Origin: an uncultured Faecalibacterium sp.
GTDB taxonomy: Bacteria; Bacillota; Clostridia; Oscillospirales; Ruminococcaceae
Length of the DNA: 64,000 bases
NCBI GenBank assembly: GCA_904394215.1
Contig: CAJFNF010000001.1
Location: 1 to 64,000, forward strand
Reading direction: 5' to 3'
The first letter of the stretch is position 1. Every line of letters starts with the position of its first letter. Below the pieces are notes generated by a model, which made no database searches, was not told the DNA's origin, and saw only the letters and a program-made list of their open reading frames with translations. Position numbers and translations under genes: made by a program. Positions 1 to 64,000 of the stretch are shown here, one piece after another.

Positions 1-20
1 CGTGATTCATTGTGAAGCAT
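1..20 (-). CDS. Start of a leftward CDS truncated by the window edge (reads MLHNES...)
   Basis: Minus strand reads GGAG (33-30) - 9 nt - ATG (20-18) CTT CAC AAT GAA TCA; extended -10-like TGGTATGAT just upstream. Only 6 codons visible. Confidence 0.4.
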
Positions 21-46
21 ATTCATCATCTCCACATTTATCATAC

Positions 47-274
47 CACTGCTGTACAGTGCGGCGGTGACTTCACTCTATTTTCTGGGTTTGCTCTAGA
101 CTTTGCAACCAAAGTCGTGTGCCACGAAACCCTGGCGCGGTTTCTTTGGATTCTTCCGGCTCAAAGGGCTGGGTGCCCTTTGATGACCATCCTCTCCGTT
201 TTGCTACAGGATGGTCTTGCTAAGAGGGGACCTCAGCCCCTCATAAACTCCCGGAGCCAAAGAGAAATCTTTGG
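47..274. other. Tract of eight perfect inverted repeats/hairpins (structured RNA leader/ncRNA or palindromic DNA element)
   Basis: CACTG-N5-CAGTG (47-61); GACTTTG-CAAC-CAAAGTC (99-116); CGTG-TGC-CACG (116-126); GAAACC-N7-GGTTTC (126-144); TCAAAGGGC-TGGGT-GCCCTTTGA (161-183); GACCATCCT-N14-AGGATGGTC (185-216); GAGGGG-N7-CCCCTC (224-242); CCAAAGA-GAAA-TCTTTGG (257-274). Confidence 0.7.
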
Positions 275-292
275 AATCTTTATAAAACCAAA

Positions 293-322
293 AACAGCTC
301 TGCATTCAGGACGCAGAGCTGT
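293..322 (-). terminator. Rho-independent terminator of the XRE regulator gene
   Basis: ACAGCTCTGC-N9-GCAGAGCTGT, followed on the minus strand by TTTTTGG. Confidence 0.7.
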
Positions 323-528
323 CATTTTTGATCTGGGATATATACCGCCACATCTTCCAGGCGACACTGTAAAATCTCACAGAGCTTATTCAAGGTGTGG
401 GTAGAGACTGGCATGTCAGCCTGCAAGCGCTGAACGGTAGCATGGCTCATGCCGTATTTGAAGCGGAGGGTATAGGTTGTCATTTGCTTTTCGGCCATTG
501 TTTTCCATAAGGGCGAGTAGCAAATCAT
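322..528 (-). CDS. Small XRE/Cro-type helix-turn-helix regulator
   Basis: 68 aa from ATG at 528 (MICYSPLWKTMAEKQMTTYTLRFKYGMSHATVQRLQADMPVSTHTLNKLCEILQCRLEDVAVYIPDQK); HTH_26-like pattern; GGGGAT RBS. Confidence 0.8.
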   Translation of the reverse strand: MICYSPLWKTMAEKQMTTYTLRFKYGMSHATVQRLQADMPVSTHTLNKLCEILQCRLEDVAVYIPDQK

Positions 529-540
529 AAGATCATCCCC

Positions 541-600
541 TTTACTTTCTCTATTATGGCTGATATAATGGCCATAGAATATGGCTATTATTTGGCCATA
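541..600. promoter_or_regulatory. Divergent promoter region with two tandem operator-like inverted repeats
   Basis: TATGGC-N10-GCCATA (555-576) and TATGGC-N9-GCCATA (580-600); + strand TTTACT-N17-TATAAT (-10 at 564-569) lies inside the first repeat. Confidence 0.65.
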
Positions 601-619
601 CAAAAGGGGAGATTTGGTG

Positions 620-1132
620 ATGGTACGATTGGCCTGTGCATTTACAGGACATAGACCCAGGAAGTTCCCCTGGGGATATAACGAAGAAGACGCCGGATGC
701 AAGCACTTAAAAGCAGCTCTTCAGCAGGAAATAGCCTTGCTGGCCCGAAATGGATACACCGACTTTTTGTCTGGTATGGCAGAAGGTACAGACACTTGGG
801 CTGCCCTAGATGTCCTTGAACTGAGAGAAGCCCATCCTGAACTGAAGCTTCACTGTATTCTGCCTTGCAGAACCCAGGCCGATCAATGGACCTATCCCGC
901 ACAACTTTGTTACCGATCCATTTTGGATCAAGCGGATTCCATCATCTATGTCAGCAGAGACTACAGTAAAAGCTGTATGATGGAGCGCAATCGCTTTCTG
1001 GTGGACCATGCCGGCTTAGTCCTGGCAGTGTACAATGGTGAACCCCGTGGCGGAACTGCTTTCACAGTTCGGTATGCCCAGAGAACTGGAAAGCAAGTCG
1101 TTTTGATTGATCCTGAAATCTACAGGGGATAG
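620..1132 (+). CDS. SLOG-superfamily (DUF1273/YpsA-like) protein
   Basis: MVRLACAFTGHRPRKFPWGYNEE... FLSGMAEGTDTWAA; GHRP and GMA-G-D motifs typical of DUF1273/SLOG; RBS AGGGGAG. Confidence 0.8.
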   Translation: MVRLACAFTGHRPRKFPWGYNEEDAGCKHLKAALQQEIALLARNGYTDFLSGMAEGTDTWAALDVLELREAHPELKLHCILPCRTQADQWTYPAQLCYRSILDQADSIIYVSRDYSKSCMMERNRFLVDHAGLVLAVYNGEPRGGTAFTVRYAQRTGKQVVLIDPEIYRG

Positions 1133-1143
1133 CCCTGTATACT

Positions 1144-1177
1144 AGAGGCCAGTGGGAGCAATTCTCACTGGCCTCTT
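1144..1177 (+). terminator. Terminator-like hairpin after the SLOG gene
   Basis: AGAGGCCAGTG ... CACTGGCCTCT perfect stem; weak T tail. Confidence 0.55.
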
Positions 1178-1201
1178 ACTATAAAAGCACCTGTTTCTAT
1201 A

Positions 1202-1230
1202 TTGTTGTATGATACCTATTTTGGTATAAT
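1202..1230 (+). promoter_or_regulatory. Promoter of the hsd operon with an overlapping inverted repeat
   Basis: TTGTTG-N17-TATAAT (1202-1230); ATACC-N6-GGTAT (1212-1227) overlaps the -10. Confidence 0.5.
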
Positions 1231-1304
1231 AGATTTGATAAACTTATTGAGCAATATCCAGGTATAGAGCAGATTCTCAAAAATCAATCGAGGAGGTCCG
1301 GTTC

Positions 1305-3644
1305 ATGACCATGGTTCTTCAGAAAAAAGATATGACCGAAGAAGATATCAAGCTGCAGTACATAACCCCCGCCGTGACTTCCAAGTGGGACCGTCAAAAG
1401 ATTACGATGGAAACCCAGGTCACAGACGGCAAGATTAGCCTAAAGGGGAACCTTGCTGTTCGTGAAAAGGGGAAGCGGGCTGACTATCTGCTCTACCTCA
1501 GCCCCAACAATCCGATTGCTGTAATCGAGGCCAAGGATAACAATCACCAGATATCAGAAGGTCTGCAGCAGGCGATGAACTATGCCAAAATGCTGGACCT
1601 GCCATTTGCTTTCAGCTCCAATGGAGATGGGTTTGCAGAGCATGACTTTCTTACTGGGGCTGAGCGGCAGTTTGGGCTGGACGAATTTCCCACCGAAGCA
1701 GAACTGACGGAGCGCTTCAAAAAGGAATCTGGGCTGACTCCTTTACAGGAAACGGCCATGAACCAGCCCTATTACTCCAGCCAAAATACCTATCCGCCAC
1801 GTTACTACCAGCGCATTGCCATCAACCGAACGGTTGACGCCATCGCCAGGGGACAGAAGCGGCTTCTTTTGGTAATGGCTACCGGTACCGGCAAGACCTA
1901 CACTGCGTTCCAGATTGTCTACCGGCTCTTAAAGAGTGAAACCGTCCACAAAGTTCTCTACCTGGCAGACCGCAATATGCTGGTGGATCAGTCCATTGAG
2001 CAGGACTTTGCCCCGCTGCAGAAAACCATTCACAAAATCAATGTCAAAAACGACAACCCCAATACCATTACATCCTATGAGGTATATTTTTCTCTGTACC
2101 AGCAGCTGGTGGGAGATGATGACAAGGAGCACTTCCGGGAACTGTTCCAGCCGGATTTCTTTGACCTGATTATTGTGGATGAGTGTCACCGGGGATCAGC
2201 CAAGGAGGAAAGCCGCTGGCGGCGGGTTTTGGAGTACTTCTCGAATGCCATTCAAATTGGTATGACTGCCACGCCCAAGGAAACCAAGTACATTTCCAAT
2301 CTGAGCTATTTTGGAGAGCCTGTCTATGCCTATAGCCTGAAGGAAGGCATTGACGATGGCTTCCTTGCCCCCTTCAAGGTCATCAATATCACCACCAATA
2401 TCGGAGAAGGATGGCGTCCCCAAAAGGGCCAGCTGGATATCTATGGCAACGAGATACCAGACCGCATCTATACCAACAGCGACTATGACTACAGCATTAT
2501 TATAAAGGATCGAATCCGGGAAGTGGCCCAGGAGATCACCCGTTACCTCAAGAGTACAGACCGGATGGCCCGAACCATTGTGTTCTGTGCCACGGAGGAC
2601 GCAGCCCTGCGAATGCGGGATATGCTGGCCCAGCTGAATCAGGATATGGTGAAGAAGAACCCTGATTATGTGGTTCGGATCACTGGCAGTGACGAAATCG
2701 GCAAAGGGAAGATCAAGCAGTTTTCTTCGGTGACCCAAAAGTATCCGGTTATCGCTACGACCTCCAAGCTCCTTTCCACTGGGGCTGACTGTAAGATGAC
2801 CAAGCTGATTGTTCTGGATGAAATGATCGGCTCCATGACCGAGTTCAAGCAGATCATCGGACGGGGAACCCGGCTGCGGGAAAAGGATGGCAAGACCCAT
2901 TTTGCGGTGATGGACTTCCGAAATGTCACCCGCCTGTTTGCCGATCCGGATTGGGACGGCCCTCTGGAAATCGACGAGGAGTTTGGCGCGTCCAAAGGTA
3001 AAGAATTGCCCCCGAAAGAACTCCCCGACGGGAACCCTCCGGCTCCTGATTCCCATGGAAAGCTGCCTACGCCGATTGTGGACGAAAAGGGCTGCAAGGT
3101 CCGTATCATTCAGAAAACGGTCTCAATTTATGACACGGATGGCAAGCTTCTGCGCCAGGAAAGCATCGTGGACTACACCAAAGAAAACATTCTGGGCAAA
3201 TATGCTTCTCTGGACAATTTTATCCGGCAGTGGGGCGCCGAAGAGAAAAAGGAAGCCATTCGAGACCTGCTCCGCCAGCGCGGCATTGATCTGGAACAGG
3301 TGAAGGAACAGCAGGGGATGGCCGATGTGGATGACTTTGACTTCATCTGCCATGTGGCCTTTGACAAGAAGCCTCTGACCCGACGGGAGCGGGCCAACAA
3401 TGTCAAGAAGCGGGATTTTCTGAGCAAGTACAGCGGAGCAGCCAGGGAAGTCTTGGAGGCGCTGCTGGACAAATACATGAACACTGGCATCTATGAGATC
3501 GAAAAGACAGAGGTGTTGAAGCTGGACCCGTTTGTCAAAATGGGCAGGCCGGCCAAGATCGCCAGCTATTTTGGCGGGAAAGATGGGTATTTGAAGGCCG
3601 TAAAGGAGCTGGAAAACGAGATCTATACCAGCGAGGTAGTATAA
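1305..3644 (+). CDS. hsdR: Type I restriction endonuclease subunit R (EcoEI-like)
   Basis: N-terminal nuclease domain, Walker A ATGTGKTYTAFQ, DECHRG, GMTATP, GRGTRL motifs; 779 aa. Confidence 0.93.
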   Translation: MTMVLQKKDMTEEDIKLQYITPAVTSKWDRQKITMETQVTDGKISLKGNLAVREKGKRADYLLYLSPNNPIAVIEAKDNNHQISEGLQQAMNYAKMLDLPFAFSSNGDGFAEHDFLTGAERQFGLDEFPTEAELTERFKKESGLTPLQETAMNQPYYSSQNTYPPRYYQRIAINRTVDAIARGQKRLLLVMATGTGKTYTAFQIVYRLLKSETVHKVLYLADRNMLVDQSIEQDFAPLQKTIHKINVKNDNPNTITSYEVYFSLYQQLVGDDDKEHFRELFQPDFFDLIIVDECHRGSAKEESRWRRVLEYFSNAIQIGMTATPKETKYISNLSYFGEPVYAYSLKEGIDDGFLAPFKVINITTNIGEGWRPQKGQLDIYGNEIPDRIYTNSDYDYSIIIKDRIREVAQEITRYLKSTDRMARTIVFCATEDAALRMRDMLAQLNQDMVKKNPDYVVRITGSDEIGKGKIKQFSSVTQKYPVIATTSKLLSTGADCKMTKLIVLDEMIGSMTEFKQIIGRGTRLREKDGKTHFAVMDFRNVTRLFADPDWDGPLEIDEEFGASKGKELPPKELPDGNPPAPDSHGKLPTPIVDEKGCKVRIIQKTVSIYDTDGKLLRQESIVDYTKENILGKYASLDNFIRQWGAEEKKEAIRDLLRQRGIDLEQVKEQQGMADVDDFDFICHVAFDKKPLTRRERANNVKKRDFLSKYSGAAREVLEALLDKYMNTGIYEIEKTEVLKLDPFVKMGRPAKIASYFGGKDGYLKAVKELENEIYTSEVV

Positions 3645-3645
3645 A

Positions 3646-4161
3646 ATGGAAGAATTGACATCATGGCATGTTGGCGTTTCGGCAGAGGCCTTCGCTGCGG
3701 CACAGTTTGCCAGATACGCATTTTATGTTTCCGTTCAATATGGAGCAAATCAGCCTGGGTATGATTTGATTGTGGAATCGGGCGGTAAAACGCTGAAAAT
3801 ATCGGTAAAGGGCAGCCGTGATGGCAGCTGGGGATTGACCCAAGGATACAAAAAAGGCTGCGACTACCATCAGGCCATCCAGGCATGGCAAGAGGCTAAT
3901 GACAAAAAGGGAATCATTTTTTGCCTGGTTCAGTTCCAGGGGACAAATGACAATGAGATGCCCCGGATGTACCTGGCTACCCCTGCTGAGATTGCACAGG
4001 CGATGAATGTTTCCGCCGGAGGGCGCGGAGATACCATCTTGTATGAAAATCATACTTGGGGTCCTCGTGCAGTAGGGAGCGGCACTACAGACAAAGTTCC
4101 TGATACGTGGGAATTTACAAGGCAGCGAGCTGCGGATATGATTAAGAATTACGGGAAGTAA
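3646..4161 (+). CDS. Uncharacterised small protein, possible divergent PD-(D/E)XK fold, inside the hsd operon
   Basis: 171 aa; starts 1 nt after hsdR stop; E-x(n)-GYDLIVE-x(n)-LKISVKGSR pattern resembles a PD-(D/E)XK core. Confidence 0.5.
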   Translation: MEELTSWHVGVSAEAFAAAQFARYAFYVSVQYGANQPGYDLIVESGGKTLKISVKGSRDGSWGLTQGYKKGCDYHQAIQAWQEANDKKGIIFCLVQFQGTNDNEMPRMYLATPAEIAQAMNVSAGGRGDTILYENHTWGPRAVGSGTTDKVPDTWEFTRQRAADMIKNYGK

Positions 4162-4185
4162 CCATAGAAAGGTATCAAAATCAAC

Positions 4186-5661
4186 ATGAGCAATTTATCT
4201 GGATTTGTCAAACGGCTGCGGGATATCATGCGCAACGACGCCGGCATCAACGGCGACGCCCAGCGCATCGAGCAGATCACCTGGCTGCTGTTTTTGAAGG
4301 TATACGCCACCAAAGAGGCGGACTGGGAATGGGAGGATGAAAACTATCAATCTATCATTCCGGAGCCCTGCCGCTGGGAGAACTGGGCAGCCAGAAAAGA
4401 CGGGAAGGAGATGACCGGAGACAAACTCCTGGACTTCGTCAACAATACCTTGTTCCCGACTTTGAAGAATCTTCCGGTGAATGCCGATACCCCCATCCGT
4501 AAGGCCATTGTCCAGACCACCTTTGCTGACGCCAACAACTACATGAAAGACGGCGTCCTGCTGCGGCAGGTCGTCAATACCATCGATGACCTCAAGCTGG
4601 ATGACTATGAGGAAAGCCACGCCTTCGGCGAGATCTACGAAACCATTCTGAAAGAGCTGCAAAGTGCAGGTTCGGCCGGCGAATTCTATACGCCCCGGGC
4701 CGTCACCGACTTTATGGCCCAGATGATCCGTCCCCAGGTGGGGGAGCAGATGGCCGACTTCGCCTGCGGCACTGGCGGCTTTCTGATCAGCTGGCTGAAG
4801 GAGCTGCGCAAGCAGGTCAAGACCACCGAAGACGAGGCAGCCTTCAGCAACTCCATCTATGGCATTGAGAAAAAGCAGTTTCCCTATATGCTCTGCATCA
4901 CCAACCTGCTGCTGCACAATCTGGATAACCCGCGGGTCTATCATGATAACACCCTGCTGCATGACGTGCTGGACTACACCGCCGCCGACAGCTTTGATGT
5001 CATTCTGATGAATCCGCCCTACGGCGGCAGCGAGAAAGCCGACGTGAAAAACCATTTCCCGTCCGATTTGGCCAGCAGCGAAACCGCTGACCTGTTCATG
5101 TCGGTCATTATGTACCGGCTCAAGCCCGGCGGGCGGGCCGCGGTAATTCTGCCCGATGGCTTTTTGTTCGGCACCGACAACGCCAAACTGAACATCAAAA
5201 AGAAGCTTCTCAGTGAATTCAACCTCCACACCATCGTTCGGATGCCGGGCAGCGTCTTTTCGCCCTATACCTCCATCACCACCAACATTCTTTTCTTTGA
5301 TAACACCGGCCCCACCCAGTCCACCTGGTTCTATCGGCTGGATATGCCGGAAGGCTATAAGCATTTCAGCAAGACCAAGCCCATGAAGCTGGAGCACTTT
5401 GACCCCGTGGTGGAGTGGTGGGACAACCGTCAGGAGCTGACGGTGGACGGCTTCGACAAGGCCAAACAGTTCACGGCCCAGCAGCTGGCGGAAGATCTGG
5501 GCTACAACTTGGATCAGTGCGGCTACCCCCATGAGGAAGAAGAAATCCTGGCCCCGCTGGACCTGATTCACCGCTATGAGGAGCAGCGGGCATCGCTGAA
5601 CGCCGAGATTGACCGCGTTCTGGCTGAGATCGCCGCCAAACTGGGAGGAAACGCCGAATGA
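4186..5661 (+). CDS. hsdM: Type I restriction-modification N6-adenine methyltransferase subunit M
   Basis: AGEFYTPR, FACGTGGFL, NPPYGG motifs; 491 aa. Confidence 0.95.
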   Translation: MSNLSGFVKRLRDIMRNDAGINGDAQRIEQITWLLFLKVYATKEADWEWEDENYQSIIPEPCRWENWAARKDGKEMTGDKLLDFVNNTLFPTLKNLPVNADTPIRKAIVQTTFADANNYMKDGVLLRQVVNTIDDLKLDDYEESHAFGEIYETILKELQSAGSAGEFYTPRAVTDFMAQMIRPQVGEQMADFACGTGGFLISWLKELRKQVKTTEDEAAFSNSIYGIEKKQFPYMLCITNLLLHNLDNPRVYHDNTLLHDVLDYTAADSFDVILMNPPYGGSEKADVKNHFPSDLASSETADLFMSVIMYRLKPGGRAAVILPDGFLFGTDNAKLNIKKKLLSEFNLHTIVRMPGSVFSPYTSITTNILFFDNTGPTQSTWFYRLDMPEGYKHFSKTKPMKLEHFDPVVEWWDNRQELTVDGFDKAKQFTAQQLAEDLGYNLDQCGYPHEEEEILAPLDLIHRYEEQRASLNAEIDRVLAEIAAKLGGNAE

Positions 5662-7115
5662 CCCCGCAGGAACTCAAAAACAGCATTTTGCAGCTTGCCA
5701 TTCAAGGCAAACTGGTAGAGCAGCGCCCGGAGGAGGGGACTGCCCAGGAGCTTTATGCCCAGATCCAGGCCGAGAAACAGCGCCTCATCAAAGAAGGTAA
5801 ATTTAAAAATAAGAAAAAAATAGAACCTATTACAGATGAAGTGATACCATTTGATATTCCGGATTCATGGCTATGGGTAAGATTCGGCAATTTGGTCAAC
5901 TACTCTATGGGAAAAACACCTCCGCGGGCAGAACAGGAATGGTGGGGAAACGATATCCCATGGGTATCTATTGCTGATATGCCAGAAAGTGGGCATATTG
6001 GTAAAACAAAAGAATGTGTAAGTTTAGCTGCAATTACACATAAATTTGGAGGAAAAATTTCTCGAGCAGGGACCCTGCTAATGAGCTTTAAGTTGACCGT
6101 TGGTCGAGTATCTATTCTCGATATTGATGCTGTTCATAATGAAGCGATTATATCAATATATCCTTTTGCCGATGATTACGGAATAGAAAAAGAGTATTTA
6201 TTTTATGTGTTGCCCATTATTTCTCAATTGGGAGAAAGCAAAAATGCAATAAAAGGAAAAACTCTAAACGATACTAGCATTTGTAATCTCCTTGTCCCGC
6301 TCCCTCCCCTTGCTGAACAAAAACGTATTGTTGCTAAAATCGAAGAACTCCTGCCCCTAGTGGACCGCTATGAACAGGCGTGGACTAAGCTGGAAGACTT
6401 CAACCGCCGTTTCCCCGAAGATATGAAGAAGTCCATCCTCCAGCAAGCCATCCAGGGCAAGCTGGTGGAGCAGCGCCCGGAAGAAGGCACCGCCCAAGAA
6501 CTTTATGCCCAGATTCAGGCCGAAAAACAGCGCCTCATCAAAGCAGGCAAGCTCAAAAAAGAAAAGCCCCTGCCCGAAATTACCGAGGATGAGAAGCCCT
6601 TTGAGATTCCCGAGGGATGGATATGGGCTAGATTAGGTAATCTTGGAATTACACAAACCGGAAATACACCTTCAAAGGCTCATGCTGAGTATCAAGGAAA
6701 CGATATTCCTTTTATCACTCCAGGAGACATATTTAATGGGAAAATCGATTATCACAATCAGTCATTATCAGTTGCTGGTATGAAAATAGCGAGAACTTGT
6801 GAGGCTGAATCGATCTTACAAGTTTGCATAGGTGGATCTATTGGTAAGGCTGCCATTGTAAAACAAAGAATTAGCTTTAACCAGCAAATCAACTCGATTA
6901 CTCCTATGGTCTGTGAGAGTGCATACATCTATAATGTCCTTTGCTCTCACTATTTCATTAACTTAATGAAAGAAAAATCGGGAGGTACTGCAACGCCTAT
7001 CATTAATCGTGGTTTATGGAATTCACTACTTGTTCCTCTCCCGCCTCTTGCTGAACAAAAGCGCATTGTTGAAAGGCTGAAGGAACTGCTGCCGCTGTGT
7101 GAAAGATTGAAGTGA
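5658..7115 (+). CDS. hsdS: Type I specificity subunit S with two target-recognition domains
   Basis: ATGA overlap with hsdM; two TRD halves each ending LLVPLPPLAEQKRIV; internal repeat of AIQGKLVEQRPEEGTAQELYAQIQAEKQRLIK. Confidence 0.95.
   Translation: MTPQELKNSILQLAIQGKLVEQRPEEGTAQELYAQIQAEKQRLIKEGKFKNKKKIEPITDEVIPFDIPDSWLWVRFGNLVNYSMGKTPPRAEQEWWGNDIPWVSIADMPESGHIGKTKECVSLAAITHKFGGKISRAGTLLMSFKLTVGRVSILDIDAVHNEAIISIYPFADDYGIEKEYLFYVLPIISQLGESKNAIKGKTLNDTSICNLLVPLPPLAEQKRIVAKIEELLPLVDRYEQAWTKLEDFNRRFPEDMKKSILQQAIQGKLVEQRPEEGTAQELYAQIQAEKQRLIKAGKLKKEKPLPEITEDEKPFEIPEGWIWARLGNLGITQTGNTPSKAHAEYQGNDIPFITPGDIFNGKIDYHNQSLSVAGMKIARTCEAESILQVCIGGSIGKAAIVKQRISFNQQINSITPMVCESAYIYNVLCSHYFINLMKEKSGGTATPIINRGLWNSLLVPLPPLAEQKRIVERLKELLPLCERLK
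5697..5792 (+). repeat. HsdS internal direct repeat, copy 1
   Basis: Encodes AIQGKLVEQRPEEGTAQELYAQIQAEKQRLIK. Confidence 0.85.
6447..6542 (+). repeat. HsdS internal direct repeat, copy 2
   Basis: Encodes the identical 32-aa peptide; shares nt runs such as aaacagcgcctcatcaaag with copy 1. Confidence 0.85.
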
Positions 7116-7121
7116 GGTGAA

Positions 7122-7961
7122 GTGTTAGTGAAGGAATATTTTTTTAAACACAAATTAAAGATTGCGGTGGGCTTTCTTATTTTTGTTGTTGCAATACCGA
7201 TTATCATAAATTGCCTTTTTAAGTTTAGTTTGCCTTGTGAATTGTTTGCAGCTGAGTGGGAAGCAGGCGATGCCTTGGATTTTTATGCGACAATGTTGGG
7301 ATCTGCTGCTACAATAGTAGGTGTATATTTGTCGATAGATGCTGCACAAAAAAGTTATCATGAGGATGAAATCAATAAAGTTAAGCCTTATTTTGCGCTG
7401 ACTCATTATAAATCTAAATCACGAATTAATTTCTTCAATGGAACAAATGAAGACCAGCAAAAAAGAGAAAAACACAGTTATTATAAAGAATATAAACTTA
7501 CAAAAATATACATTGTTGTAAGCTCGAAGACAATTGAGTTTCGAGATCAATTAGATAAAAGCCAAGAGGATCTACTGCAATCTTCAGGACTTGGATGGGA
7601 AATAACAGGATCGAAAGCGTCATTAAAGTCATACAGATTAATATCTATGCCTTTTGATATTGAAAATGTTGGAAATGGGGCAGCTTTAAATACTTATATT
7701 TGTTTTTCTAAAAAAGGAAACAAATTCCGTGGTATGAATGTTTTTACCCTCAAAGTAGGACAATCTTTTTATTGCCATATTTTTTCTAGTGAGCAGAATG
7801 ATTCTATTTTGGGTGAATATGTTTTAAAATTAGCTTATGAAGATATTCTTGGTAATAAATATTCTCAAGAATACAATATAGAAATCAAAACCGATGAAAA
7901 CAAAGGTAGTATTAAAGAGCTGATAGATTTAACTGGAAAACAGGAAAAAATTCCCAAATAA
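7122..7961 (+). CDS. Uncharacterised membrane protein at the end of the hsd operon
   Basis: GTG start 6 nt after the hsdS stop with GAGGTGA RBS; N-terminal TM (IAVGFLIFVVAIPIIINCLF) and second hydrophobic segment (FYATMLGSAATIVGVYLSI); AT-rich gene. Confidence 0.7.
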   Translation: MLVKEYFFKHKLKIAVGFLIFVVAIPIIINCLFKFSLPCELFAAEWEAGDALDFYATMLGSAATIVGVYLSIDAAQKSYHEDEINKVKPYFALTHYKSKSRINFFNGTNEDQQKREKHSYYKEYKLTKIYIVVSSKTIEFRDQLDKSQEDLLQSSGLGWEITGSKASLKSYRLISMPFDIENVGNGAALNTYICFSKKGNKFRGMNVFTLKVGQSFYCHIFSSEQNDSILGEYVLKLAYEDILGNKYSQEYNIEIKTDENKGSIKELIDLTGKQEKIPK

Positions 7962-8012
7962 AAGACCGCACACTCTCCAAAATTACTCTGGTGGGTGTGC
8001 GGTTCTTTCATT
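7961..8012. terminator. Bidirectional terminator between convergent genes
   Basis: AAAGACCGCACACTCTCC ... GTGGGTGTGCGGTTCTTT imperfect stem. Confidence 0.65.
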
Positions 8013-8029
8013 ATATAATAGGGAAGTGG

Positions 8030-9673
8030 TCAGATCATCTGAAAGTGCTTCAGAGCCTCCCGAATAGCCTTCTCCTTTTCCGGCGGGCACTGGGGCTGCT
8101 TGGAATTCTCCGACTTGGGCTTGTTGTAGCACTCCCGCTCGATGATCCCGCATTTTTGCTTGACCTGAGCGATGTAGAGGGGAGTGACGTTCAGGCCGGT
8201 CTGCTTCTTGACGTAGTCTTTGATCTCCTGATAGGTGGCTTTGCTCTCCGCAGCAGTCAAATCCAGCTCGTCCATCTTGAGCTCAATCTCGATGTGATGC
8301 TTGGAATGAAGTTTGGACAACAAGATCACGCACTCGACGTGCCCCGTCCGAGGGAACATATCCACCGGCTGGACCTTGTCTACGCTGTACCCCGACTGCG
8401 CAAGAATAGCGCAGTCGCGGGCTGCTGTGGCAGGGTTGCAGCTCACATAAACCAGACGGCGGGGCGCCATTTTTATAATGGCAGACAGCGTTGCCTGATC
8501 GCAGCCCTTCCGGGGAGGATCCACCACAATGATGTCCGGAGCCAAGCCTTCAGAAGCCAGGCGGCTGGCAGCTTGTCCGGCATCCGCACAGAAAAAGCGA
8601 CTCTTGGCTGCAACATCCGCTCCCATGCGGGAAGCATTGGCCTTGGCGCTTTCAATGGCTTCCGGGATGATTTCAACGCCAATCAACTCCCGGCAGTGCT
8701 GCACCATGGACAGGCCGATGGTGCCCATGCCGCAGTAAAGATCCAGCAGCAAATCGTCAGGGGTAGGCGCAGCATACGCCGCAGCAACCTTGTAGAGCTG
8801 CTCGGCGCCAGGTGTGTTCACCTGATAGAAGGAGAGGGGGCCCAGCTGGACCGGCACATCACAAAGCGTGTCCTCAATGAATCCGGATCCGTAGAGAATC
8901 TGGTTTTTCAAGCCGAGGATGACATTGGTCTTTTCTCGATTGACGTTGATCAGGATGGTTCTGATGGCGTCAAAGCGGCTGCATAGCTGCCGGATGATTT
9001 CGTCTGCATGGGGGAGACTGGGTCGTGTGCATACAAGGCAAACCATAATCTGTCCGCTGTGTGCACCGCGGCGCAGGAATATATGCCGGACCAGTCCTTT
9101 TCCGCTTTGTTCATCGTAAGGCTGAATCCCGTATTGTTCCAGCAGGCCGCACAGGGTGTTGCCGATTTCATTGAGGACAGCGGGCTGGAGCTTGCAGTCA
9201 GCACAGGGAATGATCCGGTGGCTGCGGCCAGCATAGAAGCCAATGCACAGATGCCCGTTTTTGTCTTTCCCTACAGGATACTGTACCTTGTTGCGGTAGC
9301 GGTCTACTTCGGGAGAGGGGAGAATGGGTTGGATGGGAACATCCAGCCCGCCAATCCGTCGGAAGGCATCTGCCACAGAGTCCTCTTTGGCCTGCAGCTC
9401 CGCCTGATAGCGGAGATGGCGGAGGCTGCAGCCGCCGCAGGGGCCAGCAACCGGGCAGTCCACCGGAATCCGGTCAGGGGAAGCGGTTTCCAGGGTATCC
9501 ACAATCCCAAAAGCATACCGCTTGCAATCCTTGACAATTCTGGCCTGGATCTGGTCTCCGGGTGCCGTGCCAGGCACAAAGACTGCTTCTCCCTCCCAGT
9601 GGCCCACGCCGCTGCCGTCACCGGACAGCCGCTGAATGGTCAGGGAGATGATCTGGTTTTTCTGTAAAGGCAT
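8030..9673 (-). CDS. rlmD: 23S rRNA (uracil-5-)-methyltransferase RlmD/RumA with ~93-aa C-terminal extension
   Basis: TRAM N-terminus, CGGCSLRHL cluster, DLYCGMGTIGLS, VVDPPRKG, YVSCNP; extra tail LDLTAAESKATYQEIKDYV...YIAQVKQKCGIIERECYNKPKSENSKQPQCPPEKEKAIREALKHFQMI. Confidence 0.9.
   Translation of the reverse strand: MPLQKNQIISLTIQRLSGDGSGVGHWEGEAVFVPGTAPGDQIQARIVKDCKRYAFGIVDTLETASPDRIPVDCPVAGPCGGCSLRHLRYQAELQAKEDSVADAFRRIGGLDVPIQPILPSPEVDRYRNKVQYPVGKDKNGHLCIGFYAGRSHRIIPCADCKLQPAVLNEIGNTLCGLLEQYGIQPYDEQSGKGLVRHIFLRRGAHSGQIMVCLVCTRPSLPHADEIIRQLCSRFDAIRTILINVNREKTNVILGLKNQILYGSGFIEDTLCDVPVQLGPLSFYQVNTPGAEQLYKVAAAYAAPTPDDLLLDLYCGMGTIGLSMVQHCRELIGVEIIPEAIESAKANASRMGADVAAKSRFFCADAGQAASRLASEGLAPDIIVVDPPRKGCDQATLSAIIKMAPRRLVYVSCNPATAARDCAILAQSGYSVDKVQPVDMFPRTGHVECVILLSKLHSKHHIEIELKMDELDLTAAESKATYQEIKDYVKKQTGLNVTPLYIAQVKQKCGIIERECYNKPKSENSKQPQCPPEKEKAIREALKHFQMI
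8321..8341 (-). other. Attachment-site-like sequence in rlmD (CACGTCGAGTGCGTGATCTTG)
   Basis: Encodes HVECVIL just before the atypical C-terminal extension; resembles the rum-gene attachment sequence recalled for streptococcal integrative elements. Confidence 0.4.
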
Positions 9674-9700
9674 GGTTCCTCCTTGCGGAAATCTGGAAAA

Positions 9701-10567
9701 TTAAGCAGGATCGGTGGGATCATCATTGGTAGGATCAGGCTGCTGGACGGCCATGTATTTGCTGGGCGGAACGCCCTTGGCACGCTTGAATACCCTGGAA
9801 AAATAGAACTGGTCGAAAAATCCCACCGAAATGGCTACCTCGGCGATGGACAAATTGCCGGTCCGCAGCAGCTTGCAAGCCTCATTGATCCGGTACTCTG
9901 TGAGGTAGTTGATAGGGCTTTTGCCCACGTTGCTCATAAAGACACGGTAGAGGTGACTGCGGGACACGCCGACGCTCTTGGCCACATCGTCGATGGAAAT
10001 ATCATGGGAATAGTTGAACTGGATGTATTTGATGGCGTTCAGAACATATTGGCTGGAGGAATTGGTGCTGTGGGGCTTGTGCTCATCGGTTTCCTCCATC
10101 AATGCCGCCAGGAAGAGATACAAATATCCCACCATGGCAGTTTCGTCCTGCACCTGCATCCCGCGGGCCCGGAAAATGTTGTCCATGGCTTTATACAAGG
10201 CATCCAGGCGCTGGGTATGGTGAACCGGATGCTCATCCGAGAAGGGCAGCATGGCGGCCAGCTTATGGGCGCTGATTCCATTGAACCCCACCCAGCAGTA
10301 TTCCCAGGGCTGCTGGGAATCGGCAGTATAGGTGTTCAGCTGGTTGGGCCGGACAAAGAAGAGATCACCGGGGTTGAGCTCCCAGGTCTTGCCCCCGGAC
10401 TGAAAGGTCCCCTTGCCGGCCAAAATCAGGTGAATCAAGTAGTGGTCCCGGATGCCAGGGCCCCAAGTGTGGCCGGGCGCGCAGCGCTCCAGACCGCAGT
10501 TAAAGACGGAAAGATCCACATTGTTGGTATAGTTTTGTTTGAACGACTGCTTGTAAACCTCCGGCAT
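9701..10567 (-). CDS. AraC-family transcriptional regulator with N-terminal cupin sensor
   Basis: C-terminal double HTH (VGVSRSHLYRVF...AISVGFFDQFYFSRVFKRAKGVPPSKY); N-terminal AraC-binding-like region. Confidence 0.9.
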   Translation of the reverse strand: MPEVYKQSFKQNYTNNVDLSVFNCGLERCAPGHTWGPGIRDHYLIHLILAGKGTFQSGGKTWELNPGDLFFVRPNQLNTYTADSQQPWEYCWVGFNGISAHKLAAMLPFSDEHPVHHTQRLDALYKAMDNIFRARGMQVQDETAMVGYLYLFLAALMEETDEHKPHSTNSSSQYVLNAIKYIQFNYSHDISIDDVAKSVGVSRSHLYRVFMSNVGKSPINYLTEYRINEACKLLRTGNLSIAEVAISVGFFDQFYFSRVFKRAKGVPPSKYMAVQQPDPTNDDPTDPA

Positions 10568-10806
10568 AAGGGGCCTCCTTTTTGACAGCACCAAATGACT
10601 TTCGACAACAGTATACCATACATTGCGCCGCAAGTTCAACAAAAGTACATCTGATTCTTTGTTCTGGACGCTGAAAATTCGTCCTCATTCGCTGTAGAAA
10701 TTGCAAATAGCGTCCATGTGGACTACAATAGAGCCAGAATCCCGGGGCCTGACCCAGAGGATAACATATTCTGGGCCGGGTGCTGCATCGAGAATGGTAG
10801 GGTGTG

Positions 10807-10833
10807 GTCCGGCTGTTTTTCTGCCGGACTTTT
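10807..10833 (+). terminator. Terminator-like hairpin in the galK 5' region
   Basis: GTCCGGC-N9-GCCGGAC followed by TTTT, ~30 nt before the galK start. Confidence 0.5.
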
Positions 10834-10862
10834 GCGGTAAGATGCGTACATAGGGGGTATAT

Positions 10863-12155
10863 ATGGCAACAAGCGCGCAGCGTCGGCAGGAATTGCAAAC
10901 AGGGGTGTGGGATGATCTTCTGCGGGCTTTGTATGGCCCATCTGAGACAGTGCTGGCACGGCAGCGAGCGCGCTGGTGCGCGGCGCTGACCGAATTCGAA
11001 CGTTATTTTGGCCCGGGCAGGGAAGTTCATCTATATACTGCCCCCGGCCGGGCAGAACTGGGGGGCAATCACACCGACCACCAGCACGGCTATGGCCTGG
11101 CCGCCGCCGTTAACCTGGATCTGGTGGGGGTGGCGGCAAAGAATCCAGACAACTACATCCGGGTCAAATCCTGGGGATTCAACAAGCTGGATGTCATTGA
11201 CCTGGAGGAAGCCAATCCCCAGGCTTCTGAATCCACCCATTCTGCCAGCCTGATTCGGGGACTGGCAGAAGGTTTCACCTCCATGGGAAAAAAGGTTGGC
11301 GGCTATGACGCCTACACCACCAGCGATGTGCTGCGGGGTTCCGGCTTGTCCAGCTCGGCGGCCTTCGAAATGGCCATGGGAGCCATGATGAACGAGGAAT
11401 TTCACTGCGGCCTGACGCCGGCCCAGGTGGCGCGGCTGGGGCAGTATGCTGAAAACATCTACTTTGGCAAACCCAGCGGCCTTCTGGACCAGCTGGCCAG
11501 CGCCCTGGGCGGAGTGATCTTTGCGGACTTCCAAGACCCGGATAAACCCGATATCCAGAAAATCCACACCCAGGGGCTGCTGCCGGAAGGAATGGCGCTT
11601 TGTGTCACCGATACCCGGGGCAGCCACAGCGAACTGACTGCCGAGTTTGCCGCGATCCGTCGGGAGATGGAGTCAGTGGCGGGCTTTTTGGGGTACAAGG
11701 TTCTGGGGCAGGTACCCGAAGATGTTTTCTGGTCCCGGCTGTCTGCTGTGCGGGCAGCCTGCGGAGACCGGGCCAGCCTGCGTGCCATGCATTACTTTGA
11801 AGAAAACGCCCGCACCCTGGCAGAATACCACGCTCTGCAGGCAGGGGACTTTGGTACTTTCTTGCGTCTGGTCCGTGAAAGCGGACACGCTTCCTTTACC
11901 TTGTGTCAAAATGTTTACTGCGGTGCTCGGACGGCCCGGCAGGAAATGTCGGTGGCTCTGGCCTTGAGTCAGCACCTGCTGGAGGGGACAGGAGGGGCCT
12001 GGCGGATGCAGGGAGGCGGCTTTGCCGGAACCATCCAGGCCTTTGTGCCCCTAGCCTGCCTGGAGCACTACCGCTCGTCCATTGAAAAGGTATTCGGCCC
12101 CGGCAGCTGTCACGTGCTGACCCTGCGGGAGCAGGGGGCGGGCCGGGTACTCTGA
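10863..12155 (+). CDS. galK: Galactokinase
   Basis: GRAELGGNHTDHQHG signature; GSGLSSSAAFEMA; GHMP family. Confidence 0.93.
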   Translation: MATSAQRRQELQTGVWDDLLRALYGPSETVLARQRARWCAALTEFERYFGPGREVHLYTAPGRAELGGNHTDHQHGYGLAAAVNLDLVGVAAKNPDNYIRVKSWGFNKLDVIDLEEANPQASESTHSASLIRGLAEGFTSMGKKVGGYDAYTTSDVLRGSGLSSSAAFEMAMGAMMNEEFHCGLTPAQVARLGQYAENIYFGKPSGLLDQLASALGGVIFADFQDPDKPDIQKIHTQGLLPEGMALCVTDTRGSHSELTAEFAAIRREMESVAGFLGYKVLGQVPEDVFWSRLSAVRAACGDRASLRAMHYFEENARTLAEYHALQAGDFGTFLRLVRESGHASFTLCQNVYCGARTARQEMSVALALSQHLLEGTGGAWRMQGGGFAGTIQAFVPLACLEHYRSSIEKVFGPGSCHVLTLREQGAGRVL

Positions 12156-12248
12156 TTTAATATTATAATAGAAGGAGCGGCTCTGCGTTTTACGCAGGGC
12201 TTGCTTTTTACACTGCATCCTGTTAGAGGAGACGTTGCAAAAAGGAGG

Positions 12249-12791
12249 ATGAAAATGGAATCCATGCTTTTGGTGCGGCCGGCTCCGGAGTATGCGGAAG
12301 CCATTGCCGACTATCGGCGGGAATGCCTGGACACCGGCAGCCGTATGGACGGCTGCGGCCCGCTGCGCCGGATGGAAGACCCCATGGACTGGATCCGATA
12401 CTGTGCGTCCTGGGACACCGATGGGCCTCTTCCGGAAGGCGTGGACTGGGTGCGCTCGACCCAGTTTCTGTATATCCGTCCGGAGGATCGAAAGATGGTG
12501 GGCACCATCCAGGTGCGGCACACCTTCAATGCTTTTCTGGCAGCTTACGGCGGGCATATCGGCTACTCCGTCCGCCCGTCGGAACGGAGGAAAGGCTATG
12601 CCACTCAGATGCTGCGGGATACCCTGCCATTTTGCCGGCAGATCGGCCTGGAAAAAGTTTTGATCAGCTGCCGGCCCGATAATATTGGCAGTCGAAAGAC
12701 CATCCTGGCCAACGGTGGGGTCTATGAATCCACCGTCTTTGTGCCAGGCCGGGACGAAGAGCTGGAGCGTTGTTGGATTGACTTGGATTGA
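12249..12791 (+). CDS. GNAT-family N-acetyltransferase
   Basis: GHIGYSVRPSERRKGYATQML acetyl-CoA binding motif; AAAGGAGG RBS. Confidence 0.88.
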   Translation: MKMESMLLVRPAPEYAEAIADYRRECLDTGSRMDGCGPLRRMEDPMDWIRYCASWDTDGPLPEGVDWVRSTQFLYIRPEDRKMVGTIQVRHTFNAFLAAYGGHIGYSVRPSERRKGYATQMLRDTLPFCRQIGLEKVLISCRPDNIGSRKTILANGGVYESTVFVPGRDEELERCWIDLD

Positions 12792-12825
12792 CTTGTCTCT
12801 TTTTTGAAAAATCTGAAAATTGTGA

Positions 12826-12854
12826 TTGACAATTTGTCCTGCACTTGGTATAAT
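12826..12854 (+). promoter_or_regulatory. Consensus sigma-A-type promoter of rpsF operon
   Basis: TTGACA (12826-12831) - 17 nt - TATAAT (12849-12854). Confidence 0.9.
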
Positions 12855-12860
12855 AAGTTG

Positions 12861-12940
12861 CTGTCTGTAAGGACAGCCCCGCAAAAGAAGGACTTTTGCG
12901 GATCCTTGGCCTCATTTGAGGCCCTTAAGTCCAAAAGGAG
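12861..12940 (+). promoter_or_regulatory. Structured rpsF leader (likely S6:S18-type autoregulatory leader)
   Basis: CTGTC-N6-GACAG; CCGCAAAAG-AAGGA-CTTTTGCGG (12879-12901); GGCCTC-ATTT-GAGGCC; alternative GGACTT (12890-12895)/AAGTCC (12927-12932) next to RBS AAAAGGAGG. Confidence 0.6.
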
Positions 12941-12949
12941 GTGCACAAA

Positions 12950-13234
12950 ATGGCAAAGTACGAAACCATGCTGATTACCACCGCCACCCTCGACGAGGAG
13001 GCTACCGCCGCTCTGGTTGGTAAGTTCAAGACCCTGATCGAGGCAAACGGTACCATCGATTCCATCGACGAGTGGGGCAAGCGCCGTCTGGCATACCCCA
13101 TCAATGACGAGAACGAGGGCATCTACACTGTGATCAACTTCACCAGCGAGCCCGACTTCCCCGCCGAGCTGGACCGCGTGTACAAGATCACCGAGGGCGT
13201 CATGCGCTCCCTGATCGTTGCAAAGGAAGACTAA
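12950..13234 (+). CDS. rpsF: 30S ribosomal protein S6
   Basis: MAKYETMLITTATLDEEATAALVGKFK...; followed by ssb and rpsR. Confidence 0.95.
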   Translation: MAKYETMLITTATLDEEATAALVGKFKTLIEANGTIDSIDEWGKRRLAYPINDENEGIYTVINFTSEPDFPAELDRVYKITEGVMRSLIVAKED

Positions 13235-13262
13235 TTCCACAGAGTACAAGGAGTCCTCTCTT

Positions 13263-13742
13263 ATGTTAAACGTTGTTGTGATTATGGGCCGCCTGGTGGC
13301 GGACCCCGAACTTCGCACCACCACCAATGGGATCAACCTGGCCCGGTTCCGCATTGCATGCGACCGCAGCTACTCGCGTCAGAGCGAGCAGCGCCAGACT
13401 GACTTTCTGGATGTTGTGGCCTGGCGCCAGCAGGCAGATTTTGTTTGCAAATATTTCCAGAAGGGCAGCTTGATCATCATTGAGGGCAGCATTCAGTCCC
13501 GGCAGTACCAGGACAAGAATGGCAATAACCGCACTGGTGTTGAGATCGTGGCCAATAACATTAACTTTGGCGGACCCAAGAACTCCAACGGCAATGCGGG
13601 CGGCTCGTCCTATGCGGCCAGCCAGCCCCGTCAGAACGCACAGCCTGCCCATCCGTCCTCCATTGAGGCGGTCCCCAGCTATTCTGCAGGGGATAACGAT
13701 GACTTTGCCGTCATCGACGACAGCGACGATCTGCCGTTCTGA
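13263..13742 (+). CDS. ssb: Single-stranded DNA-binding protein
   Basis: [20 protein letters not shown]...; acidic C-terminal tip DDSDDLPF. Confidence 0.95.
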
Positions 13743-13786
13743 GTGTCCAACTCGATCGAAAAATTCAAACAGGAGGTAAACCAGCA

Positions 13787-14044
13787 ATGGCTTTTGAGAA
13801 AAACGAAGGCTCTCGCCCCGCACGTCCCGTGCGCCGTGGCCGCAAGAAGGTCTGCAGCTTCTGCGTCGATCGCATTGACGAGATCGATTACAAGGATGTT
13901 GCTCGTCTGCGCAAGTATGTCTCCGAGCGGGCCAAGATCATTCCCCGCCGTGTGACCGGCACCTGCGCTTATCATCAGCGTGCTCTGACCGTGGCCATCA
14001 AGCGTGCCCGTCACGTTGCCCTGATGCCCTACGTCAGCGACTAA
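13787..14044 (+). CDS. rpsR: 30S ribosomal protein S18
   Basis: [63 protein letters not shown]. Confidence 0.96.
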
Positions 14045-14087
14045 TCAGTTCGCTCACCCAATTCAAAACAATCAGCAATCAGCCAAA

Positions 14088-14122
14088 GCGCTGCCCGTCG
14101 TTGGATGGGCGGCGCTTTTTTG
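14088..14122 (+). terminator. rpsR operon terminator
   Basis: GCGCTGCCC ... GGGCGGCGC then TTTTTT. Confidence 0.8.
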
Positions 14123-14143
14123 CGTCCGGCCCCGATGCAAAGA

Positions 14144-14175
14144 AAAATCCCGCACCCTCTGGCAGGTGCGGGATG
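14144..14175 (-). terminator. Terminator of the zinc-ribbon membrane protein gene
   Basis: ATCCCGCACC-N8-GGTGCGGGAT with TTTTTC on the minus strand. Confidence 0.75.
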
Positions 14176-14192
14176 GATTGTTTGTTCGGCGA

Positions 14193-15149
14193 TTATACCA
14201 GCAGATTGGCGACGGCCTCCAGGTTGGGGCCCAGCAGCAGGCTGAACAGCGCCCCGGCGACGATCATGGCAGTGCAAACGCCGATGACTGCGGCCCAGCT
14301 GACACCGCCCTGAGCCCGCAGAACAGCCTCCCGTTTGTCCTTGTCGGGGAAGTCTGCTTCGATACGGCGAATCCGCTGGGCAGCGGTGCGGCGGTAGAGG
14401 TATTTGGCAAACATACCGCTGAGCACCATCACCACAAAGCTAAGGATGGAAGCGATTTGCGCCATCATAACCAGCGACGAGGATCCGATGGCCGGTGCGA
14501 TGGAGCTCTCGCTGAGTACCAGCAGCTCCATCAATGCCGGCAGGTTCAGGACCAGGTCAATGGCCAAAAAGGCAAAAGCCGGTTTCCACGCTTTGCGGTA
14601 GAAGAAGTAAAGGGGGCCAAACAGCAGGGCTGAAAAGCAGATGGAGCTCTTGCGCCCAAACCGCTGCATCCGGGTGAAATCACGCAGGTAGAGGGGGCTG
14701 GCAGGTCCGATATAGGTGGCCCAGTCATCTCCCGAAATGCCGTCAATGGGCTCTACGGCGGTACCAGACTGCCAGCGGCCGGTCTGTTGTGCATTCTGGT
14801 AGAGGCGGGCATAATCGAATCCGCCCGTTGAATTCTGATAAGAGGAGCTGCCTGCATCCGGCCGGGGCGGCATTTCCTGCCCGCCGGCAAAGGAATAGCC
14901 GCAGTGGCTGCACCGGCTGGCCGATTCAGGGTTGGATGTGCCGCAGTTGGGGCATTTGCGCTCCGGAACAGCCGAAGCCGGCGGTGTCCATTCAAAGGAG
15001 CCGTGCTGGTCGGCATAGACACAGGCGCCCTGCTTTTCATAGCAGTCGCGGTGATAGGGTGCACCGCAGTCGGGGCAGACAACAATATCGTCTGTATCAG
15101 TCAGCGGTTTGCCGCAGACTGAACAGGGAATACCGGTAAATTGATACAT
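14193..15149 (-). CDS. RING-finger/zinc-ribbon membrane protein (DUF2628-like)
   Basis: CSVCGKPL...CPDCGAPYHRDCY, CPNCGTSNPESASRCSHCGYSF plus C-terminal TM segments. Confidence 0.75.
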   Translation of the reverse strand: MYQFTGIPCSVCGKPLTDTDDIVVCPDCGAPYHRDCYEKQGACVYADQHGSFEWTPPASAVPERKCPNCGTSNPESASRCSHCGYSFAGGQEMPPRPDAGSSSYQNSTGGFDYARLYQNAQQTGRWQSGTAVEPIDGISGDDWATYIGPASPLYLRDFTRMQRFGRKSSICFSALLFGPLYFFYRKAWKPAFAFLAIDLVLNLPALMELLVLSESSIAPAIGSSSLVMMAQIASILSFVVMVLSGMFAKYLYRRTAAQRIRRIEADFPDKDKREAVLRAQGGVSWAAVIGVCTAMIVAGALFSLLLGPNLEAVANLLV

Positions 15150-15434
15150 AAAAGAAAGCCTCCGGGTTCAAATCACATGGTAGATTTAGTATACTCTCTG
15201 TGCGCAGAAAAGAAAAGTCAAAGTTTTCATTTTGTACTTTTTGATCAGAATGTATCACTTACTATACCATAAAATATTGAAGAAATTAAAAACAAAACCA
15301 GGAAAGCTCTTGAATTTTGAAAAAGTGTAATTCGAGAACCCGCCATTCCGGCCCTCCTGCAAAATTGACAGTACCGATGTTTCCGTGATATCCTACAATG
15401 AAACGTGACAACGGAATGGAAGGAGGGGAAGACG

Positions 15435-16199
15435 GTGGAAGAGCGCTACATTCGTTCCGCAGAAATTCTGTGGGATCAGCTGCCGGGGGACATCTGGCTG
15501 CGGGGCATCCCCGCTCTGCGCAGCCTGGGCAGGCTGCGATTTGACCGGAATATCACCTTTTTTGCAGGGGAAAACGGTACTGGGAAATCCACCCTGCTGG
15601 AAGGGATCGCCGTGGCCTGTGGGTTCAATCCCGAGGGCGGCACCATCCACTATCACTTCTCCACCTTTGACGAGGGCGCCGGCCTGGGCCAGGCGCTGCA
15701 GGTATCCAGGGGATATAAGCGCCCGCCCTTCGGCTATTTTTTCCGAGCTGAGAGCTTTTTCAACGTGGCCAGCCAGGCGGAGGTCTACCGGCACCGCTCC
15801 CTGGGGGAAATTTCCAAAGAGGTCTACTACGCCCGGTACGGCGGGCACGCCCTCCATGAGCAGTCCCACGGGGAGAGCTTTCTGGCCTGGTTCCAGTCCT
15901 GCAGCGACCAGGGGCTCTATCTGATGGACGAACCGGAAGCAGCTCTTTCGCCCCAGCGGCAGCTGGCCCTTTTGGTTCAGATGGTGCGGATGGCCCACAG
16001 CGGCGCACAATTTATTGTGGCATCCCATTCGCCGATTTTGCTGGGGGCGCCGGATGCTGCCATCCTGAACTTTGACGATCAGGGGATCCATCCCTGTACC
16101 TATGAGGAAACAGGCAGCTATCAGCTGACCCGTCTTTTCCTGGACGGAAAAGACCGGCTGATCCGGCAGCTTCTGCAGGAAGACGAGGAGGAAGCATGA
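15435..16199 (+). CDS. Stand-alone AAA/ABC-type ATPase
   Basis: Walker A GENGTGKSTLLEG; Walker B LYLMDEPEAALS; SHSPIL; GTG start with GGAGGGG RBS. Confidence 0.8.
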   Translation: MEERYIRSAEILWDQLPGDIWLRGIPALRSLGRLRFDRNITFFAGENGTGKSTLLEGIAVACGFNPEGGTIHYHFSTFDEGAGLGQALQVSRGYKRPPFGYFFRAESFFNVASQAEVYRHRSLGEISKEVYYARYGGHALHEQSHGESFLAWFQSCSDQGLYLMDEPEAALSPQRQLALLVQMVRMAHSGAQFIVASHSPILLGAPDAAILNFDDQGIHPCTYEETGSYQLTRLFLDGKDRLIRQLLQEDEEEA

Positions 16200-16918
16200 A
16201 AGACCATCAGGTGGATTTATGCGGTGCGGAGGGGGCGGGCCGGACCCCTGATATGCCGCTTTTGGAGAGGGACAGTGTTTTTTCCTTTCAGTGTGCCGGC
16301 TGCGGCGGATGCTGCCGGCACCGGGAGGACATCGTCCTCTCCGGGTACGATCTCTACCGGCTGTCCAGGCGTCTGGGGCTGCCGCCCAAATTGACAGCCC
16401 GGAGCTTCTGCAGGATTTATATTGGTTCTGTCAGCCATCTGCCGGTTCTCCGGCTGGCTCCGGTCAAGGAAGAACACAACAACTGTCCCTTTCTGACCGA
16501 AAACCGCTGCGCCATTCATGAGGCCCGGCCGCTGGTCTGTGCGCTCTATCCCTTGGGGCAGGAGATTAGCCCGGAAGGGAAGGTCAGCTACTATTTTCAG
16601 TCCACCCGGTGCGGCGGCCAGGTTTACCGGGCCACCCTGTCGAACTATCTGGAAGGGCAGGGGATTCGAGAGCGGGAACCGATGGACATCCAGTGGGCTC
16701 AGTGCTGCATGCAGCTGGAACAGGAGGCGTCCCGGTGGGAAACAGACTTCCACCCGGTCATTCTGCGCCGGTTTCGGGCAAAACTCTGCGAAGCTCTGTA
16801 CTATCGCTACGATACCGCCCTTCCATGGCTTGGGCAGCTGGAACAAAATCTTGTCTGGCTTCAGGCAGAACGAACCAAATTGGAGCAGATCCAGCAGAAC
16901 ATCCATCAAAAAAAGTGA
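16196..16918 (+). CDS. YkgJ-family cysteine cluster protein
   Basis: CAGCGGCCRH ... ENRCAIHEARPLVCALYPLG; ATGA overlap with the upstream ATPase. Confidence 0.85.
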   Translation: MKDHQVDLCGAEGAGRTPDMPLLERDSVFSFQCAGCGGCCRHREDIVLSGYDLYRLSRRLGLPPKLTARSFCRIYIGSVSHLPVLRLAPVKEEHNNCPFLTENRCAIHEARPLVCALYPLGQEISPEGKVSYYFQSTRCGGQVYRATLSNYLEGQGIREREPMDIQWAQCCMQLEQEASRWETDFHPVILRRFRAKLCEALYYRYDTALPWLGQLEQNLVWLQAERTKLEQIQQNIHQKK

Positions 16919-17004
16919 TCAAAACATTCAATATAATCAATAATCGATACATTTCAAAGGCATAAAACAGGCTCGCCTCTCTTGTAATCTGAGAAAAAGT
17001 GTGC

Positions 17005-17048
17005 TATACTTCACAATCGTAAAGCGATTCACACGTGTGAAGTGAATC
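17005..17048 (+). promoter_or_regulatory. Extended -10 promoter followed by overlapping inverted repeats upstream of the ABC operon
   Basis: TGC-TATACT (17002-17010); TTCACACGTGTGAA (17028-17041); ACTTCACA/TGTGAAGT; GATTCAC/GTGAATC; AATCG/CGATT. Confidence 0.6.
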
Positions 17049-17127
17049 CGCCGGTTCCGGCCGGTCTGATTTCCGCAGGTCCTGTTCTGCGGCACACGCA
17101 ATATTTGGATAGAGGAGAGTTTGAGTT

Positions 17128-18159
17128 ATGCGCAAGATTTCCCGTCGTTCGTTCCTGGCTGCTTCTGCTGCCGTGGCCGCTGCCGGCGCCCTGACTGCCT
17201 GCGGCGGTTCGTCTTCTACAGCGGCATCTTCCACCGCATCCTCGGCTGCTGCTTCTTCGGCAGCTGCCTCGGAGACTTCGGGGGAGAGCTATACCGTCGG
17301 CATCTGCCAGCTGGTGGAGCATGATGCTCTGGATGCTGCCACCGAGGGCTTCCAGGACGCTCTGACCGATCAGTTCGGCGATGCAGTCACCTTTGACCTG
17401 CAGAATGCTCAGAACGATACCGCCACCTGTGCCACCATCTGCAATGGCTTTGTGTCGGCCGGCGTGGACCTGATCCTGGCCAACGCTACCGCATCCCTGC
17501 AGGCTGCACAGGCTGCCACTGCGGATATTCCCATCCTGGGCACCTCCATTACTGAGTACGGTGTGGCTCTGGGCCTGGATGATTTCGACGGCACCGTCGG
17601 CGGCAACATTTCGGGCACTTCCGACCTGGCCCCGCTGGATCAGCAGGCAGCCATGATCCTGGAGTGGATGCCGGATGCCAAGACTGCCGGCCTGCTCTAC
17701 TGCTCGGCCGAGGCCAACAGCCAGTACCAGGTGGACGTGGTCCAGTCTGAGCTGGAGGCTGCCGGCCTGACCGTCACCCAGTATCCCTTCTCGGACTCCA
17801 ACGATCTGTCCTCGGTCTGCCAGCAGGCTGCCACCAACAGCGATGTCCTGTATGTGCCCACCGATAACACTGTTGCCGCCAATACCGGCATTGTGGATGG
17901 TATCTGCCGTCCCATGAAGAAGCCGGTGTTCGCAGGCGAAGAGGGCATCTGCAAGGGCTGCGGCGTTGCAACCCTGTCCATCAGCTACTACGATCTGGGC
18001 TACACCACCGGTGAGATGGCTGTCAAGATCCTGACTGGCGAGTCTGACATCTCTACCATGCCCATTGAGTACACCGATGTCACCAAGAAGTACAACAAGA
18101 CCATCTGTGATGACCTGGGCCTGACGGTTCCGGAGGGCTATGAGGCCATTGAGGCATAA
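17128..18159 (+). CDS. ABC transporter substrate-binding lipoprotein (TrpX-like, PF04392 type)
   Basis: Signal/lipobox ALTACGG; low-complexity SSSTAAS linker; VGICQLVEHDALDAATEGFQDAL. Confidence 0.88.
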   Translation: MRKISRRSFLAASAAVAAAGALTACGGSSSTAASSTASSAAASSAAASETSGESYTVGICQLVEHDALDAATEGFQDALTDQFGDAVTFDLQNAQNDTATCATICNGFVSAGVDLILANATASLQAAQAATADIPILGTSITEYGVALGLDDFDGTVGGNISGTSDLAPLDQQAAMILEWMPDAKTAGLLYCSAEANSQYQVDVVQSELEAAGLTVTQYPFSDSNDLSSVCQQAATNSDVLYVPTDNTVAANTGIVDGICRPMKKPVFAGEEGICKGCGVATLSISYYDLGYTTGEMAVKILTGESDISTMPIEYTDVTKKYNKTICDDLGLTVPEGYEAIEA

Positions 18160-18179
18160 ACCGCTTACTTAAATCATCT

Positions 18180-18253
18180 CGACGGGGAGAATGGCAAGCC
18201 ATCCGCCCCGCCTTTTACGTGTGCGACCGTCGGAGTTTTGGCTCCGGCGGTCG
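18180..18253 (+). other. Tandem hairpins between substrate-binding and permease genes
   Basis: CGGGG-AGA-ATGGCAAGCCAT-CCG-CCCCG then CCTTTTA; CGACCGTCGGAG-TTTTGG-CTCCGGCGGTCG (18224-18253). Confidence 0.7.
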
Positions 18254-18337
18254 TGGGCGTGTCCAAAGCTGTTTTGGTCCTGAAGCTGTCGCAGCCGAAG
18301 GATTGGACATAAATACGTAAAAATAGGAGGAATCATT

Positions 18338-19285
18338 TTGGAAGTTCTCGCGAGACTGGCAAATCTGCCCGGCGCGCTGCCGGGTGCCGTCGCCCAGGGC
18401 CTGATCTGGGGCATTATGGCCATCGGCGTTTACATTACCTACCGCATTCTGGATGTGGCCGACCTGACGGTGGATGGCTCCTTCGGCACCGGCGGTGCCG
18501 TCTGCGTCATGGCACTGCTGGGGGGCCACAACATCTGGGTCGCCCTGCTGCTGGCACTGATCTCGGGCCTGCTGTGCGGCCTGGTCACCGGCCTGCTCCA
18601 CACCTTTATGGGGATCCCCGCAATTCTGGCCGGCATTTTGACCCAGCTGGCCCTTTACTCGATTAACTTGAAAATCCTGGGCAAAGCCAACCAGTCCATC
18701 AACGTGGATAAATACGACCTGCTGATTTCTCTGCGGTGGGTCAAAGAGGCTGCGCTCCATAACCCTGTGGTGATGGTCATCCTGATCACTGCTGTTGTGA
18801 TTGCTATCCTTTACTGGTTCTTCGGCACCGAGCTGGGCTGCGGCATCCGCGCCACCGGTTCCAACCCCAACATGAGCCGGGCCCAGGGTATTAATACCAA
18901 CTTCAACATCGTGCTGGGCCTGATGGTTTCCAATGGGCTGGTAACCCTGTCGGGTGCTCTGCTGAGCCAGTATCAGGGCTTTGCTGATGTCAGCATGGGC
19001 CGCGGCGCCATCGTCATCGGCCTGGCTGCCGTCATCATTGGCGAGGCCATCTTCGGCCGTATCTTCCACAACTTCGCCCTCAAACTGGCCTCGGTTTCCA
19101 TCGGCGCTGTGATTTATTACATTGTCATCCAGCTGGTCCTGACCCTGGGCTTTGATGCCAACCTGCTGAAACTGCTGTCGGCTGCCGTCGTTGCCATCTT
19201 CCTGGCAGTCCCGTACTGGAAGGGAAAATACTTCTCCAAACCCGTATCCAAGAAGGCTCAGAAGGAGGATGAAACCCATGCTTGA
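18338..19285 (+). CDS. ABC transporter permease (TrpY/BMP-like)
   Basis: Multi-TM; GLIWGIMAIGVYITYRILDVADLTVDGSFGTGG; adjacent to SBP and ATPase. Confidence 0.88.
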   Translation: MEVLARLANLPGALPGAVAQGLIWGIMAIGVYITYRILDVADLTVDGSFGTGGAVCVMALLGGHNIWVALLLALISGLLCGLVTGLLHTFMGIPAILAGILTQLALYSINLKILGKANQSINVDKYDLLISLRWVKEAALHNPVVMVILITAVVIAILYWFFGTELGCGIRATGSNPNMSRAQGINTNFNIVLGLMVSNGLVTLSGALLSQYQGFADVSMGRGAIVIGLAAVIIGEAIFGRIFHNFALKLASVSIGAVIYYIVIQLVLTLGFDANLLKLLSAAVVAIFLAVPYWKGKYFSKPVSKKAQKEDETHA

Positions 19286-20072
19286 CATTCAGGATATTTC
19301 CAAAACCTTCAATGCAGGCACCGTCAATGAGAAGACGGCCCTGAACCATCTGTCCCTGCACCTGAACGAAGGCGACTTCGTTACCGTCATCGGCGGCAAC
19401 GGTGCAGGCAAGTCCACCATGCTGAATGCCGTGGCTGGCGTCTGGTCGGTGGATACCGGCAAGATCATGATTGACGGTGTCGACGTAACCCGCCTCAGCG
19501 AATACCAGCGGGCCAAATACATCGGCCGGGTGTTCCAGGATCCCATGACCGGCACCGCCGCCACCATGCAGATTGAAGAGAACCTGGCTCTGGCAGCCCG
19601 CCGCGGCAAACCCCGCACCCTCCGGATTGGCATCACCAAGAAAGAGCGGGAGGAGTACCGTGAACTGCTCAAGACCCTGGATCTGGGCCTGGAGGACCGT
19701 CTGACAGCCCGGGTAGGCCTGCTGTCCGGCGGCCAGCGCCAGGCGCTGACCCTGCTGATGGCCACCATGACCCGGCCCAAGCTGCTGCTGCTGGATGAAC
19801 ACACGGCAGCACTGGACCCCAAGACAGCCCTGAAGGTGCTGACCCTGTCGGCCAAGCTGGTGGCAGAGAATCACCTGACAACCCTCATGATTACCCATAA
19901 CATGAAAGACGCCATCAAGTACGGCAACCGCCTGATCATGATGCATGAAGGCCACATCATCTACGACGTAAGCGGCGAAGAAAAGAAACAGCTGAAAGTT
20001 TCGGATCTGCTGGCCAAGTTCCAGATGGCCAGCGGCGATGAATTTGCCAACGACCGCATGATCCTCTCCTGA
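19278..20072 (+). CDS. ABC transporter ATP-binding protein (TrpZ-like)
   Basis: GGNGAGKSTMLNAV, LSGGQRQALTLLMA, LLLLDEHTAALD; overlaps permease stop. Confidence 0.93.
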   Translation: MLDIQDISKTFNAGTVNEKTALNHLSLHLNEGDFVTVIGGNGAGKSTMLNAVAGVWSVDTGKIMIDGVDVTRLSEYQRAKYIGRVFQDPMTGTAATMQIEENLALAARRGKPRTLRIGITKKEREEYRELLKTLDLGLEDRLTARVGLLSGGQRQALTLLMATMTRPKLLLLDEHTAALDPKTALKVLTLSAKLVAENHLTTLMITHNMKDAIKYGNRLIMMHEGHIIYDVSGEEKKQLKVSDLLAKFQMASGDEFANDRMILS

Positions 20073-20088
20073 TTTTCATAAAATCAAT

Positions 20089-20118
20089 CGGCCCCCGGCG
20101 CAGCGTCGGGGGCCATTT
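20089..20118 (+). terminator. Terminator of the ABC operon
   Basis: GGCCCCCGGCGC AGCG TCGGGGGCC ATTTT. Confidence 0.8.
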
Positions 20119-20358
20119 TCTATGTGGATGCACCTCTGGATTCCAGCTCCATCTAAACAGCAAGCGTCGAGATTCAAAGCATAGAGGGTAACGTCGGTCC
20201 AACCAATACCTGTCCCTGGGCAGAACCGCTTTTCTCCTTATGGATTGCCGCGCCGTCGGCGGGGGCATTTTTTGAAAGGGACTGTTCATCGCCCTCTTAT
20301 TCTTGCCCATGTACATATTTGTAGAATCGCGCGCCTGGCAGGCGGGCTGTACAAGGAA

Positions 20359-20392
20359 AAAAGCCCGGAACTTTTGGTTCCGGGCTTTTGTT
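20359..20392. terminator. Bidirectional terminator
   Basis: AAAAGCCCGGAAC-TTTTG-GTTCCGGGCTTTT. Confidence 0.8.
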
Positions 20393-20414
20393 TATGTATT
20401 TGACTCTGCAACAA

Positions 20415-21068
20415 TCAGGCCAGCAGCAGCTTGCCGATCCGGCGCATGGGGCGGCCAACCTGTTTGGCGGTCATGCCCACAAAGATAGCAGCGGCAACGG
20501 TGCCTTCACGGACGCCGGCCAGAGTGTGCAGGAACAGGAAGGAGAGAACCACAGCGATGATAACCATCGAGCAGTCCACCGAAATCTTTGCCTTGGCAAA
20601 GGGAAGCTTCACAGTCTTGACCAGGGCCAGGGCAACACCCTCGCCGGCCATGGTAACCACATCAGCGGTAACCTCGAAGCTGACGCCGATACCCACCAGC
20701 AGGATGCCCAGAATGCAGAAAATCCACTGCTGCCAGTAAGCAACCGGGGTAATGGAAGACAGAACCCAGACAGCCAGGTCGGTCAGATAGCCGAAAGCAA
20801 TGGCCACAGGCACCTGAATCAGCTGTACCAGCTCAAACTGACGGCGGAGCAGGAGGATCTGGATGATCACCAGGCAGCAGTTCACCAGGATGGTGGTTTC
20901 ACCCACAGTCATGGGAACGATCATGCTTAGAACATAGGGAATGCTGGATACCGGCGATGTGCCCAGGCCAGCCTTAATGGAAAAGGCTACGCCAAAGGAC
21001 ATGATAAACAGACCTACCAGCAGGGTCAGATAACGGCGGATCAAATTGTTTACGGTGCGGTTTTTCAC
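20415..21068 (-). CDS. YczE/YitT-like integral membrane protein (DUF6198-like)
   Basis: LFIMSFGVAFSIKAGLGTSPVSSIPYVLS...; about 5-6 TM segments. Confidence 0.75.
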   Translation of the reverse strand: MKNRTVNNLIRRYLTLLVGLFIMSFGVAFSIKAGLGTSPVSSIPYVLSMIVPMTVGETTILVNCCLVIIQILLLRRQFELVQLIQVPVAIAFGYLTDLAVWVLSSITPVAYWQQWIFCILGILLVGIGVSFEVTADVVTMAGEGVALALVKTVKLPFAKAKISVDCSMVIIAVVLSFLFLHTLAGVREGTVAAAIFVGMTAKQVGRPMRRIGKLLLA

Positions 21069-21502
21069 GTGGGACTCTTCCTTTCTACATTCAATGTGTC
21101 ACATAGATCAGCCAACATGGCGCACAGCAGTTCCCGCTGCTCCCCCGTCAGGGAAGCGGCAGCAGCTTCGTCAGCCTGGCGGAAGGCAAGATCCATGGCC
21201 TGGGCCACCTCCTGCCCCCGGGGTGTCAGCGTAACATACAGAGAACGCCGGTTTCCCTCATGCCGCGCCCGATCAATCAGGCCGTCCCGCTCCATTCGGG
21301 TCAAAATGGTGCCGACGGTGGCAGGTTCGATCTCGCAGTAGTCGGCGATGGCTTTCTGGTTGGTTTCCCCATTGTGTAAGAGGAATTCCAAAACCTTGGG
21401 CTGTCCGGGGGACAGCCCCAACGCAGACGCACGGGCGAGAATCTCGCGGTTCATGGCAGATTGAGCGCGCAGCAGCAGGCGATGCAGAGGTTGGTTGACC
21501 AT
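21065..21502 (-). CDS. MarR-family transcriptional regulator
   Basis: GLSPGQPKVLEFLLHNGETNQKAIADYCEIEPATVGTILTRMERDGLIDRARHEGNRRSLYVTLTPRG; 4-nt overlap with downstream membrane gene. Confidence 0.92.
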   Translation of the reverse strand: MVNQPLHRLLLRAQSAMNREILARASALGLSPGQPKVLEFLLHNGETNQKAIADYCEIEPATVGTILTRMERDGLIDRARHEGNRRSLYVTLTPRGQEVAQAMDLAFRQADEAAAASLTGEQRELLCAMLADLCDTLNVERKSPT

Positions 21503-21607
21503 ATCAATACCTTCCCTTGATGATTCTAAGCTTGCTGATTGTGTCAAAGCATATGATGTGCTTTTCGCACAAGATTGTCGAGCATCAATGTGAACAAATA
21601 TACCAAA

Positions 21608-21637
21608 CAAAAAGCCCTGCCTTTTTTTCGGCAGGGC
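21608..21637 (-). terminator. Terminator of the GlsB/YeaQ gene
   Basis: AGCCCTGCC-N-GGCAGGGCT with T-run on the minus strand. Confidence 0.65.
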
Positions 21638-21650
21638 TGTCGAAACCCAT

Positions 21651-21905
21651 TCAGCGGGCAATTTTCCGGGCAATCCAGATGCAGACACAGGCACCCAGCA
21701 CTGAGACGACAAAATCGCCTACAAAGCCAAAGGCCCGCAGGCCGATCAGTCCCAGCAGAAAGCTGCCGACGATGCCGCCCAGCATGCCCAGAATGATATT
21801 GTGGAACGCAGAGGAAGTGTCACTGCCCATCAGGCGCCCGGCCACATAGCCGGCCAGAGCACCTACCAACAGGCTGAAGATCAGGGAAAACAGAGAAAAC
21901 AACAT
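21651..21905 (-). CDS. GlsB/YeaQ/YmgE-family membrane protein
   Basis: GALAGYVAGRLMG...NIILGMLGGIVGSFLLGLIG glycine-rich TM pattern. Confidence 0.88.
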   Translation of the reverse strand: MLFSLFSLIFSLLVGALAGYVAGRLMGSDTSSAFHNIILGMLGGIVGSFLLGLIGLRAFGFVGDFVVSVLGACVCIWIARKIAR

Positions 21906-21932
21906 AGGGATACCTCCTGAGAACTGCTGTAT

Positions 21933-22625
21933 TTAGGTTGCAGCGTTTGTTTCAGTGTTGGCTTCCCGGGCCATGCGGCAGACATCCGCCAGACAGCAGG
22001 CGGCGCAGTTGGGCTTTCGGGCGTCGCAGACTGCCCGGCCATGGAGCACAAACCGGTGGCACAGGTCGCTGCCCTCCTCGGGCGGGATGATCTGCCACAG
22101 AAGCATTTCCACCTTCTGGGGCTCTTTCACATTGTCCACCAGGCCGATCCGGTTGCACAAACGAATGCAGTGGGTATCGGTAACGATGGCAGGTTTGCCA
22201 AACACATCCCCCATAATCAGATTAGCGCTCTTACGGCCTACACCGGGCAGAGCCAGCAGTTCCTCAAATGTTGTGGGAACCTGGCAGTTGTATTTATCCC
22301 GCAGCACACGCATGCAGGCAGAAATATCCCGGGCCTTGGAGTGTCCCAGGCCGCAGGGCTTGACGATGGCCTCGATCTCTTCCGGCTCGGCGGCCGCCAG
22401 GGCGGCCACGCCTGGGTACTTGGCAAATAAGTCTTCCACCACTACATTGACCCGGGCATCAGTGCACTGGGCGGCCAGCCGCACGCTGACCAGCAGCTGC
22501 CATGCATCGGCATAGTCCAGGGTGCAGGCTGCGTCGGGGTACTCCGCCTTCAGCCGCTCAATGACGGTGAGGGCCAGTTCCTTTTTCGCCGCAAGCTCTG
22601 CGGCAGACATCTGCTTTTTGGGCAT
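21933..22625 (-). CDS. nth: Endonuclease III
   Basis: LPGVGRKSANLIMGDVFG HhH; VTDTHCIRLCNRIG; C-terminal Fe-S cysteines CDARKPNCAACCLADVC. Confidence 0.94.
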   Translation of the reverse strand: MPKKQMSAAELAAKKELALTVIERLKAEYPDAACTLDYADAWQLLVSVRLAAQCTDARVNVVVEDLFAKYPGVAALAAAEPEEIEAIVKPCGLGHSKARDISACMRVLRDKYNCQVPTTFEELLALPGVGRKSANLIMGDVFGKPAIVTDTHCIRLCNRIGLVDNVKEPQKVEMLLWQIIPPEEGSDLCHRFVLHGRAVCDARKPNCAACCLADVCRMAREANTETNAAT

Positions 22626-22791
22626 GGAAATTCCACCTCCTGGATATTGTTGCTGTGATGATATCACGTTTTGCGGATTTTGTAAATATGACCGATGGTG
22701 ACTGAGTGGCCTTGTCCTTTGGTCCAAAATGCTGTATAATATTCATAATTATTCTCACAGCTGGGAAACTGTGACAGAAAGGTGGTTTGTG

Positions 22792-24057
22792 ATGCGGGAA
22801 CCTTTGGCACAGCGTCTGCGGCCCAAGACGCTGGGGGATGTCTGCGGCCAGCAGCATTTGCTGGCACCGGGCCGGGTCTTCCGGCGCACCATCGAGAGCG
22901 GCCATATCCCCAATATGATTTTCTACGGTCCTTCCGGCACCGGCAAAACCACGGTGGCCCGGATCATCGCAGAAAACAGCGGTATGACCCTTCACAAGCT
23001 CAATGGTACGTCCTGCGGGACAGGGGATATCAAAGCGGTGTTCAAAGACATTGGCACCCTGGCCGGAGCAGGGGGGATCCTGTTGTATCTGGACGAAATC
23101 CAGTATCTCAACAAAAAGCAGCAGCAGAGCCTTCTGGAGTGTCTGGAAGAGGGAACCGTCACCCTGATTGCCTCCACCACCGAAAACCCTTACTTTTATA
23201 TTTATAACGCTCTGCTGTCCCGGTGCACCGTCTTTGAGTTCAAAAGCTTGACGGCCCAGGATGTGGAGCAGGGAATCCGGAACGCAGTGGCCCGGCTGTC
23301 CCAGGAGGAAACCCCCATTGCCATCACCGACGAAGCGGCCCGGTATCTGGCTGAAAGCGCCGGCGGTGATATGCGCAAAGCGCTGGGCAGCCTGGAGTTC
23401 GCCATTGCAGCCGCCGAGATTGGCCCTGAAGGCAAGACCGTCACCCTGGACATGATCCAGCAGGTTACCCGCCGAACCGCCATGCGCTACGACAAGGACG
23501 GCGACGACCATTACGACATTGTCTCTGCGTATCAGAAGTCGATGCGGGGTTCGGATCCCAATGCAGCCCTTCACTATCTGGCCCGGCTGCTGGAGGCAGG
23601 GGATTTGCCGTCGGCATGCCGGCGCCTGATGGTCTGTGCCTGTGAGGATGTAGGTCTGGCTTATCCCCAGATCATCCCCATCGTCAAGGCTGCTGTGGAT
23701 GCCGCCAACATGGTAGGGCTGCCTGAGGCACGGATTCCGCTGGCAGATGCGGTGATTCTGGTTTCCACCAGCCCCAAGTCCAACAGCGGCGAAGCCGCCA
23801 TTGATGCAGCCCTGGCCGATGTTCGGGCCGGCCGGACCGGGCCTGTGCCCCGCCAGCTGCAGAACAAACATTTTGATGGCGCAGATGCGCTGGTCAAAGG
23901 GCAGAACTACAAATACGCCCAGGCTTACAAGAATCACTGGGTAGAGCAGCAGTATCTGCCTGATGCCATTAAGGACGCCCAATATTACACCTATGGGGAT
24001 AACCGTACCGAGCAGGCGGCCAAGGCCTACTGGACAAAAATCAAAGGCGAAGTTTAA
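22792..24057 (+). CDS. rarA: Replication-associated recombination ATPase RarA/MgsA
   Basis: PLAQRLRPKTLGDVCGQQHLLAPG; GPSGTGKTTVARIIA; LYLDEIQYLNKKQQ. Confidence 0.93.
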   Translation: MREPLAQRLRPKTLGDVCGQQHLLAPGRVFRRTIESGHIPNMIFYGPSGTGKTTVARIIAENSGMTLHKLNGTSCGTGDIKAVFKDIGTLAGAGGILLYLDEIQYLNKKQQQSLLECLEEGTVTLIASTTENPYFYIYNALLSRCTVFEFKSLTAQDVEQGIRNAVARLSQEETPIAITDEAARYLAESAGGDMRKALGSLEFAIAAAEIGPEGKTVTLDMIQQVTRRTAMRYDKDGDDHYDIVSAYQKSMRGSDPNAALHYLARLLEAGDLPSACRRLMVCACEDVGLAYPQIIPIVKAAVDAANMVGLPEARIPLADAVILVSTSPKSNSGEAAIDAALADVRAGRTGPVPRQLQNKHFDGADALVKGQNYKYAQAYKNHWVEQQYLPDAIKDAQYYTYGDNRTEQAAKAYWTKIKGEV

Positions 24058-24073
24058 AAGGGGGGACAACGGA

Positions 24074-24481
24074 ATGCGCTACTCAAAACAGAGGGAACTG
24101 GTCATGCAGCAGGTAGAGGCCCTGAGCGATCATCCCACCGCAGAAGAAATCTATCAGCATGCACGCCAGGAGTGTCCCGGGCTGAGTCTGGGCACCGTTT
24201 ACCGGAACCTCAACAGCCTGGTAGAGGCTGGCCGGGTCCGCCGGGTGTCGGTACCTGGACAGCCCGACCGGTTTGATCACACCTTATCTTGGCACAGCCA
24301 CCTGTACTGTACCCGGTGCGGCCAGGTCAGTGACCTGGCCCTGGGCGACGATGTGATGCGCCGTCTCATGGACAGCCAGCCCGAACGGATTACCGATTGC
24401 GTGCTGACCTGGATCGGCGTGTGCGAAAACTGCGCCAAAAAGGAAAAGGCTCGCAGCGAAGCGCTCCAGGCAGCCCTGTAA
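24074..24481 (+). CDS. Fur/PerR-family regulator
   Basis: MRYSKQRELVMQQVEALSDHPTAEEIYQHARQECPGLSLGTVYRNLNSL; HSHLYCTRCGQ. Confidence 0.92.
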   Translation: MRYSKQRELVMQQVEALSDHPTAEEIYQHARQECPGLSLGTVYRNLNSLVEAGRVRRVSVPGQPDRFDHTLSWHSHLYCTRCGQVSDLALGDDVMRRLMDSQPERITDCVLTWIGVCENCAKKEKARSEALQAAL

Positions 24482-24502
24482 ATCTGTACATAAAAATTTC
24501 CC

Positions 24503-24531
24503 TTGTCTCGCAGGGGAGAAACCTGTATAAT
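24503..24531 (+). promoter_or_regulatory. Promoter for miaB-ylbF-mutSL
   Basis: TTGTCT-N17-TATAAT. Confidence 0.7.
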
Positions 24532-24582
24532 AGATAAGATGGAATCGGGCCGCCTGGCCCAGAAAAGAAGGAACCCGGCGGC

Positions 24583-25998
24583 TTGGTCCGCATGGGTGAA
24601 GGATGGTCATTTTTGGAATACATAACATACGAACACAACGCTGAGGCGGCGGCTGTCATCAGCCGTTATTATGATACGCCGCCTCTGGCTTACGTCCACA
24701 GCTACGGCTGCCAGCAGAACGTCAACGACGGCGAGCGAATCAAAGGCGTACTGGTGGACATCGGCTACGGCCTTTGTGATAAACCGGAAGATGCCGACCT
24801 GATTCTCTTCAACACCTGTGCGGTGCGGGAGCACGCAGAGCAGCGGGTCTTCGGCAACGTTGGCGCCCTCAAGGGGCTGAAAGAAAAGAAGCCGGGGCTC
24901 ATCATCGGTCTGTGCGGCTGTATGGCCAATCAGAAGCATGTGGTGGAGAAGCTGCGCCAGAGCTATCCCTATGTGGATCTGGTCTTTGGCGTGGACGGCA
25001 TCGACACCTTGCCGGGCCTGATTGTGCGCAAATTGGAAAAGCACAAGCGGATTCTGCTGGACCCGGCCCAGCGTCCGGTGATCGTGGAAAACCTGCCCAT
25101 CCGGCGGGAAAGCGAATTCCGGGCCTGGCTGCCCATCATGTACGGCTGTGACAACTTCTGCACCTACTGCATCGTGCCCTATGTCCGCGGCCGGGAAAAG
25201 AGCCGCCGGCCTGCCGATATCCTGGCAGAGTTCAAGGGTCTGATTGCAGCCGGCTACAAGGAAATCACCCTGCTGGGCCAGAATGTCAACAGCTACGGCA
25301 AGGGCCTGGAAGAATCCATCGATTTCTCTGACCTGCTCAATCTGCTGTGCAGCGTGCCGGGGGACTATCAGATTCGGTTCATGACCAGCCATCCCAAGGA
25401 TGCCAGCCGGAAGCTGATTGACACCATCGCGGCCCAGCCCCATCTGTGCAAGCATCTGCACCTGCCGGTGCAGTGCGGTTCCGACCGGCTGCTGGCCAGG
25501 ATGAACCGCCACTATACGGTGGAGCACTATCTGGAGCTGATCGACTACGCCAGGGCCCGGGTGCCGGGGATCACTTTCTCCAGCGATATCATTGTGGGCT
25601 TCCCCGGCGAGACCGAAGAAGACTTCCAGGAGACCCTGGACCTGGTCCGGAAGGTAGGCTACATGCAGCTGTTCACCTTCATCTATTCCAAGCGTGAAGG
25701 CACACCTGCTGCCACCTACCCGGACGATACCACCCGCCAGGAGAAAACCGACCGGATGTCCCGGCTGCTGGCAGTCCAGGATGAGATTGCCATGGGTCTG
25801 GTGAAGGCCCAGGTGGGTCAGACGGTGCGTGTCCTGGTGGAGGGCTATGGACGCCTGGAGGGCAACCTTTCGGGCCGACTGGACAACAACCTGACGGTGG
25901 AGTTCCCGGCAGATGCCTCTCTGATGGGCCAGTACGTGATGGTTCACCTGACCGGCGCCCGTGCCACCGTCCTGCTGGGCGAATGGGTCGCTCAGTGA
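24583..25998 (+). CDS. miaB: tRNA-2-methylthio-N6-dimethylallyladenosine synthase
   Basis: YGCQQNVNDGERI; CDNFCTYCIVPYVRGREKSR radical SAM; TRAM C-terminus. Exact start uncertain. Confidence 0.95.
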   Translation: MVRMGEGWSFLEYITYEHNAEAAAVISRYYDTPPLAYVHSYGCQQNVNDGERIKGVLVDIGYGLCDKPEDADLILFNTCAVREHAEQRVFGNVGALKGLKEKKPGLIIGLCGCMANQKHVVEKLRQSYPYVDLVFGVDGIDTLPGLIVRKLEKHKRILLDPAQRPVIVENLPIRRESEFRAWLPIMYGCDNFCTYCIVPYVRGREKSRRPADILAEFKGLIAAGYKEITLLGQNVNSYGKGLEESIDFSDLLNLLCSVPGDYQIRFMTSHPKDASRKLIDTIAAQPHLCKHLHLPVQCGSDRLLARMNRHYTVEHYLELIDYARARVPGITFSSDIIVGFPGETEEDFQETLDLVRKVGYMQLFTFIYSKREGTPAATYPDDTTRQEKTDRMSRLLAVQDEIAMGLVKAQVGQTVRVLVEGYGRLEGNLSGRLDNNLTVEFPADASLMGQYVMVHLTGARATVLLGEWVAQ

Positions 25999-26050
25999 CC
26001 GGACAAGATAACAGCCAGAAACTTTTAAAAGAAAAAGGAGACCAATTACA

Positions 26051-26458
26051 ATGGATTGCATTGATCTTTTCAAGCGTGCCGCAATGGCCATGCAGACCGA
26101 CAGCCGTTACCTGGCTCTGGACCAGGCCCGCAAGATGAACGACAGCGACGAAGAGCTGCAGAACATGATCGGCGAGTTCAATCTGGCCCGGATGGATCTG
26201 AACAATGAGATCAGCAAGACCGAGCGGGATGACGCCCGGGTGGCTGAGCTGAATGAAAAGGTGAACAGCCTTTACAGCAAGATCATGAACGATGAGGGCA
26301 TGGTGGCCTACAATGAGGCCAAGCGGGATTGCGAAGCTCTTGTGAATTATATCGACGCTATCATCAACACCGCGATGAATGGCGGCGACCCCATGACCGT
26401 GCAGGAGCCCACCAGTTCCTGCTCCGGCAGCTGCTCCACCTGCGGCGGCTGCGGCTGA
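26051..26458 (+). CDS. YlbF/YmcA-family protein with Cys-rich C-terminus
   Basis: DSRYLALDQARKMNDSDEELQNMIGEFNLARMDL; C-terminal SSCSGSCSTCGGCG; located between miaB and mutS. Confidence 0.85.
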   Translation: MDCIDLFKRAAMAMQTDSRYLALDQARKMNDSDEELQNMIGEFNLARMDLNNEISKTERDDARVAELNEKVNSLYSKIMNDEGMVAYNEAKRDCEALVNYIDAIINTAMNGGDPMTVQEPTSSCSGSCSTCGGCG

Positions 26459-26469
26459 GTCCGGTGATC

Positions 26470-26504
26470 AACGCGGCTGTGCATTTGCAGAGCCGCGTTT
26501 CCTT
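26470..26504 (+). terminator. Hairpin after the YlbF gene
   Basis: AACGCGGCT-N12-AGCCGCGTT then TCCTTGTCTT. Confidence 0.5.
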
Positions 26505-26557
26505 GTCTTATTGGGGAACAGGATGCCCAGTGCATCCACAGAAAGAAGGGGAATGCC

Positions 26558-29173
26558 ATGGCGGATCTGTCGCCCATGATGAAACAATATCTGGAGATCA
26601 AGCAGCAGCATAAGGACGAGATCCTTTTCTATCGCATCGGCGATTTTTATGAGATGTTCTTTGACGACGCCATCACGGCGTCCCGGGAACTGGATCTGAC
26701 CCTCACCGGCAAACAGTGCGGGCTGGAGGAGCGGGCCCCCATGTGCGGCGTGCCCTTCCACAGCTATGAGACCTATATGGCCCGGCTGATTGCCAAGGGC
26801 TACAAGGTAGCCATCTGCGAGCAGGTGGAAGACCCCGCTACTGCCAAGGGCCTTGTCAAGCGGGACATCGTCCGGGTGGTGACACCGGGCACTGTCATTG
26901 AGAGCAGCATGCTGCAGGATGACCGGAACAACTACATCGCCAGCCTGTATCTGAAAGGGGAGCAGGCCGGCGTCTGCTTTGCAGATGTTTCCACCGGCAC
27001 CGCCCATGTCACCGAGCTGTCAGGCAGCAAGATCGGCCTGGCGGTCATCGGGGAGCTGTGCCGCTACCATCCCAGCGAGGTGCTGATCAATACCGGCATC
27101 CTGTCCACCCGGGAAGTGACCAACTACATCAAGAAGTACATGAACTGCGCCGTCGAGCTGATGGAGGACGAGCGGTATGCCCCCGGCCTGATTGAGACCA
27201 CCCTGGCCGGCCAGTTTGGCCGGGACTGGGCCAATTCTACTGAAATCGGCGCCAATGGCCTGGTAAAATATGCCATGGGCGGCCTGCTGCAGTATCTGCA
27301 CGATACCCAGATCAAGGGTGTTGGCCGGCTGAAAACCGTGATCCGCTATACAGAAGCCCAGTATATGCACCTGTCCAATGTGACCCGTGCCAACCTGGAG
27401 CTCACCGAGACCATGCGGGGCCGGGAAAAGCGGGGCACTCTGCTGTGGGTTCTGGATCAGACTTCCACCGCTATGGGCAAGCGTCTGCTGCGCAGCTGGC
27501 TGGAACAGCCGCTGGTGTCCAGCGAGATCATCAACCACCGCCTCAATGCGGTGGAATGTCTGGTCAAGCACACGGTGGCCCGGGGGGAACTGTCTGAAAC
27601 CCTTCGGTACATTGCCGATATCGAGCGCCTGATGACCCGGACGGTCTATGGTTCGGCCACCCCCAAAGAGATTTACACCATGGCCCAGACCTTCGACCGG
27701 CTGCCGGAGCTGAAGAAGCTGATTGACGGCTGTGGCTGTGCTGAGCTGACCGAGCTCTCGGGGGAGATGGATTCCCTGGACGACATCAAGGCCCGGATTT
27801 ATGCGGCCATTGACCCGGACGCCCCCTCCACGCTGAAGGACGGCGGTGTCATTGCCGCAGGCTACAACGATGAAGTGGACGAGCTGCGGTCCATCCGGGA
27901 AAACACCAAGGGTATTCTGGCCCAGCTGGAAGCCCGGCTCCGGCAGGAAACCGGCATCCCCAAACTGAAGATCGGCTTCAACCATGTGTTTGGCTACTAC
28001 ATTGAAGTCAGCAACAGCTACAAGAACATGGTACCGGACAACTATACCCGCAAGCAGACTCTGACCAACGGGGAACGGTACATCACGCCTGAGCTGAAGG
28101 AGCTTGAAAACAAGATCCTGGGCGCCCACGAGCGGCTGATCTCTCTGGAGCACCGGCTTTTTGCCGACCTGCTGGAGGGCATTGGCCGGGAACTGGACCG
28201 GATTCAGCGCACCGCCCGTGCGGTGGCCCAGCTGGACGTCTATGTGTCTCTGGCCATTGTTGCGGCCGACAACAACTATTGCCGCCCTGTGGTGGATGAC
28301 AGCGACCAACTGGTGATCCGGGAGGGCCGCCATCCGGTGGTGGAACAGGTGCTGAAGGGGAGCCTCTTTGTGCCCAACGACACCCTGTTGGACTGCGGCG
28401 AAAACCGTTGCCTGATCATCACCGGCCCCAACATGGCGGGCAAATCCACCTACATGCGCCAAAATGCGCTGATTGCCCTGATGGCACAGATCGGGTCTTT
28501 TGTCCCGGCCAGGGAATGCCACGTGGGCATTGTGGATGCCGTATACACCCGTGTGGGGGCTTCCGATGATCTGGCTGCCGGGCAGTCCACCTTTATGGTG
28601 GAGATGACCGAGGTGGCCGAAATCCTGAAGAGCGCCACCCGCCGCAGCCTGGTGATTCTGGACGAAATCGGGCGGGGCACCTCCACCTTTGACGGCATGA
28701 GCATTGCCCGTGCAGTGGTGGAACACATCGTGGACCCCAAAAATGGTCTGGGCTGCAAGACCCTGTTTGCAACCCACTACCATGAGCTGACCGATCTGGA
28801 AGGCAGCATCGAAGGCGTCAAAAACTACAACATCGCGGTCAAGAAGCGGGGAGAGGACATCACCTTCCTCCGTCGGATCGTCCGCGGTCCCGCCGATGAC
28901 AGCTACGGCATTGAGGTGGCCAAACTGGCCGGCCTGCCTGGCAGTGTCACCCGCCGCGCCCATGAGGTACTTCGGAAACTGGAAGCTTCCGCTCCCAAGA
29001 ACAATGTGGAGCAGATGGATTTCAGCGCTCTGGAGGAATACCAGTCCCCGGCCGTTCCCAGTGAACTGGTGGAAAAGCTGGAGGCTCTGGACCTGGAGAC
29101 GCTGACCCCCATTGAAGCGCTGAATTTCCTCTATGAGCTGAAGAAAACCCTGAAAGGATCCATTTCCGGCTGA
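26558..29173 (+). CDS. mutS: DNA mismatch repair protein MutS
   Basis: MMKQYLEIKQQHKDEILFYRIGDFYEMFF; TGPNMAGKSTYMRQ; DEIGRGTSTFDG. Confidence 0.98.
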   Translation: MADLSPMMKQYLEIKQQHKDEILFYRIGDFYEMFFDDAITASRELDLTLTGKQCGLEERAPMCGVPFHSYETYMARLIAKGYKVAICEQVEDPATAKGLVKRDIVRVVTPGTVIESSMLQDDRNNYIASLYLKGEQAGVCFADVSTGTAHVTELSGSKIGLAVIGELCRYHPSEVLINTGILSTREVTNYIKKYMNCAVELMEDERYAPGLIETTLAGQFGRDWANSTEIGANGLVKYAMGGLLQYLHDTQIKGVGRLKTVIRYTEAQYMHLSNVTRANLELTETMRGREKRGTLLWVLDQTSTAMGKRLLRSWLEQPLVSSEIINHRLNAVECLVKHTVARGELSETLRYIADIERLMTRTVYGSATPKEIYTMAQTFDRLPELKKLIDGCGCAELTELSGEMDSLDDIKARIYAAIDPDAPSTLKDGGVIAAGYNDEVDELRSIRENTKGILAQLEARLRQETGIPKLKIGFNHVFGYYIEVSNSYKNMVPDNYTRKQTLTNGERYITPELKELENKILGAHERLISLEHRLFADLLEGIGRELDRIQRTARAVAQLDVYVSLAIVAADNNYCRPVVDDSDQLVIREGRHPVVEQVLKGSLFVPNDTLLDCGENRCLIITGPNMAGKSTYMRQNALIALMAQIGSFVPARECHVGIVDAVYTRVGASDDLAAGQSTFMVEMTEVAEILKSATRRSLVILDEIGRGTSTFDGMSIARAVVEHIVDPKNGLGCKTLFATHYHELTDLEGSIEGVKNYNIAVKKRGEDITFLRRIVRGPADDSYGIEVAKLAGLPGSVTRRAHEVLRKLEASAPKNNVEQMDFSALEEYQSPAVPSELVEKLEALDLETLTPIEALNFLYELKKTLKGSISG

Positions 29174-29208
29174 CCGCCTGGCAGCCGACATGAAAGGAAG
29201 GTGTCTGG

Positions 29209-31308
29209 ATGGCAGTCATCCATGTGCTGGATAAGCATACTGCTGAGCTGATTGCAGCAGGTGAAGTGGTGGAACGGCCCGCCTCTGTCGTGAAGGAACT
29301 GCTGGAAAACTCCATTGATGCAGGTGCAACACAGATTACGGTGTCCATCGAATCGGGCGGCGTCAAGCTGATTGAGGTCAGCGACAACGGCAGCGGCATT
29401 GAGCCCGCCTACATCTCTACAGCCTTCATCCGCCATGCCACCAGCAAAATTGCAGAGGAAGCCGACCTGAACACCATCCATACCCTGGGTTTCCGCGGCG
29501 AAGCGCTGGCGTCCATCGCCAGCGTTTCCCGCGTGGAACTGCTGACCCGCACCGAGGAGAGCGAGTTTGCCTCCCTCTACCACAATGAGGGCGGGGAAGA
29601 TGGGCCCTGTGAGCCTGCAGCCCGCGGCGTGGGCACCACCATCCGAGTACGGGATCTGTTTTACAACACCCCTGCCCGCATGAAATTCCTGAAGAAGGAC
29701 GCGACCGAAGGCACTTTTGTCTCTGACGTGGTAACCCGGCTGGCCCTTAGCCATCCCGAAATCAGCTTTAAATTTGTCCGGGAAGGCAAGAACCAGTACG
29801 TAACCCCCGGGGATGGGAACCTGCGGGGTGCAGCCTATGCAGTCCTGGGCCGGGAGTTCAGCCGGGATCTGATCGAAGTGGACAATCAGAACGAACTGTA
29901 TCGGGTCCATGGTCTGATTACGCCCCCCAAGAGCTGCCGGGCCAGCCGCAGCATGCAATATTTCTACATCAACGGGCGCTATGTGCGCAACCGTACCATG
30001 ATGGCTGCCATGGAGACTGCTTTCAAGGGAACCACCATGCAGGGCAAGTTCCCGGGGGGCCTGCTGATGCTGGACATGCCGGTGGAGCTGGTGGATGTCA
30101 ATGTTCACCCCGCTAAGACAGAGGTCCGCTTTGCCCGGGAAAACGATGTGTTCGATGTGGTGTACCACGCCGTCAAGCTGGCACTGGCCAGTCCCGGCAG
30201 CGGAGAGCGCCGCTTTGTCTTTGAAAAGCCCAAAGAGGACTTTACCGTCCAAGATTCGGCAGGGTCTGGCACAAGTCAAGAAAAATCCGATGCAACAGCG
30301 GAAAATTCTGTAAAGGAAAATAACTTTACAGGACTTTCTGCAGTTATTCCAGGCCAATCCGAGCCCGGTGTGCCCAAATCGGCCCCTGCCGCGGCTCCCG
30401 AAACTGCCTCTAAGCCAGTCCAGAGCGCCGCAGCACCTGTTACCCACTGGTGGGGACAGGAGACTGCCCCGATCCGGAAAACCATGATGCTTTACAGCCC
30501 GGATGCAGAACAGTCCAAGCCCTGCTTCCGGCCGGCTGAGCAGGAGTCTAGACTGGACATCAGCCTGGAAGAGGACGATCTTCCGCTGCCCGAATCCCGG
30601 GCTGCTGAGGTTTCCGGCCAGGAACCTGCCCCTGAGCAGCAGACTTTTTCCCCGGAACCTGACGTCCCTGCAGCCGAGCCGGAGGAAACAACATCTGTCC
30701 AGGCCGAGCAGACGGTTCTTCCCGGTGCAGATGAGCCTCTGCGGCTGTCCTATGTAGGGGAAGCCTTTCAGACTTACATCATCACCCAGCGGGGGGATGA
30801 GCTTTGCCTGATCGATAAGCATGCCGCCCATGAGCGCCAGATCTATGAAAAGCTGGCAGCCGATTATGGCAATGTGCCCAGCCAGCTTTTGCTGGCCCCG
30901 CTGGTAATCTCTCTGTCTGCGGAAGAGAAGCAGGCGCTTCTGGAGAACACCGACCTTCTGGAAAATGTGGGTATCGAGGTTGGGGACTTCGGCGGCAGCA
31001 GCGTTTTGCTGCGGGCCGTCCCCAGCGATGTCGAGCAGAAGGATCTGGAGGACATGCTGGTGGAAATCGCGGCCAAGCTGGCCAAGGGCAGCCGCGATGC
31101 CCTGAGCGAACGGACCGAATGGGTGCTCCACTCTGTGTCCTGCCGCGCCGCCATCAAGGCGGGGGACCGCACCTCACCGGAAGAGCTGATGGCTCTGGCC
31201 GAAAAGATTCTTTCGGGCGAAGTGCCGCCCTTCTGTCCCCATGGCCGCCCCTGCGTTCTGAAACTGACCCGAAAGGAGCTGGAAAAGCAGTTTGGCAGAA
31301 TTGAATGA
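29209..31308 (+). CDS. mutL: DNA mismatch repair protein MutL
   Basis: IAAGEVVERPASVVKELLENSIDAGAT; GFRGEALASIASV; C-terminal endonuclease-type region DKHAAHERQIYE. Confidence 0.97.
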   Translation: MAVIHVLDKHTAELIAAGEVVERPASVVKELLENSIDAGATQITVSIESGGVKLIEVSDNGSGIEPAYISTAFIRHATSKIAEEADLNTIHTLGFRGEALASIASVSRVELLTRTEESEFASLYHNEGGEDGPCEPAARGVGTTIRVRDLFYNTPARMKFLKKDATEGTFVSDVVTRLALSHPEISFKFVREGKNQYVTPGDGNLRGAAYAVLGREFSRDLIEVDNQNELYRVHGLITPPKSCRASRSMQYFYINGRYVRNRTMMAAMETAFKGTTMQGKFPGGLLMLDMPVELVDVNVHPAKTEVRFARENDVFDVVYHAVKLALASPGSGERRFVFEKPKEDFTVQDSAGSGTSQEKSDATAENSVKENNFTGLSAVIPGQSEPGVPKSAPAAAPETASKPVQSAAAPVTHWWGQETAPIRKTMMLYSPDAEQSKPCFRPAEQESRLDISLEEDDLPLPESRAAEVSGQEPAPEQQTFSPEPDVPAAEPEETTSVQAEQTVLPGADEPLRLSYVGEAFQTYIITQRGDELCLIDKHAAHERQIYEKLAADYGNVPSQLLLAPLVISLSAEEKQALLENTDLLENVGIEVGDFGGSSVLLRAVPSDVEQKDLEDMLVEIAAKLAKGSRDALSERTEWVLHSVSCRAAIKAGDRTSPEELMALAEKILSGEVPPFCPHGRPCVLKLTRKELEKQFGRIE

Positions 31309-32239
31309 CAAGCAGCCTGTACTGGCTGTGGTAGGGCCAACCGCCACCGGCAAAACGGCCCTGGGGGTTGCTCTGGCCCTCCGTTTCGGGGGAGAGGTCA
31401 TCAGCGCAGACTCCATGCAAATTTACAAAGGGCTGGACATCGGCACCGCCAAAGTCACCCCCGAGGAGACCCAAGGGGTGCCTCACCACTGCGTGGATCT
31501 TCTGCCGCCTGAGACTGGATTCAGTGTGGCAGATTTCACCGCTCTGGCAGGCCGCCTGGTCAAGGAAATCAGCGCCAGGGGACACCTGCCCGTTCTGGTG
31601 GGCGGAACCGGCCTCTATGTCCAGAGTTTCCTCAATGGCGTCCGCTTTGCCGAGGAAAAAGCCCCCGACGGCCTGCGGGAAGCACTGGCTGCGGAAATGG
31701 CAGTCAGAGGCCCGGAAGCCATGTACGCTGAGCTCCAGGCCGCCGACCCGGAGGCGGCTGCCGCCATTCATCCCAACAATCACGTGCGTGTCCTGCGGGC
31801 TCTGGAGCACTACCGCGCCACAGGGCGCCGCCTCAGCCAGCAGAAGGCAGATTCTCTGCCCCCCGAACAGCCTTACCGTTCTTTGCTGCTGGGCCTCGAC
31901 TTTGCAGATCGATCGGTTTTGTACCGCCGGATCGATGCCCGTGTGGATCGGATGATGGAGCACGGCCTGCTGGAGGAAGCCCGGATGGTGTATGAGCACC
32001 GTCAGAGCTACCGCACCGCGGCCCAGGCCATTGGATACAAAGAGTTTTTCCCCTATTTTGCAGGGGAAGCTGCGCTGGAAAGCTGTGTCGCACAGCTGAA
32101 ACAGTCTTCCCGCCGCTATGCCAAGCGGCAGCTGACCTGGTTCCGCCATATGGACGGCATGGTCTGGCTGCAGGCTGACGCGCCGGATCTGCTGGATCAG
32201 GCCGCCGGCCTGGCAGCTGCATTTCTGGAAAAGAGGTGA
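31292..32239 (+). CDS. miaA: tRNA dimethylallyltransferase
   Basis: VVGPTATGKTALGVALA; SADSMQIYKGLDIGTAK; overlaps mutL end. Confidence 0.96.
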   Translation: MAELNDKQPVLAVVGPTATGKTALGVALALRFGGEVISADSMQIYKGLDIGTAKVTPEETQGVPHHCVDLLPPETGFSVADFTALAGRLVKEISARGHLPVLVGGTGLYVQSFLNGVRFAEEKAPDGLREALAAEMAVRGPEAMYAELQAADPEAAAAIHPNNHVRVLRALEHYRATGRRLSQQKADSLPPEQPYRSLLLGLDFADRSVLYRRIDARVDRMMEHGLLEEARMVYEHRQSYRTAAQAIGYKEFFPYFAGEAALESCVAQLKQSSRRYAKRQLTWFRHMDGMVWLQADAPDLLDQAAGLAAAFLEKR

Positions 32240-32247
32240 TGCCGGGG

Positions 32248-33612
32248 ATGAGAAAAGATACAGAAAAAGTGTCTCCCCGGAGTGTGTTGACCGTTCTGGG
32301 CGGCATCGTCGTTGTTCTGCTGCTGATTGCGCTGTGTTACGTGGGGTATCAGATTCTTCACCTGCTCAACCCGCCCAACACCTACGAGACCGTCCTGAGC
32401 GCCACAGTGGAGGAAAAAGTCCAAGCAGACGGCGTTCTACTGTTTAATGAGACTATGGTCCCGGGCAGCGGTGATCTGGGCTATCTGGTGGATGATGGCG
32501 CCCGGGTTTCCACCGGCACCGTGCTGGCAGAGGTCTACACCAGCCCCGACCAGAGCGGCCTCCGGGTCCAGCTGGACAGTCTCAATGAGCAGATCGATCT
32601 GCTGGAACGGGCAGAGAACGTCTCGGCCACCCAGGTGGATTCCATGATGCAGGAGCGCACCACCGCCCTCTACGATCTGCTGGACTCGGTGGATCGGGGA
32701 GAGCTGGACGCCCTGGATACCGGCAGGGAAGACTACCTGCTGGCCCAGAACAAAATTCTGGTGGTAACCGGCGAAGCAGCCGGTTTTGACTCTCAGATTG
32801 CCACCCTGCAATCTGAGGTAGACCAGATTCAGAGCCGGCTGGGCTCGCCGCTCCAGATTACTGCCCCTCTGACCGGCTATTTCGTCAGCAGCGCCAATAC
32901 GCGCCTGCTGAGCCAGCCTGCCAGCAGCATCCTGGCCATGGATATCTCCACCCTGAAAGCGTATCTGGACAGCGGCGCAGATGCCCCTCTCACCGGCTAT
33001 GCCGGCAAGATGGTGTCCGGCTTCAGCTGGACCTACTGCGGTGTCTGCTCTGCAAAGGAAGCCCAGAAGCTTCTGCGGGCCGACGGCACACCCCTGACCA
33101 AGACCATCAAAATCCGTTTCCCGGGTCAGAGCAACCAGGCCCTGGAAGGCCAGCTGACCGAGGTGACCGTTGATGAGGCATCCGGCCTGGCGCGGTTTGT
33201 GCTGACCTGCGATTCCATCACGGCTGATGTGCTGCGGTTGGGCCATGCCTCGGCCGAAATCATCGTCAATGAAACCACTGGCTTGCGGGTGCCTGCACAG
33301 GCCGTCCATTATGTTCTGGAGACCGGGGAAGAGGTCACTCCTGCCGACTCCGCTGCTTCGGCAGCGGACAGTGCCTCCAGCGGGGCACAGCTGAAAGGTG
33401 AAAATTACATTCCCGGCGTCTATGTCAAATTCGGCAACCTGGCCCGGTTCTGCCGGATCGATCCGGTGAGCGACCAGCACCCCTGGGTCACCGATGGCGA
33501 CTACATCATTGTAGAGCCCAAGGGAACAGACGGCTCCATCAGTGAAGTGCGCCTGTATGACCAGGTGATCGTGGAAGGACAAAACCTTTACGACGGCAAA
33601 CTGCTGTCCTGA
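32248..33612 (+). CDS. HlyD-like periplasmic-adaptor/membrane protein
   Basis: N-terminal TM; coiled coil and lipoyl-like region (ADGVLLFNETMVPGSGDLGYLVDDGARVSTGTVLAEVY); precedes sepF. Start may be 32236-32248. Confidence 0.75.
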   Translation: MRKDTEKVSPRSVLTVLGGIVVVLLLIALCYVGYQILHLLNPPNTYETVLSATVEEKVQADGVLLFNETMVPGSGDLGYLVDDGARVSTGTVLAEVYTSPDQSGLRVQLDSLNEQIDLLERAENVSATQVDSMMQERTTALYDLLDSVDRGELDALDTGREDYLLAQNKILVVTGEAAGFDSQIATLQSEVDQIQSRLGSPLQITAPLTGYFVSSANTRLLSQPASSILAMDISTLKAYLDSGADAPLTGYAGKMVSGFSWTYCGVCSAKEAQKLLRADGTPLTKTIKIRFPGQSNQALEGQLTEVTVDEASGLARFVLTCDSITADVLRLGHASAEIIVNETTGLRVPAQAVHYVLETGEEVTPADSAASAADSASSGAQLKGENYIPGVYVKFGNLARFCRIDPVSDQHPWVTDGDYIIVEPKGTDGSISEVRLYDQVIVEGQNLYDGKLLS

Positions 33613-33795
33613 CGGCAGCATGTACCCATAAGTTGCACAATCTCCTCTCAGTTTTATGCCGGGATACCTTGACATCCGGAACAAAAAAACAGATAATATA
33701 AAAAGCTATTCTTTTTTGCTTGTCTTGCTGCGCAGGACGGCGGCGCCTTTTGCGTGCGAATGGCATCTGCATAGCAGATGAAAGGAGCGGTATCG

Positions 33796-34260
33796 ATGTC
33801 TTTTATGGAAAATATCAAAAAAGGACTTTTCGGCGAGGATGATGGTTATGATGACCAGTACATTGACGATGGGCCCCAGATGGTGAACAACAACAGTGGC
33901 TTCGGCTCGTCGGATTCCTACGATGACGACAGCACCGACAGCACCTCCAAAGGGAGCAACCGCGTGGTCAACATCAATGCGACCACTCAGCTCAAGGTGG
34001 TACTGGTCAAGCCCGAGCGTTTTGAGGATGCAAGCACCATCGCAGACCACCTCAACAACAAGCGCACCGTTGTGCTGAACCTCGAATCCACCAACAAGGA
34101 AGTTTCCCGCCGTCTGGTTGATTTCCTGTCCGGCGTGGCCTATGCCAACAACGGTCAGATCAAGCGGGTTGCCAACAGCACCTTTATTATTACGCCCTAC
34201 AACGTGGATATTATGGGCGATCTGCTGGACGAGCTGGAGAACAATGGCGCGTTCTATTGA
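33796..34260 (+). CDS. sepF: Cell division protein SepF
   Basis: MSFMENIKKGLFGEDDG membrane-targeting N-terminus; VVLVKPERFEDASTIADHLNNKRTVVLNLE. Confidence 0.93.
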   Translation: MSFMENIKKGLFGEDDGYDDQYIDDGPQMVNNNSGFGSSDSYDDDSTDSTSKGSNRVVNINATTQLKVVLVKPERFEDASTIADHLNNKRTVVLNLESTNKEVSRRLVDFLSGVAYANNGQIKRVANSTFIITPYNVDIMGDLLDELENNGAFY

Positions 34261-35065
34261 TGAATCTGCTGCCCGGAATCCAGTGCGGGGATTTATTCCG
34301 CCCCAAAATGACAAAGAACGCTTTCTGATGCGCCACATGGAGGACTTGGCCCGTACGGCCCAGGCCCGCGGCATTCCCAAATATTCCTCCTTTCTCAGTG
34401 ACAGGGAGCAGGTCCTTGCCAAAGCCGCTTTGGCAAAGGCCGGCTGTGCCTGCTGGCATCTGGACGGCGGTTATCCTGACGCAGAGCGTCAGCTGGTGGC
34501 CATTGAACCAGAGGACAGCTGGACAGACAGCCCTTTGACCTGTGTACGCCTGGAATGCAGGACAGCCCCCGGGGCGGACCTGCCTGCCCACAAAGACTAT
34601 CTGGGCAGCCTGATGGGCCTGGCGCTGCGGCGGGAAGCGCTGGGAGACATTGTTCTCCCCAGCGCTGCACCGGGCACTGCCTATGTGTTTGCATTGGAGC
34701 CGGCGGCCCGGCTGATCTGCGAGGAATTGTGTCAGGTCGGCCGTGCGGAGGTCAGCTGCTTCATCCAGTCTTTGGAGGAGCTGCCGGATCTTTCGCCGGG
34801 AGAACGGGTGATCCGGACAGCGGCTGTATCGTCCCTGCGCCTGGACGCAGTGCTGGCTGCCATGCTGCACTGCAGCCGTGGTGCTGCGGCCGCTCTGATT
34901 GAGGCAGGGCGGGTGGAGATCAACCATTTGCCCACCGAGAACGTTCACGCCCCAGTCTATGAGGGAGATATCTTTACCGTGCGGGGCAAGGGGCGTTTTG
35001 CCCTGACCTCTCTCCCGGGAAAAACCAAAAAAGACCGGCAAATCGTTGCCTTCTTCCAGTATTAG
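34244..35065 (+). CDS. YlmH-type S4-domain RNA-binding protein
   Basis: C-terminal S4 domain SSLRLDAVLAAMLHCSRGAAAALIEAGRVEINHLPTENVHAPVYEGDIFTVRGKGR; 17-nt overlap with sepF. Confidence 0.88.
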   Translation: MARSIDESAARNPVRGFIPPQNDKERFLMRHMEDLARTAQARGIPKYSSFLSDREQVLAKAALAKAGCACWHLDGGYPDAERQLVAIEPEDSWTDSPLTCVRLECRTAPGADLPAHKDYLGSLMGLALRREALGDIVLPSAAPGTAYVFALEPAARLICEELCQVGRAEVSCFIQSLEELPDLSPGERVIRTAAVSSLRLDAVLAAMLHCSRGAAAALIEAGRVEINHLPTENVHAPVYEGDIFTVRGKGRFALTSLPGKTKKDRQIVAFFQY

Positions 35066-35090
35066 TTGTAAATGACAGGAGGATATCAGT

Positions 35091-35852
35091 ATGCTGACAT
35101 CGCAGGATGTGCACTCTGTCCAGTTTGAAAAGAGCTTCCGCGGCTACCGAATTGAGGAAGTGGATCATTTCCTGGACAGAATTGAGGAGCAGCTCAAGAG
35201 CAGCGCTGATGAGATCGAGCGGATGCAGCAGCAGATTCAGCAGCTGCAGGCCGACAATCAGCGGCTGGCCAAGGAAACCGAAGATTACCGCGCCGACGGT
35301 GAGATTATGAAGTCTGCCCTGATCAATGCCCAGCGGATCGGCGAGAATGTCATCCGCGAGGCCAACCAGAAGGCAGAGGAGATCATCCATAAGGCCAACA
35401 TCCGCAGCGATGACATCATCCGTGATGCCAACGATCTGCTGCAGAAGGCCACCGACCGGGCAGATGAAATCGTCCGGGAGGCCAGCGACCAGCGGATGCT
35501 GGAAGAACGGGAATATGAGCGCGTCCGTCTGGAAGTCACCCGCTTCAAAGCGGATGTGCTGAACCTGTATCGCAGCCATGTGGAATCCCTGAGCCGTCTG
35601 CCTGAGTATACGCCCGACGCACCGGCCGAGCAGTCCCAGGAAGGCGCTGCCGAGGAGACTGAGTCTCCCGCAGAGGCTCCTGCCGCTGATGCCGCAGCCG
35701 ACCAGGCCGAGGAGACCGACGCAGACCAGCAGGCTGCAGATCAGAGCGAAGACTTCTGGAACAAAGACGAGAGCCAGCTGAAGACTCCCGAACAGAAACA
35801 GCCCGCCGAGGTGGATTACTCTGCCTTCCAGGGCGTCCAGTTCAGCAAATAA
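35091..35852 (+). CDS. divIVA: DivIVA-domain cell division protein
   Basis: MLTSQDVHSVQFEKSFRGYRIEEVDHFLDRIEEQL then coiled coil and acidic tail. Confidence 0.92.
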   Translation: MLTSQDVHSVQFEKSFRGYRIEEVDHFLDRIEEQLKSSADEIERMQQQIQQLQADNQRLAKETEDYRADGEIMKSALINAQRIGENVIREANQKAEEIIHKANIRSDDIIRDANDLLQKATDRADEIVREASDQRMLEEREYERVRLEVTRFKADVLNLYRSHVESLSRLPEYTPDAPAEQSQEGAAEETESPAEAPAADAAADQAEETDADQQAADQSEDFWNKDESQLKTPEQKQPAEVDYSAFQGVQFSK

Positions 35853-36001
35853 CATTATATCCCCCGCGTGGTTTTACCATGCGTTGCAGCAGGGCAGGGG
35901 CGCAAGCACCTGTTCCTGCTTTTCCCATGTATCGGCTTTGCCGGTGCATCTGCGCTTTGTGCACAGAAATGAAAGAAAGAAAATTGAGGAGTGTGGAACC
36001 A

Positions 36002-38794
36002 GTGCCTAAAGCAAAATCTCAATACGACAGTACCCTGCACCTGCCCAAAACCTTGTTCGAGATGCGTGCCGGCCTTCCCAAGAAGGAGCCCGTCATGCTG
36101 GAGGATTGGAACAAGAACGATCTGTACAACCAGCTGATGAAGCACAATGAGGGCAAGCCCACCTTTGTGCTGCACGATGGCCCTCCGTACGCCAACGGCA
36201 ACATTCACATGGGCACCGCCCTGAACAAGATCATCAAGGATATCATCATCCGCGAGAAGAACATGGACGGCTACAAGGCCCCCTATATTCCCGGTTTTGA
36301 TACCCACGGCCTGCCCATCGAGCTGAAGGCCCTTTCTTCTGTCGGCGACAAGAAGAAGGATATTTCCAAGCTGGGCCTGCGTCAGATCTGCGAGAAGTTT
36401 GCCACTGAGCACATCGACATCATGAGCGATCAGTTCAAGCGTCTGGGTGTCATCGGTGACTTTGAGCATCCTTACCTGACCCTGAAGCCTGAGTTTGAGG
36501 CCCGCCAGATCGAAATCTTTGGCGAGATGGCCAAGAAGGGCTACATCTACAAGGGCCTGAAGCCTGTTTACTGGTGCCCTGAGTGCCGCACTGCTCTGGC
36601 TGAGGCTGAGATCGAATACGGCGAGGACGACTGTGACTCTATCTTCGTTCAGTTCCATGTGACCCAGGATCCCAACGGCGTGCTGGCCAAATACGGCATC
36701 CCGATGGACAAGACCTGGTTTGTGATCTGGACCACCACTACCTGGACTCTGCCCGCCAACGAGGCCATCTGCCTGAACGGCGCCCTGGAGTACTCCTTCG
36801 TCAAGTTCAATGGCGAGTACCACATCATGGCCACCGAGCTGGTAGACAGCGTCATGAAAGCCTGCAACATCACCGAGTATGAGGTGGTGGGCCAGCCGGT
36901 CATGGGCTCTGAGTTTGAGATGATGCGGTATCAGCATGTTTACCTGCCCAAAGAAGGCCTGGTGATCCTGGGCGATCACGTCACCCTGGAGAGCGGCTCT
37001 GGCTGTGTTCATACCGCCGGCGGCCACGGCGTCGACGACTTCAACGTCAGCCAGAAGTACAATGTGCCCATTACCGTTCCTGTGGACGATGGCGGCTATC
37101 TGACCGAGCTGGCCGGCAAGTATGCAGGGCAGAAGGTGTGGGATGCCAACAAGACCATCCTGGCAGACCTGACTGCAGCCGGCGTCATCCTGGGCCAGGT
37201 GCACATCAAGCACCAGTACCCCCACTGCTGGCGCTGCCACAACCCCATCATCTTCCGCGCCACCGAGCAGTGGTTCTGCTCCATTGACGCCTTCAAGGAT
37301 GAGGTCTACAAGGCCATCGACGGCGTCCAGTGGATGCCCGAGTGGGGCCATGACCGTATGTACGGCATGGTGCGTGACCGCAGCGACTGGTGCATCAGCC
37401 GTCAGCGTACCTGGGGCGTGCCCATTCCTGCCTTCTACTGCAAGAAGTGCGGCAAGTACCACATCACCGACGCCACCATCAAGGCTGTCAGCGACCTGTT
37501 CCGCAAGGAAGGCTCTGACGCCTGGTATAAGTATGACGCAGAGCAGATCATCCCGGCAGGGGAGGTCTGCGAGAACTGTGGCGGCACCGAGTGGACCAAG
37601 GACACCGACATCATGGACGTCTGGTTCGACTCCGGTTCCACCCACCGCGCTGTGCTGGAAGAGCGGCCCGAGCTGCACTTCCCCGCAGACCTGTATATGG
37701 AAGGTGCCGACCAGTTCCGCGGCTGGTTCCAGTCCAGCCTGCTGACCAGTGTTGCAAGCCGCGGCGTGGCTCCCTATAAGGCAGTTCTGTGCCATGGCTG
37801 GGTCGTGGACGAGCAGGGCAAGCAGATGCACAAGAGCGCCGGCAACGGTGTGGAGCCTTCCGAAGTCATCAAGGACTACGGCGCCGATATCATCCGTCTG
37901 TGGGTTGCTTCTTCCGATTACACGGTGGATGTCCGCGCCGGCAAGAATATCTTCAAGCAGCTGAGCGAGGCTTACCGCAAGATCCGCAACACTGCCCGCT
38001 TCATCCTGGGCAACCTGGATGGCTTTGATCCCAACACCGACATGCTGCCGCTGGATCAGCTGCAGGAGATCGATCGCTGGGCTCTAGCCGCTCTGGACGA
38101 CCTGCTGAAGGAGACCGATGCAGGCTATGCTGCCTATAACTTCAACAAGGTCTATCATGCGGTCTACAACTTCTGCGTGGTGGCCATGTCCAACTTCTAC
38201 CTGGATGTCATCAAGGACCGTCTGTACTGCACCAACGGCGCAGCCCGCCAGGCCGCTCAGACTGCCATGTATAAGATCCTGGTGACCCTGGACAAGATCA
38301 TTGCTCCCATCCTGTGCTTCACCAGCCAGGAGATCTGGGACTTCCTGCCCAAGACCGAGGGCATGAACCGCTATGTGGTGTTCGAGGATATGCCTCACGC
38401 CGGTGCCTGGGCCGCTGACGAGGCTTTCAAGGCCAAGTGGGCCAAGCTGATGGCCGTCCGCGACGAGGTCAAGAAGTCTCTGGAGATCGCCCGCAACGAC
38501 AAGAGGATCGGTGCTTCTCTGGAAGCTGCCGTCACCCTGTGCTGCAGCGACGAGGTCTACAGCCTGCTGAACAGCGTCCCCATGGACGAACTGGCCGACC
38601 TGATGATTGTCTCCCGTGTGGAGCTGGTGAAGGGCGAGGGCGGCACCGCTTCCGCCGTGGAAGGCCTGGGCATTGCCACTGACCATGCCGTGGGTGAGAA
38701 GTGCGAGCGCTGCTGGAAGTACACCGCTGACATCGGTTCTCATCCTGCTCATCCGACCCTGTGCGCACGCTGCGCCAGCGTCATCGAGGGCTGA
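36002..38794 (+). CDS. ileS: Isoleucyl-tRNA synthetase
   Basis: DGPPYANGNIHMGTALNKIIKD; KMSKS-like MHKSAGNGVEPSE; C-terminal Zn cysteines CERCWKY...CARC. Likely GTG start. Confidence 0.96.
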   Translation: MPKAKSQYDSTLHLPKTLFEMRAGLPKKEPVMLEDWNKNDLYNQLMKHNEGKPTFVLHDGPPYANGNIHMGTALNKIIKDIIIREKNMDGYKAPYIPGFDTHGLPIELKALSSVGDKKKDISKLGLRQICEKFATEHIDIMSDQFKRLGVIGDFEHPYLTLKPEFEARQIEIFGEMAKKGYIYKGLKPVYWCPECRTALAEAEIEYGEDDCDSIFVQFHVTQDPNGVLAKYGIPMDKTWFVIWTTTTWTLPANEAICLNGALEYSFVKFNGEYHIMATELVDSVMKACNITEYEVVGQPVMGSEFEMMRYQHVYLPKEGLVILGDHVTLESGSGCVHTAGGHGVDDFNVSQKYNVPITVPVDDGGYLTELAGKYAGQKVWDANKTILADLTAAGVILGQVHIKHQYPHCWRCHNPIIFRATEQWFCSIDAFKDEVYKAIDGVQWMPEWGHDRMYGMVRDRSDWCISRQRTWGVPIPAFYCKKCGKYHITDATIKAVSDLFRKEGSDAWYKYDAEQIIPAGEVCENCGGTEWTKDTDIMDVWFDSGSTHRAVLEERPELHFPADLYMEGADQFRGWFQSSLLTSVASRGVAPYKAVLCHGWVVDEQGKQMHKSAGNGVEPSEVIKDYGADIIRLWVASSDYTVDVRAGKNIFKQLSEAYRKIRNTARFILGNLDGFDPNTDMLPLDQLQEIDRWALAALDDLLKETDAGYAAYNFNKVYHAVYNFCVVAMSNFYLDVIKDRLYCTNGAARQAAQTAMYKILVTLDKIIAPILCFTSQEIWDFLPKTEGMNRYVVFEDMPHAGAWAADEAFKAKWAKLMAVRDEVKKSLEIARNDKRIGASLEAAVTLCCSDEVYSLLNSVPMDELADLMIVSRVELVKGEGGTASAVEGLGIATDHAVGEKCERCWKYTADIGSHPAHPTLCARCASVIEG

Positions 38795-38830
38795 TGCTCT
38801 GGCTCTGATTTGATGGAGTAAAAATAGAAG

Positions 38831-38874
38831 GACGGCGTTCCCTCGGTACGATCTTGGGGAGCGCCGTTCTTTGC
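38831..38874 (+). terminator. Imperfect terminator hairpin after ileS
   Basis: GGACGGCGTTCCC ... GGGGAGCGCCGTTCTTT. Confidence 0.55.
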
Positions 38875-38949
38875 AAACGCCAAAAACTGTCAGGGCGAGG
38901 CTCGCCGCAGGGTTGCAGCGGGCCTCAGCCGTCCCACAGGAGAAATGTT

Positions 38950-39420
38950 ATGTTTGTGTTCCTGAATCTCGTCTGCATTGCCGCCCTGGTGGGCATTGAT
39001 CAGGCAATCAAGCTCTGGGCTGTTCAAAATCTGATGCCGGTGGAATCCATGCCGCTGATTCCCCATATCGTGGAGCTGCGGTTTGTCTACAATGAAGGAA
39101 TGTCCTTCAGCCTTCTCAGCGGCAAACAGGAGTTTCTGATTGCCGCCACCAGCATCGGCATGCTGGTGATCGCCTGGTGGCTGTTCACCCATTGCCGCAA
39201 CGATCAGCTGCAGCGCTGGGCCTGGGTCCTGGTTCTGGGCGGCGGCATCGGCAACCTGATCGACCGGATTGCCGAAGGCCGTGTGGTGGACTATATCAAT
39301 CTGCTGTTCATGCGTTTCGCAGTGTTCAACTTCGCCGATATCTGTGTCTGTGTCGGGATGGGCCTGTGGATTCTGGCCATCATTCTGGAAGAGCGCAGAA
39401 ATCCGGAGGGAAAGAAGTAA
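38950..39420 (+). CDS. lspA: Lipoprotein signal peptidase (SPase II)
   Basis: IDQAIKLWAV; GGGIGNLIDRIAEGRVVDYINL; FNFADICVCVGM. Confidence 0.95.
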   Translation: MFVFLNLVCIAALVGIDQAIKLWAVQNLMPVESMPLIPHIVELRFVYNEGMSFSLLSGKQEFLIAATSIGMLVIAWWLFTHCRNDQLQRWAWVLVLGGGIGNLIDRIAEGRVVDYINLLFMRFAVFNFADICVCVGMGLWILAIILEERRNPEGKK

Positions 39421-39423
39421 TCC

Positions 39424-40356
39424 ATGGAACAGCGCGAATTTTCGGTGGAAGCAGAGAGCGCCGGCCAGCGGATTGACCGTTTTCTGGCCGGGGAAGACAC
39501 CGGCCTCTCCCGCAGTGCCCTGCAAAACCTGATTGCAGAGGGCCATGTGCTGGCCAACGGCAAACAGGCTGTGAAAAACCTCAAATTGAAAACCGGAGAC
39601 ACCATCCTGCTGGAGATCCCCGACGCGGCGCCCATTGCCGCCGTACCCCAGGATATTCCGCTGGACGTGGTGTATGAGGATTCCCATCTGCTGGTGGTAA
39701 ACAAGCCCAAGGGAATGGTGGTTCACCCGGCCCCGGGCAACCCGGACGGCACCCTGGTCAACGCACTGCTGTGGCACTGCCGGGGCAGCCTGTCGGGGAT
39801 CGGCGGTGAAATCCGGCCGGGCATCGTCCACCGCATTGATAAAGATACCAGCGGCCTGCTGGTGGTGGCCAAAGACGATGCCACCCATATTGGCCTGTCC
39901 CGCCAAATGGCGGAACACAGCGTCGAGCGGGCCTATCAGACGGTGGTCTATGGCGGTTTCAGTGAGGACGATGGTTTTGTGGAGAGCTATCTGGGCCGCT
40001 CCAAAACCGACCGCAAAAAGATGGCGGTATACCCTGCCGGGGAACCCCACACCAAATATGCCTATACCGGCTGGCGGGTTCTGGAACGGCTGGGGGAATT
40101 CACCCTGCTGGAATGCCGCCTGAAAACAGGGCGTACTCACCAGATCCGCGTTCATATGGCATCCATTCATCATCCGGTGGCAGGAGATGCCGTCTATGGG
40201 CCCCGGAACTGCATCACCAGCCTTCACGGCCAGTGCCTCCATGCCAAAACGCTGGGATTCATCCATCCGGCCACAGGGGAGTGGCTGTCCTTTAACAGTG
40301 AGCTGCCTGCGTACTTCACCCATTTTTTGACCTCATTAAGGAGGGGACGGACATGA
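39424..40356 (+). CDS. RluA-family pseudouridine synthase
   Basis: S4 N-terminus; GIVHRIDKDTSGLLVVAK; LKTGRTHQIRVH. Confidence 0.95.
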   Translation: MEQREFSVEAESAGQRIDRFLAGEDTGLSRSALQNLIAEGHVLANGKQAVKNLKLKTGDTILLEIPDAAPIAAVPQDIPLDVVYEDSHLLVVNKPKGMVVHPAPGNPDGTLVNALLWHCRGSLSGIGGEIRPGIVHRIDKDTSGLLVVAKDDATHIGLSRQMAEHSVERAYQTVVYGGFSEDDGFVESYLGRSKTDRKKMAVYPAGEPHTKYAYTGWRVLERLGEFTLLECRLKTGRTHQIRVHMASIHHPVAGDAVYGPRNCITSLHGQCLHAKTLGFIHPATGEWLSFNSELPAYFTHFLTSLRRGRT

Positions 40357-41180
40357 AACAGTCGCTGGAATCCACGCTGGTTCTCTGCGATCTGGACGCA
40401 TTGATGCTGGGAGCCGACGGCAACCTGACCCAGGTGCTGCGGGACGTTTTGCAGCTGTTTACGGCCCGGGGCGGCCAGCTGACCGTCTTTTCCCAGAAGA
40501 CCCCCAAAGCGGTGCGTGCCATTCTGGGCAGCGTTTCCCTGGCTGCTCCTGCGCTGCTGTGCGGCGGCACTCTGGTCTACAGCTTTTCCGCCGGCAATGG
40601 GCAGGCCATGGCCAGCTTCGCGGCCCTGGGGGATGATTTCCTGGCCAAGCTTCCTTCAGCGCCCGGCATCGGCATCGCCCTTCAGATGAAGGATGGTTCC
40701 ACCCGGGTTCTCCGGATGAACCACGCTCTGGATCGGCATCTGCGCCACGAGTGGACTCCTTATCTGCTCACCAAGACCGAGGGCGTATCCAGTGCCGACG
40801 TGCTGCGGGTGCTTCTCTACCAGGATGCCAAGACCATCCCGGCCTTGCAGACCTTTGAGAAGGCGCTGGAAGAAACCGGCGCTCCGCTCCGGCAGGACCG
40901 GCTGGCCATCGACTGTCTGGCTCTGACCCCCGACAGCATGAACATGGGGGCTGCATTCAGTGCCGTCTGTGCCTCCGCCATGCGCTCGCCCGAGAATATC
41001 ACCGTACTGGCCGGCAGCGGTCAGATGGTGGAATTGATGCGCCTGGCCGGCCAGAGTGCTGCGGCTTTTGACGCTCCGGCAGAAGTCCGGCTGGCGGCAG
41101 GGCAGGTGACCTATTGCCGCGCTTCGGAAGGCGCTGCAGCGGAGTATCTGTATCAGCTGGTACGGAACAGCGAGGGCTAA
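40353..41180 (+). CDS. HAD-superfamily (Cof-like) protein
   Basis: LVLCDLDALMLGADGNLTQVLRDVLQLFTARGGQLTVFSQKTP; ATGA overlap with upstream gene. Confidence 0.7.
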   Translation: MKQSLESTLVLCDLDALMLGADGNLTQVLRDVLQLFTARGGQLTVFSQKTPKAVRAILGSVSLAAPALLCGGTLVYSFSAGNGQAMASFAALGDDFLAKLPSAPGIGIALQMKDGSTRVLRMNHALDRHLRHEWTPYLLTKTEGVSSADVLRVLLYQDAKTIPALQTFEKALEETGAPLRQDRLAIDCLALTPDSMNMGAAFSAVCASAMRSPENITVLAGSGQMVELMRLAGQSAAAFDAPAEVRLAAGQVTYCRASEGAAAEYLYQLVRNSEG

Positions 41181-41253
41181 GAGGTAAAATTCCTGTAAAA
41201 AGTTCTCCGTACCTGGTGCGGAGGGCTTTCTTTTTTGCGGAGGATACAGTACA

Positions 41254-41607
41254 ATGAAAAGGAAGCCTGTCACAAGACAGGAAAAAATCTTCCTGGCGGC
41301 ATCGGTTGCGGTGTCAGCTTTGCTGATGGTGTCGGCCTATCTGTTCACGGCGCCCCTGATTCCCATGCAGTTGGTCGGAAGCGCCGGTTCTACGGTGACC
41401 TTGCTGGATGCCGCCCGGGTGGATTTGAATACCGCCGGGCTGGAAGCTCTGTGCACCCTGCCTGGCATCGGGGAAAAGAAAGCCCAGGCCATTATCGATG
41501 ACCGTCTGGCCAATGGTCTTTACCAGCAGGTGGAAGATGTGGCACGGGTGAGCGGAATTACCCAGAATACCATTGCCCAATGGGCCGGCCTGGCCTATGT
41601 GAGCTGA
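41254..41607 (+). CDS. ComEA-type helix-hairpin-helix protein
   Basis: N-terminal TM; VDLNTAGLEALCTLPGIGEKKAQAIIDDRLANGLYQQVEDVARVSGI. Confidence 0.88.
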   Translation: MKRKPVTRQEKIFLAASVAVSALLMVSAYLFTAPLIPMQLVGSAGSTVTLLDAARVDLNTAGLEALCTLPGIGEKKAQAIIDDRLANGLYQQVEDVARVSGITQNTIAQWAGLAYVS

Positions 41608-41626
41608 CAGAAGGGGAATGAGGACT

Positions 41627-43972
41627 ATGAAGGAAGAAAGTATTTTTATCAACCGGGAATTGAGCTGGCTGGATTTTAACCAGCGGGTCCTGGTGCTGGG
41701 CAAGGACAAGAACGTCCCTCTGGCGGAGCAGCTGAAATTTCTGGCCATTTACGGGTCCAACCTGGACGAGTTCTTTATGGTGCGCGTCGGCTCCCTGCAG
41801 GAGCGGGCCAACCTCAAAGGCAAAAAGGAAAAGCCTGAGAACAAAACCAATATGACCCCTGAGGAACAGCTCAATGCCATCATGCCCAAGACGGCTGAGC
41901 TGCAGATGGACTGTGACAAGTACTATCACAAGGCTCTGGAGGCCCTGGCCGAGCACGGCTACCGGAAGGTGAACTTTGACAAGATCTCCAAAGAAGATGA
42001 GCGGTTCTGGAAGAAATACTTTCAGAGCGAGCTGTTCCCGATCCTGAGCCCGCAGATTGTGGATAACCGCCATCCCTTCCCGTTCCTGCGGAACAAAGAG
42101 ATTTACCTGGGCGTCCTGCTGAAAGACAAGAAGGAAGGGGACATGAGCCTGGGCATCATCCCGATTTCCAGCCAGATGGAGCGCCTGTGCTTCCTGAAGC
42201 GGGACGGTGAAACCCAGTTTGCCCTCACCGAAGAAATGGTCTATCACTATGTCAGCATGGTTTTTGCCAAGGAAACCATCCTGGAAAAATGCCTGTTCCG
42301 GGTCACCCGGAACGCTGACATTGACGTCAAAGAAGGCATGATGGATCATGATATCGATTACCGCGAGATCATGACCGAGCTGCTCAAGCGCCGCCGCAAG
42401 CTGGCAGCCGTCCGGCTCCAGATCACCCCTGCGCCGGCCCCTGAGATTACCAAGATGCTTTGCGCCCGCCTGGAGCTGAATCACCGCCGGGTCTTTGAGC
42501 AGAAGAGCTCTCTGGATCTCAGCTTCTTCTACAAGCTGGATACTCGCATCGAAAACGACGGCCATGCCGAATTGTTCTATTCGCCGGCCCGGCCCATGAT
42601 GCCGCCCCTCAACTACAGCCTGACCAGCGAAGTCCAGAAACACGATGTGCTGCTGTACTATCCGTACCAGTCCATCCGCCCCTTCATCACCATGCTGAAG
42701 AAGGCTGCCCGGGACCCTGAGGTCATCTCCATCAAGATGACCCTGTACCGCCTGGCCCGGGAGTCCCAGATTGTGCAGGCTCTGGTGGATGCCGCTGAAA
42801 ACGGCAAGGAAGTGGTGGCTCTGGTGGAGCTGCGGGCCCGCTTTGATGAACAGAACAACATCGACTGGTCCAAGCAGCTGGAGGAAGCCGGCTGTACTGT
42901 GGTTTACGGCTTTGAGGACTACAAGGTTCACTCCAAACTGACCCTGATCACCCGCAAGAATGCAGAGGGTTATTCCTACATCACCCAGATTGGCACCGGC
43001 AACTACAACGAGAAAACCAGCGAGCTGTATACCGACCTGTCCTTCATCACTTCCGACCCCGATATTGGCGAGGAAGCCGCAGGCGTGTTCCAGAACCTGG
43101 CCGTCCAAAAGCTGACCGAAGAGACCGACCAGATGCTGGTGGCGCCTCTGCGGTTCAAGAGCGTCCTCCTGGATGAGATGGACCGGATCATCGAAGCCGC
43201 ACGGCTGGGCCGTCCCGCTTCCATGATTCTGAAGAATAACTCCATCAGCGACCGTGACATCATCCTGAAGCTCGAAGAGGCCAGCTGCGCCGGCGTCCGG
43301 ATCGACATGATCGTCCGCGGCATCTGCTGTGTCCGGGCAGGCGTTCCCGGCAAAACCGAGAACCTGCACATCCGCAGCATTGTGGGCCGCTATCTGGAGC
43401 ATGCCCGGATTTACAGCTTCTTTGACGGCCGCGAGACCCGGGTCTACATCGCATCGGGCGATTTCCTGACCCGGAACACGGAGTGCCGTGTGGAGGTTGG
43501 CGTCCGGATCAACGATCCGGTGCTGGTCCAGAAGCTGACCAATATCCTGGAGATGCAGCTGGCCGATAATGTGAATGCCCGGGAAATGCAGCCTGACGGC
43601 AGCTATCAGAAGGTGAAGCATGCCCCCGGCGAGCCCCTGGTCAACAGCCAGATGGGTATGTACGAACTGCTGAAGGATGACTGGACCGGCGGCCGGCCTG
43701 CCTCCTCTGCTACAGTCAAGACCGCTGAGCCCATCCCTGTCCAGGCAAAGGTTGTTGTACGTCCTGCTGTTCCCGCTGCACCTGCCGCACCTGTTGCACC
43801 TGTTGCGCAGGAAGTCAAGCCGGCACCTCAGCCTGTGGCAGCAGAGCCTCAGCCCGCTGCCTCTGCTGCAGAAGCTCCCAAACCCGCCGAGACCGTCGTG
43901 GTAGTGAAAGAGCAGCCTCAGGGAGGCCTGTTCTCTCGTCTGCGCAGAGCTCTGTTCGGCGGCAGAAAGTAA
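41627..43972 (+). CDS. ppk1: Polyphosphate kinase 1 with Pro/Ala-rich tail
   Basis: FINRELSWLDFNQRVL; IGTGNYNEKTSELYTDLSF; tail PAVPAAPAAPVAPVAQEV...GGLFSRLRRALFGGRK. Confidence 0.95.
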   Translation: MKEESIFINRELSWLDFNQRVLVLGKDKNVPLAEQLKFLAIYGSNLDEFFMVRVGSLQERANLKGKKEKPENKTNMTPEEQLNAIMPKTAELQMDCDKYYHKALEALAEHGYRKVNFDKISKEDERFWKKYFQSELFPILSPQIVDNRHPFPFLRNKEIYLGVLLKDKKEGDMSLGIIPISSQMERLCFLKRDGETQFALTEEMVYHYVSMVFAKETILEKCLFRVTRNADIDVKEGMMDHDIDYREIMTELLKRRRKLAAVRLQITPAPAPEITKMLCARLELNHRRVFEQKSSLDLSFFYKLDTRIENDGHAELFYSPARPMMPPLNYSLTSEVQKHDVLLYYPYQSIRPFITMLKKAARDPEVISIKMTLYRLARESQIVQALVDAAENGKEVVALVELRARFDEQNNIDWSKQLEEAGCTVVYGFEDYKVHSKLTLITRKNAEGYSYITQIGTGNYNEKTSELYTDLSFITSDPDIGEEAAGVFQNLAVQKLTEETDQMLVAPLRFKSVLLDEMDRIIEAARLGRPASMILKNNSISDRDIILKLEEASCAGVRIDMIVRGICCVRAGVPGKTENLHIRSIVGRYLEHARIYSFFDGRETRVYIASGDFLTRNTECRVEVGVRINDPVLVQKLTNILEMQLADNVNAREMQPDGSYQKVKHAPGEPLVNSQMGMYELLKDDWTGGRPASSATVKTAEPIPVQAKVVVRPAVPAAPAAPVAPVAQEVKPAPQPVAAEPQPAASAAEAPKPAETVVVVKEQPQGGLFSRLRRALFGGRK

Positions 43973-44039
43973 AGGGCGTTTTGTGATGAGCCCACCGCCA
44001 TCCTGCATACAATAGCCTCAGGGAAAAGGGGGCGTTGGC

Positions 44040-44651
44040 GTGCAGGCAAGACGGATCCATTTTAGAAAAAACAATTCTTTTATAAGGACAGCCCGTCCAA
44101 AGGCCGTCAGGCAAAGAACGTTCCGCCTGGCGGTTCTTTTGTGCGGGCTGCTCTTGTGCCTTGGGACAGCCATGGTGCTGCGGGCCTGCGCCCAGCGGGC
44201 GGCCCCGGCAGGATGCAGCCTCCAGGGTAGGGTACCGGCTTCTGATCTTACCTTTCCTCTGGGGACAAGCAGCTGGCATCTGTCATCAGGATACGGCTGG
44301 CGATCGGACCCCTTGGATCCGGATCAGGAGGATTTTCACCGCGGGGTGGATCTGGCCTGCGGGGAGGGGACGCCGGTCCTGGCAGCAATGGATGGCGTGG
44401 TCTTCGCTGCCGGCCGCAGCAGCAGCTATGGCAATTATATCCGCCTGGCCCACGACGATGGGATGGAAACCCTCTACGCCCACCTCCAATACCTCTATGC
44501 CCGCCCCGGGCAGGTGGTAAAGGCAGGGGAGGTCCTGGGGACAGCCGGGCAGACCGGCCGGGCCACCGGACCGCATCTTCACTTTGAACTCCTGTACCGG
44601 GCTACCCGCTATGATCCGTCCGATCTGTTGGGGCTGGGAGAAGCGGTCTGA
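44040..44651 (+). CDS. M23-type peptidase-fold protein (SpoIVFA-like)
   Basis: N-terminal TM; SGYGWRSDPLDPDQEDFHRGVDLACGEGTPVLAAMDGVVF...GRATGPHLHFELLYR; overlaps M50 gene. Confidence 0.82.
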   Translation: MQARRIHFRKNNSFIRTARPKAVRQRTFRLAVLLCGLLLCLGTAMVLRACAQRAAPAGCSLQGRVPASDLTFPLGTSSWHLSSGYGWRSDPLDPDQEDFHRGVDLACGEGTPVLAAMDGVVFAAGRSSSYGNYIRLAHDDGMETLYAHLQYLYARPGQVVKAGEVLGTAGQTGRATGPHLHFELLYRATRYDPSDLLGLGEAV

Positions 44652-45133
44652 TGCGGGGCAGTCTCTTTCCGCGCCGCATCCAGGTGGGGCCGGTAGTTTT
44701 TCGCGACCCTTTTTTCACCTGCAGCCTGCTGTATCTGCTGCTCTACTTTGACAGCAGCCAGTTTCTCCGGATTGGGCTGCTGGCAGCTTTTCTGCATGAG
44801 TGCGGACACATTCTCGTATTCCTGGCGCTGTTCCGCCGGGTGCCTGTGATCGAGGTGACCATGACCGGGTTCTGCATGCAGATCAGAGGCTTCATCTTTT
44901 CACGCCCCCAAAAATTTTGTCTGGCAGCAGCCGGGCCGGCTGCCAACGCCCTGCTGGCCGCCGTGTGGTATCTGCGCCTGAGCCAGCGGTTCACAGTATG
45001 GGACGCCGCTTTTCTGGCGGCCAATCTCCTGACCGGCGGTTTCAATCTTCTGCCGGTTCCACCCCTGGACGGCGCACAGATGCTGGCGGCTCTGCTGCAG
45101 AAAAATGAGAAATTGCAATCCGTCCCAAAATAA
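44651..45133 (+). CDS. Site-2 protease (M50, SpoIVFB-like)
   Basis: HECGH zinc motif; GFNLLPVPPLDGAQML second motif; multi-TM. Confidence 0.85.
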   Translation: MRGSLFPRRIQVGPVVFRDPFFTCSLLYLLLYFDSSQFLRIGLLAAFLHECGHILVFLALFRRVPVIEVTMTGFCMQIRGFIFSRPQKFCLAAAGPAANALLAAVWYLRLSQRFTVWDAAFLAANLLTGGFNLLPVPPLDGAQMLAALLQKNEKLQSVPK

Positions 45134-45195
45134 GGTACAATAAAATAACTGACGAAACTAAAAACGGGACCATGATCCCGACTTGGAGGAACCCG

Positions 45196-47052
45196 ATGTT
45201 TGACCCAAAGCTGAAAGAAGCGCTGAGCCACGTGCAGAAACCGGGCCGGTATACCGGCGGCGAGCCGGGCAGCGTCTATAAAGACAAGGACAAAGTGGAT
45301 GTGCGCTTTGCCTTCTGTTTCCCTGACACCTACGAGGTGGGCATGTCGTTCCTGGGGGAGAAGATCCTCTATGAACTGCTGAACCAGCACGAAAACTGGT
45401 GGTGTGAGCGGGCCTTCATGCCCTGGCTGGATATGAAAGCCGAGATGGAAAAGCTGGGCCTGCCCCTGTACACCCTGGAGAGCAAAGATCCGCTCACTGC
45501 CTTTGATGCCGTGGGCTTCACCCTCCAGTATGAGCTGTCCTACACCAACATCCTGGCTATGCTGGACCTGGCCGGCATCCCGCTGTATGCCGCAGAACGG
45601 GATGAGAGCTGGCCCCTGATTGTGGCCGGCGGCCCCTGCACCTGCAACTCGGAGCCCCTGGCCGCCTTTTTTGATGTGATCCAGCTGGGTGAAGGCGAGC
45701 GTCAGCTGCCCGCTATCTGTGCTGCCATTGAACAGGGAAAGAAGGAGGGCATTTCCAAAAAGGAACTGCTTCTCCGGATCGCCAAGATTCCCGGCGTGTA
45801 TATTCCGGCTTTCTATGATGTGACCTACTACGAGGATGGCCGCGTCAAGGCCATCACCCCCAACGAGCCCGGCATTCCTGCTGTGGTGACCAAGGCGATC
45901 ATCCGGGACATGAATGATTTTGCCCCGCCCACCAACTTTGTGGTGCCCATGGTGGGCGCCATCCAGGACCGTGCCAGCATCGAAGTGCTGCGGGGCTGCG
46001 TCCGTGGCTGCCGGTTCTGCCAGGCCGGCTTCCTCTACCGACCCATGCGCCAGCGGGATGCCACTCTGCTGAACAAGGCCGCCCAGGATCTGTGTGCCAA
46101 CACCGGCTATGAGGAACTGAGCCTGTCCAGCCTGTCCACCTCGGACCACAGCCAGCTGGAAGAGCTGCTGGATGATCTGAACAGCTGGGCCCCCCAGGAG
46201 CACGTCAGCCTGTCTCTGCCTTCTCTGCGGATGGATAACTTCTCCGAGAGCCTGATTGAAAAGACCACCCGCGTCCGCAAGAGCGGCCTGACCTTTGCAG
46301 CCGAGGCCGGTACCCAGCGCCTGCGTGACGTCATCAATAAAAACGTCACCTGGGATGAAATTGAAAAGACCTGCCGGATTGCCTTTGAGGCAGGGTACAC
46401 ATCGGTCAAGCTCTACTTTATGATGGGCCTGCCCACCGAGACCATGGCCGACATTGAAGGCATTGCCGATACCGCCCAGAAGGTGGTGGACCTCTATTAC
46501 AGCATGGACCACGCCAAGGGCAAAGGGGTACAGGTAACCATCAGCTGCGCCTGCTTTGTGCCCAAGCCCCATACCCCTTTCCAGTTTGTTCCCATGGACA
46601 CTGCCGAAACCCTGCAGGCCAAGCAGAAGCACCTGCTGGAAAGCGTGCACAGCCGGAAGATCAAGGTCAACTACCACGACAGCAAGACCAGCTTCCTGGA
46701 GGGTGTTTTCGCCAAGGGCGACCGTCGTCTGGCCCCGGCCCTGGTGGAAGCCTACCGCCGTGGCTGCTACTTTGACGGCTGGGAGGAGTGCTTCCAGTAC
46801 GACACCTGGATGAAGGTGTTCGAGGATCTGGGCATTGATCCCCATTTCTACTGCAACCGGGCCATCGGCCTGGACGAAGTGACCCCCTGGTCTCACATGG
46901 ACTACGGCGTCACCCATGAATACCTGGTGCGCGAATACAAGAAGGCACTGGCTGCCCAGACCACGCAGCCCTGCAACCGCGCCTGCGGCGGCTGCGGCGC
47001 AAATCATCTGTTGGGAGGTCCCTGTTTTGATTACAGTAAGAATTTGGTTTGA
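45196..47052 (+). CDS. B12-binding-domain radical SAM protein (TIGR03960-like)
   Basis: EVLRGCVRGCRFCQAGFLYRPMRQR; MGLPTETMADIEGIADTA; C-terminal CNRACGGCGANH. Confidence 0.9.
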   Translation: MFDPKLKEALSHVQKPGRYTGGEPGSVYKDKDKVDVRFAFCFPDTYEVGMSFLGEKILYELLNQHENWWCERAFMPWLDMKAEMEKLGLPLYTLESKDPLTAFDAVGFTLQYELSYTNILAMLDLAGIPLYAAERDESWPLIVAGGPCTCNSEPLAAFFDVIQLGEGERQLPAICAAIEQGKKEGISKKELLLRIAKIPGVYIPAFYDVTYYEDGRVKAITPNEPGIPAVVTKAIIRDMNDFAPPTNFVVPMVGAIQDRASIEVLRGCVRGCRFCQAGFLYRPMRQRDATLLNKAAQDLCANTGYEELSLSSLSTSDHSQLEELLDDLNSWAPQEHVSLSLPSLRMDNFSESLIEKTTRVRKSGLTFAAEAGTQRLRDVINKNVTWDEIEKTCRIAFEAGYTSVKLYFMMGLPTETMADIEGIADTAQKVVDLYYSMDHAKGKGVQVTISCACFVPKPHTPFQFVPMDTAETLQAKQKHLLESVHSRKIKVNYHDSKTSFLEGVFAKGDRRLAPALVEAYRRGCYFDGWEECFQYDTWMKVFEDLGIDPHFYCNRAIGLDEVTPWSHMDYGVTHEYLVREYKKALAAQTTQPCNRACGGCGANHLLGGPCFDYSKNLV

Positions 47053-47689
47053 AAAACGGAATGAGGCCTCCTACATCTCGCTGCTGGACATGCAGCGGGT
47101 GATGCAGCGGGTCCTCAAGCGCAGCGGTCTGCCGGTGTGGCATACCCTGGGCTTCAATCCCCATATCTATATGACCTTTACCTGTCCGCTGTCGCTGGGG
47201 CAGGAGAGTCTGTGCGAGAGCGTGGATGTCAAGACTGAGGCGGAGAATCCCGACTTCCAGTCCTGGCAGGACAAGCTCAACGCCATCATGCCGGCAGGCA
47301 TCCATGTATTCCAGGTGGAGCCTGCCCAGGATAAAGCCAGCGAGATTGCCTATGCCTGCTATACCATCAGCTACCCGGCGGCCGCCCAGTCCAAGCTGGA
47401 GCAATACAACGGCCTCACCGAAGCTATGGTGGAGAAAAAGGGCAAGAAATCCAAAAAGCAGATCAACCTGAAACAGTACATTCCTGCCCTTGACTTCTAT
47501 ACTGAAGGAAAGAGAACGGACTTTTGTGTCTGTCTGCCGGCCACCCAGGAGTTGAACCTGAACCCTTCGCTGCTGACCGCATTCCTGGAGCAGCAGTTCG
47601 GCGCTTCTGCCGCAGAGGCTTCCATCCTCCGCACCGGACTGCTGAAGGCAAACAAGGTTCCCTTCCGCCCCAGATGTAGGAATGTCTGA
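47027..47689 (+). CDS. TIGR03936/DUF2344-family protein
   Basis: (M)ITVRIWFEKRNEASYISLLDMQRVMQRVLKRSGLPVWHTLGFNPHIYMTFTCPLSLG; TTG start overlapping upstream gene by 26 nt. Confidence 0.85.
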   Translation: MITVRIWFEKRNEASYISLLDMQRVMQRVLKRSGLPVWHTLGFNPHIYMTFTCPLSLGQESLCESVDVKTEAENPDFQSWQDKLNAIMPAGIHVFQVEPAQDKASEIAYACYTISYPAAAQSKLEQYNGLTEAMVEKKGKKSKKQINLKQYIPALDFYTEGKRTDFCVCLPATQELNLNPSLLTAFLEQQFGASAAEASILRTGLLKANKVPFRPRCRNV

Positions 47690-47782
47690 CTTCTCGAGAA
47701 AACGCAAAATTTTCTGCCGCTTTTTTGGCAAAAACGCTTGCTTTCCCGGCGGGTTTATGCTATCATAGTTAGGCGTTAGTGT

Positions 47783-47854
47783 CCGCTGATACCACAGCGG
47801 GGTTAATGACAAGCAATCATTAAACGGGCGGTCCTCTGACGGCAGATGTGCCGT
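47783..47854 (+). promoter_or_regulatory. Structured rplS leader (possible L19-type leader)
   Basis: CCGCTG/CAGCGG (47783-47800), TTAATGA/TCATTAA (47803-47823), ACGGCA/TGCCGT (47839-47854) between promoter-like TTGCTT..TATCAT and the rplS RBS. Confidence 0.6.
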
Positions 47855-47888
47855 GTATGAACGTCTAAAACAAATGGAGGATCATCAA

Positions 47889-48230
47889 ATGGACGCACTG
47901 AAGATTATTTCCGAGGGCAGCATCAAGGCTGAGCGCCCCCAGTTCAACGTTGGCGATACCGTTCGCGTGGACGTTCGCATCAAGGAAGGCGAGCGTGAGC
48001 GTATCCAGGCCTTCGAGGGCACCGTCATTGCCAAGAAGCACGGCGGCGTCGCCGAGACCTTTACCGTCCGCCGCGTTGCTTACGGCGTGGGCATCGAGCG
48101 TGTCTTCCCCATCAACAGCCCCTTCGTTGAGAAGGTGACCGTTGTCCGCAAGGGTAAGGTCCGCCGCGCAAAGCTGTACTATCTGCGCAGCCGCACCGGC
48201 AAAGCTGCCAAGGTCAAGAGCGATATCTGA
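47889..48230 (+). CDS. rplS: 50S ribosomal protein L19
   Basis: [38 protein letters not shown]...[39 protein letters not shown]. Confidence 0.97.
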
Positions 48231-48266
48231 TCATCCGCGGCCTGTCTGTCAGGCTGGCTGTAAGGG

Positions 48267-48293
48267 AAAAGGGACACTTGTTGTCCCTTTTTT
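48267..48293 (+). terminator. rplS terminator
   Basis: AAAAGGGAC-N7-GTCCCTTTTTT. Confidence 0.75.
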
Positions 48294-48382
48294 CTTTATC
48301 CTTTCACACCCTGCCCCTTTTCGGAGGCAGGGCTGTGTGGTACAATAACAGAAAATCTAGCAGCGAATGCGGGGTGTATCGG

Positions 48383-48940
48383 ATGGCAAACGCAAAACGT
48401 GAGATGGAGGCGGCCCAGGAGCCGGGGCAGGGTGTGATTGAATGGTATGAAGCACTGATTTCGGCGCTGGTTGTGATGGTACTGCTGTTCTCTTTCTTTT
48501 TTCGGATCATCCAGGTAGACGGCGCATCCATGAATCCCACCCTCTGGGATGGAGACAAGCTGATTGTCTGGGGGGCCGGCTATACGCCCGAGCGGGGCGA
48601 TATTGTCATTGTGGATGATTACACCACCTATGGCAAGCCCCTGGTCAAGCGGGTGATTGCCAAGGGCGGCGATACCATTTCCATCGACTACACTTCCGGC
48701 ACTGTCACCGTCAACGGGGAAGTGCTGCAGGAAGATTATATTGCTGAGCCCACTCATCTGGGCTATGACCTGGAATTCCCCTATACCGTACCCGAAGGAG
48801 AGCTGTTCCTGATGGGTGACAACCGCAACGCCTCCCTGGACAGCCGGTCTTCCAGCATCGGCTGCATTGCGGAGGAGGATATCCTGGGCAAAGTGCTGTT
48901 CTGCTTTTTGCCCCTGGAAGATGCAGGAGTGGTCAAGTGA
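48383..48940 (+). CDS. lepB: Signal peptidase I
   Basis: VDGASMNPTLWDGDKL; VKRVIAKGGDTI; FLMGDNRNASLDSRS. Confidence 0.95.
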   Translation: MANAKREMEAAQEPGQGVIEWYEALISALVVMVLLFSFFFRIIQVDGASMNPTLWDGDKLIVWGAGYTPERGDIVIVDDYTTYGKPLVKRVIAKGGDTISIDYTSGTVTVNGEVLQEDYIAEPTHLGYDLEFPYTVPEGELFLMGDNRNASLDSRSSSIGCIAEEDILGKVLFCFLPLEDAGVVK

Positions 48941-49851
48941 ACAACGAAGAAATGCAATTTTCCAATCAATTCAATATTCAGTGGTTCCCGGGCCACATGG
49001 CCCGCACCCTGCGGGTGATGGAGCAGGAGATCCAGCATGTGGACGCCAGCCTGATTCTGCTGGACGCCCGGATTCCGCTGTCCAGCCTCAACCCGGAGAT
49101 TGAGCGGATTACCGCCCGCAAGCCCCGGCTGTATGCGCTGAACAAGGCAGACCTGGCAGATCCTTCCGTCACCGAAGAATGGATTCGTTATTTCCGTTCG
49201 GCAGATGCCGGCTGTGTTGCCATCAATGCCAAAAGCAAGGGCGGCACCGCCGCAGTCCGGTCTGCCATCGAAAAAGAGCTGTCGGGTCTGCTGGCCCGGC
49301 GTCAGGCCCGCGGTATGGGTGGTGCAAAGACTCAGATTATGCTCTGCGGCATTCCCAACGTAGGCAAATCCACCTTCATCAATACCTTTGCCGGCTCGGC
49401 ACGGGCCAAGGCCGCAGACCGTCCCGGCGTTACCAAGGGCAAGCAGTGGGTTTCCACCGAGAAGTTTGACCTGTTGGATATGCCCGGCGTCCTGTGGAAG
49501 AAATTCGATTCCAAAACTACGGCGTCCAACTTGGCCTTCATCGGCTCCATCAAGGATGATATTCTGGACGTGGAAGAGCTGGCCATGAACCTGCTGGACG
49601 AAGTCCGCCAGAACTATCCCGACCTGGTGGCCAGCCGGTATAAGCTGGATGCAGAAACCATGGCTCTGCCGCCCTATGAGTTGATGGAAGCCATCGGCCG
49701 CAAACGCGGCCTGCTGGTGCGGGGCGGCGAAGTCAATACCGAGCGGTGCGCCGTTATGCTGGTGGATGAGTTCCGGGCCTGCAAATGGGGCCGGATTACC
49801 CTGGAGCGCCCGCCCCGCCGGGAGGATGCAGGGGAGGACATGGAGGAATGA
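48937..49851 (+). CDS. Ribosome biogenesis GTPase YlqF/RbgA
   Basis: [15 protein letters not shown]; circularly permuted motifs NKADLAD...[12 protein letters not shown]...DMPGVLW. Confidence 0.95.
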
Positions 49852-50492
49852 AGCGCCGGACCGATGAGGAAATCTCCCAGCCTCTCTATGCTTATGATGA
49901 TGCTGTCCGGGCGTCCAGCGGCTGCTTTGCCGGCGTAGATGAAGCCGGACGGGGCCCGCTGTGCGGCCCGGTCTGTGTGGCTGCCTGTATCCTGGACCCC
50001 ACCAAACCGGTCTGGGGCATCAATGACTCCAAAAAGCTCAGCGAAAAGAAGCGGGAAACTCTCTTTGCAGAAATCAAGGAGAAAGCCCTGGCTTACAGCA
50101 TTGTCTTTGTGGGGCCTGAAATCATCGACCGGGACAACATCCTCCAGGCCACCATGGGCGGCATGCGGGAAGCGGTAGAGAAACTGGAGATCACCCCCAA
50201 CCTTGTTCTGGTGGACGGCAACCGCTGTCCCAGCGGGCTGGCCATGCCGGCCCAGCCAGTGGTCAAAGGGGATGCCACCAGCGCCAGCATTGGCGCGGCT
50301 TCGATTTTGGCCAAAGTAAGCCGGGACCACTATATGATGGAGCTGGACCGGCAGTACCCCCAGTATCAACTGGCCAAGCACAAGGGCTATCCCACTAAGC
50401 TCCACTATGAGCTAATTGCCCAGTATGGCATCCAGCCTTTTTACCGCCGCAGCTTTTTGAAAAAGCAGGGCTACTGGACGGAGGGCCAGTGA
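49848..50492 (+). CDS. rnhB: Ribonuclease HII
   Basis: [43 protein letters not shown]. Confidence 0.95.
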
Positions 50493-50872
50493 TGGACCGG
50501 GCCGAAACCGGCCGTCGGGGGGAGCAGGCTGCCGCCCGGTATTATATCCAGCAGGGCTGTACCCTTTTGGAGCATAACTACCGGATCCGGGAAGGTGAAG
50601 TAGACCTGATTCTTCGGGACCCTGAGGGCGTCCTGATTATGTGTGAGGTGAAAACCCGCACCAACCCCAACGCCCTGTGCCGCCCATCCAATTCGGTGAC
50701 CAGGGCCAAACAACGGCGCCTGATCCTGGCCGCCTCTTCTTATTTGCAGCAGACCGGCCAGAGCGAGGCTTTTACCCGGTTTGATGTGGCAGAGGTCACC
50801 CCTCTTGACAGCGGCCGCTGGATCGTACATATTATAAAAAGTGCATTCGACGCAAGTGAATCATCAAGATGA
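50492..50872 (+). CDS. YraN family (UPF0102) protein
   Basis: GRRGEQAAARYYIQQGCTLLEHNYRIREGEVDLILRDPEGVLIMCEVKTR. Confidence 0.93.
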   Translation: MDRAETGRRGEQAAARYYIQQGCTLLEHNYRIREGEVDLILRDPEGVLIMCEVKTRTNPNALCRPSNSVTRAKQRRLILAASSYLQQTGQSEAFTRFDVAEVTPLDSGRWIVHIIKSAFDASESSR

Positions 50873-50899
50873 CGCAGGACTGAAAAGGAGCGATGGAAC

Positions 50900-52360
50900 A
50901 TGCAGTTTTTCAGCACGAGAGACACCAGCCGTCACGTGACCTCCTCGGAGGCCATTGTCCAGGGCCTGTCGGAGGAGGGAGGCCTGTTTGTGCCCGAGTC
51001 CTTCCCGCAGGTGGACGCTCAGGCCATCTGCCAGCTGGAATATCCGGCTATGGCAGCAGCCGTCCTCAAGGAATACCTGACTGATTACGACCCGGCCTTC
51101 CTGGCCCAGGCAGCAGCCAAGACCTATGGCGCCGCCTTTGGCGGAAAAGCCGGCTATCTTGCACCGGTGGAAGGGGACACCTGGTCTCTGGAACTGTGGC
51201 ACGGCCCCACCTGTGCTTTCAAGGATTATGCCCTGCAGCTGATGCCCAAGCTCCTGGTGGAGGCCAAGCGCAACCTGGATCACACCGAAAAGACTCTGAT
51301 CCTGGTGGCCACCAGCGGCGATACCGGCAAGGCTGCCCTGGATGGCTACCACGATATTCCCGGTGTGGAGATCGCGGTGTTCTATCCCACCGGCGGCACC
51401 AGTGAAATCCAGCGCCTCCAGATGGCCACCCAGGAGGGTGCCAACGTGGCTGTCTATGCAGTGCGGGGCAACTTCGACGATGCGCAGACCGGCGTCAAGC
51501 GGGTCTTTGCAGACAAGGAGATCGCCGCCCAGCTGGCTGCGCGGAACATCCATCTGTCCAGCGCCAACTCCATCAACTGGGGCCGTCTGGTGCCGCAGAT
51601 TGTCTATTATTTTGCGGCCTATGCCCAGCTGGTCAAAGCAGGGAAGATCGCCTTCGGCCAGGAAGTGGATTTCTGTGTCCCCACCGGCAACTTCGGCGAC
51701 ATTCTGGCCGGCTACTATGCCAAGCGGATGGGCTTGCCTGTAGGCCGTCTGGTCTGCGCATCCAACAAGAACAATGTTCTGACCGATTTCCTGCGCACTG
51801 GCACCTACACTGCCAAGCGGACCTTCTACAAAACTACTTCTCCCAGCATGGACATTCTGGTGTCCTCCAACCTGGAGCGCCTGCTGTTCCATGTGACCGG
51901 CAGCGACACTGAAGTGGCTGCGCTGATGGGCCGTCTGAACAAAGAGGGCAGCTACACCGTTCGTCCCGAGACCCTGGCAGCCATTCAGGAGACCTTCTCC
52001 TGCGGCTACGCTGAGGAGGATCAGGTGGCCCAGGAAATCCGCACCCGCTGGGAGCGGGACGGCTATCTCTGCGATACCCATACCGCCGTGGCCTTCCATG
52101 TAGCCCGGGAAAGCAAACGGGATGGCGTGCCGATGGTGGTTTTGTCCACTGCATCTCCTTTCAAGTTCCCCCGGAGCGTGCTGGCTGCACTGGGTCACGC
52201 AGCGCCCGAGAACGACTTTGAGGCCATGCAGGTTCTGGAGCAGGTCACCAGCCGTACTGCCCCTGCAAGCCTGGCCGGCCTGCGTCAGAAGGCCGAGCGG
52301 TTTGATGCAGTGATTGACCCGGGTGAAATTGCATCGGTGGCACTGAGCTACCAGGAATAA
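50900..52360 (+). CDS. thrC: Threonine synthase
   Basis: FSTRDTSRHVTSSEAIVQGLSEEGGLFVPE; HGPTCAFKDYALQLMPKLL; TSGDTGKAALDGY. Confidence 0.96.
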   Translation: MQFFSTRDTSRHVTSSEAIVQGLSEEGGLFVPESFPQVDAQAICQLEYPAMAAAVLKEYLTDYDPAFLAQAAAKTYGAAFGGKAGYLAPVEGDTWSLELWHGPTCAFKDYALQLMPKLLVEAKRNLDHTEKTLILVATSGDTGKAALDGYHDIPGVEIAVFYPTGGTSEIQRLQMATQEGANVAVYAVRGNFDDAQTGVKRVFADKEIAAQLAARNIHLSSANSINWGRLVPQIVYYFAAYAQLVKAGKIAFGQEVDFCVPTGNFGDILAGYYAKRMGLPVGRLVCASNKNNVLTDFLRTGTYTAKRTFYKTTSPSMDILVSSNLERLLFHVTGSDTEVAALMGRLNKEGSYTVRPETLAAIQETFSCGYAEEDQVAQEIRTRWERDGYLCDTHTAVAFHVARESKRDGVPMVVLSTASPFKFPRSVLAALGHAAPENDFEAMQVLEQVTSRTAPASLAGLRQKAERFDAVIDPGEIASVALSYQE

Positions 52361-52380
52361 AACTAGAACAGGAGAAACCA

Positions 52381-53064
52381 ATGGCACTTTTTGTGCTGGG
52401 CGACCCCCATCTTTCATTGGGCGGTGCAAAGCCCATGGATGTATTTCCGGGCTGGGACGGCTATGTGGAAAAGCTGGAATCCAACTGGCGCAAGCTGGTG
52501 AAGCCTGAGGATACGGTGGTGCTGGCAGGAGATATCAGCTGGTCCATGCGCCTGTCCGATACCCGCAAGGATTTCGCTTTTATCAACAGTCTGCCGGGCC
52601 AAAAGCTCCTGATGAAAGGCAACCATGACTATTGGTGGTCTACCGCCAACAAGATGAACGCTTTCTTTCAGTCTGAGGGGTTTGACACCCTTCATTTGCT
52701 GCACAACAATTCCTATACGGTGGATGGCTATGCGCTGTGTGGAACCCGGGGCTGGCTGTTTGACGTGGGGGAGCCCCACGACGAAAAAGTGATGAACCGG
52801 GAGATCGGCCGTCTGCGGCTGAGTCTGGACGCTGCCGAACCAGGAAAAGAGAAACTGGTCTTTCTCCACTATCCGCCGGTTTATACCGGAGCGGATGCCC
52901 CTGAGATCGTAGCTGTCCTCAAGGAATATGGAATTCGGCGGTGCTTTTATGCCCATCTTCATGGCAAGGCCCTGCGCTTTGCGGTTCAGGGTGAGGTGGA
53001 TGGCATCCGCTATAAGCTGGTCAGCGCGGACGGACTTCACTTCTGTCCGTATAAAATCACTTGA
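52381..53064 (+). CDS. Metallophosphoesterase
   Basis: LGDPHLSLG; VVLAGDISWSM; MKGNHDYWW; FLHYPPVY; YAHLHG. Confidence 0.93.
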   Translation: MALFVLGDPHLSLGGAKPMDVFPGWDGYVEKLESNWRKLVKPEDTVVLAGDISWSMRLSDTRKDFAFINSLPGQKLLMKGNHDYWWSTANKMNAFFQSEGFDTLHLLHNNSYTVDGYALCGTRGWLFDVGEPHDEKVMNREIGRLRLSLDAAEPGKEKLVFLHYPPVYTGADAPEIVAVLKEYGIRRCFYAHLHGKALRFAVQGEVDGIRYKLVSADGLHFCPYKIT

Positions 53065-53268
53065 CGGGACCTGAAAACCAGGAGAAATTCCCAAAATGTG
53101 AAAAAACAGCTGGCATTTATGCAGCGAACGTGTTATAATAAACGCTGACGCGATTGTCGTACCCAAAGGCGCGTGCGCCGTTTGGAAACACAAGATAGGC
53201 GCGCAGCGCAGATGCGGGGAGAGGAATCCTCTGCCCCAGCACCAATTTTTGAGCGGAGGAAAATCAAA

Positions 53269-54588
53269 ATGAATCTTATCAAGTGTGAAAAGCTCGAGAA
53301 GAGCATGGCAGAACTGCAGTTCTCGATTGATGCCGAGACCTATAAGAACGAAGTCCTGAAGGTCTTTAAGACCGAGGGCAAGAAGTACACGGTCCAGGGC
53401 TTCCGCAAGGGTAAGGCCCCCCGTCACCTGATCGAGCGGATGTACGGTCCCGATGTCTTCACCTACGACGCCATCAACAACCTGTTCCCGGCCGAGTTCG
53501 AGGCCGCCGTCAAGGCTGCCGGCATCGAGGCTGTGGGCCGTCCCGAGGTCACCGTTGATTCTGCCAGCGACGACCAGGGCGCAACCCTGACCGTCAAGGT
53601 CGCTGTCAAGCCCGAAGTCAAGCTGGGTGCATATACCGGTTTGACCGTGGAGAAGACGGTCCATACTGTTCAGGAGTCCGCTGTGGACGCTGAGCTGAAG
53701 CGTGTGCAGGAGCGCAACGCCCGTGAGCTGACCCGTGAGGGCGCTGCTCAGAACGGCGATATCGTTGATATCGACTTCGAGGGCTTTGTGGACGGCGTCG
53801 CATTTGAGGGCGGCAAGGCTGAGCATTACAGCCTGACCCTGGGCAGCGGCAGCTTCATCCCCGGTTTTGAGGATCAGGTTGTGGGCCACTCTGCCGGCGA
53901 CGAGTTCGACGTGAATGTCACCTTCCCCGAGCAGTATCAGGCTGCTGAGCTGGCTGGCAAGGCTGCTGTCTTCAAGATCAAGCTGCACGAGGTCAAGTAC
54001 AAGGAGCTGCCCGCTCTGGACGACGAGCTGGCCAAGGATTGCTCCGAGTACGACACCCTGGAAGAGTTCAAGGAGTCCATCCGCAAGTCCAACCAGGAGC
54101 AGCTGGACAAGCAGGATGACCTGGCTGTGGAGAACGCTCTGGTGGATCAGGTCATCGCCGGCATGGAGGCTGAGATTCCCCAGGCCATGTACGATGTCCG
54201 TATGGACGAGATGGTCAACGACTTTGCTTTCCGTGTGGAGCAGCAGGGTCTGAACCTGGACACCTATCTGAAGTATATGGGCCAGACCATGGAGCAGTTC
54301 CGTGCTTCCTTCATGCCCCAGGCTGAGAAGCAGGTCAAGATCCGTCTGGCTCTGGAGGCTGTCGCTGCAGCTGAGAATATCACCGCTTCTGAGGATGATG
54401 TCAATGCTGAGATCAAGCGGATTGCCGACCAGTACAAGATGGAGGAGTCCAAGGTCCGCGAGCTGGTCAACATGGATGACCTGAAGAAGGATCTGGCTGT
54501 CAACAAGGCCATCGACTTTGTCAAGAGCCACGCCAATATCGTGGAGAAGGCCGCTGAGGCCGAAGAGAAGGCTGCCGACGCTGAGTAA
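53269..54588 (+). CDS. tig: Trigger factor
   Basis: KYTVQGFRKGKAPRHLIERMYG; FKBP domain; followed by clpP and clpX. Confidence 0.96.
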   Translation: MNLIKCEKLEKSMAELQFSIDAETYKNEVLKVFKTEGKKYTVQGFRKGKAPRHLIERMYGPDVFTYDAINNLFPAEFEAAVKAAGIEAVGRPEVTVDSASDDQGATLTVKVAVKPEVKLGAYTGLTVEKTVHTVQESAVDAELKRVQERNARELTREGAAQNGDIVDIDFEGFVDGVAFEGGKAEHYSLTLGSGSFIPGFEDQVVGHSAGDEFDVNVTFPEQYQAAELAGKAAVFKIKLHEVKYKELPALDDELAKDCSEYDTLEEFKESIRKSNQEQLDKQDDLAVENALVDQVIAGMEAEIPQAMYDVRMDEMVNDFAFRVEQQGLNLDTYLKYMGQTMEQFRASFMPQAEKQVKIRLALEAVAAAENITASEDDVNAEIKRIADQYKMEESKVRELVNMDDLKKDLAVNKAIDFVKSHANIVEKAAEAEEKAADAE

Positions 54589-54655
54589 TCACTGCCGGTA
54601 AGCTGAGCCAGGGCAGGAGAGCGCCTGCGGCGCGCTGCCCGCGCACATGTTGTTG

Positions 54656-54704
54656 AAATTGACCGATGCGGCGGTTTTTTGGATGTCGCATCGGTCAATT
54701 TTGC
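54656..54704 (+). terminator. tig terminator
   Basis: AAATTGACCGATGCG ... CGCATCGGTCAATTT perfect 15-bp stem then TG. Confidence 0.75.
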
Positions 54705-54714
54705 AAAAATAGCG

Positions 54715-54728
54715 AATCAAATTTGATT
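54715..54728. promoter_or_regulatory. Perfect 14-bp palindrome upstream of clpP RBS
   Basis: AATCAAATTTGATT just before CAGGAGG. Confidence 0.45.
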
Positions 54729-54746
54729 TTCAGGAGGCGAACTGTT

Positions 54747-55346
54747 ATGAGTTTTGTTCCCTATGTTGTAGAACAGACAGCCCACGGAGAGCGTTCCTAC
54801 GATATTTTCTCCCGTCTGCTGAACGACCGCATCATCGTCCTGAGCGAGGACGTCAATGATACTTCCGCCAGCCTGGTTGTTGCCCAGCTGCTGTACCTCG
54901 AGGGGCAGGACCCGGACAAGGACATCAGCCTGTATATCAACAGCCCCGGCGGCTCCATCAGTGCAGGCATGGCCATCCATGACACCATGCACTATATCAA
55001 GTGCGATGTCTCCACTATCTGCATGGGTATGGCTGCTTCGATGGGCGCATTCCTGCTGGCCAGCGGCACCAAGGGCAAGCGCTTTGCGCTGCCCAACTCG
55101 GAGATCCTGATCCATCAGCCTCTGATCGCCGGCGGACAGGGCGGCGGCCTCTCGGGCCAGGCCACCGACATCAAGATTCACGCTGACCACATCGTCTACC
55201 TGCGCGATAAGATCAACGGCCTGCTCAGCGAGTACACCGGCCAGCCCATCGAGCGGGTCCGCGAGGACACCGAGCGGGATAATTATATGACCGCTCTGCA
55301 GGCCAAGGAGTACGGCCTGGTGGACCAGGTCATTACCACACGCTGA
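54747..55346 (+). CDS. clpP: ATP-dependent Clp protease proteolytic subunit
   Basis: [44 protein letters not shown]. Confidence 0.98.
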
Positions 55347-55391
55347 ACCACTGGCTGAGCGCAGAAACGCACAAAAAAGGAAAGTACAGCT

Positions 55392-56723
55392 ATGGCAAAT
55401 AACAATTCCGGCAGAGATAAAAATGAAAAAGATCTTGTTTGCAGCTTCTGCGGCAAGCATCAGGACGAAGTCGAGCGTATGATCATTGGGCCCGGCGTCA
55501 ACATCTGCAGCGAGTGCATCAACCTGTGCTACGATCTGCTGGGGGAGAAGCCCGACCGTTCCAGCGGCAACCGTCCCAATCGGGGCGGCGCCCCCAACGC
55601 CCGGGCCCGGATGCAGCCTGCAGCACCGGTCCAGCTCAATATTATGACCCCCGAGGAGATCAAGGAGGGTCTGGACCAGTATGTCATTGGCCAGGATGAG
55701 GCCAAGCGGGTCCTGTCCGTCTCGGTGTACAATCACTACAAGCGAATCATGAGCGGGAAGGGGAATGACGTCGAGCTGCAGAAGTCCAACGTTCTGCTGC
55801 TGGGTCCTTCCGGCGTGGGCAAGACCCTGCTGGCACAGACACTGGCGCGGATGCTGGGCGTCCCCTTTGCCATCGCCGATGCCACCACCCTGACCGAAGC
55901 CGGCTATGTAGGTGAGGATGTGGAGAACATCCTGCTGAAACTAATTCAGGCAGCCGACTTCGATGTGCAGCGGGCGCAGATCGGCATCATCTACATCGAT
56001 GAGATCGACAAAATCACCCGCAAGAGCGAAAACCCCTCCATCACCCGGGACGTGGGCGGTGAAGGTGTCCAGCAGGCCCTGCTGAAGATCCTGGAAGGCA
56101 CGGTCAGCAATGTCCCGCCCCAGGGCGGCCGCAAGCATCCTCAGCAGGAGTTCATCCAGATTGACACCACCAACATCCTGTTCATCTGCGGCGGCGCCTT
56201 TGACGGGCTGGACAAATACATCCAGCGCCGCACCGACAACTCCGCGCTGGGCTTTGGCAGCAATCTGAAGGACAACTCCTCTGAAGCACAGAAGGCTCTG
56301 CTGCGGAAGGTGGAGCCCCATGATCTGGTGAAGTTTGGCTTGATTCCTGAGCTGATCGGCCGTCTGCCTGTCATCACCGTTCTGGATGACCTGGACGAGG
56401 ATACTCTGGTCCGGGTGCTGAAAGAGCCCAAAAACAGCCTGGTCAAGCAGTACAAAGCACTGCTTGGAATGGACAACGTGGACCTGGTCTTTACCGATGA
56501 TGCCCTGCGTGCCATCGCCCGCAAGACCATCGAGCGCAAAACCGGCGCCCGCGGCCTGCGCAGTGTGATGGAGAACCTGCTGATGCCGGTGATGTACACT
56601 GTTCCCAGTGATGCCACCATCATCCGGGTTACCATTGACGAGGACACCGTGGAAGGCGGCGAACCCCACATGGAGTACGGCGCCGTCCGCAAACGCTACA
56701 AGAATCAGATTTCGGTGAGCTGA
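55392..56723 (+). CDS. clpX: ATP-dependent Clp protease ATP-binding subunit ClpX
   Basis: [27 protein letters not shown] zinc domain; [15 protein letters not shown]. Confidence 0.98.
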
Positions 56724-56740
56724 GATTTGCCGAAGTTGCT

Positions 56741-56778
56741 GCCCAGCCAGGGAACCCACCCCTCGGCTGGGCTTTTTT
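56741..56778 (+). terminator. clpX terminator
   Basis: GCCCAGCC-N16-GGCTGGGC-TTTTTT. Confidence 0.8.
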
Positions 56779-56938
56779 CACCCAAAATTCTTGTTTCTCG
56801 CCAGAAAGTGTACTATAATAATAAAGTCTGGGATTGTGCCGGCAAAGCCGGCCAGTGGAAAGACATTTCTGCCGCACTTTCTCTGGCAGGGAAGCTGCGG
56901 TTGTGGGCAAAGAAAGTATTGTAAAGGAGCACTTCATT

Positions 56939-58219
56939 ATGGCAAATTATTTGGAGATGAGCACCGAAGAACTGAAGCAAGAGGAGAGCAAGCTGCGCAA
57001 AGCCTATGAGGACTACAAGGCCATGGGCCTGAAGCTGAATATGGCCCGCGGCAAGCCCGGCCCTCACCAGATGGACCTGTCCATGGACCTGTTCAAGACC
57101 ACCGATTACACTGCTGCGGACGGCACCGATGCCCGCAACTACGGTGACCTGGAAGGTCTGTACGAGGCACGGCAGCTGTTTGGCGACGTGATGGGCGTCA
57201 AGCCCGAAAACGTCTTTGTGGGCGGCAACTCCAGCCTGCAGCTGATGTACTGCCTGGTGAGCATTGGCTACACCTTCGGCTTCCCGGAGTCTCCCTGCCC
57301 CTGGTCCCAGGTGGATCACCCCAAGTTCCTGTGCCCTGTGCCCGGCTATGACCGTCACTTCCGTATCACCGAGGAGTTCGGCATCGACATGATCAATGTC
57401 CCCATGACGCCGGAAGGCCCCGATATGGATATGGTTGAAAAGCTGGTGGCAGAGGATCCCACCATCAAGGGCATTTGGTGTGTGCCCCAGTACTCCAACC
57501 CCGATGGCTATACTTACAGCGACGAAACCGTCCGCCGCTTCGCCGCCATGAAGACCGCCGCCCCTGATTTCAAGATCTTCTGGGATGAGGCTTACATCGT
57601 CCACCATCTGACTGACGAGATCATTGAGACCCCGGTTCTGCTGGAGGAGAGCAAGCCTTACGGCCACGAGGACCGCGTCTTCATGTTCACTTCCACCAGC
57701 AAGATCACCTTCCCGGGCGCTGGTGTGTCGGCTCTGGCCTGCAGCGACAACATGATGAAGTATGTCTGCAAGCGCTTCGGCGTCATGATCATCAGCTACG
57801 ACAAGATGAACCAGCTGCGCCATGTGCGGTTCCTGAAGAACAAGGCAGGCGTCCTGGCTCATATGCTCAAGCATCGCCGCCGTCTGGTGCCCGCCTTTGA
57901 CGCTGTCAAGACCACTTTTGCCCAGAAGCTGATCCCCTGCGGCGACATCGCTCATTGGACCAACCCCAAAGGCGGTTACTTCATCAGCCTGTATGTGATG
58001 CCCGGCTGCGCCAAGCGTGTGGCACAGCTATGCAAGGAGGCAGGCCTGGTGCTGACTGGCGCCGGCGCATCCTTCCCCTACGGCAAGGATCCCGACGATT
58101 CCCACCTGCGCATTGCCCCCACTTACCCCAGCCTGACCGAGGTCGAGAAGGCTTCCGACCTGCTGACCATCTGCACCCGGCTGGCTACTGTTGAGCTGCT
58201 GCTCAAGCAGAAGGCCTGA
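56939..58219 (+). CDS. PLP-dependent class I aminotransferase (PF12897-like aspartate aminotransferase)
   Basis: LNMARGKPGPHQMDLS; VPQYSNPDGYTYSDE; FTSTSKITFPGAGVSALA. Confidence 0.9.
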   Translation: MANYLEMSTEELKQEESKLRKAYEDYKAMGLKLNMARGKPGPHQMDLSMDLFKTTDYTAADGTDARNYGDLEGLYEARQLFGDVMGVKPENVFVGGNSSLQLMYCLVSIGYTFGFPESPCPWSQVDHPKFLCPVPGYDRHFRITEEFGIDMINVPMTPEGPDMDMVEKLVAEDPTIKGIWCVPQYSNPDGYTYSDETVRRFAAMKTAAPDFKIFWDEAYIVHHLTDEIIETPVLLEESKPYGHEDRVFMFTSTSKITFPGAGVSALACSDNMMKYVCKRFGVMIISYDKMNQLRHVRFLKNKAGVLAHMLKHRRRLVPAFDAVKTTFAQKLIPCGDIAHWTNPKGGYFISLYVMPGCAKRVAQLCKEAGLVLTGAGASFPYGKDPDDSHLRIAPTYPSLTEVEKASDLLTICTRLATVELLLKQKA

Positions 58220-58238
58220 GCTTCCGGCTCAGGGCCGG

Positions 58239-58343
58239 TCTGAAAAGTCCCCCAGCGCTTTGCAGCCACTGTTCGGCCTGTTTGACTTTTCAGATGCATC
58301 CTAAAAAATCTCCTCTGCCTGTCCGGCCAACCGGGCAGGCGGG
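58239..58343 (+). promoter_or_regulatory. Structured secDF 5' UTR
   Basis: TCTGAAAAGTC (58239-58249)/GACTTTTCAGA (58284-58294); GCCTGTCCGG-CCAA-CCGGGCAGGC just before the secDF RBS region. Confidence 0.5.
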
Positions 58344-58375
58344 AGGTTATTTCATTGGGAGGTTTCCAAATCAAT

Positions 58376-60694
58376 ATGAAAACAAAAGGCAGAGCATGGC
58401 ATCTCGTGGTCACGGTGCTGCTGATCGTGGTGTTTGCAATCACTGCGTTCTTTGGCGTAGCCGTGAAGTACGGAGATGTGACCACGACCTACATCAAGGG
58501 CGTATCGGATATCCGCTTCGGTGTGGATATCAAGGGCGGCGTCAACGTGACGTTCCTGCCCTCTGATGGCTACGATGCAACGGACGAGCAGCTGGATGCA
58601 GCCCAGTCGGTCATCGAAAACCGTCTGGTCGCCCTGAATATCACCGACTATGAGCTCTATGCAGACTACAATCAGGATAGTCTGATCCTGGAGTTCCCCT
58701 GGCAGTCGGACGAAACCAGTTTTGACCCCGAGGCCGCCATTCAGGAAATCGGCACCACTGCATACCTGACCTTCCGGGAGGGGAGCAGTGCCGACGGCAC
58801 CCTGATTCTGGATGGTTCCAGCGTCGAAAAGGCCACCGCCCAGTATGGCCCTGTGACCGATGGCGGTGCTTCTGAGTACTATGTGGCTCTGGAGTTTGAT
58901 TCGGAAGGTGCAGCCGCCTTCGGCGATGCCACCACCCGTCTCTATCAGGAAGGCGGCACCATCAGCATCTGGCTGGACGACCAGAACGTCAGTGTTGCTA
59001 CCGTCAATGCTGCCATCACCGACGGCAAGGCTGTGATCACCGGGTCCAACTTCACCCGTGACGACGTGGTCACACTGGCCCGTCAGATCAATTCGGGCGC
59101 ACTGCCCTTTGCTCTGACCGTGGACAGCTACTCCACCATCAGCCCCACCCTGGGCGAGAACAGCCTGCAGGCCATGGTCTACGCCGGCATCATCGCCTTT
59201 GCGCTGATCTTTGTGATCATGATTTCCATGTACCGCCTGCCCGGCGTTCTGGCCTGCGTGGCTCTGCTGGGCCAGGTGGCTGCAACTCTGGCTTTTGTGT
59301 CGGGATACTTCCCGGTATTCAACAGCTTTACCCTGACCCTGCCCGGTATTGCCGGTATCATCCTGGCCATCGGTATGGGTGTTGACGCCAACGTCATCAC
59401 GGCAGAGCGCATCAAAGAGGAGCTGCGCAGCGGCAAATCTCTGCCCGGCGCTCTGAAGAGCGGCTTTGCCCGCGGCCTGACCCCTGTCATTGACGGCAAC
59501 GTTACCATCGTGATCGTTGCTATCATCCTGATGGGTGCCTTCGGCCCCACCGACGGCATCTTTGCCCGTCTGCTGAACTTCGTGTTCTTCGCTTTCGGCG
59601 CATCCACCGCCGGCACCATTTACGCCTTCGGCTATACCTTGCTGACCGGTGTCCTGCTGAACTTTGTGTTCGGCGTTTTCTGCACCCGTGTGATGATCGC
59701 CGGCGCTGCCTCCATCAAGGCGCTCCAGAATCCCTGGCTGTACGGCGCTGATCGCGAGAAGAAGGAGCCCCGGAAGATTGATTTCACCGGCAAGCGGAAA
59801 GCTTTCCTGACCTTCTCCACCTGCCTGATGGCAGCCATCGTGCTGTGCGCTGTGGTGCTGGGCGTCAAGATGGACACCGAGTTCACCGGCGGTGCCATGA
59901 TCACCCTGAGCTACGAGGGTACCCCGGATCTCTCGGCTGTTCAGCAGACCGCGGAGACTGCTCTGGGCAGCACCAACCTCACCATTCAGACCGGTGAGAA
60001 CGTGGCCACCGGTGAATCCACCATCAAGATCTCGATGCCCGGCCGTGAGACCGTCACCACCGACCAGGTGACCGGCCTGCTGGACAGCCTGGGGGAGAGC
60101 TTCCCGGATAACAGCTTCGCCCAGCTGTCCCTGAGCAATGTCAGCCCTGCCATGGGTACCCGCTTCCTCCAGAAGAGTCTGGTGGCTGTGGTGTTTGCCC
60201 TGGCCCTGATCCTGATCTACATTGCAATCCGCTTCAGAAATATCGGCGGCCTGACCGGCGGCGCCATGGCCATCCTGGCCCTGCTCAATGACCTGATGGT
60301 GATCTTTGGCGTCTTTGTCATCCTGCGGGCACCGCTGGACGGCAACTTTATCGCCGCTCTGCTGACCATCCTCGGTTATTCGGTCAACGATACCGTTGTC
60401 ATCTACGACCGGATTCGTGAGAACCGCAAGCTGCTGGGCAAGAAGGCATCTTTCCCCGAGCTGATCAACATTTCTCTGAACCAGTCCCTTCGCCGCACCC
60501 TGATGACCACCATCACCACAGTGGTAGCACTGGCTGTGATGTGCATCGTCTCGGTTCTGTATGGGCTGGACAGCATCTTCACCTTTGCATTCCCCCTGAC
60601 GATGGGTATGATCAGCGGCGTCTACACCTCGCTGTGCGTTTCCACTTCTGCATGGATTACCTGGACCAACCGCAAAGGCAAGCAGAAGAACTAA
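58376..60694 (+). CDS. secDF: Fused protein translocase subunit SecD-SecF
   Basis: DIRFGVDIKGGVNVTF; GIAGIILAIGMGVDANVI; SecF half LNDLMVIFGVFVIL...LTILGYSVNDTVVIYDRIREN. Confidence 0.95.
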   Translation: MKTKGRAWHLVVTVLLIVVFAITAFFGVAVKYGDVTTTYIKGVSDIRFGVDIKGGVNVTFLPSDGYDATDEQLDAAQSVIENRLVALNITDYELYADYNQDSLILEFPWQSDETSFDPEAAIQEIGTTAYLTFREGSSADGTLILDGSSVEKATAQYGPVTDGGASEYYVALEFDSEGAAAFGDATTRLYQEGGTISIWLDDQNVSVATVNAAITDGKAVITGSNFTRDDVVTLARQINSGALPFALTVDSYSTISPTLGENSLQAMVYAGIIAFALIFVIMISMYRLPGVLACVALLGQVAATLAFVSGYFPVFNSFTLTLPGIAGIILAIGMGVDANVITAERIKEELRSGKSLPGALKSGFARGLTPVIDGNVTIVIVAIILMGAFGPTDGIFARLLNFVFFAFGASTAGTIYAFGYTLLTGVLLNFVFGVFCTRVMIAGAASIKALQNPWLYGADREKKEPRKIDFTGKRKAFLTFSTCLMAAIVLCAVVLGVKMDTEFTGGAMITLSYEGTPDLSAVQQTAETALGSTNLTIQTGENVATGESTIKISMPGRETVTTDQVTGLLDSLGESFPDNSFAQLSLSNVSPAMGTRFLQKSLVAVVFALALILIYIAIRFRNIGGLTGGAMAILALLNDLMVIFGVFVILRAPLDGNFIAALLTILGYSVNDTVVIYDRIRENRKLLGKKASFPELINISLNQSLRRTLMTTITTVVALAVMCIVSVLYGLDSIFTFAFPLTMGMISGVYTSLCVSTSAWITWTNRKGKQKN

Positions 60695-60740
60695 TCCGTT
60701 GCCGGGCTGACCGGATCACTTAGAAAATGGAGGACACCCT

Positions 60741-61202
60741 ATGAAATGCCCCTATTGTGGCGGCGAAGAGTCCAAGGTGATTGATTCCCGCCCAACTGAA
60801 GATGGTGAACGGATCCGCCGCCGCCGCGAGTGCCTGGCCTGCCACAAGCGGTTCACCACTTATGAAGCGGTTGAAACGCTGCCTCTGATGGTTATCAAAA
60901 AGAACAACTCGCGAGAGCCCTTTGACCGTCAGAAAGTGCTCAACGGCATGCTCCGTTCCTGCGCCCAGCGGCCCGTCAGCTATGAGCAGCTGGAGCAGGC
61001 CGTCAGCAACATCGAGCAGACCCTCCTGAGCAGCTATGACCGTGAGGTCAGCAGCGTGCAGATTGGCGAGCTTGCCATGCAGGAGCTGAAAAAGATTGAC
61101 GAAGTGGCTTATGTCCGCTTTGCTTCGGTCTACCGGCGGTTTGCCGACGTGGAAAGCTTCTTTGCAGAACTGGAACAGCTGATGAAAGACCGCAAGTCCT
61201 GA
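60741..61202 (+). CDS. nrdR: Transcriptional repressor NrdR
   Basis: [42 protein letters not shown]. Confidence 0.97.
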
Positions 61203-61211
61203 ACCATTGGA

Positions 61212-61246
61212 ACAGCCCGGATGCCTGTGCATCCGGGCTGTTTTTG
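61212..61246 (+). terminator. nrdR terminator
   Basis: ACAGCCCGGATGC-CTGT-GCATCCGGGCTGT-TTTTG. Confidence 0.88.
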
Positions 61247-61262
61247 TACCCAGCGCTCCTTT

Positions 61263-61631
61263 TTAAAGCCAGCGGCGGGTCAACCAGTCAATGCTCTCTG
61301 CCTGAAAAGCGGCTCGGCCTATTTCACCCCGCGCCTCTTCCTGTGCTCCTTCTGTCAAGTAGTTAGCGGCAGCCCTAAGACAAGCTTCCAGTTCCAGAAA
61401 ATCTTCGGTGCGCAAATACAGCACGCTGCCTCGGCGCATGGTTTCACAGAGGGAAGCGCCTTCCAAAATTGCCTGGTGGGCACAGGGCAAATCGTCCTGC
61501 TCCAGCGCCTGGACTGCAGTATCCAGCTGGGCTGTCACCTCGTCTGCAAAAGTCCGGACCTGGTAGGTACTATAGCCCGTCAGAAGCAGAATGGCCACTG
61601 CAATCCCAAGGCACAGCCAAATTCTCTTCAC
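61263..61631 (-). CDS. DUF4363-family protein
   Basis: Single N-terminal TM; AVQALEQDDLPCAHQAILEGASLCETMRRGSVLYLRTEDFLELEACLRAAANYL. Confidence 0.75.
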   Translation of the reverse strand: MKRIWLCLGIAVAILLLTGYSTYQVRTFADEVTAQLDTAVQALEQDDLPCAHQAILEGASLCETMRRGSVLYLRTEDFLELEACLRAAANYLTEGAQEEARGEIGRAAFQAESIDWLTRRWL

Positions 61632-62341
61632 ACTGAGTCAGCTCCTTTTTTGGGCCCCCGGGCGGGGGCCCCTTTTTGTTTGCGCAAGAGAAAATAATCC
61701 TCCGTGTCGTTGCCCAGCAATAAGAGGATCTCGCTGACCAGCAGGGTATTGGCGGCAGCGGTGTGCTCCAGCCAGGTTCTGTCTTTGCCGCAGAAGCGGA
61801 GATTGTCATCCAACACCTGGCCATCCACCACCAGCGGAATGGTTGCCTGGGCTTTCTGGACAGCCACGCCCAGGTCTGCCAGGGTCACTGTTTCTTTGGC
61901 AGGTTTGCGGGCGACCGAAAGGCTACCATTGGTTTCCACGATGGCATAGGATACGTCCCGCGGGTCAAAGATTTCTTTGCCCCGCAGCGCTTCCATCAGG
62001 TCTGCGGCGGTCAGCCGGAGCATCCGCAGTGCATTCTGGTCAATCTTGCCGTCAAGGATCACCGTCTTGGGTCGGCCTGAAAGGATATTGGAGAAGCGCT
62101 GGCTGTGAAAGCTGAGCAGCGAGCCCAGCAATTCCAGGACGGCAATCAGGAAAAGGGGAACCAGGCTGGCTGTAATGGGGAACTCCTCCGACTCAATTGA
62201 GATGGAGGCCAGATTGGAGATCAGCATGGTGGATACAAGTTCCTCAGGCTGTAGTTCTCCCAGCTGACGTTTTCCCATCAGGCGCATGGCAAACAAGACG
62301 CACAGATAAATCAGTACGGTGCGGAAAATCAGCAATTTCAA
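61628..62341 (-). CDS. DUF421/YetF-family membrane protein
   Basis: (M)KLLIFRTVLIYLCVLFAMRLMGKRQLGELQPEELVSTMLISNLASISIE; TTG start with GGAGGA RBS. Confidence 0.88.
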   Translation of the reverse strand: MKLLIFRTVLIYLCVLFAMRLMGKRQLGELQPEELVSTMLISNLASISIESEEFPITASLVPLFLIAVLELLGSLLSFHSQRFSNILSGRPKTVILDGKIDQNALRMLRLTAADLMEALRGKEIFDPRDVSYAIVETNGSLSVARKPAKETVTLADLGVAVQKAQATIPLVVDGQVLDDNLRFCGKDRTWLEHTAAANTLLVSEILLLLGNDTEDYFLLRKQKGAPARGPKKGADSV

Positions 62342-62407
62342 TGGGCTGTCCTCCTTTTGCACGCAGACGGCAGGGTATGAACCCGGCCTCTTTCGGGCAT
62401 ACTGGGT

Positions 62408-63898
62408 TTGCAATCAGAAAAGGACGGTGAACCATTGGGAATGGATCAGCTCACAATCAAACTCAGTGAAAATCTGGCGGAGCTCAATACTAGGTTTGGC
62501 GCTTCGGCTGATTATTATGCAAAGCAGATCTCCATCTGCGGCTGTCCTGCGGCCATTGTTTTGTTTGACGGCATGGCCAGTCTGTCCTCCCTTTGGACCA
62601 TTCTGCTGGATGCCGTCAACCGGGAGGACCAGTTCACCGACTTTGAGCGGAATCCAGCCCCTGGTCAAAAGGTCTATGAGCATCTGATGTATCATTCTGA
62701 CCTCCCTGCGGAAAGTACGCCTGTGCGGTCTTTGGATGATGTAGTCATGCGTCTAACTGCCGGATTTGCGGTTCTGCTTTTGGATGGCTGTAGCCAGGGG
62801 ATCGCCTTCTCGGTCCAAAACCTGAAATTCCGGTCCATCGGAGAGCCCTCTGGAGAAGGCAATCTCCGGGGCAGCCGGGAAGGCTTTTCGGATCTGCTGC
62901 GGGTCAATCTGAGTTTGCTGCGGCGCCTGATCCGGAACGATAACCTTGTCATGGAAGTCTCCCAGGCCGATACCGCCATGAAAACGGAATACGCGCTGTG
63001 CTATCGGCGGGATAAAGCTGACGCCCAGGCTGTGGCCAAAATCCGGGACATCCTGAAAAATGCAAACCCGGAACTGCTGCTGGATTCCAGTTACTTTGTT
63101 CCATGGCTGCTGCCGGTCCGTTTTCGGCTTTTTACCCCTGTGAGCTATACGGAGCGTCCCGCGGTGGCCGCAGCCAAGCTCTGTGAAGGCAAAATTGTGA
63201 TTATGGTCAACGGCAGTCCATCCGTCCTGGTATTGCCGGCTTTGTTTGCAGAAAACTTTGAGTGTCTGGATGACTACGCCACCACGGCCTTCTTTTCCTC
63301 CTTCATCCGGATTTTAAAATACGCTTCTTTTTATCTGACCATCTTCCTGCCAGGTGTATTTGTCTGCCTGGCGGTTTATTTGCCCGAATTGATTCCGCCC
63401 CAGCTCCTCTCCAAGATTGCCGCAGCTGAACAGGGAACTCCTCTGCCTCTTTTCGCTGAGATGGTCATGGTAATCCTGATCCTGGAACTGATCCGGGAAG
63501 CAGGGCTCCGGATGCCCCAGTCTCTGGGTCATTCAGTCAGCCTGGTTGCTGCCCTGATCATTGGAGATGCTGCCGTCGCCGCCGGGCTGATGAGTACGCC
63601 GGTGATCCTGACGGCATGCATTACCTCGGTAGCCCTGTTCATCACGCCATCTCTGTATGAACCGGCCACCTTGCTGCGCCTGATGGTGGTTATAGCAGCC
63701 GGGCTGGCCGGGCCTGTGGGTTTGGCCGCCATTTTCCTGGTCTTTCTGTTTAGTTTGTCCGATGTGTCGGCCATGGGGGTACCTTATTTGGCTCAGCATC
63801 CTTTTCCCCACAAGCCGCTGGTGGAAGATGGCGTCATCCGTCGGGATTACCGGCGGATGTCCCGCCAGCCTTTCAATATCTGGCAGAGGAGGGGATAA
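62408..63898 (+). CDS. GerA-type spore germination receptor subunit A
   Basis: YTERPAVAAAKLCEGKIVIMVNGSPSVLVLPALFAENFECLDDYATTAFFSSFIRILKY; IREAGLRMPQSLGHSVSLVAALIIGDAAV. Confidence 0.92.
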   Translation: MQSEKDGEPLGMDQLTIKLSENLAELNTRFGASADYYAKQISICGCPAAIVLFDGMASLSSLWTILLDAVNREDQFTDFERNPAPGQKVYEHLMYHSDLPAESTPVRSLDDVVMRLTAGFAVLLLDGCSQGIAFSVQNLKFRSIGEPSGEGNLRGSREGFSDLLRVNLSLLRRLIRNDNLVMEVSQADTAMKTEYALCYRRDKADAQAVAKIRDILKNANPELLLDSSYFVPWLLPVRFRLFTPVSYTERPAVAAAKLCEGKIVIMVNGSPSVLVLPALFAENFECLDDYATTAFFSSFIRILKYASFYLTIFLPGVFVCLAVYLPELIPPQLLSKIAAAEQGTPLPLFAEMVMVILILELIREAGLRMPQSLGHSVSLVAALIIGDAAVAAGLMSTPVILTACITSVALFITPSLYEPATLLRLMVVIAAGLAGPVGLAAIFLVFLFSLSDVSAMGVPYLAQHPFPHKPLVEDGVIRRDYRRMSRQPFNIWQRRG

Positions 63899-63899
63899 G

Positions 63900-64000
63900 A
63901 TGGGCCAGGAAAACAAATACACTTTTTCTCTGTCTGCATTGGGGCTTGGTCTTGTCACGGCCACCCTTTCAAACTGCTTTTACAGCCCGGCGGGGGAGTA
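63900..64000 (+). CDS. Truncated CDS at window edge, downstream of the GerA-type gene
   Basis: ATG GGC CAG ... reads MGQENKYTFSLSALGLGLVTATLSNCFYSPAGE, open to the window end. Confidence 0.5.
   Translation, partial: MGQENKYTFSLSALGLGLVTATLSNCFYSPAGE

Follow-up and report, generated by a model that had tools for sequence, protein, structure and literature searches.

The RlmD protein of an uncultured Faecalibacterium sp. carries a C-terminal tail of about 100 residues, and we consider it probable, at roughly 87%, that this tail was brought by an integrative mobilizable element (IME) with a large serine integrase inserting in the 3' end of rlmD (rumA), and that the island next to the gene is the element's cargo. 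The gene lies at 8030-9673 on the minus strand of the window, by which we mean the whole stretch of 64,000 nucleotides analysed here. In the mechanism that we propose, a crossover within the HVE codons would have swapped two 3' ends, passing the tail of the element to rlmD and the old rlmD end to the integrase gene, which stands on the opposite side of the element. An earlier note, made from the letters of the window alone, had suggested that an element integrated here and restored the reading frame with its own tail; such an arrangement can be seen directly in four genomes of the same genus (G013, G002, G005 and G029), and we infer that the window element is of the same build. The available evidence supports placing the window locus among the rumA/rlmD-targeting serine-integrase elements.

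The extended RlmD protein and its junction

The rlmD open reading frame encodes 547 amino acids and reads ...FPRTGHVECVILLSKLHSKHHIEIELKMDELDLTAAESKATYQEI...ALKHFQMI. Its match to TIGR00479, the family model for the 23S rRNA m5U1939 methyltransferase RlmD, is full-length and above the cut-off (410 bits against 183.6; E=9e-123), spanning residues 18-447 with the final model position falling on E447 in the profile search, while the approximately 100 amino acids past E447 have no match in Pfam or NCBIfam. The C-terminal extension pointed out in the earlier note therefore exists, and its boundary with the curated family is exact. Chance read-through is excluded as its source, because the tail recurs in at least 571 other Firmicutes loci and is under purifying selection. 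Residues 1-444 (8342-9673, minus strand), with the TRAM, FeS and methyltransferase domains of a core that the family model extends to E447, are the vertically inherited part of the protein, and the synteny with AraC and galK is conserved within the genus.

The end of the core was expected near HVECVILL with foreign sequence beyond. The curated family does stop at E447, but the last methyltransferase beta-strand of an AlphaFold model of the full-length protein (mean pLDDT 89.7) comprises residues 447-454. The real end of the RlmD core is thus predicted at about residue 454 and not at HVE, with seven strand residues contributed from the element side. These residues are encoded by codons 448-454 (8312-8332, minus strand), which in the model complete the strand at a pLDDT of about 95, and V...LLSK is conserved among the tails. 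Because the cut falls in this last strand, an element would have to supply a substitute (xVxxLSK) for RlmD to work; besides the strand, it would bring a linker and three helices that form a domain of their own. The tailed RlmD presumably retains its function.

The junction itself, an attL-like sequence CACGTCGAGTGCGTG encoding HVECV (8327-8341, minus strand), is where the relatives part company, diverging after CAYGTNGA. It agrees with 13 of the 14 bases of CACGTGGAGTGCGT, which together with CACGTTGAAGTTGT is given as the att sequence of rum-site ICEs in Streptococcus suis (PMC9815147); the integration sequence of streptococcal ICEs that the earlier note named is therefore a real one and reported as att. 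Such similarity alone proves nothing, since the att site is part of the rlmD gene, whose HVE motif is conserved; the match shows no more than the presence of the customary target. Among the relatives, the sequence changes abruptly at CAYGTNGAR (HVE), which places the insertion point within the 3' part of rumA/rlmD. DNA alignments between the window and tail-less relatives stop between 8288 and 8334, and in attL/attR pairs the only invariant positions are GA and a GT 6 bp on. The most probable crossover point is the dinucleotide GA within the Glu codon (8334-8335).

Element ends in related genomes and the island of the window

Comparison of rlmD ends across 61 related genomes revealed an rlmD with tail, of about 547-549 amino acids, in nine other genomes of the same genus, most others being short (about 455-463 amino acids). 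All share the rlmD core and differ in their ends: identity breaks right after HVE, and at least three types of tail and several short ends follow. The comparison with island-free relatives proposed earlier yields the same picture, in that tail-less genomes have short rlmD ends, with a native end in G026 and G011. Against the possibility, likewise raised earlier, that the same tail might occur without a neighbouring insertion, accessory DNA lies directly behind all same-genus rlmD tails examined.

Both ends of such elements are visible in G013, G002, G005 and G029, where one end consists of rlmD joined to the tail and the other of a large serine integrase joined to a displaced rlmD end; in all four the 3' end of the integrase gene crosses the CAYGTNGAR site. 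The G029 integrase ends with STVECVLLMSKAQ before its stop, and its 3' end and flank match the 3' ends of tail-less rlmD genes, with 91% identity over 258 bp in G026 and 93% over 101 bp in G011, so that this integrase now bears the 3' end that is native to rlmD in these tail-less relatives, together with the 3' flanking sequence. The integrases of G005 and G013 end with SHTECVIALSKGTGTASI and MHETVIQLSKGSFTPKTVHM, respectively, each followed by a stop. G002 encodes, 10 kb behind its rlmD, a large serine recombinase to which a second, displaced tail is joined in frame (L044), and in G022 and G020 displaced tails are found 43-47 kb behind rlmD with a type I system after each; the gene past the island in G022 is, by eye, closely homologous to the one that immediately follows rlmD in G026. 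These end arrangements are the hallmark of insertions made one after another by an integrase that exchanges 3' ends.

A complete example is an element of about 24 kb in G013, one of the two relatives whose RlmD is closest to that of the window (86%). From rlmD and its tail to the integrase and displaced end, with genes confirmed by Pfam, it encodes in this order HsdM, HsdS, HsdR, GmrSD, XRE, YpsA, CHC2 and D5-like primases, insertion sequences, a Mob_Pre relaxase and the large serine integrase. A Mob_Pre relaxase is also present within the G002 element.

The rlmD gene of G012 ends with CVILLSKLHAAQHSEA and a stop (L013/L045); from CACGTC on, 36 bp agree fully with the window, and another short end follows. 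It looks like a truncated tail scar, with no element-like genes behind it. On contig C12 of G006 (L046), four consecutive large serine recombinase genes lie approximately 8 kb behind the rlmD tail.

That the junction in the window is a chimera of two organisms, produced by assembly or binning, has next to no chance of being right. The contig does end in a repeat, the assembly consists of 88 contigs, and the origin of the tail is foreign, but the succession of rlmD core, tail and restriction cargo also occurs in the finished single-contig genomes G005 and G029, which excludes this explanation, and in many independent assemblies; moreover, the join lies within one open reading frame.

Behind the rlmD tail of the window, the island contains a complete type I restriction-modification system by Pfam and PADLOC: HsdR (1305-3644, plus strand; PF04851, PF08463; PADLOC REase_I), HsdM (4186-5661, plus strand; PF02384, PF12161) and the specificity subunit HsdS (5658-7115, plus strand; PF01420; PADLOC Specificity_I). 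A 171-amino-acid PD-(D/E)XK-like protein is encoded between hsdR and hsdM (3646-4161, plus strand; PF11645 below the cut-off). The final cargo gene (7122-7961, plus strand) encodes a 279-amino-acid protein with N-terminal segments that look hydrophobic and membrane-like by eye; it has no Pfam or PADLOC match and only a sub-threshold NCBIfam match. Between this gene and the convergent rlmD tail, an inverted repeat read directly from the sequence (GACCGCACAC...GTGTGCGGTT, with A/T runs) likely forms a bidirectional terminator at 7962-8012. At the other side of the restriction genes are a YpsA/SLOG-family gene (581-1132, plus strand; PF06908), similarly placed to a YpsA-family gene in the G013 element, and a small VanU-like regulator gene (matched region 322-525, minus strand; NF000090 below the cut-off). 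The type I system, the YpsA-like gene and the small regulator would be the cargo of the inserted element, whose primase, relaxase, integrase and attR would lie past the IS630-like contig end or have been lost.

The suggestion that the adjacent 8-kb island is element cargo is supported by its position and kind, which match the elements of the relatives, and by its hsdM being nearer to G003 than the host gene is, with a DNA identity between the window and G003 of 92.9% for hsdM against 78% for the rlmD region. Within the genus, a restriction system stands directly behind nine of ten rlmD tails, G002 being the exception: type I in seven (partly cut by the contig end in G001 and G003), type III in G005 and, judging from PADLOC matches and by eye, an McrBC-like system in G023. 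In a survey of 23 loci beyond the genus, the longest genes behind the tail belong most often to restriction families, yet in few loci only, so this cargo is typical of the genus and not general; the families shown for the upstream controls of this survey were UvrD-type helicase models. At another locus of G013, near a likely tyrosine integrase (G013:C11:4642-13615, L179; by eye), the hsdS-hsdM-PD-(D/E)XK-hsdR order of the window recurs, and the cargo can therefore move on its own and between element types.

It is improbable, if still worth weighing, that the tail is a scar of an earlier element since lost or decayed and that the present type I island came otherwise, by its own mobility or by homologous recombination. 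Neither integrase nor attR is visible for the window, the tails are mosaic (window and G014 share 28% identity in the N-part and 95% in the C-part), the restriction module occurs at other places, an IS stands at the island edge, and G012 offers a truncated tail start with no element-like genes behind. Set against this are the restriction cargo directly behind nine of ten tails in the genus, the order of tail, restriction genes and XRE/YpsA that is repeated in the complete G013 element, and the fact that the window contig simply stops after 8 kb.

The window opens with the first base of a contig of 96,868 bp in an assembly of 88 contigs that is 93% complete. Bases 1-99 are the end of an IS630-like element (typed by eye); an identical 99-mer opens contig C57, and in G021 the matching sequence closes an intact pair of transposase genes (two ORFs) within an intact IS. 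The contig break is explained by this repeat. No second tail, junction or displaced rlmD 3' end was found in the window's 93%-complete assembly, where the contig ends before the far side of the element. Near-junction matches in this genome amount to three with 3 mismatches, two of which were read and are unrelated sequence. In the ends that were read, a rum-type integrase is not among the four serine recombinases of this genome, the window contig stopping before such a gene would be reached; a D5-like primase was not found there in a search that had no positive control in this genome, and the right flanks of G013 (kdp-like genes) and G012 gave no useful match. The same genome does contain a frameshifted Mob_Pre gene at a contig end (G000:C12:194-1194, L183), 85-90% identical to that of the G013 element and unlinked to the window. 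It was rejected as part of the missing half, and probably belongs to another, decayed element, because chromosomal-looking PTS/beta-glucosidase genes follow.

A mobile and selected tail domain

The first element residues mend the methyltransferase fold, and the remainder of the tail is a separate domain. First comes a flexible linker (residues 457-477; 8243-8305, minus strand; pLDDT below 50), a module that varies within the genus, where it has three types or more, and the N-part of the tail ranges from 21 to 93% identity between relatives. A three-helix C-terminal domain follows (residues 481-547 and the stop; 8030-8233, minus strand), with AlphaFold helices at 481-492, 498-507 and 531-543. 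Tail residues 36-99 are homologous to phrog_27283 (E=5.6e-8), a family of 69-amino-acid phage proteins; its members are small stand-alone proteins, whereas the tail is fused to RlmD. The structure search gave no significant match to the tail fold among PDB or viral models. A LacI-type helix-turn-helix was considered and rejected: the best Foldseek matches, to CcpA, reached E=3.5 and TM 0.38, and there was no PDB sequence match. A stand-alone relative of the helical domain, also 69 amino acids long, is encoded on plasmid CP017949.1 (34301-34510; L148:2998-3207) near a DNA methylase and a SAM synthetase (methionine adenosyltransferase), and weak relatives occur in Synechococcus phages as well. 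The median dN/dS of the tail is about 0.18 over 35 usable pairs, which represents purifying selection and marks the tail as a working part of a protein.

The tail-encoding loci in public genomes, at least 571 in number, belong to Lachnospiraceae, Oscillospiraceae and others. Of 82 tail open reading frames whose heads were examined, 59 have an RlmD-type head, 2 are in-frame fusions to a serine integrase and 21 are headless. Among 49 tailed RlmDs, mean pairwise identity is 73.9% for the tail and 43.6% for the core, the tail exceeding the core in 95% of pairs, and the two identities are not positively correlated (r = -0.15). These figures bear directly on the idea that the tail is a native C-terminal domain, inherited vertically with RlmD, and that the gene is complete as it stands, the island having inserted downstream of it independently. 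Although the tail is in frame, conserved, under purifying selection and common in the genus, its similarities run independently of those of the core over the 49 proteins, close relatives are without it, the same tail is found on serine integrases or headless at displaced ends, and its C-part has a higher third-position identity than the core. The incongruence of tail and core refutes this idea as the main explanation, and we regard it as very improbable.

The history of the locus is also more complex than a single insertion, as mosaic tails and successive insertions in several genomes indicate. In the clade of the window, the tail consists of a variable N-part of 33 amino acids and a C-part that is 91-95% identical. 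Three unlike N-parts are observed on a near-identical C-part in the window (8243-8341), G013, G014, G003 and G001. Identity at third codon positions between the window and G013 is 87% in the tail C-part and 56% in the core, from which it follows that the C-part is younger than the core; together with the mosaic structure, this means that tails recombine among themselves within the clade. One explanation, which we infer, is homologous recombination between tandem tails. In addition, three finished genomes encode elsewhere a second RlmD-like methyltransferase of 480 amino acids (46-48% identity) that is also tail-ended (G009:C1:2104955-2106382, G030:C1:594805-596232 and G029:C1:2388057-2389484), possibly a second gene targeted by such elements or a copy that an element carries.

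Selection strongly maintains a domain of about 100 amino acids, although some eight residues suffice to close the methyltransferase fold, and the reason for this is a testable question. In an excised circle with an integrase of the G002, G013 or G029 type, reading across the joint would put the tail at the C-terminus of the integrase. On a tentative and rather speculative reading, the three-helix domain might be a dedicated, selected part of the element that swaps partners with the state of the element, sitting at the integrase C-terminus while the element is an excised circle and at the RlmD C-terminus once it is inserted; in this way it could turn off the integrase and confer on the modified RlmD a new binding property, to the benefit of the element.

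Relation to known rumA elements

The element origin of the tail explains an unannotated extra domain of RlmD in hundreds of gut Firmicutes as mobile-element DNA. The tail flags a hot spot of insertion, which within this genus is occupied mostly by restriction systems. Such elements can therefore be located and delimited quickly by way of RlmD tails, which for the same reason are unfit for RlmD phylogeny.

In streptococci, a single serine integrase and reciprocal 3' exchange between rumA and the integrase gene have been described for rumA elements (Ambroset et al. 2016, PMC4701971), and IME_SpnAP200_rumA is a rumA-inserted IME (PMC5357655). The elements described here resemble the streptococcal rumA ICEs and IMEs in their target gene and site (CACGTGGAGTGCGT versus CACGTCGAGTGCGT), in the position of attR within the serine integrase gene itself and in the reciprocal swap of 3' ends between rumA and the integrase gene. 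Unlike the streptococcal exchange, which shifts the frame of both proteins (PMC4701971), the exchange here keeps the frame and passes on a conserved tail of about 100 amino acids, and the cargo consists mostly of restriction systems rather than antibiotic resistance. The record of the S. suis rum-site prophage YS162 (OP662530) opens with a rum gene, annotated as a SAM-dependent methyltransferase, that ends in the same kind of tail at 50% identity; YS162 is a phage carrying mef(A), whereas the elements here are mobilizable. CTn5 of Clostridioides difficile, of the Tn1549 family and cited in PMC4701971, is also a serine-integrase element inserted in rumA, but a larger conjugative one than those here. 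With respect to the literature searched, the mode of insertion is itself known from streptococci, and the novel part is the conserved, mobile three-helix tail domain.
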